Source: a bacterium (GTDB taxonomy: Bacteria > Pseudomonadota > Gammaproteobacteria > GCA-002705445 > GCA-002716945). Taken from it: a DNA stretch of 44,842 bases. Both the position numbers and the translations under genes were made by a program. The stretch spans positions 1 through 44,842 of the forward strand of contig JAPOHH010000008.1 in NCBI GenBank assembly GCA_029979505.1. The letters are read 5' to 3'. The notes beneath the pieces were generated by a model. The model searched no databases. It worked only from the letters and a program-made list of their open reading frames with translations, and was not told the DNA's origin. Positions 1 to 44,842 of this stretch are shown in pieces (the first letter of the stretch is position 1; the number at the start of each line of letters is the position of its first letter).

Positions 1-6
1 AGGAGA

Positions 7-495
7 TTAAGCTTTGTCTTTTTCAGCGGCAATATCTTCAGTGGGTGCTGCTTCTGTAGCTGTATCTTCTGCAGGTGCTGCTTCTGTAGCTGTATCTTCA
101 GCAGGTGCTGCTTCTGTAGCTGTATCTTCAGCAGGTGCTGCTTCTGTAGCTGTATCTTCTGCAGGTGCTGCTTCAGCTTCCTTTGCTTTAAGTTTTTTTT
201 GTTTGATTCTCTCTAATAGTGAGCTTTTGATTTTTTTTCTTTTTTCTAGATTATTAGGATCAATACTGTATTTTTGAAGCAACCTTACTCTGTCTGACAT
301 CTGCGCACCAAGCTTTATCCAATGCTCTAGCCTGTCATGTTTGAGACTTATTCGCTTTTCAGTTTCAAGATTAGGATCATAGCTACCTATTCTTTCTATG
401 CATTTACCGTCACGCTTAGCTTTTTGATCAACTACAACTATATGGTAGTATGGTCTTTTTTTTCCGCCGCCTCTAGATAGTCTTACTCTTACCAT
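7..495 (-). CDS. rpsP: 30S ribosomal protein S16 with repetitive C-terminal tail
   Basis: S16 binds 16S rRNA in the small subunit body. The first ~80 residues are a canonical S16 core (start MVRVRLSRGGGKKRPYYHIV, then the GSYDPN motif). Bacterial S16 is usually about 80-100 residues; this one is 162. Residues 101-162 are a basic linker followed by a low-complexity Ala/Glu/Pro/Thr tail made of four copies of EAAPAEDTAT and one degenerate copy. The gene reads out of the window on the left, where rimM-trmD-rplS would be expected in gammaproteobacteria. On the other side lies divergent ypjD; the ffh gene that usually separates the two is absent. The core call is certain; the tail's role is unknown. 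Confidence 0.97.
   Translation of the reverse strand: MVRVRLSRGGGKKRPYYHIVVVDQKAKRDGKCIERIGSYDPNLETEKRISLKHDRLEHWIKLGAQMSDRVRLLQKYSIDPNNLEKRKKIKSSLLERIKQKKLKAKEAEAAPAEDTATEAAPAEDTATEAAPAEDTATEAAPAEDTATEAAPTEDIAAEKDKA
25..174 (-). repeat. Five tandem 30-bp units in rpsP
   Basis: Five in-frame 30-base units encode residues 108-157 of S16. Four encode the same decapeptide EAAPAEDTAT and differ by only a base or two (for example a t/a change at the end of the unit). The fifth, nearest the stop codon, is degenerate (EAAPTEDIAA). Near identity at third positions points to recent copy-number expansion by slippage rather than old conserved sequence. Confidence 0.95.
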
Positions 496-602
496 TTATA
501 TCTCATATTTTGAACAACGTGATTATAGCACCACATTTAAAAAAAACTCAGCTTTTTAGTCAAAAAAGATGAAATTTTAGTCTAAAAGGTACTTTTTTTA
601 TA

Positions 603-608
603 TATAAT
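603..608 (+). promoter_or_regulatory. Possible -10 box upstream of ypjD
   Basis: A perfect TATAAT lies 9 bases before the ATG of a 20-codon reading frame and about 70 bases before ypjD. The -35 region is poor. Two direct copies of TTTTAGTC sit upstream at 554-561 and 575-582, 21 bases apart (two helical turns), which could be a regulator site. This is pattern matching only. Confidence 0.3.
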
Positions 609-616
609 CATCAAAG

Positions 617-679
617 ATGAGTCAAAGTAAAATACCTGAAACAGAAACTGCTAATACTGAGCTATATCTAAATAAATAA
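617..679 (+). CDS. Possible 20-residue leader peptide upstream of ypjD
   Basis: ATG at 617 opens a 20-codon frame (starts MSQSKIPETE, ends ELYLNK). Its stop TAA at 677-679 overlaps the ypjD ATG as TAATG, the usual geometry of translational coupling. The peptide is hydrophilic and resembles nothing I know. It could be a translated leader, a remnant of a longer gene, or chance; the coupling geometry is the only positive evidence. Confidence 0.3.
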   Translation: MSQSKIPETETANTELYLNK

Positions 680-1449
680 TGGCTTATCTACCTTACATCA
701 TTGGCATTATATACTTTGCTATGTCAGCTTGTCTCACGAATCTTTATATGGGAAGAGACTGTAAGATACCTCTAAGCATCTCCTATCTAAGGGTCATCGG
801 GCTTTTTCTGTTTGGTTTATTTGTATTTAATTTAGCTTACCCTTTTGTAATATTCAATTTTGTAAGTGCATCTTTCATTACATTATTTGTAATAAACCTT
901 TTTTATATAGTATTGAATTACTATAGACCTATAGACTATATTGGCTTAATTCTTAATCCAGTCATCTTTATAGCTCTTGCATTATATTTAATTTTTGGTT
1001 TCTCATCTTCTGGAACAGTTGTTGAGAAGAGTTTATATATTCATATTATATTTTCTCTTGCATCATACGGTTTTTTAGTTCTTGCGGGTATGCAAGCGCT
1101 AATATTACGATATCAAATTAAAAGTGTTAAAAACATACATAACTCTCCTTTGCTCAATTCATTTCCGTCTATTGAAGAGATGGGTATAATCATGCATAGA
1201 TTAATTATATCTGGATTTATCATACTGACACTGTCTCTTTTATCTGGGATACCTTACCTATCTAGTGAGTTAGATGTAGAAATAGAACAAAAAATTATAT
1301 TCTCTGTTGTCGCATGGGTAACGTTTATGTATTTAATTTTTAAAAAATCTTACTTTGGTATAAAAGATATTGCTGCAGCAAATATGACAATCGGTGGTTT
1401 AGTTTTTCTACTCTTGGCATACTTAGGTACAAAATTACTAGTAAGTTAA
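679..1449 (+). CDS. ypjD: YpjD/CcsA-HemX-family inner membrane protein
   Basis: This 256-residue protein is almost entirely hydrophobic, with about eight predicted membrane helices. The segment around residues 115-150 (HIIFSLASYGFLVLAGMQAL) and the later IMHRLIISGF region match the CcsA/HemX cytochrome c assembly fold. In gammaproteobacteria ypjD sits next to the CBS-domain protein gene yfjD and divergent from ffh-rpsP; here it is 9 bases upstream of the yfjD homologue and divergent from rpsP. The family's biochemical role is not firmly known; in E. coli it is genetically linked to Mg/Co export. Confidence 0.85.
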   Translation: MAYLPYIIGIIYFAMSACLTNLYMGRDCKIPLSISYLRVIGLFLFGLFVFNLAYPFVIFNFVSASFITLFVINLFYIVLNYYRPIDYIGLILNPVIFIALALYLIFGFSSSGTVVEKSLYIHIIFSLASYGFLVLAGMQALILRYQIKSVKNIHNSPLLNSFPSIEEMGIIMHRLIISGFIILTLSLLSGIPYLSSELDVEIEQKIIFSVVAWVTFMYLIFKKSYFGIKDIAAANMTIGGLVFLLLAYLGTKLLVS

Positions 1450-1458
1450 TCAATAAGA

Positions 1459-2712
1459 ATGACCACACTATCAATAGATACTTTGTTTATAGTTTTAATC
1501 ATACTTCTCATACTATCTGCATTCTTTTCAGGTTCTGAAACAGCTTTAATGAGTATTAATCGATATAAGTTAAAGCATCGAGTAAAGAAAAATGAAGTAG
1601 CTGCTTTACGGGTTGAGTATTTGTTAAATAATCCTGATAAAACACTTGGTTTAATTCTTCTATTAAATAACTTTGTCAATATATTAGCATCTGCTATAAC
1701 AACTATTATAGCAATAGAGCTTTACGGTGATAAAGGTGTTGCAATAGCTGCTGGTTTTTTAACATTTCTGATACTTGTCTTTTCTGAGGTAACTCCCAAA
1801 ACGTTTGCATCTCATCATTCTGATAAAATAGCCTATAAGATATCATTCTTTTTTTATTATGCCCTTATCATATTCAATCCATTGGTGCAGTTTATTAATT
1901 TTTTCTCAAAATTAATATTAACTATGTTTGGTGCAGAAAAAAGAAAAATACAGCATGATGATTTATCTAATGAAGAAATTAAAACTATCATTCAAGAATC
2001 TTCAAACAAGATAACCGAAAATTATGAAGAAATGATTATAAACTTACTCGATTTACAGAAGGTAACTGTTGAACACGCAATGATCCCAAAAAATGATATT
2101 GAAGGAATTGATATTACTAGTAATGATAAATCAATAAATGCAAAACTTATCAGTGTAAATCATACTCGTCTTCCTGTTTATTCTGAATCATTAAATAATC
2201 TATTAGGATTTATAAATAAAAAGCATGTGCCTACACTGATGAGACAAAATAATAAAGTTAACACTGAAGAATTGAAAAAATGCTTATCAGAACCTTATTA
2301 TATTCCTGAGGATACTTCGCTATTGAGTCAGCTTATAATATTTAAAAAAGAAAAAAGAAGAATTGGTTGCGTTGTAGACGAATATGGAGACATAAAAGGT
2401 ATGTTAACACTTGATGATATCCTTGAGGAAATCGTTGGAGAATACGCAACAGTTTATGAAAAAGTGAATTTAATTAAAGACATTTCAAAAGATAGTATAG
2501 AGGTACATGGTTCGGTACAGTTAAGAGAAATTAATAAAAAACTATCAATTAATTTGGCAGATAACACTGTTACTACAATTAATGGGTATATACTGGAATC
2601 TTTACAAGAGATACCTCAAGAAGGTATGACATTTAAAACGGATAATATTATTATAGAGGTATTAGAAGTAAAAAATAATTTTATTGAAAGAACATTGATT
2701 AAGAAAGAATGA
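1459..2712 (+). CDS. yfjD: CNNM/CorC-family membrane protein with CBS domains (YfjD/CorB-like)
   Basis: A 417-residue protein in the order typical of the family: an N-terminal DUF21 membrane domain (about 1-165, starting with hydrophobic helices and the FFSGSETALMSINR motif), a CBS pair (about 195-315, including VDEYGDIKGMLTLDDILEEI), and a C-terminal CorC/HlyC domain (about 335-415). Such proteins are implicated in magnesium or cobalt efflux, with CBS domains binding nucleotide-Mg. It follows ypjD, and its last codons overlap the xseB start (ATGA), so the three are probably co-transcribed. Confidence 0.9.
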   Translation: MTTLSIDTLFIVLIILLILSAFFSGSETALMSINRYKLKHRVKKNEVAALRVEYLLNNPDKTLGLILLLNNFVNILASAITTIIAIELYGDKGVAIAAGFLTFLILVFSEVTPKTFASHHSDKIAYKISFFFYYALIIFNPLVQFINFFSKLILTMFGAEKRKIQHDDLSNEEIKTIIQESSNKITENYEEMIINLLDLQKVTVEHAMIPKNDIEGIDITSNDKSINAKLISVNHTRLPVYSESLNNLLGFINKKHVPTLMRQNNKVNTEELKKCLSEPYYIPEDTSLLSQLIIFKKEKRRIGCVVDEYGDIKGMLTLDDILEEIVGEYATVYEKVNLIKDISKDSIEVHGSVQLREINKKLSINLADNTVTTINGYILESLQEIPQEGMTFKTDNIIIEVLEVKNNFIERTLIKKE

Positions 2713-2912
2713 ATAAAAAAACTACAAAAATTAGCAACTTTGAAGATGACTTAAAAAAACTACAAGGCATACTTGATGATATCGAATCAGACAAACTTTC
2801 ACTTGAGGATTCAATACAAAAATATAAAGAGGGTATGGAGTTAACGAAGAAGTGTCAAGAGGCCCTTGATGAAGCTAAACAAGTTATAAAAATACTTGAA
2901 GATGAAAAATAA
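2709..2912 (+). CDS. xseB: Exodeoxyribonuclease VII small subunit
   Basis: A 67-residue protein, normal length for XseB, with the family's acidic helical pattern: FEDDLKKLQGILDDIES, then LSLEDSIQKYKEGMEL, then a helix ending in an EDEK tail. XseB binds XseA to form the nuclease that degrades single-stranded DNA to oligonucleotides. The start overlaps the preceding gene by four bases (ATGA), and the end overlaps the dxs start by 11. In many gammaproteobacteria ispA sits between xseB and dxs; it is missing here. Confidence 0.93.
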   Translation: MNKKTTKISNFEDDLKKLQGILDDIESDKLSLEDSIQKYKEGMELTKKCQEALDEAKQVIKILEDEK

Positions 2913-4791
2913 AGATTTCTCTATACTCGATAAAGTAAATTTTCCTAGAGATCTAAAAAAATTGGATTCAGAAGAGTTAAATTGTCTAGCATCAGATATA
3001 AGGGAATATATATTAGAAGTAATCTCCAAAACAGGTGGTCACTTAGCAGCTGGACTTGGTACAGTAGAACTATCAATTGCTCTACATTACGTATTTGACA
3101 CGCCAAAAGACAAAATTATTTGGGATGTAGGTCATCAATGTTACCCGCATAAAGTATTAACAGGAAGAAAACATAAACTTAACTCTATAAGAAAGTATGG
3201 AGGTTTATCTGGTTTTCTAAAAATTGATGAGAGCGAATATGATGTATTCGGAGCTGGACATTCTAGTACCTCAATAAGTGCAGCATTAGGTGTTTGTATC
3301 GCTAGAGACATTAAAAATGAAAAGTATAGAGTAGTGTCAGTTATAGGTGATGGTGGTATGACTGCTGGCATGTCTTATGAAGCAATGTGTCACGCAGGGT
3401 ACTTAAAAAAAGATATTTTAGTAATTTTAAATGATAACGAAATGTCAATATCACCAAACATTGGTGCATTAAATAAATATTTGACAAGAATTCTTTCAAA
3501 TAAAACATTGTCAGATATTAAAGAAAAAGGTAATAAATTTCTTAATGAAAAAAGCCCTTTAAAAAAACTTGCAAGAACTATTAAAGAAAATGCTCAAAGT
3601 ATTCTCTCGCCTGGACAACTATTTGAGGAATTAGGCTTTAGCTATTATGGACCGACTGATGGACATGATATTGATTCATTAAAAACTGTATTAGAGAACC
3701 TCAAAGAAAAGAAAGGGCCTGTGATTCTACATGTCATAACAAAAAAGGGTAAAGGTTATAAAATAGCTGAGAAGAATCCCATTAAATATCATGGAGTCTC
3801 CCCTTTCAATATAAAGACTGGAACTAGTGATAAACCGAAATTGAGCAACACGCTTACTTACACAAATATATTTTCTAAATGGATAAATCATACTGCTAAA
3901 TATGATGAAAATTTTGTTGCTATTACACCTGCTATGCGAGAAGGTTCTGGTCTTGTCGAATTTGAAGAGAATTATCCAAAGAGATTTTTTGATGTGGGCA
4001 TTGCTGAACAACACTCTGTCACGTTAGCGGCAGGTTTAGCTGTAGGAAAAATTAAACCTATCGTTGCAATCTATTCAACTTTCCTTCAGAGAGCATATGA
4101 TCAACTAATTCATGATGTAAATCTGCAGAATTTGAATGTGATGTTTGCAATTGATAGAGCTGGGTTAGTCGGAGCTGATGGTGAAACACATCATGGGATA
4201 TATGATATATCATTTATGAGAATTCTTCCAAATATTGTCATCATGGTGCCGTCAAATGAGAATGAAATGTGGAAGATGCTAAATACTGCACTATGTCATA
4301 ACGGACCTGTTGCAGTTAGATATCCAAGAGGAAATACATGTGGTGATGAGATATTGATAACAGATGAAATTATCAAGATTGGTGAATCATCAACAATCTA
4401 TAAGGGTAAAAAGATAGCGATACTAGTATTTGGGCATCTAATAGATAATCTTTATGAAATTTCAAAGAAGCTATCCATTACTCTTGTAGATATGAGGTTT
4501 GTAAAACCACTAGATACAAAAATAATCGATGAATTACCAAAAGATCACGATTGCATAGTCACTGTCGAAGACAGCGTTGTAATTGGAGGTGCAGGCTCTT
4601 CAGTAAATGAATATATCAATCAAAAGGGTCTAAAAATTAATATTATTAATCTAGGTGTACCTGACAAAATAGTTTCACATGGAAGCCAGGATGAATTATA
4701 CAGTCAGATAGGGTTAAACAAGAAATCATTAGAAATTAAAATAAATGAGATATACAATCAGTCTACTCAAAATAAAAAAATAGCTGAATAA
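2902..4791 (+). CDS. dxs: 1-deoxy-D-xylulose-5-phosphate synthase
   Basis: DXS condenses pyruvate and glyceraldehyde 3-phosphate to DXP, the first step of the MEP isoprenoid pathway, which also feeds thiamine and pyridoxal synthesis. The 629-residue length is normal. Visible are the GGHLAAGLG substrate/TPP region near residue 47, the thiamine diphosphate motif from GDGGMTAG to NDNEMSIS (about 150-185), and the transketolase central motif DRAGLVGADGETHHG. ATG at 2902 is chosen over the in-frame TTG at 2896 because family members start close to this point; it lies inside the end of xseB. Confidence 0.97.
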   Translation: MKNKDFSILDKVNFPRDLKKLDSEELNCLASDIREYILEVISKTGGHLAAGLGTVELSIALHYVFDTPKDKIIWDVGHQCYPHKVLTGRKHKLNSIRKYGGLSGFLKIDESEYDVFGAGHSSTSISAALGVCIARDIKNEKYRVVSVIGDGGMTAGMSYEAMCHAGYLKKDILVILNDNEMSISPNIGALNKYLTRILSNKTLSDIKEKGNKFLNEKSPLKKLARTIKENAQSILSPGQLFEELGFSYYGPTDGHDIDSLKTVLENLKEKKGPVILHVITKKGKGYKIAEKNPIKYHGVSPFNIKTGTSDKPKLSNTLTYTNIFSKWINHTAKYDENFVAITPAMREGSGLVEFEENYPKRFFDVGIAEQHSVTLAAGLAVGKIKPIVAIYSTFLQRAYDQLIHDVNLQNLNVMFAIDRAGLVGADGETHHGIYDISFMRILPNIVIMVPSNENEMWKMLNTALCHNGPVAVRYPRGNTCGDEILITDEIIKIGESSTIYKGKKIAILVFGHLIDNLYEISKKLSITLVDMRFVKPLDTKIIDELPKDHDCIVTVEDSVVIGGAGSSVNEYINQKGLKINIINLGVPDKIVSHGSQDELYSQIGLNKKSLEIKINEIYNQSTQNKKIAE

Positions 4792-4796
4792 TATAA

Positions 4797-5168
4797 ATGT
4801 TTAAATTAATTGTAAAAAAGGAATTTTCATCTGCTCATATTCTTCATGGACATCCTGGCGATTGTAAAAGGATGCACGGGCATAACTGGCTTGTAGAGGC
4901 TGAAGTTAAAGGTAATAATATCAATAAAATTGGTATGGTAATTGATTTTAAAGATATAAAAAATAAGTTACAAGAGATTATAAAAAAATTAGATCATCAA
5001 TACCTTAATGATATTGAGCCATTTACAAATGAAAATCCTACTGCAGAAAATATTTCGAAATATATTTATAAAGAGCTATCAAAAAATATTAATACTGATA
5101 ATATTAAGGTCAGTGAAATTAAACTGTGGGAAACAAATAACTCAGCAGTAGTATATACCGAGAATTAG
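4797..5168 (+). CDS. queD: 6-carboxytetrahydropterin synthase (QueD)
   Basis: QueD converts dihydroneopterin triphosphate to 6-carboxytetrahydropterin for queuosine. This 123-residue protein has the complete active site: zinc ligands His14, His27 and His29 (SSAH and MHGHN), catalytic Cys23, the LDHQYLND segment supplying the catalytic Asp/His, the PTAENIS motif, and Glu in KLWETNNSA. It starts 5 bases after dxs and ends exactly where folE2 begins, so a GTP cyclohydrolase and the next pterin enzyme are translationally adjacent. Compare the degenerate paralogue at 24998-25390. Confidence 0.93.
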   Translation: MFKLIVKKEFSSAHILHGHPGDCKRMHGHNWLVEAEVKGNNINKIGMVIDFKDIKNKLQEIIKKLDHQYLNDIEPFTNENPTAENISKYIYKELSKNINTDNIKVSEIKLWETNNSAVVYTEN

Positions 5169-5978
5169 ATGTCAACATCAAAATCAAAATTAGAAATAAC
5201 AAACTTACCTGATACCCAAGGACAAGCTGATACAAGAAATATGCCAATCAACAAGGTAGGTATAAAAGATATACTACACCCTATGGTTATTAAACAAAGA
5301 TCTGGTAAACAACAATCAACTGTTGCAAATTTTAATATGTATGTGAATTTACCTCATGATTTCAAAGGTACCCACATGTCTAGATTTGTACACATATTAA
5401 ATAATCATGAAGAACAAATTACGGTTGATTCATTTAAGAAAATGATTGATGAGATGTTAGTACTATTAGAAGCTGATTCAGGGCATATTGAAATGAAATT
5501 TCCATACTTTATTAACAAAACGGCACCAGTATCTAAAGTTCAGAGTTTGCTTGATTATACGGTTTCCTTAATTGGAGAAATTGAGGATGGTAAATCCAAG
5601 CTCAAAGTTAAAGTTATGGTACCTGTAACAAGTTTATGTCCATGTTCGAAAAAAATATCAGATTACGGAGCGCATAACCAAAGATCCCATGTGACAATCA
5701 CAGCTACAATTAAAGATTTTATATGGATTGAAGAAATTATTGATATTGTAGAAAAGGAAGCTTCATCAGAACTTTATGGCTTATTGAAAAGACCCGATGA
5801 GAAATATGTTACCGAAAGAGCGTATGATAATCCTAAATTTGTAGAGGATATGGTAAGAGACATAGCTGTCCATTTTAATAATGATGATAGAGTTACAGAA
5901 TATGTAGTTGAGTCAGAAAACTTTGAGTCAATACATAATCATTCTGCGTATGCTCAGATTCACAAAATCAAAGATTGA
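5169..5978 (+). CDS. folE2: GTP cyclohydrolase FolE2 (type IB)
   Basis: FolE2 makes 7,8-dihydroneopterin triphosphate from GTP, the entry to folate and to queuosine through QueD. The 269-residue length is typical. Supporting segments are the N-terminal [15 protein letters not shown] region, HMSRFVHIL, and the signature [20 protein letters not shown] carrying the active-site cysteine. Type IB enzymes use several metals and often replace zinc-dependent FolE under zinc limitation; here it could be the only or an auxiliary enzyme. It follows queD without a gap and converges on bamC two bases away. Confidence 0.96.
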
Positions 5979-5980
5979 TT

Positions 5981-7072
5981 CTATTTTAGCTTAACGTATA
6001 AGCCTCTTAAAACTTCCTCAGCAGCAGGGTTATTCATTTGTACAAAAGAATTGTTTTCAACAGTGATAAGGGTTGCTGAGCCATTACTGCCTCCCAGGTT
6101 GAGTCTTATAAATAATGACTCAGAGGATGATTTATCAAATATATTTGCAAAAAATCCATCATTACTTGTCTCTGTATCTCCTAAAAGGATTTTTACATAC
6201 CCATCAGATTGATTTTTCTCAATAATGTTTATTCCAAGAATTTCAAGAGCAGTAACTACTGCTGGAAACGTTCTTTCATAAATATCAGGAACAAATAAAG
6301 TTTGAAGACCTTTATCGTCTGAGTAAATAGAAACTGTATTTCTTATACCGGTTGACTTGGCTACAACATAACCTGCATCTCTGGCTTCATTACCTCCAAG
6401 ATAAATAAACATTCGACTAATCATTTCATTTTCGAATTCAGGATCTCTTGCTCTATTTTGCCATCTGAAATCAGAATCACCATCAGACATAAATTCTTTA
6501 CCATAGTGAGTAATTAAAATGTCATAGCCGTCAGGTTTTTTTATTAACCTTGTTTTATAACTATCTCTAGTCTCAGGTGAGACTAAGAGTGGTACATATC
6601 TCCCTACTATTCTTTGAACGGTTCCTAGTTGAACTTCGCTTAAGTTTTCGAGGTAGTTGGTTCTCATTGTTGAAACGGTTAAATCTGAATTCACCAGGAG
6701 AAAGCCTTCCTGTAACCAGAAACTTTTTATCTTATTCCATAAAGAGATTTTGTCTTGTGTTTTGACTGAAAGAAATATATTTGTTCCTTGCTTATATACC
6801 TTAACTCCTTCTAATACTGTATCTATAGTAAATAGTCTTTCACTATCATTTTCAATAATTTCTGGAAGTGACAAGGCGTTTTTTGTGTCAGGGTTATTTA
6901 GATTAGGAGGTATAATTAAATCAATTTGACCAGATGAATAATCCTCATTGGTTTTATAAACTAACTTTTCATTTCTGGGATCAGATAAAATATTTTTAGC
7001 ATAGTCTGTCATGCTGGAACAGCCCGTTATTAGAAATGTAGCAAATATGAAAACATATGTATTCTTACTCAT
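5981..7072 (-). CDS. bamC: Outer membrane assembly lipoprotein BamC
   Basis: BamC is an accessory lipoprotein of the BAM complex that inserts beta-barrel proteins into the outer membrane. The 363-residue protein has a lipoprotein signal ending ITGC, an extended N-terminal stretch containing the IDLIIPPNL motif that contacts BamD, then two helix-grip domains. It overlaps the end of dapA by 8 bases, the dapA-bamC order seen in gammaproteobacteria. purC, which follows bamC in E. coli, is not here; convergent folE2 is. Confidence 0.88.
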   Translation of the reverse strand: MSKNTYVFIFATFLITGCSSMTDYAKNILSDPRNEKLVYKTNEDYSSGQIDLIIPPNLNNPDTKNALSLPEIIENDSERLFTIDTVLEGVKVYKQGTNIFLSVKTQDKISLWNKIKSFWLQEGFLLVNSDLTVSTMRTNYLENLSEVQLGTVQRIVGRYVPLLVSPETRDSYKTRLIKKPDGYDILITHYGKEFMSDGDSDFRWQNRARDPEFENEMISRMFIYLGGNEARDAGYVVAKSTGIRNTVSIYSDDKGLQTLFVPDIYERTFPAVVTALEILGINIIEKNQSDGYVKILLGDTETSNDGFFANIFDKSSSESLFIRLNLGGSNGSATLITVENNSFVQMNNPAAEEVLRGLYVKLK

Positions 7073-7952
7073 TTATTACACCTGAATCTAAGAGAGCTTG
7101 GTTAAGTTGCTCATGATATTTTTTATCAAGCCAAGTTAATGGGAGCCTTATGCCTTTTTTTATGAGACCCATTCTATTGAGACACCATTTGACGGGAATT
7201 GGGTTTGACTCGCAGAATAACACATCATGAAGGATATCTATTTGTTTGTTTAATTCAGAAGCTTTCTTTAAATCTCCTTCCATAGCATGCTTACACATCA
7301 TATGCATTTGTTTAGGTGCAATATTTGCTGTTACTGAAATGTTTCCTGAAAATCCATCTATAAGATCGCTCATCGATGTTTTATCATCTCCGGTAAATAT
7401 CTGAATATTATCTGAGCATAAATTCATTAGCTCTGTTGATCGATTTTTATTACCAGAAGCCTCTTTGATGCCAACTATATTTTCATGTGTAGATAAGCGG
7501 TAGACTGTTTGTGGTTCCATATCTACAGATGTCCTTCCTGGAACATTATATAATATCTGAGGTATAGAAACATGATCAGCAATTTTTTTATAGTGCTGAT
7601 AAAGGCCCTCTTGGGTAGGTTTATTATAATATGGTGTTACTAGTAAACACCCATCGGCTCCATTTTTTTTAGCACTTTCTGTAAGCTCTATCGCTTCGGA
7701 TGTAGAGTTTGCACCCGTCCCAGCGATAACAGGTATCCTCCCTTTTACCAAATCAATCGTTGTCTTTATTACTCTAGAGTGTTCATTAAAATCTAGTGTT
7801 GCAGATTCACCAGTTGTACCAACTGATATTATTACATCAGTTGAATTCTCTATATGGAATTCTACGAGTTTTTCTAATGATTCAAAATCTAGTGATCCGT
7901 CTTCATTCATCGGAGTTGCTATTGCAACCATGCTCCCTTTAAAATTGCTCAT
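7065..7952 (-). CDS. dapA: 4-hydroxy-tetrahydrodipicolinate synthase
   Basis: DapA condenses pyruvate with aspartate semialdehyde, committing carbon to lysine and diaminopimelate. The start is set at 7952 (MSNFKGSMVAIATPM); a longer in-frame start at 8048 would add 32 residues unlike the family and run through the end of perM. The resulting 295 residues are standard length. Visible are GTTGES (45-50), Tyr135 in ILYNVPGRT and Schiff-base Lys163 in VGIKEASGN. It lies between perM and bamC in a minus-strand operon. Confidence 0.96.
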   Translation of the reverse strand: MSNFKGSMVAIATPMNEDGSLDFESLEKLVEFHIENSTDVIISVGTTGESATLDFNEHSRVIKTTIDLVKGRIPVIAGTGANSTSEAIELTESAKKNGADGCLLVTPYYNKPTQEGLYQHYKKIADHVSIPQILYNVPGRTSVDMEPQTVYRLSTHENIVGIKEASGNKNRSTELMNLCSDNIQIFTGDDKTSMSDLIDGFSGNISVTANIAPKQMHMMCKHAMEGDLKKASELNKQIDILHDVLFCESNPIPVKWCLNRMGLIKKGIRLPLTWLDKKYHEQLNQALLDSGVINE

Positions 7953-7954
7953 AA

Positions 7955-9013
7955 TCAACCTGCTGGCGACCTTTGAGGCCAAACATCCAAAATTGTACTT
8001 ATTAATACCGCTAGTGGTATGGCGAAGAAAACTCCCCAAATACCCCAAACAGAGCCAAAAAATAATATAGACAATAGTATAGCAAATGGGTGTATGTTTA
8101 CAGCATCAGAAAATAAAATCGGGACAACTACATTACCATCCAATGCCTGAATTAATAAATGGCCTATTATCACATACCAGAACTCCGATCCAAGTGCCCA
8201 CTGGAAATAGGCTACTAGAATAATTGGAATAGTGACTGCTATCATACCAACATATGGAATGATAACAGACAATCCGCATAAGAAGCTTAATAGCAATGAA
8301 TAATTCAGACCAAATGAAAAAAATATAATAAAGGATGCTATCCAGACAATCATTATTTCTATGAACTTACATCTAATGTAGTTACCTATTTTTAAATTTA
8401 ATTCTGAATATGCTCTTCTGGTCAAATCAAGTTTTTTTGGAAAAAATCTAGCAATCCAACCATTTATTGTTTCTTTATCAAACAGCATAAAAAATATCAT
8501 AATTGGAACCAAAATCGCATATACAATTATAGCAAAGAGACCACCTGCGGAAGCTAATGAGAATGTAAAGATTGAGTTACCTACTTTTGATGTTTCACCT
8601 TGTAATCCAAGAAATATATTATCAATATAATCTTTTGGCATGTATTCATTTTCATCATAAAGTCCTAAAATAAGCTGCTTACTCTTATTAAATATTTCAG
8701 GAAGAGATTTGACTAGCAATGTAAGTTGATCAAGAAGTAACGGTAACAGCATAAAAAGAGTTAAAATACTTAATATCAAAAATAGAAAGAACACCACAAT
8801 TACAGAAATATTCCTAGTAGCTGAAGTAGTTTTCATTAGATGCTGAACCAGCCCCTCCAACATATACGCTAAAACGACAGCCACTAATATTGGTGCGATT
8901 GTCTGCACTAATATATACGTCACTATGATAGAGAATATTAATACAAGTGCCAGAGAAACCTGATTAGGATCGGTAAAGTTATCTGTATACCAATCTTTTA
9001 TTAATTTTATCAT
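7955..9013 (-). CDS. perM: AI-2E/PerM-family membrane transporter
   Basis: A 352-residue polytopic protein with about eight helices. The C-terminal half carries the family pattern PYVGMIAVTIPIILVAYFQW, then VVVPILFSDAVNIHPFAIL and FGSVWGIWGVFFAIPLAVLI. PerM-family members are proposed permeases; substrates are uncertain, with AI-2 export described for TqsA only. It heads the perM-dapA-bamC run, two bases before dapA. In gammaproteobacteria perM is commonly found near hda and purM, as here. Confidence 0.88.
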   Translation of the reverse strand: MIKLIKDWYTDNFTDPNQVSLALVLIFSIIVTYILVQTIAPILVAVVLAYMLEGLVQHLMKTTSATRNISVIVVFFLFLILSILTLFMLLPLLLDQLTLLVKSLPEIFNKSKQLILGLYDENEYMPKDYIDNIFLGLQGETSKVGNSIFTFSLASAGGLFAIIVYAILVPIMIFFMLFDKETINGWIARFFPKKLDLTRRAYSELNLKIGNYIRCKFIEIMIVWIASFIIFFSFGLNYSLLLSFLCGLSVIIPYVGMIAVTIPIILVAYFQWALGSEFWYVIIGHLLIQALDGNVVVPILFSDAVNIHPFAILLSILFFGSVWGIWGVFFAIPLAVLISTILDVWPQRSPAG

Positions 9014-9051
9014 TGATTTAGTTTAACTTAATTATTGATACATATGATACA

Positions 9052-9057
9052 TATAAT
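9052..9057 (+). promoter_or_regulatory. Possible -10 box of proS
   Basis: TATAAT lies 40 bases upstream of the proS ATG inside the 83-base divergent gap between perM and proS. The gap also has short direct repeats of GATACATAT (around 9037-9053). No good -35 is visible at the standard spacing, so this is a weak call. Confidence 0.25.
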
Positions 9058-9096
9058 CATGATAAACTTAAATACATAAAAAACGGAAGTTCTAAA

Positions 9097-10356
9097 ATGA
9101 AAGCATCATCATATCCTTTGTTTACTCAGAAAAATGATCCATCAGATGCAGAAATAATTAGTCATAAATTAATGCTCAAAGCTGGGCTTGTAAGACAACA
9201 ATCTACTGGTCAATATAGTTTCTTACCTATTGGATACCGTGTTCTAAGAAAAATCGAAAATATAATTAGAGAAGAGATGAATGCTATAGGGTCAGCTGAA
9301 ATACTTATGCCATCCGTACAACCTTCTGAGCTTTGGCAAGAATCTGGTAGATGGGAAACTTATGGTTTAGAACTATTAAGATTAAATGATAGGCATGACA
9401 GAGAATACTGTGTAGGACCAACATTTGAAGAAATTATAACTGATTTAGTCAGAAGAGATTTAAATAGTTATAAACAATTACCATTAAATATGTATCAGAT
9501 CTCATCAAAATTTAGAGATGAAATTAGACCAAGATTTGGAATTATGCGAGCTAGAGAGTTCATAATGAAGGATGCCTATTCTTTTCATATTGATGAAAAA
9601 TGTTTAGATAATTGGTATCAAAATTATAAACATGCTTACAATAATATTTTTAAAAGATTACAACTAGAGTACACAATGGTAGATGCTGATAGTGGAAATA
9701 TAGGTGGAAATAAATCTAATGAATTTCATGTCCTTGCTGAAACAGGTGAGGACGATCTTCTAATTGACGAAAAAGGTATAGGAATTAATCTTGAAATTGC
9801 TAAAACTAAATACCATTCTGACGATATAAAGAAAATAGTAAAAGAAAATAATTTAACACATAAAAAAGGTATAGAAGTCGGCCATATTTTCAAACTTGGA
9901 GATAAGTATAGTAAATCAATGAAATTATCAATTGCTGATGCTAACTCCAAAATTAATCATTTACAAATGGGATGTTATGGTATTGGTGTTTCGAGAATTA
10001 TTGCAGCAGCGATTGAACAAAATTATGATGAAAGCGGTATTATATGGCCAAAAAGTATTAGTCCATTTGAGATAGCTATAATTGAAATAGATGGTCATAA
10101 AAATGAATCAGTAAAATCATATTGTAATCAGTTGTATCAAACTATGAATAAGAATAACGTTGAAGTAATTTTAGATGATAGGGAGTCTAAACTTGGTAAT
10201 AAGCTCCATGATTGGGAATTAATGGGTATACCTAATATGATAATTATTGGAAAAAAAGAAGCGGAGAATAATACAGTCACCCACAAGAAACGAGGTGATA
10301 CAGAAAAAGTAAGTCTGAGTATTGATCAGTTAATGTCAAAAATAAATAAAAATTAA
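9097..10356 (+). CDS. proS: Prolyl-tRNA synthetase lacking the INS editing domain
   Basis: ProS charges tRNA-Pro. This bacterial-type enzyme has motif 2 at about residues 139-163 (FRDEIRPRFGIMRAREFIMK), motif 3 GCYGIGVSR at about 292-300, and a C-terminal anticodon-binding domain. Most gammaproteobacterial ProS proteins are about 570 residues and carry an INS editing domain of about 180 residues between motifs 2 and 3. Here only about 35 residues (roughly 224-258, bases 9766-9870) bridge the two halves, giving 419 residues. The flanking FHVLAETGEDDLL and GHIFKLGDKYS segments are intact, so this is a clean loss. An upstream CGGAAG is a plausible ribosome-binding site. Confidence 0.95.
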   Translation: MKASSYPLFTQKNDPSDAEIISHKLMLKAGLVRQQSTGQYSFLPIGYRVLRKIENIIREEMNAIGSAEILMPSVQPSELWQESGRWETYGLELLRLNDRHDREYCVGPTFEEIITDLVRRDLNSYKQLPLNMYQISSKFRDEIRPRFGIMRAREFIMKDAYSFHIDEKCLDNWYQNYKHAYNNIFKRLQLEYTMVDADSGNIGGNKSNEFHVLAETGEDDLLIDEKGIGINLEIAKTKYHSDDIKKIVKENNLTHKKGIEVGHIFKLGDKYSKSMKLSIADANSKINHLQMGCYGIGVSRIIAAAIEQNYDESGIIWPKSISPFEIAIIEIDGHKNESVKSYCNQLYQTMNKNNVEVILDDRESKLGNKLHDWELMGIPNMIIIGKKEAENNTVTHKKRGDTEKVSLSIDQLMSKINKN

Positions 10357-10658
10357 TCTAAAAATCTATAGTTGTCTTTTTGTTTCTCATACTGCTCTAG
10401 AGCCATGTTTGCTTCATTTAGAGCTTTTTTTGCAAGATTGATAGATTTTTCAAAATCTTTTTTATTATGTGCTTTTTTTGCACTTTTAATTATCTTCTTA
10501 GTATCTCTCCAAGGATTTTTAACTTTAAGTACTTTTTTATAATTAATCTCTGCCTGTTTTATATACTTAGACGATGTTGGTTCATCATAAACATCAGCAC
10601 TAAAACTTGTTATAGGTGATAGTATAGTTAAAACAACAAAAATAAAAAACGCTCTCAT
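10353..10658 (-). CDS. Small periplasmic helical protein, SoxXA-binding-protein-like
   Basis: A 101-residue protein with a signal peptide (about 1-20, ending SFSA). The mature part contains NPWRDTKKIIKSAKKA followed by a helix-turn-helix pair (FEKSINLAKKALNEANMAL). The WRDT plus SIxLAxxA pattern resembles small SoxXA-binding (SoxK-type) proteins of sulfur oxidisers, but no sox gene is nearby, so this is family resemblance only. Its start touches the stop of the LysM protein gene, and its end overlaps the proS stop by four bases. A generic small helical periplasmic protein is the alternative. Confidence 0.55.
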   Translation of the reverse strand: MRAFFIFVVLTILSPITSFSADVYDEPTSSKYIKQAEINYKKVLKVKNPWRDTKKIIKSAKKAHNKKDFEKSINLAKKALNEANMALEQYEKQKDNYRFLD

Positions 10659-11077
10659 TAGTTAATCTCCAAAAATTTAATATCCACTTCTTCTTTGTAT
10701 CCTACCACCCATAAACCTCGACTTAGTGCATGAGCTTGAGCTTTCCTTTTGGATTCTTCAGAAATGTTGCTGTATATTATGATGCTTTGTCCGGGCAAAA
10801 TCAAATCTGCATCATAAATTCTATCAGCATTATTTTTGAAGATATTTGGCCAATAAAGAGGATTGTTATAATATTTTTTTGATATGGACCATAATGTGTC
10901 ACCATAACTCACATCATAATAAGTATAATTTGCTTTATCAGCTTGTTTAGATGAGAATTTTGAAGTTCCAGATATGTCTGCTACATGAGATGAGCATGCG
11001 GTTAAAGTTAAAAAACAAATTATTGAAAAAAATCTAAAACTATTCTTTTTATGGCTGATTACAGGTATTCTATTCAT
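10658..11077 (-). CDS. LysM-domain lipoprotein
   Basis: A 139-residue protein with a signal peptide ending in a lipobox (LTAC, Cys28), then one LysM domain at about 58-105 (YGDTLWSISKKYYNNPLYWP, then ILPGQSIIIY). LysM domains bind peptidoglycan, so the product is probably an envelope lipoprotein. No alternative standard start exists downstream of ATG 11077, which directly abuts the wrbA ATG at 11078 on the other strand. It is co-directional and coupled with the small helical protein gene that follows. Confidence 0.8.
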   Translation of the reverse strand: MNRIPVISHKKNSFRFFSIICFLTLTACSSHVADISGTSKFSSKQADKANYTYYDVSYGDTLWSISKKYYNNPLYWPNIFKNNADRIYDADLILPGQSIIIYSNISEESKRKAQAHALSRGLWVVGYKEEVDIKFLEIN

Positions 11078-11641
11078 ATGAATGATATCTTAATTCTATA
11101 TTACTCAAAAAATGATTCAACTAAAAGAATGGCAAGAGTTATTGCTAGAGGAGTCGAGTCAATCACGAATACATCAGCAGTAATTAGAACAGTCAAATCA
11201 CATCATTACAAAGATAGTGATGATCTGCTTGTATCAAAAGATAATCTAAAATCGTGTTCAGGTATGATTATAGGAAGTCCTACACACTTTGGTAATATGG
11301 CTGCGCCACTAAAAGAGTTTTTTGATAACACGACTGAGGAATGGTTAAATAATACTTTAGAAAATAAATTAGGTGGGGTATTCACATCTACCTCAAGCAT
11401 GCATGGCGGCCAAGAAACTACTCTTTTGAGTATGATGTTACCATTATTGCACCATGGGATGATTTTAGCTGGTGTTCCATATAGTGAAAAAGCTTTGAGT
11501 ACTACAATATCTGGTGGTACTCCTTATGGTCCATCACATGTTTCTAACAATCAGAAAAATGAGCTTACGGAAGAAGAGAAAAAAATATGTCTAGCGTATG
11601 GCAAAAGATTCGCGATGATTGTCAATAATATGAATTCTTAA
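11078..11641 (+). CDS. wrbA: WrbA-like flavodoxin-fold NAD(P)H:quinone oxidoreductase
   Basis: The 187-residue protein starts with the flavodoxin strand MNDILILYYSKNDSTKRMA, has the FMN-binding GSPTHFGNMAAPLKEFFD loop, and the FTSTSSMHGGQETTLLSMM segment typical of WrbA. WrbA proteins use NAD(P)H and FMN for two-electron quinone reduction. ATG 11078 is preferred over 11051 because it begins the first beta strand; the longer version would lie inside the LysM gene. The end overlaps convergent hda by four bases. Confidence 0.85.
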   Translation: MNDILILYYSKNDSTKRMARVIARGVESITNTSAVIRTVKSHHYKDSDDLLVSKDNLKSCSGMIIGSPTHFGNMAAPLKEFFDNTTEEWLNNTLENKLGGVFTSTSSMHGGQETTLLSMMLPLLHHGMILAGVPYSEKALSTTISGGTPYGPSHVSNNQKNELTEEEKKICLAYGKRFAMIVNNMNS

Positions 11642-12327
11642 TTAGCATGCAAGCTAATGGCTTTTTTAATAAAGGGGATTGTCACTCTTCTCTTCATTGA
11701 TAAAGATACATGATCTAAAGTTTTTATGAATGCACACAAAAAATACAAGTCTCGACTACAATTATTAATTATATAATTAAGAACTTTTTGTGACACTTCA
11801 AGCCCTCTATCAGAACAGTAGGACATCATAATTTCAATTTTTTCTTCATCACTTAAATCTTTAATGTTAAAAATCTTATCGGACAGCAATCTTGATGATA
11901 AATCATTTAACTGTAAGTTACATTTATCAATTTCTTTTGTCGATGTTACGACAGTCGAAGCACCATTGAGTATTTGGTTATTTATAAGTGAAAATATTTT
12001 TTCTTCAGTTTTACTCTTATTAAGTACTTTATCTAAATTATCAATTATTATTAAGTCATAGTTTTGATGACAATCTATATTGTCAATTTGAGTATTTTCA
12101 TTAATATTCAAATAGTGCCCTATATCTAAATGAGTTAATGCCTCACAAATATGTGATTTGCCGGATGCTTTTGGACCATATATAAGCATGAGCTGATTTT
12201 CATGACGAATATTCAAAAGAGAAGAATACATATCGAGATTATTACCAACTATAAAATTAGAAAACGTTTTTTTTGTGTAAAACCCAAAACTGATTGGTAT
12301 TTGTTCATATACAAGGTCTTGTGTCAT
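11638..12327 (-). CDS. hda: DnaA-homologue initiation regulator Hda
   Basis: Hda, with the sliding clamp, stimulates ATP hydrolysis by DnaA after initiation. The 229-residue AAA+ protein has Walker A GPKASGKSHI (about 51-60), Walker B LIIIDNLDKV, a sensor region ending in LSSRLLSD, and a C-terminal helical lid, but no DnaA domain IV DNA-binding domain. An N-terminal clamp-binding motif is expected near residues 6-15 (EQIPISF). It is divergent from purM, a gammaproteobacterial neighbour. Confidence 0.85.
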   Translation of the reverse strand: MTQDLVYEQIPISFGFYTKKTFSNFIVGNNLDMYSSLLNIRHENQLMLIYGPKASGKSHICEALTHLDIGHYLNINENTQIDNIDCHQNYDLIIIDNLDKVLNKSKTEEKIFSLINNQILNGASTVVTSTKEIDKCNLQLNDLSSRLLSDKIFNIKDLSDEEKIEIMMSYCSDRGLEVSQKVLNYIINNCSRDLYFLCAFIKTLDHVSLSMKRRVTIPFIKKAISLHAN

Positions 12328-12379
12328 TTCAGTATCTATAGTTATTCCTTTGAGATATAATTATAACCTATCTGATGCT

Positions 12380-13420
12380 ATGAATAATAAGCAAAAACAT
12401 AAAATTAATTATAGGGACTCTGGAGTCAACATTGAGAAGGCCGATGCTCTTATCAATTCTATCAAATCAAAGCATAAAAAAAACGATAAGAACGTCATAT
12501 CAGGTATAGGTGGGTTTTCAAGTCTATATAGAATAGATAAAAAGATAAAAAATCCAGTCATAGTATCTGGCACTGATGGTGTTGGGACTAAACTTAAAAT
12601 TGCTAATAGATTAAATATACATAAATATATTGGACAAGATCTAGTTGCCATGTGTGTTAATGATGTAATAACTTGTGGCGCTCAACCATTGTTCTTTCTT
12701 GATTATTTAGCTACAAGTAAAATTGATCTCAATGTTCATAAGGATGTACTGAAAAGTATAAAGAAAGCTTGTGAAGACTCTGAAATGACATTAATTGGTG
12801 GTGAAACGGCAGAGATGCCTGGCATGTACAATACTAAAGAATATGATTTAGCAGGTTTTTGTGTCGGAATAGTCTCACAAAAAAAAATAATTGATAGAAA
12901 AAAAATCAAAGAGGGAGATATAATACTAGGAATTAATTCTAATGGTTTTCATTCGAATGGATACTCCCTTATAAATAAATTAATTGAGGAAGGTAGATTA
13001 AAATTAAAAACTAAACTATCTAATACTAAAATTAGTTCTCTTTTAATCAAACCAACTAAATTATATGTAAGCATAGTTAAAGAGCTAATGAAAAAAATTG
13101 AAATAAATGGATTAGCTCATATAACTGGAGGTGGCATTACCGATAATATACCAAGAGTTATTCCTGATGAGCTAGCTGCTTGTATAAATATCAATTCGAT
13201 TAAGATTCCTAAACTATTTAAATATATTCAAAATCTATCAAAAATAGATGATGAAGAAATGCTGAAAACATTTAATTGTGGCATAGGTATGGTGGTAATT
13301 ATTAATGAAAAATACCTCTCAAAAGCTCATAATATATTAAAATCAAAAAAGGAAAAATATAAAATAATAGGTCAGATTATAAAAAAACCAAAAAAATCAA
13401 AATTAATATATGTCGATTAA
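12380..13420 (+). CDS. purM: Phosphoribosylformylglycinamidine cyclo-ligase
   Basis: PurM closes the imidazole ring to give AIR in purine synthesis. The 346-residue product contains INYRDSGVNIEKAD at the N terminus, VSGTDGVGTKLKIA, GGETAEMPGMY, ILGINSNGFHSNGYSL and the AHITGGGITDNIPR motif. ATG at 12380 is chosen; an in-frame TTG at 12350 would add 10 residues not typical of the family. It overlaps purN by 11 bases. Confidence 0.96.
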   Translation: MNNKQKHKINYRDSGVNIEKADALINSIKSKHKKNDKNVISGIGGFSSLYRIDKKIKNPVIVSGTDGVGTKLKIANRLNIHKYIGQDLVAMCVNDVITCGAQPLFFLDYLATSKIDLNVHKDVLKSIKKACEDSEMTLIGGETAEMPGMYNTKEYDLAGFCVGIVSQKKIIDRKKIKEGDIILGINSNGFHSNGYSLINKLIEEGRLKLKTKLSNTKISSLLIKPTKLYVSIVKELMKKIEINGLAHITGGGITDNIPRVIPDELAACININSIKIPKLFKYIQNLSKIDDEEMLKTFNCGIGMVVIINEKYLSKAHNILKSKKEKYKIIGQIIKKPKKSKLIYVD

Positions 13421-14045
13421 AAAATGTGTCGTGCTCTTTTCTGGAGCTGGTTCTAATTTAGATAATCTTTTAAATCAGCAAGGAAAATTAAATAATAAGC
13501 TCAAATATGTTTCTGCGTTTACTGACAACTCTGATGCCGGCGGTATTAGTATATGTAGAAAGTATAATCTCCCTATAACAATTGCTCAAAGAGAAAATAT
13601 AAACAAAGAACTGGAAAATTTCATTGTAAATGTCAATCCTGACCTAATCATTTTATCGGGATATATGAAGATAATACCTGCTGATATTGTTGAAAAAAAT
13701 ATTGGAAAAATTATTAATTTACACCCATCGTTATTACCAAAATATCCAGGTTTGAATACATACGATAAAGTAATTGCAAATAAAGATAAGTCACATGGTG
13801 CAACAGTTCACTTCGTTACAAAAGATTTAGATCAAGGGCCAATTATTTTACAAGGAAAGTTTTCAGTAAATGAAAGAATGACAAGAAAAGATTTAGAAGA
13901 TTATACACATAAAGCCGAATTTATTATTTTCCCTATAGTGGTAGAGTGGTTTGCGACTAATAAACTTAAATATCATGATGATTATATAGTACTAGATAAT
14001 GAAGCTATTTTATCTCCAATTACATATATGATTAACCCTAAATGA
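13410..14045 (+). CDS. purN: Phosphoribosylglycinamide formyltransferase
   Basis: PurN formylates GAR using 10-formyl-THF. The 211-residue protein has the N-terminal VLFSGAGSNLDNLL phosphate loop, the catalytic region IINLHPSLLPKYPGLNTYDK with Asn/His, SHGATVHFV, and the DQGPIILQ motif. It overlaps purM, and its stop overlaps the start of the DUF3108 gene (ATGA), so all three are likely one transcript. Confidence 0.95.
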   Translation: MSIKKCVVLFSGAGSNLDNLLNQQGKLNNKLKYVSAFTDNSDAGGISICRKYNLPITIAQRENINKELENFIVNVNPDLIILSGYMKIIPADIVEKNIGKIINLHPSLLPKYPGLNTYDKVIANKDKSHGATVHFVTKDLDQGPIILQGKFSVNERMTRKDLEDYTHKAEFIIFPIVVEWFATNKLKYHDDYIVLDNEAILSPITYMINPK

Positions 14046-14770
14046 AATATAATTTTTTTGCTAATGTTATTATTTTTTTAATGACATACATGTTCTCTAT
14101 AGAATCTGTTTCGTCGACTCCAAAAACATACAGCGCTACGTACAGCCTTAAAAAAAACGGGATAGAATTTGGACGTTCAGAACATCGTTTAACCTTCAAT
14201 CCTGATACTGATGAATGGTGTATGAACTCCTTGAGTTATACAGTTGGTATTTTTAGTATAAAAAAAGATGAAAGGATTGAGAATAGCTGTTTTAAATATA
14301 TTAAAAATAATCACCTAAATGCAACGGCTATTAATCTTGATAAAAATGACTTTATAATAACAAATACTTATACCTACAAGAGAATAAAAAGTAACAAGAA
14401 TCATACAGTTAAAGTTAAAAGAGTTGATAATAATTTAGTTACAACAGTCAATGGCAATATTACTGAGAATAATGATAACGCCAGTATTGATAGATTGGTT
14501 GCTCAAATGTTTGGCTACACACTCAAAAAAATTAAAGTTAATGATAAAGGAAGGCAACGTCAATACAACTTTGAAGTAGTCAGAAAAGAGACAGTTTCAT
14601 CTATATTTGGATTAACAGAATCGCTAGTAGTTAAAAAAAATATATATATGAGTAAGAGGAGTACTCTAACATGGTATTCAACGGAAAATAACTATGTACC
14701 AGTATTAATAGAGCAATACAGACTTAATGAACTCAAATTTACTGCGACCTTAATAGACTTCCGAGATTAA
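14042..14770 (+). CDS. DUF3108 periplasmic protein
   Basis: A 242-residue protein with an N-terminal signal sequence (about 1-25) and the DUF3108 pattern: TYSATYSLKKNGIEFGRSEH, repeated beta strands with alternating polar residues, and a C-terminal VLIEQYRLNELKFTATLIDF. The family is often encoded next to purN in proteobacteria. Its function is not established; the strand-rich, exported nature suggests an envelope beta-sandwich protein. It ends one base before convergent argG. Confidence 0.8.
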   Translation: MKYNFFANVIIFLMTYMFSIESVSSTPKTYSATYSLKKNGIEFGRSEHRLTFNPDTDEWCMNSLSYTVGIFSIKKDERIENSCFKYIKNNHLNATAINLDKNDFIITNTYTYKRIKSNKNHTVKVKRVDNNLVTTVNGNITENNDNASIDRLVAQMFGYTLKKIKVNDKGRQRQYNFEVVRKETVSSIFGLTESLVVKKNIYMSKRSTLTWYSTENNYVPVLIEQYRLNELKFTATLIDFRD

Positions 14771-15973
14771 TTATTTCTTTCGTGTTTTAAGTCTTAATGA
14801 ATTAATTTTAATAAATCCTTCAGCATCCCTCTGGTCATAGGCTCCTGAGTCATTTTCAAATGTCGACAAATCCTCTGAATATAATGAATTAGGTGATCTT
14901 CTGCCCTCTATTACAACGTTACCTTTAAATAGTTTAACTTTCACATCGCCAGATACTTTATTTTGAGATTTATCTATCAGTCCTTGAAGAGACTCTCTCT
15001 CAGGGCTGAACCAATAACCATTATATATTAGTCTAGAATACCTATTTGTTAGGTCCTCTTTCAGATGTAACATTTCTCTATCAAGAGTAATTGATTCCAT
15101 TGCTTTGTGAGCTTTGAAATAAATTGTTCCACCTGGTGTTTCATAACAACCTCTAGATTTGATTCCAACATATCTATTCTCAACAATATCATCTCTGCCT
15201 ATTCCGTGATGGCCTGCCAGTAAGTTAAGCTCATTTAGTATTTTTGAAGGACTCATTTTTTTTCCATTGATAGCGATGATATCTCCTTTATAAAAGGACA
15301 ATTCAACTATTTGAGGTTTAGACTTGCTCTTCTCGATAGACTTTGTTCTTAACCACATAGATTCTTCGGGTTTTTTCCAAGGGTCTTCAAGAATACCTCC
15401 CTCATAAGAAGTGTGAAGAATGTTAGCATCCATTGAATAAGGACTTTTTTTACCTTTATCAAAATCAACAGCAATTTTATGTTTTTTTGCATAAGCCATC
15501 AAATCAGACCTGGATACAAAATCCCATTCTCTCCAAGGTGCAATAACTTTTATTTTTGGATTAAGAGCATATGCGGCCAATTCAAACCTTACTTGATCAT
15601 TCCCTTTGCCTGTAGCGCCATGGCAGATATATGATGCATTCTCTTTTCTTGCGATCTCAATGAGTCTTTTGCTTATCAATGGTCGAGCAATAGATGTTCC
15701 TAAAAAATATTCTCCTTCATAAATAGCATTTGCTCTAAACATCGGATAAACATAGTTTGTAACAAAATCTTCACGAAGATCCTCTATATATATTTTTTTT
15801 ATACCCAGCTTTTTTGCTTTTAGTTTTGCATCTTTAGTTTCTTCGCCTTGGCCTATATCAGCAGTAAATGTAATGACCTCGAGGTCATAATGTTCCATAA
15901 GCCATTTAGCTATTACAGAGGTATCTAAGCCTCCTGAATATGCGAGTACAACTTTTTTAGGCTTCGCTGACAT
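14771..15973 (-). CDS. argG: Argininosuccinate synthase
   Basis: ArgG joins citrulline and aspartate using ATP in arginine synthesis. The 400-residue length is standard, with the ATP loop [10 protein letters not shown] at about residues 11-20, [10 protein letters not shown], and [13 protein letters not shown]. Its start overlaps the end of moaE by 17 bases, so it appears to be transcribed as the last gene of the molybdopterin run, an unusual association between arginine synthesis and Moco genes. Confidence 0.97.
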
Positions 15974-16415
15974 TATCTGATTCTTGAACTTCGGGCTCTA
16001 CCCATCTAAAACCTTTATCTGTGGACTCTTTTTTCCAAAATGGTGCTTCAGATTTGAGTGACTCCATAATTTGTCTTGTCGCTTCAAATGCTTCATCTCT
16101 ATGTTCAGACCATGTTGCAACCAATACTATTGGATCTGAGGGATTTAAATGGCCTACTCTATGCAGTACGATACAATCTATTACCTTGAATTTTTTAGTA
16201 GAACTATCAACAATTTTCTCAAGATATGACTCTGTCATATCTGGATAGTGTTGTAGCTCCATAGATTTGATTTTGTCTCCAGAATTGATATCTCTCATAG
16301 TTCCCAGAAATACGCTACATGCACCAATATTTGTTTTATCTTTTAATTGTGACCTCTTGTATTCAACTAGCTTTTGCCAAGGATCAAATTCTTCATTTAT
16401 AATTTCAATATACAT
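15957..16415 (-). CDS. moaE: Molybdopterin synthase large subunit
   Basis: MoaE binds cyclic pyranopterin monophosphate and receives sulfur from MoaD to make molybdopterin. The 152-residue protein has [19 protein letters not shown]-like [29 protein letters not shown] and the substrate-binding Lys region APFWKKES. It lies two bases after moaD and overlaps argG. Confidence 0.95.
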
Positions 16416-16417
16416 TT

Positions 16418-16651
16418 TTAACCACCTGTTACTGGAGGGAAGAAAGCAATTTCATCATGATTTTTAAGAAGATAGTTCATATCAACATACTCATGATTAA
16501 CTGCAACCATCACTTTTCCAGTGTATTTTATATCTTTTGAAACATCTGACCAAACATCATCAGCAGTTAATCCTGGCTGAATATTTATTTTTTCAGAGGC
16601 TTTTCCTATCGCATCACTGATACTTGCAAAGTATTTTACTACAATTATCAT
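16418..16651 (-). CDS. moaD: Molybdopterin synthase sulfur carrier subunit
   Basis: This is a ubiquitin-fold sulfur carrier whose C-terminal Gly-Gly is adenylated by MoeB and thiocarboxylated. The 77-residue product starts with MIIVVKYFASISDAIGKA and ends FFPPVTGG, with the invariant terminal GG. The start at 16651 is chosen over 16672, which would add seven residues before the first beta strand. It sits two bases upstream of moaE. Confidence 0.92.
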   Translation of the reverse strand: MIIVVKYFASISDAIGKASEKINIQPGLTADDVWSDVSKDIKYTGKVMVAVNHEYVDMNYLLKNHDEIAFFPPVTGG

Positions 16652-16710
16652 TATTATGAGTGCATGATACATTTATGTCACATTAAACTCAAATTTTAAT
16701 ATTTTTATCT

Positions 16711-16968
16711 CTAACGTCTACGTGCTTTATTGCCTAAAATAACCCCCAATAGAATGCTTGCGTAGCATATTAACAAATATAACCACTCGCCATCATTGAT
16801 GAGAGGATAAACTGGGATGAGCGGGAAAAACATTGCTGTACCAATGAAGCCAATAACTATATGGAAAATTCCATAATCTGGAAATGTTTGCGAGAGAATC
16901 TGAAAACTTACGAGTAATGATACAATCATTGCTATGGCGTAGAAGATGTAAGATAGTATTTTCAGCAC
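16711..16968 (-). CDS. Small membrane protein in the moa operon
   Basis: An 85-residue protein with three predicted membrane helices (about 5-27, 35-55 and 63-80) and a basic tail (NKARRR). It lies one base after moaA and 59 bases before moaD on the same strand. I do not recognise a family. Its position makes co-expression with molybdopterin synthesis certain, but a role in it is only inferred. Confidence 0.65.
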   Translation of the reverse strand: MLKILSYIFYAIAMIVSLLVSFQILSQTFPDYGIFHIVIGFIGTAMFFPLIPVYPLINDGEWLYLLICYASILLGVILGNKARRR

Positions 16969-16969
16969 A

Positions 16970-17989
16970 TCAACCTCCTATATATGACATTTCTACTTTA
17001 GGTAAATCCTTTTTTTGTAAAAATCTTATCTCAGAATATCTGTCTGATCTGTTAGACCATAACTTGTAAAAATAGTTTAAAATATCCTCATCAGTTCTAT
17101 TAGCTCTGATTATTTTTTTTATATCATGGCCTTCTGTCGCAAAAAGACAAGTAAATATTTTACCATCTACAGAGAGTCTTGCTCTGTTACAGTCAATGCA
17201 GAATGGTTCTGTAATTGAAGAAATAAACCCGATAGATGCGTCTGTATTCTTCATTAACCATTTTTTTGATGTTGATGATTTATCAGTTTCGATAGCTAAT
17301 AATTCATATTTTGAGCTGATGAGATTATATAATTCCTGAGATGGGATGATTTTACTAAAATTCCAATTATTGGACTCGCCCACATCCATATACTCGATAA
17401 ATCTGATTTCAGATTTCAATGGACTTATCTTTTTTATGATATCAAGGACCTCGTTATCATTTATGCCTTTAATTACAACAGTATTTGTTTTCACGACAGT
17501 AAAATGTTTTTCTATTGCTGTTAAGACTGCATCGATATCAAAGTGTTTTTTTGTACCATTTAATTTAGTAATATTCCCAGAGTCTAAAGTATCAAGGCTA
17601 AGAGTTATAGAATCTAAACCAGAAGATTTTAATTGTTCCAGTTTACTGTCAGTGAGCAGTGATCCATTGGTAGTCATACTAATGTTATCTATAGCCGATT
17701 CAGTTTTAAGTTTATGTACTAATTTATCAATATTTTTTCTAAGTAGAGGCTCGCCGCCTGTAAGTCTTACTTTTTTTAAACCTACTCTCTTGAGAATCGA
17801 GCAGAGATGGATTATCTCTTCATATGAAAGTATTTTATTTTGTGCGATATAACTATAGTCCTTATTAAAGACATCAGAGGGCATACAATAACTACATCTA
17901 TAGTTGCAGCGATCAGTTACTGATATTCTCAAATATTCAAATCTTCGAGATAGCATGTCAGTAAATATTTTTTTATTCACAGTACTCAC
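16970..17989 (-). CDS. moaA: GTP 3',8-cyclase MoaA
   Basis: MoaA is the radical SAM enzyme that begins Moco synthesis from GTP. The 339-residue protein has the CxxxCxxC cluster at Cys28, Cys32 and Cys35, GGEPLLR, and the second cluster region FCIDCNRARLSVDGKIFTCL. It ends with the family's Gly-Gly. The start overlaps the end of moeB by 17 bases. moaC, the next enzyme, is not in the window. Confidence 0.96.
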   Translation of the reverse strand: MSTVNKKIFTDMLSRRFEYLRISVTDRCNYRCSYCMPSDVFNKDYSYIAQNKILSYEEIIHLCSILKRVGLKKVRLTGGEPLLRKNIDKLVHKLKTESAIDNISMTTNGSLLTDSKLEQLKSSGLDSITLSLDTLDSGNITKLNGTKKHFDIDAVLTAIEKHFTVVKTNTVVIKGINDNEVLDIIKKISPLKSEIRFIEYMDVGESNNWNFSKIIPSQELYNLISSKYELLAIETDKSSTSKKWLMKNTDASIGFISSITEPFCIDCNRARLSVDGKIFTCLFATEGHDIKKIIRANRTDEDILNYFYKLWSNRSDRYSEIRFLQKKDLPKVEMSYIGG

Positions 17990-18740
17990 ACTTTTTATCT
18001 TTATTGATTTTTATAGTCTTAAAGTCATTATTTTTAAGATCTATCAAAAAAAGTTTACTATCTAAAATATTGCCAAAGTTACATATTAACTTTATACATT
18101 CATTTGCTAAAAGTGTCCCTACAAATCCTGTTACACTTCCAATAATACCTGTATCTACGCATGAACCAGATGATTTAGGTAATTCAGGATACAAACAGCG
18201 ATAACAAGGAGTGTCATCTAAATCATTTCTAAATACTGCAACTTGTCCTTCAAATTTAAGAGCAGCTCCTGTGATAAGCGGAATCTTATTTGATAATGAT
18301 ATTGAATTAATAATCGTTCTTGTTTCAAAATTATCTGTACAATCAATTATAATATCGTATGTTCTAATAATTTCATCGTTGAACGCCTCATCAACCTTGA
18401 TGTACTTTGTGTTAATAGAAATTTCAGAATTAAATTCTAGTAGCTTTTCTTTTGCTGCATCAACTTTTCTTTTTGAAATATCGCTTTCTGAAAATAATGT
18501 TTGTCTATTTAGATTAGAAAGTGACACAACATCGTTATCTAAAAGCATCATTTTTCCAATACCAGATGATGCTAAATATGTCGCAGCTGGGCACCCAAGT
18601 CCACCAAGTCCAATTATTACAACTTTTGAATCACTAAGAAGATTTTGACCGTTGATATCAATTTCTGGGAGAACAATTTGTCTGTTGTATCTGAGTAATT
18701 GATTATCAGTTAAATCAACCTTCGTTTTTTTGGCTTGCAT
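17973..18740 (-). CDS. moeB: MoeB/ThiF-family adenylyltransferase
   Basis: This E1-like enzyme adenylates the C terminus of MoaD (or ThiS). The 255-residue protein has RYNRQIVLPEI, the nucleotide loop VVIIGLGGLGCPAATYLA, NLNRQTLF, and a zinc site from two Cys pairs (CYRCLYP and the C-terminal CEYC). Its place between the DUF1244 gene and moaA favours MoeB, although such proteins can serve both MoaD and ThiS. It overlaps the DUF1244 gene by 26 bases. Confidence 0.9.
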   Translation of the reverse strand: MQAKKTKVDLTDNQLLRYNRQIVLPEIDINGQNLLSDSKVVIIGLGGLGCPAATYLASSGIGKMMLLDNDVVSLSNLNRQTLFSESDISKRKVDAAKEKLLEFNSEISINTKYIKVDEAFNDEIIRTYDIIIDCTDNFETRTIINSISLSNKIPLITGAALKFEGQVAVFRNDLDDTPCYRCLYPELPKSSGSCVDTGIIGSVTGFVGTLLANECIKLICNFGNILDSKLFLIDLKNNDFKTIKINKDKKCEYCE

Positions 18741-19008
18741 TAAATTTATCCAATTGTTCCTTGGTTGCCTCTTTTTGATATCTCTCTTTATATTCTTTGT
18801 AAGGCATACCGTATATTAGCTCTCTTGCATCATCATACGATAATTCTTCGCCTTGAGATGCTGATTCAGACACATACCATTTTGAAATACAATTCCTGCA
18901 AAAGTTAGCTAAGTTCATTAGATCTATATTTTGTACCTCAGGATTATCTCGCAAGTGTTTCACAATTCTTCTAAATGTTGCTGCTTCAATTTCTGTTTTT
19001 TTATTCAT
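18715..19008 (-). CDS. DUF1244 family protein
   Basis: A 97-residue protein matching the DUF1244 pattern: EAATFRRIVKHLRDNPEVQN, LANFCRNCISKWY, then DDARELIYGMPYKEYKERYQ. It contains a CxxC. The function is unknown; it is a small soluble helical protein common in proteobacteria. It shares 26 bases with the start of moeB and follows a perfect palindrome (19025-19040). Confidence 0.85.
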   Translation of the reverse strand: MNKKTEIEAATFRRIVKHLRDNPEVQNIDLMNLANFCRNCISKWYVSESASQGEELSYDDARELIYGMPYKEYKERYQKEATKEQLDKFNASQKNEG

Positions 19009-19024
19009 ACTATATTCTACTATA

Positions 19025-19040
19025 TATAGATTAATCTATA
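19025..19040. promoter_or_regulatory. 16-bp perfect palindrome upstream of the DUF1244-moeB-moa run
   Basis: TATAGATTAATCTATA reads identically on both strands, with no spacer, in the 38-base gap between the EamA stop and the DUF1244 start. The lack of a loop makes a terminator hairpin unlikely and an operator for a dimeric regulator more plausible. In AT-rich DNA short palindromes also arise by chance. Confidence 0.3.
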
Positions 19041-19046
19041 AATAAA

Positions 19047-19928
19047 TTAACGAGATGAATTAGCTAATTTAATACCTGCTAAAATTACAATTAGACCAAA
19101 AATATAGTTCCAACTAAACGCATCATCGAGTATTAAGATACCAAATAGTATTGCCCATAGAGGTATTAGAAAATTCATTATCGACAAAAATGAAGCGCCT
19201 GCTGTTTGTAGTATTTGAAAATATATTATTGTTGCAATAGCAGTACATAGTATACCTAAAAGCAAGATGTTGTAATTTATGAGAAGCATAGAAATATCAA
19301 CATTGCTATTATCAATAAATATAAGATAAATTGACATGAAAAAAGTAGCAAATAGAATAGTACCTGTTGATGCGCTTACCGGATCTGTCATTTTATATTT
19401 CTTTCCATATATCGCTGCTATAGAATAAAGTGTAGATCCCAACATTACTTGAAGCTGAGATATGAGAGTTGTGCTGAAAGAATTTCTTATGAATAAGTCT
19501 TCTCTATAAATTAAAATAAATACACCGAAAAAGGATATAATAAATCCAATAAATTTTTGTTGATTAATTTTTTCATCAGCTAAAAAAAAATGTGATAGCA
19601 GTATAGTTGTTATTGGCATTGTTGCCATAAGTATGCCTGCCATTGCACTATCAATATTTCTTTGCCCATTTATTATAGCTATGAATGGAATTACAATACC
19701 AACAAGACTCATAAATAGGTAATAATTAAGTTGTGAGAAACTTATTGAGAATCTTTTGTAAATAAAATAGATTAAAACTATGAGAAAGACTGATCCGACA
19801 ATTAAACGTCCAGCTACAATCACCTCAGGTGTGAAAAAATCAAGAGCTATCTTGTTTAACGTAAAAGCTCCCCCCCATATCGCAGACAGTAAAATAAGAA
19901 GGAACCAGTTAGTTTTAAATAAATCCAT
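19047..19928 (-). CDS. EamA/DMT-family transporter
   Basis: A 293-residue membrane protein with about ten helices in two EamA repeats. Typical features are the start FLLILLSAIWGGAFTLNKIA, the GQRNIDSAMAGILMATMPIT segment of repeat one, and TAIATIIYFQILQTAGASFLS in repeat two. The family exports metabolites or amino acids; the substrate cannot be told from sequence. It starts 23 bases from divergent MOSC. Confidence 0.88.
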   Translation of the reverse strand: MDLFKTNWFLLILLSAIWGGAFTLNKIALDFFTPEVIVAGRLIVGSVFLIVLIYFIYKRFSISFSQLNYYLFMSLVGIVIPFIAIINGQRNIDSAMAGILMATMPITTILLSHFFLADEKINQQKFIGFIISFFGVFILIYREDLFIRNSFSTTLISQLQVMLGSTLYSIAAIYGKKYKMTDPVSASTGTILFATFFMSIYLIFIDNSNVDISMLLINYNILLLGILCTAIATIIYFQILQTAGASFLSIMNFLIPLWAILFGILILDDAFSWNYIFGLIVILAGIKLANSSR

Positions 19929-19951
19929 GTTAATATTAATATCGAGAAAGT

Positions 19952-20611
19952 ATGAAAATTCTATCTATAAATGTTTCTGAACCACAAAAGGTTATATTTA
20001 ATGGTAAAGAGCTTATCACAAGTATATACAAAAAGCCTGTTACTAAATCAGTTCACGTATCATCACAGGGTATAGAAGGTGACAGGCAGGCTGATCTTAC
20101 GGTTCATGGTGGTTATGATAAAGCAGTCTATGCCTACTCCCATGCTCACTATAAAACATGGGGTAATGAAATGAAAAAAGAGTTTAATGAGTATGGACTC
20201 GTTGGTGAAAACCTTACTATTGATGATTTCAATGAGAGTGACATTAATATTGGTGATCAATTCAAAATTAATGAATGTATAGTTCAAGTTAGTCAACCAC
20301 GTATTCCATGTTACAAAATTGGCATAAAAATGAATAGTAGAGATTTTCCAAAAATGTTTTCTCAATCAGGATTATTAGGTGGTTACTTAAGAGTTATTCA
20401 AGATGGAAATATTTCTACTGGAGATGAAATCCAAAAAATACATGACGAAAAAAACTCAATGTCACTTAAGGATATTGCGGATTTACTATTTGTTGATATT
20501 AAAAATATAGAGCTTATGAAGAAAGCATTAGATATTAAACCTCTTACTGAAGAAATTAAGGAAAAGTTTAGAGAGAGATTGATGAAATTAGGTGATTTTT
20601 CCTCTTTATAA
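19952..20611 (+). CDS. YiiM-like MOSC-domain protein
   Basis: MOSC domains are found in Moco sulfurases and in molybdenum enzymes that reduce N-hydroxylated substrates. The 219-residue protein has SQGIEGDRQADLTVHGGYDK, VGENLTIDDF, and the cysteine region QPRIPCYKIGIKM. A C-terminal three-helix domain (about 165-215) is typical of YiiM. Adjacent Moco genes on the other strand support a Moco-related role. The zinc-finger gene starts four bases downstream. Confidence 0.85.
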   Translation: MKILSINVSEPQKVIFNGKELITSIYKKPVTKSVHVSSQGIEGDRQADLTVHGGYDKAVYAYSHAHYKTWGNEMKKEFNEYGLVGENLTIDDFNESDINIGDQFKINECIVQVSQPRIPCYKIGIKMNSRDFPKMFSQSGLLGGYLRVIQDGNISTGDEIQKIHDEKNSMSLKDIADLLFVDIKNIELMKKALDIKPLTEEIKEKFRERLMKLGDFSSL

Positions 20612-20614
20612 CTA

Positions 20615-20851
20615 ATGATTAAACGTCAAAATCTCAAAATACTGAAAAATCATGAAAAATCTGTGTCGTGTGATGGTGATGTAAATACCGGTCGACATCC
20701 AAAAGTTTTTCTGACATTAAAAGATGGGAGTGCAGAATGTTATTACTGTGGTAAACTATTTGTCACTGAGGATACTCATGAAAAGTATCTAAATAAAGCT
20801 AGGAGAAACTTTAAGAAAAATAAAAATGTTCAAAAAAAGAGAGACTATTAA
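20615..20851 (+). CDS. NDUFS6-like zinc-finger protein
   Basis: A 78-residue protein with the zf-CHCC pattern: VSCDGD, GRHPKVFL (His) and AECYYCGKLF (two Cys), giving a Cys-His-Cys-Cys zinc site. The family is related to the NDUFS6 accessory subunit of complex I and occurs as stand-alone proteins in proteobacteria. A basic C-terminal tail overlaps the hisI start by 26 bases. The precise function is not established. Confidence 0.8.
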   Translation: MIKRQNLKILKNHEKSVSCDGDVNTGRHPKVFLTLKDGSAECYYCGKLFVTEDTHEKYLNKARRNFKKNKNVQKKRDY

Positions 20852-21281
20852 ACAGGTTGAAGAAGGTAACGATTTAGCACCTAAATTCGATGAAAATGGG
20901 TTTATCCCTGTTGTTACAACAGACGTTGAATCGGGCATCGTTCTCATGCATGCATACATGAATGATGAAGCGCTCAAAAAAACGATCACTACAAAAGAAG
21001 CTCACTATTACAGTAGAAGCAGAAAATGCTTATGGCATAAAGGATCCACAAGCGGTTTAATCCAAGATGTAAAAAATATATTTATTGATGATGATCAAGA
21101 TTGTATATGGTTGAATGTCAATGTCAGAGGAGAGGCAAGTTGTCATGTGGGATATAAATCATGTTTTTATAGAGAAATAGACTTAGAATCTAAACAGCTT
21201 GAGCTTAAATTTATTGAAGACGAAAAGATATTTGATCCTGATGACGTCTATGGCGATGCTCCAAACCCAACAATTCTATAA
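20826..21281 (+). CDS. hisI: Phosphoribosyl-AMP cyclohydrolase
   Basis: HisI opens the purine ring of PR-AMP in histidine synthesis. The 151-residue single-domain protein has MHAYMNDEALKKTITT, AHYYSRSRKCLWHKGSTSG, and the zinc/magnesium site DDDQDCIWLNVN plus GEASCHVGYKSCFYR. It is a stand-alone cyclohydrolase without a fused HisE domain and is not near other his genes here. Its end overlaps the convergent small membrane protein gene by six bases. Confidence 0.95.
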   Translation: MFKKRETIKQVEEGNDLAPKFDENGFIPVVTTDVESGIVLMHAYMNDEALKKTITTKEAHYYSRSRKCLWHKGSTSGLIQDVKNIFIDDDQDCIWLNVNVRGEASCHVGYKSCFYREIDLESKQLELKFIEDEKIFDPDDVYGDAPNPTIL

Positions 21282-21503
21282 ATTTAAATTTCTTATAAAA
21301 AAGTTTGCCAACACACCAGTTATATATAACGTTAAAGCTAAATAAATCGAACCAAATGACATTGATGAGAAAAAGTATAAGATAGATGGAATTGGGCTAT
21401 ACTGAGAAAAGTATCCATGCGTAAAATGAATAAATATTAATAGCGGGACTGAAATTAATGCCCCATGAAGTATGTTATTGATTATGTTTTTTAAATAACT
21501 CAT
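21276..21503 (-). CDS. Small membrane protein, unknown
   Basis: A 75-residue hydrophobic protein with two likely membrane helices (about 12-30 and 42-68). No family is recognised. Its start codon is 12 bases from the divergent RibD-type gene and its end overlaps hisI, so it fills the gap exactly as the other genes in this compact region do, which supports it being real. Confidence 0.5.
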   Translation of the reverse strand: MSYLKNIINNILHGALISVPLLIFIHFTHGYFSQYSPIPSILYFFSSMSFGSIYLALTLYITGVLANFFIRNLNL

Positions 21504-21515
21504 AAATTAACGATT

Positions 21516-22292
21516 ATGTCTAAAATTAGTATAACAAAAAAAACAGCTTGGTCACTTATTTTAAAAATTAATAAATCTATTCCATGTGTTAGACGTAATA
21601 TCATTAATATCAATGAAAAGATTGCTAAAACTGAAATACAATTATCATATGATATAAAAAATAATTTGATAAAAGAGTCTAATATTCTTTTTAATGAGGA
21701 TACTGAGAACTTATTAAGAATTTTTTTTCCAATTATTTTTAACTATAAAAAGAATCAATACATTGCTCATATTGCTCAATCTCTTGATGGATATATTGCG
21801 ACTGAGAGTGGAGAGTCTAGATATATAAGCGGGAAAAAAAACTTGGAACATATACACATGCTTAGAGCTATATCTGACTTTATAATAGTAGGGGCAAATA
21901 CTTATATTGAAGATAATCCAAAGCTTACAACAAGGTTAGTAAAAGGAGATAGTCCAAAGATTTTTATATTCGACCCTAAAGGAATTATTAAGGAAAAAGA
22001 TTTTCAGTCAAATTCGACTCATTTGTCAGGTAATCATAAATCATTTCTGCAATTAATTAAATCAAGAAAAAGATCAATAATTTATATTGAGGGTGGTGGT
22101 AAAACGATATCTTATTTTATTAAAAAAAATCTATTAGATAGACTTCATGTGTGTTTATGTCCAATCATAATGGGAGGTGGCAGAGCCTCTTTCATTGAAG
22201 AAAGATATATTAAATTATCAGACACAAAATCTTATAAACCTAATCATTATAAAATGGGTGAGGATATATTATTTGATATCAATATTAACTAG
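21516..22292 (+). CDS. RibD C-terminal-domain reductase-like protein
   Basis: A 258-residue protein. Residues about 80-255 are a RibD_C/DHFR-like reductase: AQSLDGYIATESGESRYISG, a dinucleotide-binding FIIVGANTYIEDNPKLTTR, then IIYIEGGGKTISYFI and CPIIMGGGRASF. RibD_C enzymes reduce the ribosyl side chain of a pyrimidine in riboflavin synthesis with NADPH. The deaminase domain is absent; instead there is an about 80-residue N-terminal extension of unknown fold. The gene converges on the UPF0104 gene with an 8-base overlap, placing it in the PTPS/dehydrogenase/glycosyltransferase locus rather than with rib genes. Substrate unknown. Confidence 0.8.
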   Translation: MSKISITKKTAWSLILKINKSIPCVRRNIININEKIAKTEIQLSYDIKNNLIKESNILFNEDTENLLRIFFPIIFNYKKNQYIAHIAQSLDGYIATESGESRYISGKKNLEHIHMLRAISDFIIVGANTYIEDNPKLTTRLVKGDSPKIFIFDPKGIIKEKDFQSNSTHLSGNHKSFLQLIKSRKRSIIYIEGGGKTISYFIKKNLLDRLHVCLCPIIMGGGRASFIEERYIKLSDTKSYKPNHYKMGEDILFDININ

Positions 22293-23154
22293 GATTCTTA
22301 TTAACTAAGAAATACATACCTGGAGTTGAACATAACAAATTAGTCAAACCGTAAACTATTGCTACTGTTACACTTGCAGATACCGATAATCCAAGCAAAA
22401 ATGAAACAGCTAGCGCTGCTGTCTCTCTAACTCCCCATCCTCCAATACTAACAGGTAGAGTCATTGAAAATAAAACGAGTGGTGCGAAAACAAAAAAACT
22501 GACTATATCAATATCAAGGTCTAATGCCAAGGCACAAATAATATAAGTAGTTATATATGTAACAACAATTATTAATGACAGAAAAAAATGTTTATAAAAT
22601 AGTTTACCGCTAAAAAAAAACTTAAAGTTATTTATATAATTGTTTTTATTATAATACCTAAAGACAAGTTTTATTAATGATAAGATAATTATAATCAAAG
22701 CAAGAGTATACAATAAAGCTTCATATTTTTTATTCAATAAAAAAAGTAAAGCTAATGACATAATAAAAGTAACAACTAATGAAACTTGACCAGATAAACG
22801 TTCAAATATTACTGATTGCAAAGATTTTAAGAAGTTGCCTTTTTCGTCATTGACTTTAATATTTATTGTTCGATAAATATCTCCAAGAATTCCTGTAGGG
22901 AGAATATTATTTAAAAATCCTGAAATATAGTAAAATTTGATTGCGTCAGAGTATGCTATCTTGAAATTGGTATTTGAAGCTATAAAATACCATCTCCATG
23001 CTGACAGCATGTATTGGAATATACTTAGTATAACTACTATAGGTAAGTAGATTAAGTTTACATTTTGTATTAAAACATGGATATCGGCGCCATAGCTATA
23101 AAGTAAATAACTCATTAAAAAAATGGAAATAATATATTTAGTCAGTCTCTTCAC
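22285..23154 (-). CDS. UPF0104 / LPG synthase transmembrane-domain protein
   Basis: A 289-residue protein with about eight helices and the family motif NNILPTGILGDIYR (about 80-95), VIFERLSGQVSL and SIGGWGVRETAALAVSFLLG. It corresponds to the membrane (flippase-like) domain of lysylphosphatidylglycerol synthases, without the cytosolic aminoacyl-transferase domain. Related proteins handle lipid-linked intermediates. It overlaps the methyltransferase gene by 4 bases, at the end of a five-gene minus-strand run. Confidence 0.82.
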   Translation of the reverse strand: MKRLTKYIISIFLMSYLLYSYGADIHVLIQNVNLIYLPIVVILSIFQYMLSAWRWYFIASNTNFKIAYSDAIKFYYISGFLNNILPTGILGDIYRTINIKVNDEKGNFLKSLQSVIFERLSGQVSLVVTFIMSLALLFLLNKKYEALLYTLALIIIILSLIKLVFRYYNKNNYINNFKFFFSGKLFYKHFFLSLIIVVTYITTYIICALALDLDIDIVSFFVFAPLVLFSMTLPVSIGGWGVRETAALAVSFLLGLSVSASVTVAIVYGLTNLLCSTPGMYFLVNKNPS

Positions 23155-24023
23155 TTACGTTTAATCAAAATATCATTATGACCAACATATAAACTGATTT
23201 TTTTATTGTCAATTTCATATTTTTTTTGTTCATACCACAACTTTAGTATTTTTCTATCTATCCCTTCCATATGAAATAAAGATTTTTTAGTATCTAAAAT
23301 ATATCTGTTTAGAAATATTTTATCCATTTCAGAATGATTTTTTATTTGCCAAGGAGATTCTTTAATTTTAATAGATAAATCTCTACTCTTTGCTAACTTT
23401 GAAATATATTCAATCGACTTGCAGCCCAATGCTAAACCAAAACCTTTGTCAGATCTTTGATGATTATTAAAGAAAGATAATATATATTTATCCATTGTGT
23501 TAGATGGTGTCCACTTAACCTTACCATTGAAACAAAGCGAAAAATATAATGCACAATCACTTTTTGCTATCTTTAATATATTATTAATAGTAGATTTAGA
23601 CATAAGATCTAAAACAGCAGAAAAACTTATCAGTTGGTATTTGTCATATCCTTTATTATATTTATTACAATCATTTTTTATAATTTTTATATTAGAGATT
23701 ATCTCTTTATTATTCTTAATCAATAAATCAAGATTGTTTGTATTAGATTGAATTTTGAGATGTGGTTCTATAACAGATTTAATATTTCTTTTTATTGATT
23801 TTAGAAGCTTAATATCATAATCGATTAAAACACATTTTTTATAATTGATATTATTCTTAATAGACCAAACTAAAAAACTTCCGGAGCCACAATATAAATC
23901 TAAAAGATTTATATTTTCAGTTGTAGGTAATTTATCTAGGTATTCAAATAATAAAGGAGAACGGGCTTGCATATCATAGACTTGCCTCATTTCAATCCAT
24001 GATGAACTGAATTTATTATCCAT
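23151..24023 (-). CDS. Class I SAM-dependent methyltransferase
   Basis: A 290-residue protein with SAM motif I LLDLYCGSGSFLVW (about 40-53), an acidic loop CVLIDYDIKLLKSI, and a later LISFSAVLDLMSK strand corresponding to motif IV/V. The C terminus is specific to this family. Such enzymes methylate small molecules; the substrate is unknown. It overlaps the glycosyltransferase gene by 8 bases and the UPF0104 gene by 4, so it is firmly part of the locus. Confidence 0.75.
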   Translation of the reverse strand: MDNKFSSSWIEMRQVYDMQARSPLLFEYLDKLPTTENINLLDLYCGSGSFLVWSIKNNINYKKCVLIDYDIKLLKSIKRNIKSVIEPHLKIQSNTNNLDLLIKNNKEIISNIKIIKNDCNKYNKGYDKYQLISFSAVLDLMSKSTINNILKIAKSDCALYFSLCFNGKVKWTPSNTMDKYILSFFNNHQRSDKGFGLALGCKSIEYISKLAKSRDLSIKIKESPWQIKNHSEMDKIFLNRYILDTKKSLFHMEGIDRKILKLWYEQKKYEIDNKKISLYVGHNDILIKRK

Positions 24024-24996
24024 ATAATACTCTTTTAAAAGAATTTCCTACCTCTTCCCATGTTTTTAATTTAATATTTTTTTTTATGGGTGAAGATTCA
24101 ACAATAGCAGATACAATAGATTTTACATTTCTCAAATTGACATATTTCCTTCTATAACCAACCAAGTTCTCTCTAAAAACAGGTATGTCTGAAACGACTA
24201 GCGGTAGGCCCAAAGCTGCGCATTCAATATTTGCCATACCATATCCCTCATACTTGCTAAGACATAAATATACTTTAGCCTTTTTGAGAAAATCAATTAA
24301 AACATTTATATCATCTATACAGTCAAGAAACTTAACTCTATCATTTAATTCATACTCATCAACTAAAGAGGAAAGATATGAGAAATATGAATTTCTTTTA
24401 TCATTTTTACCTATAATCGTAAGAGTCCATTTGTCATCCATATGATTAAGTGTTTCAATGCAAGTCTCTAGATTTTTTCTAGGTATAATCGAGCCAGTGG
24501 TAATGATATTATAACCATTTGTGTCATTATTTTTTTTATGCTTCCAAAAAATATCGTCAACGCCTGGGCTTATAACTTTTATGTCTATTTCTTTGTTTAA
24601 TATTTTTTTTATTACTCTTTTCATAGTCTTACTCACAGTAATTATTTGGCTAGCAGAAGAGAAAATCTGTTTTTCTTTTAGTTTAATTAAAATATTGCCA
24701 TATTGATGATTTTCGTACGATACAGGATGATGAATAAGTAAAATTATTCTATATTTTTTAGACAATATTTTTGATAAGTAGCTGATGTTGGATGCAATCA
24801 AACCGTCAATTATGACCGTAGACCTATTAGGTATAGCTTTTAAATTAAAGAATATTTTTTCTAATCTCATTCTAGCTTGTGGTATTGGGATATTTATAAT
24901 CTTACATCTATTTGAATTTAGATACTTAAGGACATTTATATCGTATTTGTTACCGCCAGAAATCGAAGTAAGATCTGGAGTAATGAAATAGTTCAC
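24016..24996 (-). CDS. GT4-family glycosyltransferase
   Basis: A 326-residue GT-B fold enzyme. The donor-binding half has VISPGVDDIFW, TGSIIPRKNLETCIETL, and the EGYGMANIECAALGLPLVVS segment with the EX7E-type acidic residues. The start codon is GTG at 24996. Retaining GT4 enzymes transfer sugar from a nucleotide sugar, often to a lipid or small-molecule acceptor. One base separates it from the PTPS-like gene. Acceptor and sugar are unknown. Confidence 0.85.
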   Translation of the reverse strand: MNYFITPDLTSISGGNKYDINVLKYLNSNRCKIINIPIPQARMRLEKIFFNLKAIPNRSTVIIDGLIASNISYLSKILSKKYRIILLIHHPVSYENHQYGNILIKLKEKQIFSSASQIITVSKTMKRVIKKILNKEIDIKVISPGVDDIFWKHKKNNDTNGYNIITTGSIIPRKNLETCIETLNHMDDKWTLTIIGKNDKRNSYFSYLSSLVDEYELNDRVKFLDCIDDINVLIDFLKKAKVYLCLSKYEGYGMANIECAALGLPLVVSDIPVFRENLVGYRRKYVNLRNVKSIVSAIVESSPIKKNIKLKTWEEVGNSFKRVLYG

Positions 24997-24997
24997 T

Positions 24998-25390
24998 TTA
25001 AATCTTTTTTAAATATGAAGCTGATGCTACATGATTTTCTTTTAAATTAATTTTTATCGAATGTATTTTATTTAATGGGTAATCGATATTATCTAATTCA
25101 TAATAAATATCATCTGCAAATTGTTTGGCCATAAATTCTGTAGTAGTAATTTGACCATCGAATTTATCTATATCATCTAGATTTTTGTAATTATATTTTT
25201 CTATGACTTGCTTTAGAATTTTAGTAATGAGACCAATATCTATAATTACATTTTTTTCAATAAGAGATAGTGATGAAATAGTAAGTTCAATAATATAGGT
25301 TACCCCATGAAGATTTTTAGCAGGACCAAAAAATTCATCCTTTAAGCTGTGAGCAATAAAACAATAATCTTTAATTTTTAATTCATACAT
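24998..25390 (-). CDS. PTPS/QueD-fold protein with degenerate active site
   Basis: A 130-residue protein with the QueD/PTPS T-fold. It keeps FIAHSL (His14) and LHG (His28), the TTTEFMA motif and the C-terminal ILKEN-like Glu (INLKENHVA). However, the catalytic Cys four residues before the HGH motif is Ala24, the third zinc-ligand His of HGHN is Val30, and the catalytic Asp-His of LDHQYLN is replaced in YNYKNLD. Compare the intact queD at 4797-5168. It is therefore unlikely to be a second QueD. From memory, homologues with FGPAxxLHG occur beside similar dehydrogenases in alphaproteobacteria. Zero gap to the dehydrogenase gene. Confidence 0.8.
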   Translation of the reverse strand: MYELKIKDYCFIAHSLKDEFFGPAKNLHGVTYIIELTISSLSLIEKNVIIDIGLITKILKQVIEKYNYKNLDDIDKFDGQITTTEFMAKQFADDIYYELDNIDYPLNKIHSIKINLKENHVASASYLKKI

Positions 25391-26359
25391 TTAATATTTC
25401 ACAACCTTGCATAAGCCTTTAGGATTTCCTTTATTAAAAAACAAAGGAAGATTCTCCAAAGATAACTCTTTTTTATCAATCAGAATATCTAATTTATCAT
25501 CTTTTAGCATTTTTAATGCTAAAAATCTTCTATCAATATTATTCCATTTTTTCGATTTATACGATGTGATATTTCCAACTTGAGAAAATATTAATTTTAA
25601 TCGTCTGGAGAAACAATTCTCTCCCATTTTAATCTTGGCTTGCTGTTTACCGTACCAACTCAAAATACATATTTTCGTCTCAAGTGGCGATTTATCAATT
25701 ATTTCATTTAGAACGCCCACTGATCCTGAGCATTCGTAGATAATATCTGGATTTTTAATATCGCACAAATCTTTTTTGAAAGTGATGCCAAACGCATCAC
25801 AAAGTTTCTTTTTTTTAGAATCTATATCTATTACGGTCACATTAACACCAAATGTATTATGCAGTACATATGCCATTAGTAACCCAACTACCCCTGCACC
25901 TATAACATAGGTTTTATCACCTATTGAAGGTTTTGAATCCCACATGGCATTAATTGCGGTTTCCATATTCGCAGTAAGTAATGCTCTCTTGATAGGTATA
26001 TCATTTGGTATAAGCGTTATTAATGATGAGTTTATTTTATAAATAGATTGATGTGGAAACATAGTATAAACATATTTATTAATAAGCTTTTTTGGTCCAT
26101 CAATAATTTTTCCTACACTTAAATATCCATATTTTACAGCGCCACTGAATTCTCCCACTTGATGTGGTGCTCTCATAAATTTATATTGATTTTTCGGAAC
26201 TTGTGAATCAAAAACTATCTTTTCGGTACCATAACTAACCCCAGAGTATATAGCTTCAATTAAAACTTCATCATCTGTGAGCTCAAAATTAATCGATTCT
26301 TTTTTTACTACTCCTTTTTTATTAGATACCCAAAATGATTGTGTTGTATAATGTCTCAT
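25391..26359 (-). CDS. Zinc-type alcohol dehydrogenase relative (MDR superfamily)
   Basis: A 322-residue protein of the medium-chain dehydrogenase fold. It has SGVSYGTEKIVF near residue 36, VKYGYLSVGKII, and the Rossmann motif YVIGAGVVGLLMAYVL (about 150-166) followed by acidic VIDIDSKK for NAD. The usual catalytic and structural Cys ligands of classical alcohol dehydrogenases are not evident at the N terminus, so a zinc-independent or altered mechanism is possible. Its ATG is two bases from the divergent CDP-alcohol transferase ATG. Likely oxidises or reduces an intermediate of the locus. Confidence 0.78.
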   Translation of the reverse strand: MRHYTTQSFWVSNKKGVVKKESINFELTDDEVLIEAIYSGVSYGTEKIVFDSQVPKNQYKFMRAPHQVGEFSGAVKYGYLSVGKIIDGPKKLINKYVYTMFPHQSIYKINSSLITLIPNDIPIKRALLTANMETAINAMWDSKPSIGDKTYVIGAGVVGLLMAYVLHNTFGVNVTVIDIDSKKKKLCDAFGITFKKDLCDIKNPDIIYECSGSVGVLNEIIDKSPLETKICILSWYGKQQAKIKMGENCFSRRLKLIFSQVGNITSYKSKKWNNIDRRFLALKMLKDDKLDILIDKKELSLENLPLFFNKGNPKGLCKVVKY

Positions 26360-26361
26360 GA

Positions 26362-27069
26362 ATGAATTATAGCAAATTTACATTATGCACGTATACAGGG
26401 ATTCAGATAATTGTAATTAATCTACTATTACTTCTTTTGTTAATAATATCTACAACTAGTAAAGAGTTGCTAGCATCTATCATATATAATTCTGTAGTAA
26501 TATATTTTCTTATATTTGGTTTATTCATTTTCTTTTTTAGAAAAATGGATATCGCTCTAAATATACCAAACGCAATTACTAATTTCCGTTTGATTATTAA
26601 TACCTTCATATTGGTGATTGTTTTAAATCTAATACATTTTGATATCAGTTTATTATTAATACTCTGTTTAATAAGTTTACTGTTAGATGGCTTAGATGGA
26701 TTTATATCAAGGCTTCTTAATCAAAATACAAAATTTGGTGAAGTTTTTGATCAAGAGGTTGATAATTTTTTGATACTAATTCTGAGTTTATCTCTAGTTT
26801 ATAATTATAATTATAGCTTATTGATTTTAACTATAGCTTTCTATAGATATATATTCTTACTCTTAATTTCATATAATTATATTAGTAACAGGAAGCTTCC
26901 TAAATCTTTTTTAAGGAAATCGGCATGTGTTTTTATCATACTTTCTCTGCTGTCCTGTAATTATTTTAATAATAATTTAGTTATAAATTTATTTTATTTG
27001 AGTGTAATATTAATAACATATTCTTTTACAAAGGATATTGTATGGTTATATAGGAGAAAAAATGTTTAA
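26362..27069 (+). CDS. CDP-alcohol phosphatidyltransferase family protein
   Basis: A 235-residue integral membrane protein with about six helices and the catalytic motif (DG-x2-AR-x8-G-x3-D-x3-D type) at about 110-135: LDGLDGFISR, then GEVFDQEVDN. The Ala of the AR pair is Ser. Enzymes of this family transfer a phosphoalcohol from a CDP-linked donor to another alcohol, usually making phospholipids or lipid-linked head groups. It is divergent from the dehydrogenase gene and overlaps yceI by 8 bases. Acceptor unknown. Confidence 0.82.
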   Translation: MNYSKFTLCTYTGIQIIVINLLLLLLLIISTTSKELLASIIYNSVVIYFLIFGLFIFFFRKMDIALNIPNAITNFRLIINTFILVIVLNLIHFDISLLLILCLISLLLDGLDGFISRLLNQNTKFGEVFDQEVDNFLILILSLSLVYNYNYSLLILTIAFYRYIFLLLISYNYISNRKLPKSFLRKSACVFIILSLLSCNYFNNNLVINLFYLSVILITYSFTKDIVWLYRRKNV

Positions 27070-27637
27070 AAAAATTATCATATTATTATTAGTGCCAATA
27101 TTCGTATTCGGTTCAGATGAGAAATATGTAATTGATAAGACGCACTTTTCTATCGGATTTCTTGTTGAGCATGTCGGATACGCTAAAACTCTAGGCATGT
27201 TTAAAGAGATAGATGGGAGCTATACACATGATCTAGTTAATAATAAAATTAATGATATAAAAATTATTATTAATACGAATAGCGTATTCACAAACCATGA
27301 CAAAAGAGATCAACACCTCAAAAGTCCTGATTTTCTAGATGTGGAAAAATATCCAGAAATGATTTTTGTAGCAAATAATATTGACATTAATAAAAAGGAA
27401 ACTTTGATAAATGGTTCTTTGACGTTGTTGGGGGTTACCAAACCATTAATACTGACAGGAAGAATTAATAAAATTGGTAAATATCCATTCGGTGGACTTA
27501 TTAAACCCTACGTTATGGGCATCTCAGCTAGGGGTGTAATAAAAAGGTCAGACCATGGCATGATGTATGCAATAAAAGATAACCTTGTTGGTGATAATAT
27601 AGAGCTCATTATTGAATTTGAAGCAAGAAGACAATAA
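27062..27637 (+). CDS. YceI-family periplasmic protein
   Basis: A 191-residue protein with a signal peptide (MFKKIIILLLVPIFVFG) and the YceI lipocalin-like pattern: YVIDKTHFSIGFLVEHVGYA, a HDKRDQHLKSPDFLDVEKYP segment, and GSLTLLGVTKPLIL. The fold binds isoprenoid quinones or other amphiphiles. ATG 27062 follows AGGAG at the right distance and replaces the upstream in-frame start at 27038. It overlaps the preceding CDP-alcohol transferase gene, so the two are linked transcriptionally. Confidence 0.9.
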   Translation: MFKKIIILLLVPIFVFGSDEKYVIDKTHFSIGFLVEHVGYAKTLGMFKEIDGSYTHDLVNNKINDIKIIINTNSVFTNHDKRDQHLKSPDFLDVEKYPEMIFVANNIDINKKETLINGSLTLLGVTKPLILTGRINKIGKYPFGGLIKPYVMGISARGVIKRSDHGMMYAIKDNLVGDNIELIIEFEARRQ

Positions 27638-28299
27638 TGTCAGCTGAATCTCCCATATTATCGCAAGAATTAAGAGAATATATCAATTATATAGGCTACA
27701 GTGAATCAGATCTCCTTAAAAAAAATCGCGAAGAAACAAAAAAGTTTGGCGCATTATCAATAATGCAAATAGGGGCAGCTCAAGGAGCACTGCTGTCAAT
27801 ACTATGTAAATTATCTAGATTTAAAAATTGTCTAGAGATAGGTGTATTTACTGGATATAGTTCGTTATGTATAGGTACATCAATACCAAATAAATCCAAA
27901 TTAACATGCATAGATAATAATGAGGAATATATTAATATTGCCAGCCGGTATTGGGAAGAAGCAAAAATTCAACATAAGATAAGATTAGTAGCTGATAACG
28001 CCATAGATGCACTTGATGGATTGATTGAAGCGGGTAATGAAAAGTTTGATTTTGCTTTCATTGATGCAGATAAGGCTAATTATGTTTTATATTATGAAAA
28101 AGTCATGCAAATAATGGAACAAGGAGGAGTAATTGTTATTGATAACACGCTATGGAAAGGGAAAGTCTTTGATAAAAATATAGCTGATAGAAGTACAGAA
28201 TCAATTAGAAAAATAAATGCATTAATTAAACATGACAAAAGAGTTGAACACTCACTACTAACTATTTATGATGGCATGACAATTTGCTATGTTAGATAA
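27637..28299 (+). CDS. Class I O-methyltransferase (caffeoyl-CoA OMT-like)
   Basis: A 220-residue protein with the family 3 O-methyltransferase layout: MQIGAAQGALLSILCKL, motif I CLEIGVFTGYSSLCIG, the acidic LTCIDNNEEY, FDFAFIDADKANYVLYYEK with metal-binding Asp residues, and VIVIDNTLWKGKV. These are Mg-dependent catechol-type O-methyltransferases; the bacterial substrates are mostly unknown. It shares a base with both neighbours (stop/start overlaps). Confidence 0.88.
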   Translation: MSAESPILSQELREYINYIGYSESDLLKKNREETKKFGALSIMQIGAAQGALLSILCKLSRFKNCLEIGVFTGYSSLCIGTSIPNKSKLTCIDNNEEYINIASRYWEEAKIQHKIRLVADNAIDALDGLIEAGNEKFDFAFIDADKANYVLYYEKVMQIMEQGGVIVIDNTLWKGKVFDKNIADRSTESIRKINALIKHDKRVEHSLLTIYDGMTICYVR

Positions 28300-28994
28300 T
28301 GGAAGTATATAGTTTTTATAAATTTATCAATCTTAATGATTTACATAAGCTGAAGCGGGATATTTTAACGTGTCTGAAGAATATTAATATAAAAGGAACT
28401 GTTCTTCTTTCTTCTGAGGGAATTAATGCAAATATCAGTCAGAAAAATGAGATACTGGAAAAAGCTATTGATAATATCAGCAACGTCATAGATTTAACCG
28501 ATATTTTTATAAACAAAACTAAAAGTAAAGATATAGCTTTTAAAAAGTTAAAAGTAAAAATAAAAAAAGAAATTATAAAGTTCGATAACCCTATTGATAG
28601 GGAGAAAACTAGCCCGAAGAATCTTGAATCATTAAGTCCAAGCCAATGGGAACAGCTTCTTAATGAGGATATCCAATTAGTTGATATGAGAAATAGTTTT
28701 GAATATTCACTTGGAACATTCAAGGGTGCTATCAATTTAGGTTTAAAGAATTTTACAGATTTAAAAAATAGACCAAAGCAAATTAATTTACTGGATAAAA
28801 GTAAAAAAACTGCAATCTTTTGTACTGGCGGCATTAGATGTGAAAAGGCAGGGTTATATCTTAATGATTTAGGATTTAATCAGGTATATCAGTTGAATGG
28901 AGGAATTATTAATTATTTAAATTCTAATGTAAAAAATAATAAATGGACAGGTGACTGTTTTGTATTTGATGATAGAATTCTGATTAGAAATTAA
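28299..28994 (+). CDS. trhO: tRNA uridine(34) hydroxylase TrhO (rhodanese family)
   Basis: TrhO hydroxylates U34 of certain tRNAs using oxygen. The 231-residue protein has an N-terminal acylphosphatase-like domain (GTVLLSSEGINANIS) with KLKVKIKKEIIKF, then a rhodanese domain with active-site Cys in IFCTGGIRCEKAGLYL. This is the TrhO signature. E. coli TrhO has about 350 residues with a further C-terminal cysteine region; here the protein ends right after the rhodanese domain (CFVFDDRILI). The end overlaps convergent ccmI by 11 bases. Confidence 0.85.
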   Translation: MEVYSFYKFINLNDLHKLKRDILTCLKNINIKGTVLLSSEGINANISQKNEILEKAIDNISNVIDLTDIFINKTKSKDIAFKKLKVKIKKEIIKFDNPIDREKTSPKNLESLSPSQWEQLLNEDIQLVDMRNSFEYSLGTFKGAINLGLKNFTDLKNRPKQINLLDKSKKTAIFCTGGIRCEKAGLYLNDLGFNQVYQLNGGIINYLNSNVKNNKWTGDCFVFDDRILIRN

Positions 28995-29952
28995 TCTTTA
29001 ATGTATCATTCTTAATAGAGTGATAGTTCTGTATCTCCTTTTTATATACTTCAATAGGTTTACTATCTTGAGAAAAGCTCTGAGTTGATGAATGCTTAAT
29101 TATGAAATCAAATTCGTTTGGAATCTTCATATTATCTTTTAGCATGAAATCATTTTTAGTTATTCTCAGCGTATAACTACTCTTGTTGGCTTGAATTCTT
29201 TTGATTGCAAAAGGTTGATTGATATTTTTCTGTTTCAATATAATGAAGAAATATCCTGGATACTTTTCTTTAATGGTAATATTTAAATCAAGAATATTTT
29301 CTTCTGGTGACTTGTTATTAATTAACTGGGCAAGCAAGTTTTTATACTGCTTTTTATTTACTATTTCTGGATGCTTAATTAAATTATTCAAAGTTGATTC
29401 TGCTAATACAGTATCATTTACAGAGAAAGCAAAGCTTAATTGATCAATAAAGCCTTGAGCATCGTTAGTTTTTGTAAGATATATTCTAAAATATTTTTTA
29501 ATTACTTCTTTATTTATATTTTCACTATCACTTCTTAGTACGAGTATATATTCTCTAATTACATCCATATTATTAGGTCTTAGATTGATAGCAATTTGAT
29601 ATGCTTTTGAGGCTTTTTGATAATTACTCAATATAGAATAAGACTTTCCTAGCATAAGCCATCCGTTAAAATCATTTTGACTATTTAGTAATCTTGATTC
29701 AAGAAGAGGAATATTTTCTTTAATTGTTTTTATATTCTTTCTTACTGATAAATTTTTGTTATGTATTTTTTTATACTCATTAGTATCTGAAGAGTCATAT
29801 GATAAAGAAAATATAAATAATATGAAAGAAGAAAATAAAATCGATATCAAAGCTAATTGCTTTCCATTATTAGTTTCTTCATTACCATTTTTATTTCTAC
29901 TAAGAAAAAAAATATAAGTTAATATAAAAAATATTAAAAGAAAATAAATCAT
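28984..29952 (-). CDS. ccmI: Cytochrome c maturation protein CcmI
   Basis: CcmI chaperones apocytochrome c to the heme ligase. The 322-residue product starts at ATG 29952 (MIYFLLIFFILTYIFF), has a second membrane helix at about 31-50 and a TPR region at about 90-200 (LMLGKSYSILSNYQKASKAY). This start overlaps the ccmH stop as ATGA; a longer start at 30015 would lie inside ccmH. The C-terminal domain is present. It is the last gene of the ccm operon. Confidence 0.82.
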   Translation of the reverse strand: MIYFLLIFFILTYIFFLSRNKNGNEETNNGKQLALISILFSSFILFIFSLSYDSSDTNEYKKIHNKNLSVRKNIKTIKENIPLLESRLLNSQNDFNGWLMLGKSYSILSNYQKASKAYQIAINLRPNNMDVIREYILVLRSDSENINKEVIKKYFRIYLTKTNDAQGFIDQLSFAFSVNDTVLAESTLNNLIKHPEIVNKKQYKNLLAQLINNKSPEENILDLNITIKEKYPGYFFIILKQKNINQPFAIKRIQANKSSYTLRITKNDFMLKDNMKIPNEFDFIIKHSSTQSFSQDSKPIEVYKKEIQNYHSIKNDTLKINF

Positions 29953-30299
29953 TTTATATAACGCCTGAGAAGCATGAAGCTTAATATAATTATAAAAATA
30001 AAAGGCGCAATCCAAAGAATTAGATTTTGTTTGTTAATTGGTGGTTCATATAAGATGTATGAGCTGTATCTATCTGAGAGAAATTGTTTTATCTCATTTT
30101 TACTTTTACCTGATTCCAACATTTCTCTTATTTTTTGTTTCATGTCTACAGCAAGTGGAGCCTCTGATTCTGCAAGGTTCTGATTTTGACAAACCATACA
30201 TCTCAATTCTTCGATAAGTTCTTTATACTGACTATCTGCATCTGAGGCATAAATGTTCAAAGATAATAATAAGAATAGAAATAAAGTAATTTTCTTCAT
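29949..30299 (-). CDS. ccmH: Cytochrome c maturation protein CcmH (CcmL type)
   Basis: CcmH reduces the CxxCH heme-binding cysteines of apocytochrome c. The 116-residue protein has a signal peptide, the active motif LRCMVCQNQNLAES (Cys34 and Cys37), and a single C-terminal membrane helix. It lacks the fused TPR domain of E. coli CcmH, which is supplied here by ccmI. The start overlaps ccmG by four bases (ATGA). Confidence 0.95.
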   Translation of the reverse strand: MKKITLFLFLLLSLNIYASDADSQYKELIEELRCMVCQNQNLAESEAPLAVDMKQKIREMLESGKSKNEIKQFLSDRYSSYILYEPPINKQNLILWIAPFIFIIILSFMLLRRYIK

Positions 30300-30817
30300 T
30301 TATTTTCTACCAATATAGGCATCATATCGTTTTCAATTATAGTGTTGTTAATGGGGCCTATGTGTTTAAAAAGTATTGTTTGATTTTCATCAATGATATA
30401 AGTCTCTGGAACTCCATATACACCCAAGTCTAACGCTAGGTCTCCAGATTGGTCAGAAATAATAATACGGTATGGGTTTCCTCTCATACCCAACCACCCT
30501 CTTGCATCGTCACCTTGATCTTTATAGTTAATGCCGACTAAATCAAATTCTTTGTTTCCAGATAGTCCAATTAAATAAGAATGCTCTCTTTCGCATTCAA
30601 GGCACCAACTTGCCCAAACGTTGATAATAGTTTTCTTTTTGATGAAGCTTGTATTATCAAGAGTAATATCAAGATATAAATCATTTAATTTAAATTTTGG
30701 AAACTGTTTGCCGATTAAAGGTGATTCAATTTTTTTTGGGTCATTATATAGACCCATAAATAAAAATAAGCACATTAATCCAAAAATAACAGTAAAAATA
30801 AATGTATTTTTATTCAT
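30296..30817 (-). CDS. ccmG: Thiol:disulfide interchange protein CcmG/DsbE
   Basis: A 173-residue membrane-anchored periplasmic thioredoxin that delivers electrons to apocytochrome c or CcmH. It has an N-terminal helix (about 5-24), an active site INVWASWCLECEREHSYL (Cys72, Cys75), and cis-Pro region GVYGVPETYIID. The dipeptide between the cysteines is Leu-Glu rather than the common Pro-Thr type. Overlaps ccmF by eight bases. Confidence 0.95.
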   Translation of the reverse strand: MNKNTFIFTVIFGLMCLFLFMGLYNDPKKIESPLIGKQFPKFKLNDLYLDITLDNTSFIKKKTIINVWASWCLECEREHSYLIGLSGNKEFDLVGINYKDQGDDARGWLGMRGNPYRIIISDQSGDLALDLGVYGVPETYIIDENQTILFKHIGPINNTIIENDMMPILVENK

Positions 30818-32696
30818 TAGTTTTCTTTCTATATCGAATACTTAATATTGATCCGATAATCATGAATATTGTTCCTATCCAAATAAATCTAATAAATGGC
30901 TTATCATATATACGAAGCGACCATTTATTATCATCAATCATATTCCCCAGTGATACATAAAGATCTCTGTCTAACCTTGCAAAAATTCCAGCTTCAGTCA
31001 TAGCGGACTCGCTTGAGTGGTAGAGTCTTTTTTCCGGTTTAATTTCTGCAACTATTGAATTATTTTTACTCACAAGAACGGACGCAATTACTGCATCATA
31101 ATTTACTGACTTTTCTTCCTCTAATTTATTAAGCTTATAGTCAAATGACCCAATGGTAGTCGTCTCACCTAAGCTAAGTACGAGCTCTTTTTCAACTTTA
31201 GTATTTTCAGAAACACTTGCTCCTAAAATAAATATTGCTAATCCAAAGTGTGCAAAATACATCCCCATTCTTGATTTGAGTCTGACTGAATTTTTAGTAT
31301 ATAAAAATAAATCAAAGAAAATATTAATTATAATCCATACTGCTGAGAAGAAGCCTACAATATATAAAATAGAGTTTATAGAAAATAACAGTGATAATAC
31401 TAGACTCACTAGAAAGATAATTAATAGTTGTAAAATCTGTTTATTTTTTGAAATTCTCGATAACAACATAGGGACATAACCTACCAATAATATCAAAGGA
31501 ATCATCAATGGTATAAAGACAGCATTATAATATGGGACTCCTACAGATATTTTTTCTAGCCCTAATATGTCTAAGACCAAAGGATACATAGTTCCCAGTA
31601 GAATTGTAAATGTTGCTGTAACCAAAAGAATATTATTTAATAAAAAGAAACCTTCCTTAGAATATATATTTACATCATTGTCATCTACAAATTTTTTTGA
31701 ATTCATTGTATAAGCTGCTAAACCTCCTCCTATAAGCATTGCTAGCATAAGAAGTATAAAAATACCTCTTGACGGATCACTTGCGAAAGAATGAACAGAT
31801 ATCAAAATACCAGATCTAACTAAGAATGTGCCTAATAAACTCAAAGAAAATGTGAAAATAGATAAAAGTATTGTCCAACTTTTAAACATACCTTTTTCAC
31901 CCGATGCTATAACTGAATGAATTAATGCAGTGGACATTAGCCATGGCATAAATGATGCATTTTCTACAGGGTCCCAGAACCACCAACCGCCCCATCCTAA
32001 CTCATAGTAGGCCCACCAACTGCCTAAAGAAATACCCAATGTTAAAAATGACCAAGATGCTAAAACCCAAGGTCTAAGCCATTGAGCCCATTCTTTCTTA
32101 AATTCTTTTTCAAAACAACATGCTACTGCAAAAGAAAATACTACAGACAAACCAACGTAACCCATATACAACATAGGTGGGTGCACAATTAATCCAAAAT
32201 CTTGAAGCAAGGGATTAAGGTCACCTCCGTCGATAGGAACGGATAAATTTCTAGCAAAAGGGTTAGATGTGGCAACAACGAAGAGCAAAAATCCTAAATT
32301 TAAAATTCCCATAATTGTAAGAAAATTTGTTCGAAGAGATTTTGGTAAATCATTGCTATATTTGCTAGCCAAAAACATCCAGAAGCTTGATACTACGCAC
32401 CATAGCAACATAGAACCTTCATGCCCCGCCCAAGCTGCAGAAATTTTATAAATAAGAGGTAAATTTGAATTCGAGTTTTTTGAAACATAATCTAGAGAAT
32501 AATCTTCGCCTACGAAAGTAACAATGAGGCAGATAAATGAAATAAATAAAATAGGGAAATGGAGCTTACTTGCTGATAGCAAAATATTGTTTGACAAGTT
32601 TAACCCAGAAACAAATTTTGGAGTTAGTAAAAACAAACAATTCATTAAACCTAATAATAGAAGAAAATAACCTATGAATCCTATATCTATAATCAT
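30810..32696 (-). CDS. ccmF: Heme lyase CcmF
   Basis: CcmF attaches heme from CcmE to apocytochrome c. The 628-residue protein has many membrane helices, the WWD-type domain GWGGWWFWDPVENASFMPWL, AWAGHEGSMLLW, and a C-terminal periplasmic domain. The length is normal. It overlaps ccmE by four bases and ccmG by eight. Confidence 0.97.
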   Translation of the reverse strand: MIIDIGFIGYFLLLLGLMNCLFLLTPKFVSGLNLSNNILLSASKLHFPILFISFICLIVTFVGEDYSLDYVSKNSNSNLPLIYKISAAWAGHEGSMLLWCVVSSFWMFLASKYSNDLPKSLRTNFLTIMGILNLGFLLFVVATSNPFARNLSVPIDGGDLNPLLQDFGLIVHPPMLYMGYVGLSVVFSFAVACCFEKEFKKEWAQWLRPWVLASWSFLTLGISLGSWWAYYELGWGGWWFWDPVENASFMPWLMSTALIHSVIASGEKGMFKSWTILLSIFTFSLSLLGTFLVRSGILISVHSFASDPSRGIFILLMLAMLIGGGLAAYTMNSKKFVDDNDVNIYSKEGFFLLNNILLVTATFTILLGTMYPLVLDILGLEKISVGVPYYNAVFIPLMIPLILLVGYVPMLLSRISKNKQILQLLIIFLVSLVLSLLFSINSILYIVGFFSAVWIIINIFFDLFLYTKNSVRLKSRMGMYFAHFGLAIFILGASVSENTKVEKELVLSLGETTTIGSFDYKLNKLEEEKSVNYDAVIASVLVSKNNSIVAEIKPEKRLYHSSESAMTEAGIFARLDRDLYVSLGNMIDDNKWSLRIYDKPFIRFIWIGTIFMIIGSILSIRYRKKTNE

Positions 32697-33148
32697 TGTT
32701 GAATACTTTGTGTAGTTTTATTTTTATTTTTCTCACTTATGCCGAGAGATTCTTCAACCTCTGGAGGCATATATGTTTCATCATGTTTAGCCAGAACTTC
32801 CTCGGCAACAAAATAATTATTTTCAAGGTGGCCTCTTATAACTACACCTTGGCCTTCTCTAAATAGATCTGGCAGAATCCCATCATATTTAATTAACATT
32901 TTATTATCAAAATCTGTGACAAAGAATTCAACTTTCTTTGTACCCTTTATTCTTATTAATGAGCCCTCTTCTACCATACCACCTATCCTAAAAATATAAT
33001 TTTCAGGAAAATTGCCATTAACTAATTGAGTAGGGCTACGATAATATAAAAGATTATCATTAAAGGTTTTTAAGAATAAAAATAATACAAAGCCGAGTAT
33101 GACTAGTAAGAACGAAACATAATAAATTCTAACAGATCTTTTTTTCAT
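32693..33148 (-). CDS. ccmE: Cytochrome c-type heme chaperone CcmE
   Basis: CcmE binds heme covalently and passes it to CcmF. The 151-residue protein has one N-terminal helix (about 8-28), an OB fold (YIFRIGGMVEEGS, IKYDGILPDLFREGQGVV) and the heme-binding HxxxY pair His122/Tyr126 in LAKHDETYMPPEV. It follows ccmD by four bases. Confidence 0.96.
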   Translation of the reverse strand: MKKRSVRIYYVSFLLVILGFVLFLFLKTFNDNLLYYRSPTQLVNGNFPENYIFRIGGMVEEGSLIRIKGTKKVEFFVTDFDNKMLIKYDGILPDLFREGQGVVIRGHLENNYFVAEEVLAKHDETYMPPEVEESLGISEKNKNKTTQSIQQ

Positions 33149-33152
33149 AAAG

Positions 33153-33278
33153 CTATTTCATTCTACGGATAATATCTCTGATCTGCTTACCTTTATGGTG
33201 TAATATAACCACTGTTATAAGCATGGGAACAATAACTAGAAAATATGCCCAAAAAATATACTCTGCATAGTCAAACAT
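33153..33278 (-). CDS. ccmD: Heme exporter accessory protein CcmD
   Basis: A 41-residue protein read directly from the sequence: it starts MFDYAEYIFWAYFLVIVP, has one membrane helix (about 8-27), and a basic cytoplasmic tail (HHKGKQIRDIIRRMK). This is the standard CcmD design, and it sits four bases upstream of ccmE. CcmD helps release heme-loaded CcmE from CcmABC. The gene begins the ccmDEFGHI run; ccmA, ccmB and ccmC are not upstream and must lie elsewhere. Confidence 0.88.
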   Translation of the reverse strand: MFDYAEYIFWAYFLVIVPMLITVVILHHKGKQIRDIIRRMK

Positions 33279-33363
33279 AATAAAAATATACCTTAAATTA
33301 CTATTAATAAAAACATTAAGATTCTAACAGGAACTAGAAGCGTTTACTTCAAATAAAGCCATT

Positions 33364-33732
33364 TTAGAAGGTATATTTCGTATTAATCTGAAGCTCATTA
33401 TTATCTTTAGCGCCATTATTTAACTTGCTTTCAAAATGAACTCTAATGTCTATGCTGTTAAATATTTTTTTGGAAAAACCTGCTCTCAGATATTCGTAAG
33501 ATAAGCCTGAGCCAACAGCTGTTCCATTATCGAGATCTTCACCAAAGCCAAGTTCACCGAATGTTTTGAAATCAGAAATAACAATTGTTTTTCCTATTTT
33601 GATGTGATGCAGACTTTTTACATAACTAGAGTCAGACATTTTCATCTCATGTTGAGTAGCGATGTATGTCTCTGCCAGACCATATGGAGTTAAGAGCAGT
33701 AGGAATAAGAAAGAATAAATTTTTAATTGCAT
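33364..33732 (-). CDS. Small outer-membrane beta-barrel-like protein
   Basis: A 122-residue protein with a signal peptide (MQLKIYSFLFLLLLTPYGLA) and alternating-pattern strands, ending TKYTF with a C-terminal Phe as in outer-membrane proteins. SGLSYEYLRAGFSKKI and IDIRVHFESK look like barrel strands, distantly KdgM-like, but the protein is short for a barrel. ATG 33732 is chosen because GGAAA precedes it. Family and function are unrecognised. Confidence 0.55.
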   Translation of the reverse strand: MQLKIYSFLFLLLLTPYGLAETYIATQHEMKMSDSSYVKSLHHIKIGKTIVISDFKTFGELGFGEDLDNGTAVGSGLSYEYLRAGFSKKIFNSIDIRVHFESKLNNGAKDNNELQINTKYTF

Positions 33733-33744
33733 GATATTTTCCAA

Positions 33745-34167
33745 TAGTGAATTATTGGGTGGATAATATCATTGAAGTGAGTCAAGGCAAAGAAGGATAG
33801 ACTAAGTTAAATAAGTTTTGGGTAACAATTATTTAAAAATGCCGAAGTTTGTCTAGAATGAACTCACGTGATTGATTTTTATGATTTTTATGATGAAGTA
33901 TCTCATCGACAGAGTGCTCTGTCATGTGTTGAGCATTTATGTACATATTAGTAATAAATATCCTCATATAATTAGATTACATCTTTAATTTAAAAAGAAA
34001 CAAAAAAAAATAAATTAATATAATTGACATTTATTAGTATTAGGATTCCTTAAAGTACTAGAAAAATCAATTCATAAAAAACAATAAGAAACAAGATATT
34101 GAAATAAAAATATTTTAAGTATAATTTGATTTCATTGTATTGAAGAGCAAATTAACACCTAATACTC
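33745..34167. other. 423-base low-coding stretch
   Basis: This stretch lies between an outer-membrane-type protein gene and a small membrane protein gene. It contains one possible 44-codon minus-strand frame (33833-33967) and otherwise AT-rich sequence with short direct repeats of TGATTTTTA around 33872-33891. I see no tRNA, clear promoter or terminator. Confidence 0.6.
33833..33967 (-). CDS. Possible 44-residue His-rich small protein
   Basis: An uninterrupted frame starting MRIFITNMYINAQHMTEHSV and ending ILDKLRHF, with a HHKNHKNQ stretch. Composition (mixed charged, His-rich, one likely helix) is more protein-like than random AT-rich frames, and the surrounding region has no other candidate. 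No homologue is recalled and no strong ribosome-binding site is seen, so this is tentative. Confidence 0.25.
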   Translation of the reverse strand: MRIFITNMYINAQHMTEHSVDEILHHKNHKNQSREFILDKLRHF

Positions 34168-34356
34168 GTGAATCAAATAACATTAATTACGCTAATATCA
34201 GTAGGAATAGTTTATATTTTTCTTCGTCCTATCTATATGAAAGATATTGTCAATTATCAGTATAAAACTCTAGCAGATATTCTTGCTTTCCTTTTTTTAT
34301 CATGGGTTGTTGGAACGATTCTTGGCCTCATCGTAGCGATGAATTTAGCACCATAA
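34168..34356 (+). CDS. Small two-helix membrane protein, unknown
   Basis: A 62-residue protein starting at GTG 34168, with two predicted membrane helices (about 3-20 and 37-58). No family recognised. It belongs to a group of small membrane and zinc proteins that fills 33.3-36 kb. Confidence 0.4.
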   Translation: MNQITLITLISVGIVYIFLRPIYMKDIVNYQYKTLADILAFLFLSWVVGTILGLIVAMNLAP

Positions 34357-34440
34357 ATAAGTATTCAGAAAACTCAGATTAGACAATAAATAGCTGAGTG
34401 GTTATTATTGAAGTACCCATTAAATAACAATTTTGATTCA

Positions 34441-34611
34441 ATGAAACCTAAAAAAGTTTGTAGTATATGCAACAAAAGCTCAAAAGCTTTATTTAGATGT
34501 AGATATGATCATAAAAAAATATGGGAATTTCTCTGTCAAGAATGTCTATCAGTAATCAAGTTAAAACATAAAGATAATTATCAATATGGAGGGACTAAGA
34601 AATTTAAATAA
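34441..34611 (+). CDS. Small zinc-ribbon protein
   Basis: A 56-residue protein with VCSICNKSS and FLCQECLSV giving two CxxC pairs, plus FRCRYDHKK between them, consistent with a zinc ribbon. The end is YQYGGTKKFK. ATG 34441 is chosen over the in-frame TTG at 34408. Similar short CxxC proteins occur in marine bacteria; the function is unknown to me. Confidence 0.55.
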   Translation: MKPKKVCSICNKSSKALFRCRYDHKKIWEFLCQECLSVIKLKHKDNYQYGGTKKFK

Positions 34612-34613
34612 AA

Positions 34614-34961
34614 TTACTTAGTCGATATCGTGTTGCATAAATTATTGTAGTCACTTTCAATCTTCATGTTTGCAAAACTATGACCTTTCTCTTGTGCTAT
34701 GTAAGACCATGATTCAATGATACTTGTGATACTTAGAATAAAAGCTGCCTCTGATAAGTTTTCGTTTTCTTGTAAATATTTATTTTTAAGATTTTTAAAG
34801 TAATTATCATGATATTCATATTTTTTTTTACTAGAATATTGATTATTTAATTTTGCCTTGAAATGATATGCGGAACACTTTAGTAGATTATTATTTTGTG
34901 CAAAAGCTGAATTGAATAGTAAAATTTGTGAAGTTAAAATCAGTAAAAAAAATATTCTCAT
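34614..34961 (-). CDS. Secreted protein, unknown
   Basis: A 115-residue protein with a clear signal peptide (ending SAFA, about residue 21) and a helical mature domain containing two cysteines (KCSAYHF and NLCNTIS), possibly a disulfide. It is convergent with the zinc-ribbon gene (two-base gap) and two bases downstream of the EF-hand lipoprotein gene on the same strand, so the two are probably co-transcribed. No family recognised. Confidence 0.6.
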   Translation of the reverse strand: MRIFFLLILTSQILLFNSAFAQNNNLLKCSAYHFKAKLNNQYSSKKKYEYHDNYFKNLKNKYLQENENLSEAAFILSITSIIESWSYIAQEKGHSFANMKIESDYNNLCNTISTK

Positions 34962-34963
34962 AT

Positions 34964-35416
34964 CTAGTGGTGTGAGTGATGGTTACTTTTTTTAGCATTC
35001 ATCTCTTCTTTAGATATAAATCCGTCATTATTCAAATCTAGTGAATCAAATTTTTTATTAGGCATCTTAAGAAATTCTGAATTGCTAATCTTGCCATCTG
35101 AATTTGTATCTAGTTTTTCAAAAATTTTCCCTTTATTACCTTTACCCTTCATACCCATCATGGAACAACCATTTTGGTTTTTATTACCACACATCATATT
35201 CTTTTTCTTATTTTTAGTATTCATTGGCATGTCATCATTATTATCATGGCCATGTCTATTATTCATAGAACATGCGCCAGATTCAGCGCCTGATTTACAA
35301 CAGCATGACATACTCTTCATAGACATTTTCCCTTGATGATTATGGCTCATAGATGCACAGCCTATTAATAAAGCGCTTGAGAAAATAAATACTGCCAACC
35401 TATTTAATATTTTCAT
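34964..35416 (-). CDS. Met/Cys/His-rich EF-hand lipoprotein
   Basis: A 150-residue lipoprotein with lipobox LLIGC (Cys20). Residues about 25-95 are crowded with metal-binding residues: SMSCCCKSGAESGACSM, then a His/Asp stretch, MMCGNKNQNGCSMMGM. Two EF-hand loops follow (DTNSDGKISNSEF and DLNNDGFISKEEM), and the tail is HHSHH. The arrangement suggests a periplasmic or outer-membrane metal buffer, possibly for copper or nickel in the soft-ligand part and calcium in the EF hands. Function inferred from composition. Confidence 0.75.
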   Translation of the reverse strand: MKILNRLAVFIFSSALLIGCASMSHNHQGKMSMKSMSCCCKSGAESGACSMNNRHGHDNNDDMPMNTKNKKKNMMCGNKNQNGCSMMGMKGKGNKGKIFEKLDTNSDGKISNSEFLKMPNKKFDSLDLNNDGFISKEEMNAKKSNHHSHH

Positions 35417-35485
35417 TACCAGCTTAGTATATGTATATAATGTTTTTCTTACAAATATATTTAAAAATATGTTTATATATATTTA

Positions 35486-35608
35486 ATGTCTAAAGAAAAG
35501 AAATCAGCTATATTGCTATTTTTTAGCATACTTGCTATGTATTTTTATCAGTTCGTAGTTGGTATTTTGGTACTTGCATTAGCTATACATACTTTATTGA
35601 AAGAATAA
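35486..35608 (+). CDS. 40-residue membrane protein
   Basis: Read directly from sequence: starts MSKEKKSAILLFFSILAMYF and continues as one long hydrophobic helix (about 8-36), ending TLLKE. A basic N terminus followed by a helix is typical of small inner-membrane proteins. No family recognised; it could be chance in hydrophobic, T-rich DNA. Confidence 0.4.
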   Translation: MSKEKKSAILLFFSILAMYFYQFVVGILVLALAIHTLLKE

Positions 35609-35620
35609 TTATGATTTACT

Positions 35621-35731
35621 TTAAATACTTATTAGAATCAAAGCTGAACTAGATACAATAACTACCCCAACTACTATTAATTTAAGTACTTCTAGCAATA
35701 TTCTTTTTTTTGATTTGTCTTTTTCTGTCAT
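35621..35731 (-). CDS. 36-residue membrane protein
   Basis: Read directly from sequence: a charged N terminus (MTEKDKSKKRILLEVLK) is followed by one hydrophobic helix ending LILISI. It lies 15 bases downstream of, and in the same direction as, the 62-residue membrane protein at 35747. The clean charged-then-hydrophobic layout supports a real small protein, but no homologue is known to me. Confidence 0.4.
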   Translation of the reverse strand: MTEKDKSKKRILLEVLKLIVVGVVIVSSSALILISI

Positions 35732-35746
35732 CCTTCAATATAAATC

Positions 35747-35935
35747 TCACCCAAATATAAAGAACCAAATAATTATTAGAACTAGTGGAAATATAATGCT
35801 TCCAAATGGATTGGCTTTTAATATTTCAATATACATTCTTGGATTGCTTAGAAATCTATTTAGAAATCTGTATAACTCTATGATAACGAATACTGAGATT
35901 ATAATGATTAGTACACTTACAAATATCTCAGACAT
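35747..35935 (-). CDS. 62-residue two-helix membrane protein
   Basis: Two membrane helices (about 3-22 and 43-60) flank a basic amphipathic stretch, LYRFLNRFLSNPRMY. Three ATG codons are possible; 35935 is chosen as the one giving the shortest polar N terminus (MSEIF), with 35938 directly before it. Unrecognised family. Probably co-transcribed with the 36-residue protein downstream. Confidence 0.5.
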   Translation of the reverse strand: MSEIFVSVLIIIISVFVIIELYRFLNRFLSNPRMYIEILKANPFGSIIFPLVLIIIWFFIFG

Positions 35936-36026
35936 CATACTAATAATATAACATAACAATAATAATATTGATTCGATAAGCTTTAAAATATATAGCTAAT
36001 AGAAATTTTACAATTATATTTTTACA

Positions 36027-36054
36027 CTATACCGAGGGAGTATTCTCGGTATAG
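36027..36054 (-). terminator. 10-bp stem hairpin after the TonB-dependent receptor
   Basis: CTATACCGAG and CTCGGTATAG form a perfect 10-base stem with an 8-base loop, 20 bases beyond the receptor stop codon. It is the strongest hairpin I found between genes in the window. The following tract on the minus strand is only A/T mixed, not a clean T run, so an imperfect terminator or a 3' stabilising hairpin are both possible. Confidence 0.5.
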
Positions 36055-36073
36055 CACATCAGAGTATTATATT

Positions 36074-38041
36074 TTAGAATTTATACTCAATTGAGGCATC
36101 AAAGCCAAAACTAGATGCTGGGAGTGGAACATGATCTTTAACAAAAGATGCATGATTACGTCTAGTTTTATCCAATAAATTATTTACAAATAAATTAATA
36201 TTTAAATTATATAAATTATTGATTACTATTTTATTTGAATACTTTACGCCCAAGTCTAAATATGAGTTGGTAGATGTTTCAATTGACGAAAAATCACTTT
36301 GTCGCTCAGAATGAACTAAGTTTACTGAATATCTTTCATTATTTTTTAAAAGCATCACAATATCAATCATATTGCGAGCACTTGGTATCCTAGGAATATA
36401 CGTATCGTCATCAAATACACCAGATACATCGTCTCTGCTGACAGTTACAACTAACTCATTATCACCAAAAAAGTATGATTTCTCCATTGATAATTCATAT
36501 CCTTGAATAACTGCATTTTTCTGTGACCAGTCTGCATCTTGATGGTCACCATCATAGAGCGTTGTCCCCTTATCTCTTAAATAAATAAAATCATTTATAT
36601 TATTTTTATATAAACCAAATGATAAGAAAATGTTGTTAGATTTATAAGTTAACCCTAAATCAATGTTTCTTGATACTTCCCTATCAAGTACACTATTTCC
36701 TTTTTCATATCTTTGAGTAGGTCCATGTGCACCATCAGCAAAAAGCTCAGCCATGTTAGGGCTCCTTGAAACATGAGAATATCCAAAATTATAGCTAAGA
36801 TTATCACTGACTTTCTGATCTGTATAAGCAGCGAAACTTACAGCAGAATCCTCATAGCTTTTTGTAGCAGTGCTACGTTCATTGTTTTCGTATCTCATGA
36901 CAAGATCAAAATTATAACCAAGTAAATTATCAGTTGTATAGTACGCTAAAGAACGATTATAACTATCAGACGTTGGAACATAAGCGTTTGTGGACATAGG
37001 AGATTTAGTATGAGCATAGCCAAACAACAGACGTCTTTCTCTGTCGTTGGTATCAATATTAAATTTCAAATTCATAGATGAGGAATTATTATTCAAAACT
37101 TTAAAGCTGCCATCCTCTTCATGCTCTTTGATAGATGCATTTGAGTTGTTGAAAGAGAAATCAAGAAAGTTTGCAAAAGTTATATTGTCTAATCTTCCTT
37201 TTAATGTGTAAGTATCAGATTTATGAGCACTATATATTCTTGCTTCATGTTCTTCTTCCTCTTCCTCTTCTTCATGTGCGTGGTATGGAATCCCATAAGT
37301 TCCTTTAGTATTTTCATATGAAAGCCCTAAATATCCCCATTTTTTTAAAAAGGAAAGTCCTATAATAGTGTTTTTATCTGCAAAATCAGAGTTGTTTAAA
37401 GTATGTACTTCGGTGCCTTCTTCAAATAATGAACCTTCAGATAAATCATATTTGAAATAATCACGTTTGCTAGATGACAAATAAATGCTCATGTCATTAA
37501 TATTCTTCTTGAATAAAAAGCTATTAGCGTAACCCTCACTTACGCTATCAAATGATCTAGTAATCTTTATCTTTTCATCAGTATATGATTCATCTGTGAT
37601 TGAGCCAGTAATTACATTGACAACTCCTCCAGAAGTTCCACTGTGATTAAATAAAGATGATGGCCCTTTGATTATTTCAACATACTCAACATTGTCCATA
37701 TTAATCATAATTGGATGGTCTGCACTAAAATAACTTAGATCGCTTACATGATTATTATTTGACAAAACTTTTACTCGATCTCCACCTAAACCTCTTATAA
37801 CTGGTTGCCCAATTGCTGAACCATAATCTGAGTTAGATATGCCTGGTATAGATTTGATATTTGAACCAAGTGATTTAGACCCGTTGATATCAGTACCTTC
37901 AATTATCCTGATAGGCTGTCTATTATCAGATATGGTATTTGATAATATGGAGGATTTAACCTCAACAGTAGACAAATTATCTGCATTAGCCATAGATATA
38001 TGTAATATAGCCAAAAATGGCATGTATTTAAAAATTTTCAT
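36074..38041 (-). CDS. ZnuD-like TonB-dependent outer membrane receptor
   Basis: A 655-residue receptor with a signal peptide (about 1-20), plug domain (VIRGLGGDRVKVLSNN, then IEIIKGPSSLFNHSG-like sequence and GGVVNVITG at about 95-145), a barrel, and C-terminal Phe (EYKF). An extracellular loop at about 250-268 is His/Glu-rich (YHAHEEEEEEEEHEAR), as in zinc receptors of the ZnuD type. No classical TonB box is obvious. It lies downstream of a Cys/His-rich small protein gene. Zinc is the most likely substrate; other metals are possible. Confidence 0.85.
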   Translation of the reverse strand: MKIFKYMPFLAILHISMANADNLSTVEVKSSILSNTISDNRQPIRIIEGTDINGSKSLGSNIKSIPGISNSDYGSAIGQPVIRGLGGDRVKVLSNNNHVSDLSYFSADHPIMINMDNVEYVEIIKGPSSLFNHSGTSGGVVNVITGSITDESYTDEKIKITRSFDSVSEGYANSFLFKKNINDMSIYLSSSKRDYFKYDLSEGSLFEEGTEVHTLNNSDFADKNTIIGLSFLKKWGYLGLSYENTKGTYGIPYHAHEEEEEEEEHEARIYSAHKSDTYTLKGRLDNITFANFLDFSFNNSNASIKEHEEDGSFKVLNNNSSSMNLKFNIDTNDRERRLLFGYAHTKSPMSTNAYVPTSDSYNRSLAYYTTDNLLGYNFDLVMRYENNERSTATKSYEDSAVSFAAYTDQKVSDNLSYNFGYSHVSRSPNMAELFADGAHGPTQRYEKGNSVLDREVSRNIDLGLTYKSNNIFLSFGLYKNNINDFIYLRDKGTTLYDGDHQDADWSQKNAVIQGYELSMEKSYFFGDNELVVTVSRDDVSGVFDDDTYIPRIPSARNMIDIVMLLKNNERYSVNLVHSERQSDFSSIETSTNSYLDLGVKYSNKIVINNLYNLNINLFVNNLLDKTRRNHASFVKDHVPLPASSFGFDASIEYKF

Positions 38042-38072
38042 TTTTTTCTCTCTAGATTTAATTAATTATTTT

Positions 38073-38309
38073 TTAGATAAATAATTCTGAGAGTGGTGGA
38101 TCACGAGTTTGAAAGTTATTTTTTGAACACTGTTCTTGTAGATTAATAACAGTCTGAGACAAAGTCTCCATAAAGCAATGATGCTCTTTTATAAAATATT
38201 GTGAATGTGACTTACCACAATGATTACAAATGTGCTGCTCATTATCATGAGAGTGTATTATTTCATCATGAGAATCGCAGTAATTGATTTGATCATGTTC
38301 TGTGCACAT
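38073..38309 (-). CDS. Cys/His-rich small protein upstream of the metal receptor
   Basis: A 78-residue protein without a signal peptide. The first 50 residues hold five His-x-x or Cys-x-x clusters (CTEHDQ, CDSHDEIIHSHD, HICNHCGKSHS, EHHCF), and the C terminus ends RDPPLSELFI. It could bind zinc or be a zinc-responsive partner of the adjacent receptor; the 31-base gap suggests one transcript. No family recognised with confidence. Confidence 0.6.
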   Translation of the reverse strand: MCTEHDQINYCDSHDEIIHSHDNEQHICNHCGKSHSQYFIKEHHCFMETLSQTVINLQEQCSKNNFQTRDPPLSELFI

Positions 38310-38372
38310 GGAGATATATTAACAAAAGCAATTACTTTTTAGAATAACTATTACAAAAGTATAATAAAATTA

Positions 38373-38930
38373 TCAAGTAATTTTATATTTTAACCGATGA
38401 TGTTCACAGTCTTTATGCATTTGTATAGTTATATCCTCATCCAGCGTTTTGTTTGCTAAATCTATTTCCTCTGACATAAGTTTTTTTTTGTTAATAGCAA
38501 TAAATAAGTCAAGACTAAATCGACATAATTCTCTATTTCCGAAGTCATGGTTTTTTCTCTCAAATCCAATTCTAGCTTCTTCATTTGTAGTTGAAAATAA
38601 AATAGCAGTCTTACCGTATGAGTCTTCATTACTATCTCCTTTGAATATATGCTGCCAAGTATAGACATTCATATTTAAATACTTAAGTTCAATTTTAGAT
38701 CTGGACCATTTGTCATGTAATCCAAAAATTTTAGATGGGTTTAGATTATCTTCTGGTAGTTTACTTGACCTGTGATTAATCCATATTTGTAGCTCTTCAA
38801 GGCATACTAAGTTTTTATAGAGATGCGCAGAATATTCTTTAATAAGTACTTCAGCAAGCTCAGCATTTTGGTCATTTGAGTATTTATTTAGAAGATATAT
38901 CACAAATCTTTTATATTCAGCATTTTTCAT
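38373..38930 (-). CDS. Hypothetical soluble protein, 185 residues
   Basis: A soluble, charged, mostly helical 185-residue protein without signal peptide or membrane helix. Segments worth searching are IFGLHDKWSRSKIELKYL and ARIGFERKNHDFGNRELCRF. No motif or family is recognised. It is divergent from the metal-responsive module downstream and points the same way as the receptor genes. Confidence 0.6.
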   Translation of the reverse strand: MKNAEYKRFVIYLLNKYSNDQNAELAEVLIKEYSAHLYKNLVCLEELQIWINHRSSKLPEDNLNPSKIFGLHDKWSRSKIELKYLNMNVYTWQHIFKGDSNEDSYGKTAILFSTTNEEARIGFERKNHDFGNRELCRFSLDLFIAINKKKLMSEEIDLANKTLDEDITIQMHKDCEHHRLKYKIT

Positions 38931-38947
38931 CTGTTATATTATAAAAT

Positions 38948-39037
38948 ATGAATGGTATTTATGTATTATATTTCGTCTTATGCGCTTTAGTTTATGCGGT
39001 TATCATGATGTGCCTTGATGATAATACAGATATTTAG
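38948..39037 (+). CDS. Possible 29-residue membrane peptide
   Basis: An ATG-initiated frame reads MNGIYVLYFVLCALVYAVIM and then a short acidic tail (CLDDNTDI). It is a single hydrophobic helix in the 161-base gap upstream of the copper-type operator. It could be a small inner-membrane protein or chance; no ribosome-binding site stands out. Confidence 0.3.
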   Translation: MNGIYVLYFVLCALVYAVIMMCLDDNTDI

Positions 39038-39055
39038 AGATACCTGTTTGAGTGT

Positions 39056-39084
39056 TTGACCTATGAATAGCTATATGTCAATAT
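39056..39084 (+). promoter_or_regulatory. Predicted promoter of the metal module
   Basis: TTGACC at 39056-39061 is a good -35. A 17-base spacer leads to CAATAT at 39079-39084, weak but preceded by TGT (extended -10). The start point would fall near 39091-39092, exactly at the ATG of the outer-membrane protein gene, so the message may be leaderless. Confidence 0.45.
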
Positions 39085-39100
39085 ACCCCCTATGGGTATA
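39082..39100. promoter_or_regulatory. CsoR-type operator overlapping -10 and start codon
   Basis: Perfect 7-base inverted arms TATACCC and GGGTATA flank a five-base centre (CCTAT). The TACCCC-TATGGGTA pattern is that of Cu(I)-responsive CsoR operators, and a CsoR-family gene lies 1.4 kb downstream in the same run. The site covers the predicted -10, start point and the ATG at 39092. Repressor binding here would block the whole module. Confidence 0.75.
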
Positions 39101-39700
39101 TATAATAAATTAATAATATTTTTCGTAAGTGTACTAATATCTGAAATCACAATATCAAGGCCAATATCTTGGTCAGGTGGGTCGACATTTATGTATAAAT
39201 CAAACTCAATGATTTCATCCTATTACTACCATTTCTCTCCATCATATAAATATTCATTAGGAGTAGAGTACATCAATGATAGATATTTTAATAATCAATA
39301 CGTCAGCTTAAAATCGACCTATTTGCTTGGGAGAAGTAATACTAAATTTTCACAAGGGAACTTGTATTTTACCGGAGGTTTATCAACAAAAAGCTCAAAG
39401 GAATATTATTATGGGATACATGGTGATTGGGAAACTAGAAGGTGGTTTACATCATTTTCACAACTAGATAAGAATACTAGTACCCATGATTACACTGAAC
39501 GTGAAATCCAATTAGGCTTTGCTCCTTATCTGGGTGAATATGATGAGCTTCATTCTTGGATTATGTTAAAAACAAAAAAAGATACTATTAATGATAACTG
39601 GCAAACTTACCCATTCTTAAAGTTTTTTAAAGGAGATTATTTAATGGAAATAGGAACTAAAGACTCACATTGGGATTTTCATTACATGATTAGATTCTAG
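39092..39700 (+). CDS. Outer-membrane beta-barrel-like protein of the metal module
   Basis: A 202-residue protein with a signal peptide (about 1-22) followed by aromatic-rich alternating strands (SSYYYHFSPSYKYSLGVEYI, then TRRWFTSFSQLDKN) and a C-terminal Phe (YMIRF), typical of outer-membrane barrels. The ATG lies inside the CsoR-type operator; no later start would keep the signal peptide. No family recognised. A role in metal passage or envelope response is inferred from the operon. Confidence 0.65.
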   Translation: MGIYNKLIIFFVSVLISEITISRPISWSGGSTFMYKSNSMISSYYYHFSPSYKYSLGVEYINDRYFNNQYVSLKSTYLLGRSNTKFSQGNLYFTGGLSTKSSKEYYYGIHGDWETRRWFTSFSQLDKNTSTHDYTEREIQLGFAPYLGEYDELHSWIMLKTKKDTINDNWQTYPFLKFFKGDYLMEIGTKDSHWDFHYMIRF

Positions 39701-39714
39701 AATAGGAGAAAAAT

Positions 39715-40134
39715 ATGTATAAATTATTTTTAATTACAATCATCATTATTTCAATTCCATCTTATGGTATGGATAATCATGGTAATCATAATCACTCTGA
39801 TCATCATCATAATCATCAACATGATTCTAATGCGGGTGTAGATGGATCTTTGACGCAACTAGATGAGAAAATGTATCAACAATTTATATCAGATATTAAT
39901 GATGGACAGGTAGCAATTGTAGATGTTAACGGAATGGTATGTGATTTTTGTGCGAGAGGAATAGAAAAAACATTCTATAGAGACGAGATGGTCAAAAAAA
40001 TTAGAGTTAGTCTAGAGTCTGGAAAAGTATTAATTGCATACTCTAATTCTAAGAAAATAAGTTTTGAAGAAATAGCGAAGATATTTCTAGATAATGGGCA
40101 GACAGCTGTTGGCTTTGAATTAAGGAAGTTATAA
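39715..40134 (+). CDS. Periplasmic HMA-domain protein with His-rich N terminus
   Basis: A 139-residue protein with a signal peptide (about 1-18), a His-rich stretch (NHGNHNHSDHHHNHQHD, residues 21-37), and a heavy-metal-associated domain (about 66-136) with the metal site GMVCDFCARGIEKTF (Cys76, Cys79). It resembles MerP-type periplasmic metal carriers. AGGAG stands 6 bases before its ATG. It is followed after two bases by the MerT-like gene, so it probably hands metal to that transporter. Confidence 0.85.
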   Translation: MYKLFLITIIIISIPSYGMDNHGNHNHSDHHHNHQHDSNAGVDGSLTQLDEKMYQQFISDINDGQVAIVDVNGMVCDFCARGIEKTFYRDEMVKKIRVSLESGKVLIAYSNSKKISFEEIAKIFLDNGQTAVGFELRKL

Positions 40135-40136
40135 AA

Positions 40137-40514
40137 ATGTCTAAAAATCAAGAATCATCTAAACTGGGTATAATTACATTATTGGTTTCATCATCGACTT
40201 TAATATGTTGTGCGCTCCCAGCGGTTTTTGTTTTACTTGGTGCAGGAGCAACTTTTGCATCACTAGTAAGTACCTTTCCAGAATTGATAATAATTTCTCA
40301 CTACAAAATACAAATTTCAATATTTACACTTATTGTTCTTATTACTGCTGGGTTCTTAATAAAGAAGTCAGAGTCTTTACCTTGTCCCGTTGATCCAGAA
40401 TTGAGATTTATTTGTCTAAAAACTAGAAAAAAAAATAAATATATTTTTTTATTTTCTGTTGGGATTTTTTTGTTTGCAAGTATATTTACATATATACTTC
40501 CTATATATTTATAA
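40137..40514 (+). CDS. MerT-like heavy-metal membrane protein
   Basis: A 125-residue protein with three to four membrane helices. The first contains adjacent cysteines in TLICCALPAVFVLLGAGATF (Cys24, Cys25), as in MerT/MerC family proteins; a second pair lies in PCPVDPELRFIC (Cys83, Cys93). These proteins move thiophilic metals across the inner membrane. Pairing with an HMA protein and a CsoR regulator suggests copper or another soft metal rather than mercury, since no merA or merR is present. Confidence 0.72.
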   Translation: MSKNQESSKLGIITLLVSSSTLICCALPAVFVLLGAGATFASLVSTFPELIIISHYKIQISIFTLIVLITAGFLIKKSESLPCPVDPELRFICLKTRKKNKYIFLFSVGIFLFASIFTYILPIYL

Positions 40515-40515
40515 A

Positions 40516-40779
40516 ATGAAAACTCATCCATCTCATAAAAACCAATTGGCATCTTTAAAAAGAATAGAAGGTCAAATTAGAGGAATAATAAATATGATTG
40601 ATGATGGCAAATACTGTGTTGATGTTATTAATCAAATAAAAGCAGCAAAATCAGCTTTAGTTACAGTAGAGTCAAAAATATTGAAAAAACATATTGAATC
40701 TTGTGTTAAAGAATCTCTTAAAGACAAAAGAGCTTTAGATAATAAAGTTGATGAGCTACTCAAGCTTATAAATAAATAG
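40516..40779 (+). CDS. csoR: CsoR-family copper-sensing repressor
   Basis: An 87-residue all-helical regulator (KTHPSHKNQLASLKRIEGQI, then IRGIINMIDDGKYCVDVINQ). Cys34, His59 and Cys63 have the same 25- and 4-residue spacing as the Cu(I) ligands Cys36/His61/Cys65 of mycobacterial CsoR, which separates it from RcnR, FrmR and CstR. ATG 40516 overlaps nothing and is one base after the MerT-like stop; an upstream start at 40459 lies inside that gene. It probably represses its own module through the 39082-39100 operator. Confidence 0.85.
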   Translation: MKTHPSHKNQLASLKRIEGQIRGIINMIDDGKYCVDVINQIKAAKSALVTVESKILKKHIESCVKESLKDKRALDNKVDELLKLINK

Positions 40780-40822
40780 GAATATTCTCTATCCTCTCTC
40801 AATATACTATGTAAAATAAAGT

Positions 40823-41398
40823 ATGAGTGTATCTATAAAAAACATTGAAAACTTAATTGATAAACACAAACAAGAAGGAACATATATTATATGTGCATTA
40901 CCAATTGAGGCAGATAATGTGTCAAATATATTTTATTCTGGATTAGGTAAGATAAATGCAGCCATGAAGTCTGTAGAAATAATTAAATCACATCAACCAA
41001 AGAAGATAATAAACTATGGCTCTTGTGGTGCTATCAATAGAAACCTAAAAGGTATAATTAAAATTAATAAATTTACTCAGCACGACATCGATTGTACTCC
41101 TCTCGGGTTCGAGAGAGGTGTTACGCCTTATGATGATATTCAAGATATTATTCTTGATGAACAAGAGGGTTTTTCATGTGCATCGGGAGATTATTTTGTA
41201 TCAGATGAAAATACCATCTCAGCTGATGTTGTAGATATGGAAGCCTATGCTATAGCAAAATCCTGTAAAATACATAATATAAAATTTGATTGTTATAAGT
41301 ATATATCCGATAATGCAGATAATGATGCACCAGATAACTGGAAAGATAATTGCTCAAAAGGCTTCAAGCTTTTTGTTGAATTGTTGAAAGATATCTGA
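40823..41398 (+). CDS. MTA/SAH nucleosidase-type purine nucleoside hydrolase
   Basis: A 191-residue member of the nucleoside phosphorylase fold. It has catalytic residues at the positions of E. coli MTAN: Glu29 in ICALPIEADNV, Glu140 in VVDMEAYAIAKSC and Asp163 in YISDNADNDA. MTAN splits methylthioadenosine, S-adenosylhomocysteine and 5'-deoxyadenosine, releasing adenine. It is about 40 residues shorter than E. coli MTAN, so the substrate range may differ. It precedes radical SAM and apt genes on the same strand. Confidence 0.8.
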   Translation: MSVSIKNIENLIDKHKQEGTYIICALPIEADNVSNIFYSGLGKINAAMKSVEIIKSHQPKKIINYGSCGAINRNLKGIIKINKFTQHDIDCTPLGFERGVTPYDDIQDIILDEQEGFSCASGDYFVSDENTISADVVDMEAYAIAKSCKIHNIKFDCYKYISDNADNDAPDNWKDNCSKGFKLFVELLKDI

Positions 41399-41406
41399 TT
41401 ATTTAT

Positions 41407-42375
41407 ATGAAGTTTTTTAAAAACATACTACTCAGCCTTTTAAAAAAGTACAAACGTAGATTTCCTAAAGTCTTGTCTATAGAATTCTCTAGTGCATGTA
41501 ATGCAAAATGCATAATGTGTCCTCAGCCTGAGATGGATAGAAAAAAGGAAAACATGTCGATGGAAACACTAGAAAAAATTCTAGATGATTGTGTTGGTCA
41601 GCCATTAAAAAAGATAAATTTATTTTGGATGGGTGATTCCACTGTTGATAAACATATGATTGAAAAGTTTAGATTAGTAAGGAAGAGATTACCTAATGTA
41701 AAATTATATTTATCTACGAATTCACAGCTTCTTGGTGAAGATAGATCTAGGAAGATAATTGATGAAAAACTTTTAGATGTTATCAACTTTGACATTGATG
41801 GTTTCACAAGAAAAACATTTGAGAGTGTAAGAGTAAGGCTGGACTTTAAGAAAGTCGTTGATAATGTAATGTTTTTTATAAATTATAATAAACAAAAACA
41901 AGCAAAAATAGAAACTAGAGTAACTATAATTGATATGCAACCAACAAAACACGAAGTGAAAAAGTTTGTTGAGCACTGGACGCCATTAGTCGATGATGTC
42001 AACGTGAATCATTATAATACATGGCTAGGAACTCAAGAAGAGAGGAATTATGATAGTGATGAACATTTTAAACAGGAACATTCAAACAGATATACAGAAA
42101 GTACAACAGAAGGTTTCAATTTTTCTTGTTTACATCCATGGGAAGAAATGGTGATAGGTGCTGATGGTAGAGTAGGTCTTTGTTGTCTTGATTATGAATT
42201 ATCAGCTGAGATTGGAGATATTCAGGGGAATACATTAAAAGAGATTTGGCAAGGTGACAAAGTTGACATGTATAGAAAAAAACATGATGAACTCAAGTAT
42301 CATGAAATAGAAGCATGTAAAGACTGTAACGCACATACTTTCCAAAAGGATAAGTTATGGGCAAAGCTGCACTAG
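41407..42375 (+). CDS. Radical SAM protein with SPASM-type C terminus
   Basis: A 322-residue protein with the CxxxCxxC cluster at Cys31, Cys35 and Cys38 (SSACNAKCIMCPQPEMDR) and a C-terminal auxiliary-cluster region (SCLHPWEEMVIGADGRVGLC, then EACKDCNAHTF) of SPASM type with the IGDIQGNTLKEIW signature. Enzymes of this class modify peptides, sugars or cofactors; the substrate is unknown. It overlaps apt by 19 bases and follows the nucleosidase by eight, so all three are one transcript. Confidence 0.88.
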   Translation: MKFFKNILLSLLKKYKRRFPKVLSIEFSSACNAKCIMCPQPEMDRKKENMSMETLEKILDDCVGQPLKKINLFWMGDSTVDKHMIEKFRLVRKRLPNVKLYLSTNSQLLGEDRSRKIIDEKLLDVINFDIDGFTRKTFESVRVRLDFKKVVDNVMFFINYNKQKQAKIETRVTIIDMQPTKHEVKKFVEHWTPLVDDVNVNHYNTWLGTQEERNYDSDEHFKQEHSNRYTESTTEGFNFSCLHPWEEMVIGADGRVGLCCLDYELSAEIGDIQGNTLKEIWQGDKVDMYRKKHDELKYHEIEACKDCNAHTFQKDKLWAKLH

Positions 42376-42896
42376 CTATAAAAAAAAATATTGAAGTTGT
42401 AAAAAATTTTCCTGTCAAAGGTATTAAATTTCAAGATATATTTTCTATCACTACGAAGCCAAAAGTCTTCAAACTTATTATCGAAGAAATAACTAAAGTA
42501 GTTAAGAAACATAAAATTACTAAGATTGTAGGGATTGAATCCAGAGGTTTTTTGTTTGGAATGACAGCAAGCTATAAATTAGGGCTGCCTTTTATTCCTA
42601 TAAGAAAATCTGGAAAGCTGCCAGGAAAAATAAGTAAAGTTAAATATAAACTAGAGTATGGTCATGATGTGATTGAAATACAATCATCCTCAATTAAGAA
42701 GTCAGATAATATTTTATTAGTTGATGATCTTATAGCGACAGGTGGAACAGCAGTTGCATCTATCAAATTACTGAGAAAGTTTAATAATAAACGAATTGTT
42801 TCTTTTTTTGTTATTGAGTTAGAAAACCTCAATGGGGCTGGGCAACTTAAAAAAGAAGGGATTGAAGTTCTTTCAATATACAAAACCGATGGATAA
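42357..42896 (+). CDS. apt: Adenine phosphoribosyltransferase
   Basis: Apt converts adenine and PRPP to AMP. The 179-residue protein has VVKNFPVKGIKFQDIF near the N terminus, GIESRGFLFGMTASYKLG, PIRKSGKLPGK, and the PRPP-binding loop LLVDDLIATGGTAVASIKLL. Length is normal. The start lies inside the radical SAM gene. Context suggests it recovers adenine released by the nucleosidase. Confidence 0.94.
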   Translation: MGKAALAIKKNIEVVKNFPVKGIKFQDIFSITTKPKVFKLIIEEITKVVKKHKITKIVGIESRGFLFGMTASYKLGLPFIPIRKSGKLPGKISKVKYKLEYGHDVIEIQSSSIKKSDNILLVDDLIATGGTAVASIKLLRKFNNKRIVSFFVIELENLNGAGQLKKEGIEVLSIYKTDG

Positions 42897-43116
42897 TAAA
42901 CGTTAGATTCATGGTCATGGGTGAAACTAAAGATTAAGCTCAACACCAATAGAATCAATGCCTCTGCTTGTTGCTTTCCAAGTTTGTACACCTATTTGTA
43001 CACTTTGGATTATTGATATTCTTCATTACATGGTGTAATAAAAAGCAATTCAATACTCTATTTTATGACATGATATAATAGAGATAAGCTTTTCAGGAAA
43101 TGTGTAATAAAAAATA
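42897..43116. other. Non-coding stretch with short inverted repeats
   Basis: The bases after apt hold no convincing gene. A 6-base inverted repeat with 3-base loop, ATTACA-TGG-TGTAAT, lies at 43025-43039, and two copies of TTTGTACAC occur around 42986-43007. These could be a regulator site for the genes downstream. I see no tRNA or integrase remnant that I could defend. Confidence 0.5.
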
Positions 43117-43269
43117 ATGATTAAATGGGAATACGAATAATATAACTTAAAGAATTTACCTGAGGATTACTTTGATAAATTAGGTGAAGTGGGTTGGGAA
43201 TTAGTTTCAACTAACTATGACACTGACTTTCGCGTGTGGGTTTTAATGTTTAAAAGAGAAAAGAAATAA
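43117..43269 (+). pseudogene. DUF4177-like gene with in-frame stop
   Basis: The frame from ATG 43117 reads MIKWEYE, then TAA at 43138-43140, then continues in the same frame as YNLKNLPEDYFDKLGEVGWE, LVSTNYDTDFRVWVLMFKRE and KK to a second stop at 43269. Start (WEY), middle (LG-x-x-GWELV) and end (MFKREKK) match DUF4177 proteins of about 50-60 residues in one continuous frame. A single nonsense change in codon 8 is the simplest reading; readthrough or a sequencing error are alternatives. No downstream ATG restores the domain. Confidence 0.6.
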
Positions 43270-43274
43270 CCACT

Positions 43275-43529
43275 ATGAATAAAATACTACTCATATTATT
43301 TGTTGTTATGCTAGGTAGCTATACAAATATTGTTCTATCAAAACCTGAAAAGTGCACAGATAGTGAACTAGGCACTATTAATTGGGAGCCTTACTATAAT
43401 GATATTTTAAATATGTCGGAAGAAGAGTTTAAGAAAAAATACACTCAGTTTACTCTAGGCTCTCTCGGTAAAAGACTATATCGCATGGAACTAAGAAATG
43501 CTAAAACTTGGGCAGAAAAGTGCGAGTAA
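43275..43529 (+). CDS. Small secreted protein, unknown
   Basis: An 84-residue protein with a signal peptide (about 1-22, ending IVLS) and a helical mature part with two cysteines (PEKCTDSELG and the C-terminal EKCE), which may pair. It starts six bases after the interrupted DUF4177-like frame. No family recognised. Confidence 0.55.
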   Translation: MNKILLILFVVMLGSYTNIVLSKPEKCTDSELGTINWEPYYNDILNMSEEEFKKKYTQFTLGSLGKRLYRMELRNAKTWAEKCE

Positions 43530-43586
43530 ATAATATGGAAAAATGAAGGTGGAAATCTTTTTTAAACTTATTATCAGATAGAACTT

Positions 43587-43781
43587 ATGATCAGATCTAG
43601 TTCATTAATTTGCTTGGTAACCTGCCCTTCTTGTTTGAAATCATTTGAAGAAATCATGCCAGAAAGATTCTGTAAAATTCAATCCAATTGTAAAATCTGT
43701 AATAAAACAATTAAAGCTAAATTGGGTGACTGCTGTATATATTGTTCATATGGATCTATAAAATGTCCATCTATGCAATAG
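43587..43781 (+). CDS. GDCC-motif zinc-ribbon protein
   Basis: A 64-residue protein with the pattern TCPSC, SNCKICNK and the conserved ending GDCCIYCSYGSIKCPSMQ. Proteins ending GDCCxxCSYGxxxCPPxQ are a widespread small family with several Cys pairs, probably binding zinc, seen in proteobacterial metal-related loci; the function is not known to me. The N terminus before TCPSC is longer than usual, so a shorter start is possible. Confidence 0.75.
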   Translation: MIRSSSLICLVTCPSCLKSFEEIMPERFCKIQSNCKICNKTIKAKLGDCCIYCSYGSIKCPSMQ

Positions 43782-43901
43782 CCAACACTTCTGTATAAGT
43801 AACACCTAATATAAAAAATGAATATTTTTCTTGATATAAAACATTAAGAGATTAAAGATATAAATAAGAATTAATTTTTTTTATTTATAGAGGTGGTTAT
43901 T

Positions 43902-44246
43902 ATGAATGAAATTAAAATTGCTAAAAAAAATATTCACGTAAATATACAAGGCTATTTAGACAACTATGATGACTGGTCTGAAGAGTTTGCGAGAAAAATG
44001 GCCAAAATAGATAATGTCAAACTGTACAATGACCATTGGGAATTAATTTATTATTTTAGAGAATATTATTTACAAAATCTTGTTACTCCAACAATGCATC
44101 AGATGATCATTGAGCTAATGTCTAAAAATATTAAGTTCCATGATAAAAAAAAATATGAAGAACATATTTATGCTTTATTTCCATCAGATCCAATAAGAGA
44201 AATTTGTAAACTTGCTGGCCTTCCGATGCCTCAAGCTGATAGTTAA
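43902..44246 (+). CDS. DsrC/TusE-family protein lacking the penultimate cysteine
   Basis: A 114-residue protein with the DsrC fold: GYLDNYDDWSEEFARKMA, WELIYYFREYYL and LFPSDPIREICKLAGLPMP. DsrC has two cysteines in its C-terminal arm and TusE keeps the penultimate one. Here the upstream one is kept (Cys102, in ICKLAG) but the penultimate residue is Asp113, so neither the DsrC trisulfide pair nor the TusE thiol is possible. ATG 43902 is preferred over GTG 43893 because GAGGTGG stands six bases before it. Probably a regulatory or accessory DsrC paralogue. Confidence 0.85.
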   Translation: MNEIKIAKKNIHVNIQGYLDNYDDWSEEFARKMAKIDNVKLYNDHWELIYYFREYYLQNLVTPTMHQMIIELMSKNIKFHDKKKYEEHIYALFPSDPIREICKLAGLPMPQADS

Positions 44247-44343
44247 GTAGTTGTTAGCTGTAAACTTTGTTGAATTAATTTCTTAATTAAAGAAAGATTT
44301 TTTTATACTAGATATATATAATTCTCAAAATAAGGATAAAAGA

Positions 44344-44842
44344 ATGGCTATAAAAAAATTTATATTGAGTGCGGAAGAATGGTGCGTTTTACCTGAGCTG
44401 GATATACCTGCTATAAAAGCAAGAATTGATACAGGAGCAACAACATCATCTATACATGCTGTAAATATCAAATCATTTGAAAAAGATGGCCAAGACTATG
44501 TGTCGTTTGATGTATATCCACTTGATAATAAAAATATATGTGTCCATTGTGAAGCGCCACAGAAAGACAAAAGGCTTATTAAAAGCTCTTTTGGTGACAA
44601 ACAAATGAGATATGTTATTGCAACAACAATAAAAGTTGGCAAACGAACTTGGGATATTGAACTTACACTTTCTAATAGGAGTTCCATGGGTTACAAGATG
44701 TTGCTGGGAAGAGAAGCTATCAATCCTGATGTCTTGATAGATGCAAATTCAAAACTATTACAAGGAGATAAATCAGAAAAAACTATAACTAGGTTATTTA
44801 AAAAACAAAATATAAAAAAAACAGGGTTACATATAGCTGTGC
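44344..44842 (+). CDS. RimB-like retropepsin-type protease, N-terminal part (probable RimB-RimK fusion)
   Basis: The gene runs off the window after 166 codons. Residues 1-about 140 match the RimB/ATP-dependent zinc protease family: PAIKARIDTGATTSSIHAVN with the catalytic DTGA motif, a central MRYVIATTIKVGKRTWDIEL, and MLLGREAINPDVLID. RimB partners the ATP-grasp ligase RimK in ribosomal S6 modification. The last visible residues (KKTGLHIAV) look like the start of a RimK Rossmann strand, so a fusion to RimK is likely but not visible here. AAGGAT lies 8 bases upstream of the ATG. Confidence 0.78.
   Translation, partial: MAIKKFILSAEEWCVLPELDIPAIKARIDTGATTSSIHAVNIKSFEKDGQDYVSFDVYPLDNKNICVHCEAPQKDKRLIKSSFGDKQMRYVIATTIKVGKRTWDIELTLSNRSSMGYKMLLGREAINPDVLIDANSKLLQGDKSEKTITRLFKKQNIKKTGLHIAV

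Follow-up and report, generated by a model that had tools for sequence, protein, structure and literature searches.

Background

The Streptomyces coelicolor protein SCO6650 (PDB 3D7J) was reportedly found in 2008 to have no zinc, no catalytic triad and no PTPS activity while retaining a pterin-like pocket, and we know of no function for it. Within COG0720 the subfamily PTPS-IV has been delineated as AGeNNT cluster-node 62, a set of 561 sequences in which the signature FGPAQ is 'preferentially' present, and the excerpts of that paper used here name PF00925 and PF01872 as its gene neighbors (PMC5445326); they gloss PF00925 as GTP cyclohydrolase I, while its Pfam name is GTP cyclohydrolase II. 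Neither these excerpts nor those of PMC5041015 contain a demonstrated bacterial function for PTPS-IV, and the excerpts of a pterin review (PMC13259868) make no mention of PTPS. A further precedent is provided by BrbF, a creatininase-family protein that is a proven formamidase on a GTP-derived intermediate, and whose distant homologs, in the portion of the report used here, did not complement a riboflavin formamidase mutant (PMC9478397).

Here we describe a PTPS-IV protein encoded in a 44,842-nucleotide stretch of gammaproteobacterial DNA (hereafter the window), together with its gene neighborhood. PTPS-IV proteins, of which our genome scan gave at least 560 copies, some of them in SAR11-type ocean bacteria, are without the residues for the QueD reaction, and the cassette around them offers concrete partner genes and hence candidate substrates, which makes the function testable.

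Identification of a PTPS-IV protein

The protein in question (Table 1) matches the Pfam PTPS profile with an e-value of 5.5e-18 (65.5 bits, cut-off 22.4), and scores 45.4 bits against the NCBI QueD equivalog TIGR03367, under the cut-off of 89.25. It was aligned (alignment A1) with the canonical QueD encoded in the same window and two other QueD-type sequences. In this alignment Ala24 takes the place of the catalytic Cys, the HGH motif becomes HGV with Val30 in place of the third zinc His, and the Asp-His of the proton relay is replaced by Asn67-Tyr68 (DH to NY) within the stretch YNYKNLD, while His14, His28, T82-T84-E85 and Glu118 are retained. The preliminary description of this DNA had claimed precisely these three replacements, along with retention of the two histidines, a TTTE motif and a C-terminal Glu, and all of them hold against the window's own QueD.

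The window protein has neither the CxxxHGH motif and Asp-His relay of QueD/PTPS-I (it has AKNLHGV and NY), nor the CxxxxxHGH motif of PTPS-II (BH4 synthesis), as both Cys and HGH are missing, nor the ExxHGH motif of PTPS-III (folate), as HGH is missing. It carries an FGPAQ-type signature in the form FGPAK, with K as the last letter, and the RibD_C (PF01872) neighbor expected of PTPS-IV is present in the window. The other expected neighbor, PF00925, occurs in 44 of the 87 loci described below and not in the window's cluster, but this is a statistic of the family's neighborhoods and is not required of each member. The window protein is an intact member of the already published and widespread PTPS-IV subfamily, as delineated in the excerpts of PMC5445326, and the subfamily itself is therefore not new.

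The predicted model of the window protein (pLDDT 96.4) aligned with SCO6650 over 130 residues with a Z-score of 21.4, an rmsd of 1.2 A and 37% identity, as against Z-scores of about 14-16 with QueD/PTPS structures. A phmmer comparison of the window protein with SCO6650 gave an e-value of 1.4e-23, and from the common signature we infer that SCO6650 would itself be a PTPS-IV protein.

Conservation and selection in the PTPS-IV family

A scan of genome contigs with two sequence patterns recovered at least 565 confirmed relatives, 80 of which were kept, and plasmid records supplied 21 further relatives, the 20 that were listed showing identities of 30-41%. Across 105 family sequences, Ala24 and His28 are each found in all 105, although the scan counts at these two positions are partly selected because one of the patterns required FG[PKE]A..HG. 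Residue 30, which lies outside both patterns, is Ala in 97, Val in five, Thr in three and His in none of the 105; position 68 has no His in any sequence, and Asp occupies position 67 in just four. A protein search free of motif selection, covering 96 related genomes, gave matches with e-values of 1.7e-24 or better in 19, among them the window's own genome; A24 is present in all 19, and after a gap come proteins of the QueD type or other canonical PTPS, with e-values of 4.4e-7 at best.

Besides these positions, E85 and E118 are found in 105 of 105 sequences and H14 in 104 of 104 (one row being partial). The full set of residues that are invariant wherever the position is present comprises H14, S15, F21, G22, H28, G29, T31, D51, N70, L71, D72, T84, E85, E118 and A122. 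Residue 25, the last of the signature, is Q in 87 sequences, K in 15 and A in three, and residue 120 is His in 87, Asn in 14 and Pro in four. The Ala/Val changes seen in the window protein are thus conserved among FGPA-x-x-LHG homologs, which form one coherent family, and no homolog retaining Cys and HGH at these positions was found among the 105 sequences.

In a quick tree all 105 PTPS-IV rows fell on one side of a branch with an SH-aLRT support of 99, opposite 12 QueD-side rows. The dN/dS was 0.08 for the nearest pair and, where dS was computable, 0.07-0.18 for pairs within the genus; on these ratios, PTPS-IV is under purifying selection.

The PTPS-IV gene cassette

Table 1. PTPS-IV cassette of the window and the queD used for comparison
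Coordinates	Strand	Product	Context	Evidence
4797..5168	+	Canonical queD	Comparison sequence from the same genome	Cys, HGH and DH intact
21516..22292	+	RibD_C reductase-domain protein		PF01872 1.2e-26, residues 83-241
22285..23154	-	LPG_synthase_TM flippase-like membrane protein		PF03706 8.3e-32
23151..24023	-	Class I SAM methyltransferase-like protein		Weak profile matches, under cut-offs; cluster profiles
24016..24996	-	GT4-type glycosyltransferase	Directly downstream of PTPS-IV	Profile matches
24998..25390	-	PTPS-IV family protein		130 aa, ATG start
25391..26359	-	MDR-superfamily dehydrogenase, weakly BchC-like	Directly upstream of PTPS-IV	Profile matches
26362..27069	+	CDP-alcohol phosphatidyltransferase	Divergent from PTPS operon	PF01066 7.9e-20
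27038..27637	+	YceI-family protein	After CDP-alcohol transferase	Profile match

The cassette of the window spans positions 21516-27637 (Table 1). RibD_C was the sole Pfam match in the reductase-domain protein, with no deaminase domain matched, and relatives of the MDR dehydrogenase are annotated as 'zinc-binding alcohol dehydrogenase'. The ATG codons of the MDR and CDP-alcohol transferase genes (26359/26362) diverge and are only 2 bp apart, so that each promoter would have to be embedded in the coding sequence of the opposite gene, unless the true starts are further in. Elsewhere in the window, the ORF at 7-495, which we take to be ribosomal protein S16-like, ends in about five near-identical AAPAEDTATE repeats, and the ORF at 34964-35416 is a small Cys/Met/His-rich lipoprotein-like protein with C-terminal DxDxD stretches that are EF-hand-like by eye.

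We compared 87 loci, namely the window, six plasmid loci and 80 scan loci (L155 and L156 are not included), and alignment A3 covers 53 of the scan loci together with the window. Genes were counted above 60 bits with cluster HMMs built from the same loci, and because contig ends truncate many of the loci the resulting counts are lower bounds: MDR 85, GT4 80, RibD_C 61, methyltransferase 60, CDP-alcohol transferase 53, flippase 45, RibA (GTP cyclohydrolase II) 44, creatininase 38, YceI 18, sulfatase-like 18 and FkbM 12. A separate phmmer search placed cytochrome b561 in seven loci; at 18 and seven of 87, YceI and cytochrome b561 were too few to be accepted as fixed partners. Pfam searches with representatives of the cluster proteins confirmed PF00925, PF02633 and PF01872.

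The core of the cassette has a conserved order, with the MDR gene as the same-strand upstream neighbor of PTPS-IV in 82 of the 87 loci and GT4 as its same-strand downstream neighbor in 79. The recurrent order is MDR, PTPS-IV, GT4, methyltransferase and flippase, with YceI and the CDP-alcohol transferase facing away at one end, and, beyond the flippase, RibD_C in reverse, RibA forward, and creatininase and FkbM in reverse. In Palleronia, ribA, MDR, PTPS, methyltransferase and RibD are co-directional, and ribA, CDP-alcohol transferase, MDR, PTPS, GT4, methyltransferase and RibD sit together in Rhizobium SL42. The cassette is conserved across five phyla, the hosts belonging by record titles and tree labels to Pseudomonadota, Actinomycetota, Bacteroidota, Gemmatimonadota and Acidobacteriota. 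Departures from the common plan include many Streptomyces/Amycolatopsis loci, in which the cluster profile search found no RibD_C, and a Streptomyces NBC_00028 plasmid, where the PTPS-IV copy stands alone.

A compact variant, which we term SAR11-type, was defined by the cluster HMMs at 14 loci (L041-L050, L052, L053, L061, L064), SAR11 record titles being attached to L053 and L061 only. All 14 contain MDR, PTPS-IV, GT4 and creatininase, and 12 contain RibA, RibD_C and methyltransferase; profile searches found no CDP-alcohol transferase or flippase near any of them. A gene that by eye is histidine-phosphatase-like precedes the compact core in nine loci.

Part of this cluster is already known, since the excerpts of the AGeNNT paper name PF00925 and PF01872 as neighbors of PTPS-IV (PMC5445326). 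The literature that we searched, from which subscription papers mostly fell outside, yielded no description of the whole cassette, and it is this conserved setting that the present analysis adds. In the annotated plasmid records, Palleronia included, PTPS-IV proteins are labeled 6-carboxytetrahydropterin (queuosine) synthase, which is, judging from the missing Cys and HGH, a systematic misannotation.

Evidence for a proposed GTP-derived precursor

All 44 cluster RibA proteins have the zinc motif C-x-[TS]-[GA]-D...C-x-C. The residue equivalent to Tyr105 of the E. coli enzyme is Tyr in 33, Met in seven, His in three and Leu in one; 35 of these calls were made by pattern, those of Met included, and nine by eye, including those of His and Leu. 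The Streptomyces GTP cyclohydrolase II SCO6655, which has Met at this position, does not proceed beyond the formylated intermediate. A creatininase gene is close by in 10 of the 11 loci with non-Tyr RibA (L062, L076, L083, L093, L094, L096, L097, L100, L108, L111, L112), the exception being L083, which reaches its contig end 2.2 kb past the PTPS gene. Among the 33 Tyr-type loci, creatininase is present in 23, of which 12 are closely similar SAR11-type loci, and is absent from 10. We did not accept this association as proof that a formamidase is needed, because the non-Tyr proteins are all actinobacterial while the Tyr class is mixed; it is consistent with such a need. From the zinc motif, the Tyr105 pattern, the creatininase genes and the precedent of BrbF (PMC9478397, in the portion used here), we therefore infer that the entry compound of the cassette is a GTP-derived diaminopyrimidine and that the ligand of PTPS-IV is pterin- or pyrimidine-like.

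The window's own lineage does not readily fit this scheme. Neither GTP cyclohydrolase II nor creatininase occurs in the cluster of the window or its family, and among the 25 genomes searched creatininase is absent from all 16 of that family. The sole PF00925 match over cut-off in the family is a RibB protein with an MDDENREN motif, whose GTP cyclohydrolase II domain is without the zinc and GRGIG motifs in seven of the seven read (L140-L144, L146, L147; L145 is not included), one from a genome about 99% and one from a genome about 100% complete. The window's genome (G000) has ribD, ribE, the RibB-type fusion and ribH (G000:C8:139272-142110; L130:7252-10561). It and its relatives thus have riboflavin synthesis genes with no recognizable GTP cyclohydrolase II, the zinc Cys and GRGIG being missing in the seven genomes, and a search of 10 genomes for GCH III as a substitute gave no match over cut-off. 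Because GTP cyclohydrolase II and creatininase are missing, a route opening with the former is not directly transferable to the window organism, and either another enzyme opens GTP in this lineage or the cassette is fed from another pterin source. One such source could be what we take to be a FolE2-like protein encoded beside queD (5169-5978).

PF00925 and lumazine synthase are missing from three genomes of the genus (G005, G006, G007), of which G005 and G007 keep the cassette. In G000 the rib operon is flanked by nrdR and thiL, and these two genes are missing from all three as well (save a weak thiL match of 9.0e-4 in G007), so the rib operon, nrdR and thiL seem to be absent as a block. Since nrdR and thiL are lost too, we favor an assembly gap common to these genomes over riboflavin auxotrophy, which we rejected as evidence against a substrate derived through GTP cyclohydrolase II.

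Functional implications

The preliminary description had suggested that selective loss around a conserved pocket points to a new reaction or to a binding role on a pterin-like ligand. This suggestion gains support and is the best reading of the putative function, because PTPS-IV is a coherent family under purifying selection in which the T-fold of the predicted model and the pterin-anchor glutamates persist. More specifically, we consider it probable (roughly 0.6) that PTPS-IV is an enzyme of the T-fold that has lost the zinc-dependent PTPS/QueD chemistry, has kept the pocket and acts in a GTP-derived pathway. The retained and conserved residues are H14, H28, S15, T31, D51, N70-L71-D72, T84-E85 and E118, and the pocket would still anchor a 2-amino-4-oxo-pyrimidine or pterin ring.

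The conserved cluster probably makes a small molecule from GTP, and we propose the following reaction, order of steps and end product. In the fullest cassettes, GTP cyclohydrolase II and the creatininase-family formamidase would yield 2,5-diamino-6-(ribosylamino)pyrimidinone phosphate, which the RibD_C protein would reduce. PTPS-IV and the MDR dehydrogenase might then carry out a zinc-free rearrangement or closure of the ring system or side chain, and GT4 and the methyltransferase would decorate the product. Where present, the CDP-alcohol transferase and flippase would link it to lipid and export it, as probably happens in many bacteria. The least certain part is the PTPS-IV step itself, for which our guess, by analogy, is a metal-free isomerization or cyclization with His14 and His28 as acid-base residues; dihydroneopterin aldolases and epimerases, which have the same fold, work without zinc.

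A fuller picture of the product is doubtful. It might be a glycosylated and methylated pteridine or ribityl-pyrimidine cofactor, attached to a phospholipid and flipped to the outer leaflet in gammaproteobacteria, many alphaproteobacteria and actinobacteria, with the YceI proteins and cytochrome b561 of some clusters handling it there as a redox carrier, while the seven-gene SAR11-type core would make a soluble form; PTPS-IV would then be the committed ring-forming step.

The loss of the nucleophile and all proton-relay residues from a retained T-fold, with the ring-anchoring Glu85 and Glu118 invariant, could also describe a non-catalytic pterin or pyrimidine binder, that is, a carrier, chaperone or sensor that passes a labile intermediate between the cassette enzymes. 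We regard this as rather unlikely, as ring binding does not obviously need the invariant polar residues H14, S15, H28, T31, D51, N70 and D72, and the conserved position between MDR and GT4 is enzyme-like. That PTPS-IV is still a metallo-lyase, with a site rebuilt from His14, His28 and another residue such as His120, is improbable: the first two are invariant and His120 prevails in the family, but its replacement by Asn or Pro in 18 of the 105 sequences and the reported absence of zinc from the SCO6650 structure speak against it. A service in F420 synthesis, for which an unpublished role of PTPS-IV in archaea is stated in the excerpts of PMC5041015, is very improbable and already weakened for the window's lineage, where CofH exceeds the curated cut-off in only two of 25 relatives (G012 and G032, and not G000) and 11 of the 12 PTPS-IV-bearing genomes among those 25 are without it. 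Finally, the loss of catalytic residues in a single sequence might have marked a decaying queD paralog, an explanation that we dismiss because the losses are identical throughout one clade (Ala24 in every sequence, residue 30 never His), the dN/dS is low and the cassette is conserved.

Comparison with known systems

The window protein can be compared with several described systems. With SCO6650 it shares the T-fold. With PTPS-IV as set out in the excerpts of PMC5445326 it shares the FGPA signature, the missing Cys and HGH, and a RibD_C neighbor, but its signature reads FGPAK, with the K25 found in 15 of 105 sequences, and GTP cyclohydrolase II is missing from its cluster. QueD (PTPS-I), including that of the window, has in common with it the T-fold, two of the three zinc histidines and the pterin-anchor Glu pair, whereas the window protein is without the Cys, third His and Asp-His, is 23% identical and falls short of the QueD equivalog threshold. 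As for BrbF and the archaeal-like early riboflavin route, in the portion of PMC9478397 used here, many PTPS-IV loci resemble it in that a member of the creatininase family accompanies GTP cyclohydrolase II and RibD_C, a likeness of the cluster enzymes by family only, while the window's family differs in having no creatininase.

Follow-up and report, generated by a model that had tools for sequence, protein, structure and literature searches.

A putative CsoR-type operator enclosing the start codon of a candidate metal-handling operon in Gammaproteobacteria

Can a repressor site, a core promoter and the beginning of a coding sequence share the same few bases? This question is raised by a perfect inverted repeat in contig JAPOHH010000008.1, whose 44,842 nucleotides, the whole stretch of DNA that was analysed, are referred to here as the window. 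The close relatives of its source are uncultured marine Gammaproteobacteria. A preliminary description, made from the sequence alone, had placed a perfect TATACCC-CCTAT-GGGTATA repeat around the ATG at 39092, and the sequence reads exactly so, with TATACCC at 39082-39088, CCTAT at 39089-39093 and GGGTATA at 39094-39100. The features of the locus are listed below.

39056 to 39061, plus strand: predicted -35 element TTGACC (-36 to -31); TTGA is kept in the loci of families f1 and f132
39076 to 39078, plus strand: TGn extended -10 motif (-16 to -14); G at -15 in 22 of 37 non-redundant loci, 0.96 bit
39079 to 39084, plus strand: predicted -10 element CAATAT (-13 to -8), overlapping the left operator arm; TAATAT in most relatives
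39082 to 39100, plus strand: putative CsoR-type operator TATACCC-N5-GGGTATA, a perfect inverted repeat; six inner pairs invariant in 37 non-redundant loci
39092 to 39094, plus strand: start codon inside the operator, its A being the predicted +1; same place in 48 of 48 loci
39092 to 39700, plus strand: 202-aa signal-peptide protein, outer-membrane beta-barrel-like, without Pfam or NCBIfam match
39715 to 40134, plus strand: 139-aa exported His-rich protein with an HMA domain (CDFC); PF00403, E 1.6e-5
40137 to 40514, plus strand: 125-aa MerT-like membrane protein; PF02411, E 0.011
40516 to 40779, plus strand: CsoR-family repressor of 87 aa, C34-H59-C63; PF02583, E 7.4e-27

The box and its link to csoR

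The arms of the box are perfect over 7 bp each, or over 8 bp once positions 39081 and 39101 are counted. Arbitrary perfect 7-5-7 inverted repeats are common, with 14 in the window and about 157 expected genome-wide, so that the symmetry by itself is unremarkable; it is the specific sequence and its position that stand out. In the 917-kb assembly, the exact pattern TATACCC-N5-GGGTATA was observed once, compared to 0.0013 occurrences expected under a first-order model, and when two mismatches were permitted, one further weak match was found as opposed to five for the backward control. When the exact pattern was searched for class-wide, it was no commoner than its backward control. The weight of the argument therefore rests on the location and conservation of the box, not on match counts. 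The window site (TATACCCCCTATGGGTATA) contains the TAC-X9-GTA inverted repeat with C/G tracts that characterizes type 2 CsoR operators.

Of the 25 genomes of the window's family (f1), 14 have the orthologous gene; it is also present in 32 of the 107 genomes of a second family (f174) and, singly, in families f4, f132, f163 and f47. We inspected 48 loci from these families, leaving out the f174 genomes G492 and G429; the family of G267 is represented by three genomes and that of G027 by one, and each adds a single case. At each of the 48 CsoR-type orthologous loci, the box encloses the start codon, and the distance from this codon to the right arm is the same. The exceptions are small: a 4-nt spacer in G483, a GTG start in G406 and variation in the outermost bases. 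The gene csoR lies in the same operon at 46 of the 48 loci, and at the other two (G021 and G027) the contig ends first.

Box and repressor gene occur together. All 46 testable box loci have csoR, compared to none of five operons without an adjacent csoR that have the box. These five are homologous operons with the same three structural genes, four of them in families f45, f40, f131 and f87 (L114 to L117) and one being a second copy in genome G023 (L079). Neither the box nor a Met-Gly-Ile start was found in any of them (0/5), and three of L114 to L117 have a Shine-Dalgarno-like sequence before the start. Other CsoR boxes in the class lie 57-67 nt before csoR (box start to ATG) or 29 nt before an ATPase-like gene. 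Since these boxes are all upstream of the respective starts, the placement over the start codon is specific to the operon described here. A second exact box (TATACCCCTAATGGGTATA) was observed at 8059-8077 of one locus (L077, G018:C13). It precedes a 423-aa ORF on the minus strand by 65 nt, lies 2.4 kb from the operon box of the same genome and is a possible second CsoR target. In two families, a sequence resembling the 3' end of a tRNA gene lies directly upstream of the operon (L112 in G199, L116 in G154), which might mark an insertion point.

A perfect repeat around a start codon could also be an RNA hairpin that hides this codon in a leadered mRNA, as in a thermometer or attenuator, rather than a DNA operator. 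This reading would account for the perfect symmetry and for two loci in which C-G replaces T-A at the outermost position. However, the box occurs only with csoR, the six inner pairs never vary and thus offer no covariation, and the outermost pair is broken in 10 of the 37 non-redundant loci. Moreover, the left arm would be absent from a leaderless message. An Rfam search returned no match. The hairpin was rejected on these pair counts, and we regard it as highly improbable.

Promoter, start point and coding constraint

According to the preliminary description, the box overlaps the predicted -10 element, the predicted start point and the ATG, and TTGACC at 39056 serves as the -35 element. Both statements agree with the sequence and with its conservation. 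TTGACC and CAATAT are separated by 17 bp. Conservation was calculated per column for the 37 non-redundant loci (upstream identity below 70%). T at -13 was found in 35 of the 37, and A at -12 and T at -8 in all of them. Columns -13, -12 and -11 contain 1.20, 1.45 and 0.55 bit, compared to 0.01, 0.14 and 0.24 bit in the mirror columns to the right of the box. This conservation of TAATAT on the left side only, which is shared by the G at -15 and by TTGA, indicates that a promoter is overlaid on the operator, because operator symmetry cannot account for the asymmetry and a -10 element can. In families f1 and f132 (the window's family and G267), TTGA lies 16-18 bp from the -10 element in 13 of 13 non-redundant loci, and the mean -35 score was 5.0 compared to 2.63 in shuffled sequences, with none of 2000 shuffles reaching it.

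It is also conceivable that the operator is real but that the main promoter lies further upstream and gives an ordinary leader, with CsoR forming a roadblock at the start codon. Indeed, the -10 element of the window is poor when taken alone (three of six consensus positions), a scan of 38900-39300 with the sigma-70 consensus found no promoter, and in f174 the -35 element is weak (3.26 compared to 2.64 in shuffles). TAnnnT is, moreover, often expected near starts by chance in DNA of 30% GC. What makes the promoter call convincing is solely that the same positions are conserved in the relatives: TAATAT, the G at -15 and TTGA are kept, on the left side only, around one fixed start, and apart from the columns of promoter and box none is conserved as far as -50. 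Therefore, an upstream promoter seems unlikely to us.

For the promoter overlaid on the box, the start point can be predicted. Downstream of the -10 element follows ACCCCCY, and the A of the ATG is the eighth base; a pyrimidine at -1 and a purine at +1 were found in 46 of 46 loci. It was previously shown that transcription prefers to start about 7 bp downstream of the -10 element, later with pyrimidine-rich discriminators, and with Y at -1 and R at +1 (PMC5730371). From these preferences, the position of the -10 element and the pyrimidine run, +1 is predicted to be the A of ATG 39092. The site thus has the geometry of a leaderless promoter, with the -10 element at -13 to -8 and YA at -1/+1. 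The message would probably be leaderless, although a leader of one or two nucleotides is also possible. Shine-Dalgarno-like motifs are scarce in the window, where we found them at only 6 of 43 gene starts, so that their absence at this gene is weak evidence for a leaderless message. Given this count, the lineage may depend on initiation that is independent of such motifs.

ATG 39092 is the sole plausible start of the first gene. An in-frame stop (TAG) is located at 39068-39070 and is followed by no ATG, GTG or TTG before 39092; downstream, an in-frame ATG does not recur until codon 34. The right arm of the box is thus coding. At all 48 orthologous loci, the first gene begins with Met-Gly-Ile or Met-Gly-Met. 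Codon usage was compared in the non-redundant loci; since related sequences are not independent, the following figures are descriptive and carry no P values. Codon 2 is GGT in 37 of 37 loci, compared to 41% of the other Gly codons in these genes, and where codon 3 encodes Ile it is ATA in 32 of 34, compared to 35% elsewhere in these genes; in three loci codon 3 is ATG (Met). The residue entropy is 0 and 0.4 bits at residues 2 and 3, compared to 2-3.4 bits at residues 4-25, and the residues of the signal peptide vary freely from position 4 onward. These results back the earlier proposal that the site constrains the N terminus of the protein, and they support the view that the coding right half-site fixes the first three residues of the precursor.

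Exported proteins may be under constraint at their N termini in their own right, and Met-Gly-Ile might be kept for export or stability, with a right arm that matches the left one by coincidence. Yet GGT in 37 of 37 and ATA in 32 of 34 loci go beyond any coding need, the start Met-Gly-Ile is missing from the homologs that have no csoR next to them, and three loci have Met at codon 3. This explanation was rejected on the codon counts and is hardly credible.

Operon genes and the sensed metal

The operon encodes, in this order, the outer-membrane-barrel-like protein, the HMA protein, the MerT-like protein and CsoR, with gaps of 14, 2 and 1 nt. An AlphaFold2 model of the 202-aa protein (mean pLDDT 70) shows an N-terminal helix and 12 strands, and the top Foldseek matches were beta-barrels of the outer-membrane type (best E 2.5e-4, TM about 0.5). 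On the basis of this model we call the protein barrel-like, and no further. The HMA protein passes the gathering score of PF00403 (25.6 compared to 24.8 bits) with CDFC as its CxxC motif, and its matches to CopZ-type NCBIfam families are below the cut-off. The 125-aa protein has a Cys-Cys in its first transmembrane segment and a Cys pair in a loop; since it stays below the gathering score of PF02411 (16.2 compared to 32.9 bits), we call it MerT-like only. The CsoR gene that the first reading had located at 40516 is borne out by its PF02583 match (94 bits compared to a cut-off of 22.8) and by its ligands. The latter (C34, H59 and C63) are kept in 47 of 47 complete orthologs and form the C-H-C set of Cu(I)-sensing CsoRs. 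Of the solved structures, those of copper sensors are closest to the protein, with a match to Streptomyces lividans CsoR (4adz) at E 8e-15.

Two further observations concern neighbouring genes. In the lineage of one locus (L075, G305), the operon may include a further gene: an ORF at 6795-7454, encoding a 219-aa membrane-protein-like product, overlaps the csoR end. In the window, the minus strand encodes at 36074-38041 a TonB receptor that is nearest to ZnuD (below cut-off) and has a His/Glu-rich loop (HEEEEEEEEHEAR); it adjoins a His/Cys-rich 78-aa ORF without family match (38073-38309, minus strand), and the two are perhaps a zinc uptake pair.

The same architecture might respond to a metal other than copper, such as Hg, Ag, Zn or Cd. 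The structural genes resemble Mer-type transport no less than copper handling, as MerT-like and HMA genes are present, and for the CsoR of Bradyrhizobium, which has the same box, a response to Zn and Cd is known as well (PMC5057107). On the other hand, ligand set and box are those of copper-type CsoRs, and the operon contains no mercuric reductase. We consider a metal other than copper possible, but not probable. The mercury transport system MerT/MerP likewise has a membrane protein with paired cysteines beside an HMA protein. In contrast, the proteins described here are below the cut-offs for MerT and MerP, and the operon lacks merA and merR, has a CsoR gene as its putative regulator and encodes an additional outer-membrane-barrel-like protein.

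Proposed regulation and known systems

Considering the observed sequence, its conservation and geometry, the operon linkage and the C-H-C ligands, we propose, with a probability of roughly 0.8, that the site serves the barrel-HMA-MerT-like-CsoR operon as promoter and as operator for its own CsoR, and yields a leaderless message. By analogy with CsoR homologs and the Bradyrhizobium case, CsoR would bind TATACCC-N5-GGGTATA. In its apo form it would thereby cover the -10 element, the start point and the first three codons and exclude RNA polymerase. Metal-bound CsoR, the metal probably being Cu(I), would release the DNA. Transcription would then begin on the A of the ATG or one to two bases away, and the leaderless message would need no Shine-Dalgarno site. 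Since the right half-site is read AUG GGU AUA, the operator would fix the N terminus of the precursor as Met-Gly-Ile.

Leaderless CsoR-family promoters are already known from Bradyrhizobium csoR and Mesorhizobium nreA, as is the consensus of the box. In the csoR-cueA divergon of Bradyrhizobium liaoningense, a CsoR-regulated TATACCC-N5-GGGTATA lies over the -10 element, and RACE placed the 5' end of the csoR message on the A of the ATG, so that it is leaderless (PMC5057107). Both systems share this box consensus over the -10 element and a C-H-C CsoR in a Gram-negative bacterium. The published box, however, is without the ATG and is described as upstream of the start, whereas the start codon is inside the box here. 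Furthermore, the Bradyrhizobium site is bidirectional and controls csoR and a P-type ATPase gene, whereas csoR is the last gene of the operon described here.

Mesorhizobium nreAXY is under control of a CsoR/RcnR-family repressor, with an inverted-repeat operator in the core promoter and a leaderless mRNA that starts at the ATG according to RACE (PMC12724321). It resembles our operon in repressor family and in having the operator in the core promoter; the start at the ATG was mapped there and is predicted here. Unlike our operon, nreAXY is nickel responsive, has a different box and begins with the csoR-like gene, and its operator is located in the spacer (-30 to -12) and not across the start codon.

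In Streptomyces lividans, type 2 CsoR operators have the consensus ATATACCCCTNAGGGGTATAT, and binding of two tetramers was demonstrated by ITC (PMC3902906). The TAC-X9-GTA spacing fits the window site. In contrast to the latter, the Streptomyces sites are upstream of copZA and csoR genes, and the passages of that paper that we consulted report no overlap with a start codon.

A search for CsoR-family operators that overlap the start codon of a leaderless message, in the literature open without subscription, yielded only the precedents from Bradyrhizobium and Mesorhizobium. None of the searched papers was found to describe a start codon within the operator, a coding half-site that would fix an N terminus in six families, or this operon. 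We think it rather probable that start-codon-centred CsoR promoters of this kind form a widespread class, that their coding right half-site freezes Met-Gly-Ile/Met, that they are gained or lost together with csoR, and that they control an undescribed metal-handling operon (outer-membrane barrel, HMA and MerT-like proteins).

In this layout, one 19-bp stretch would combine a putative repressor site with a section of the core promoter, the start of transcription, the start codon and coding sequence, and the layout is held across at least six families of one bacterial class. It would be an example of a repressor site dictating protein sequence, as the N terminus is frozen with csoR and free without it. 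The layout would tie leaderless translation to metal stress, and it may be used as a sequence rule when CsoR-controlled metal operons are sought in uncultured, streamlined marine genomes.
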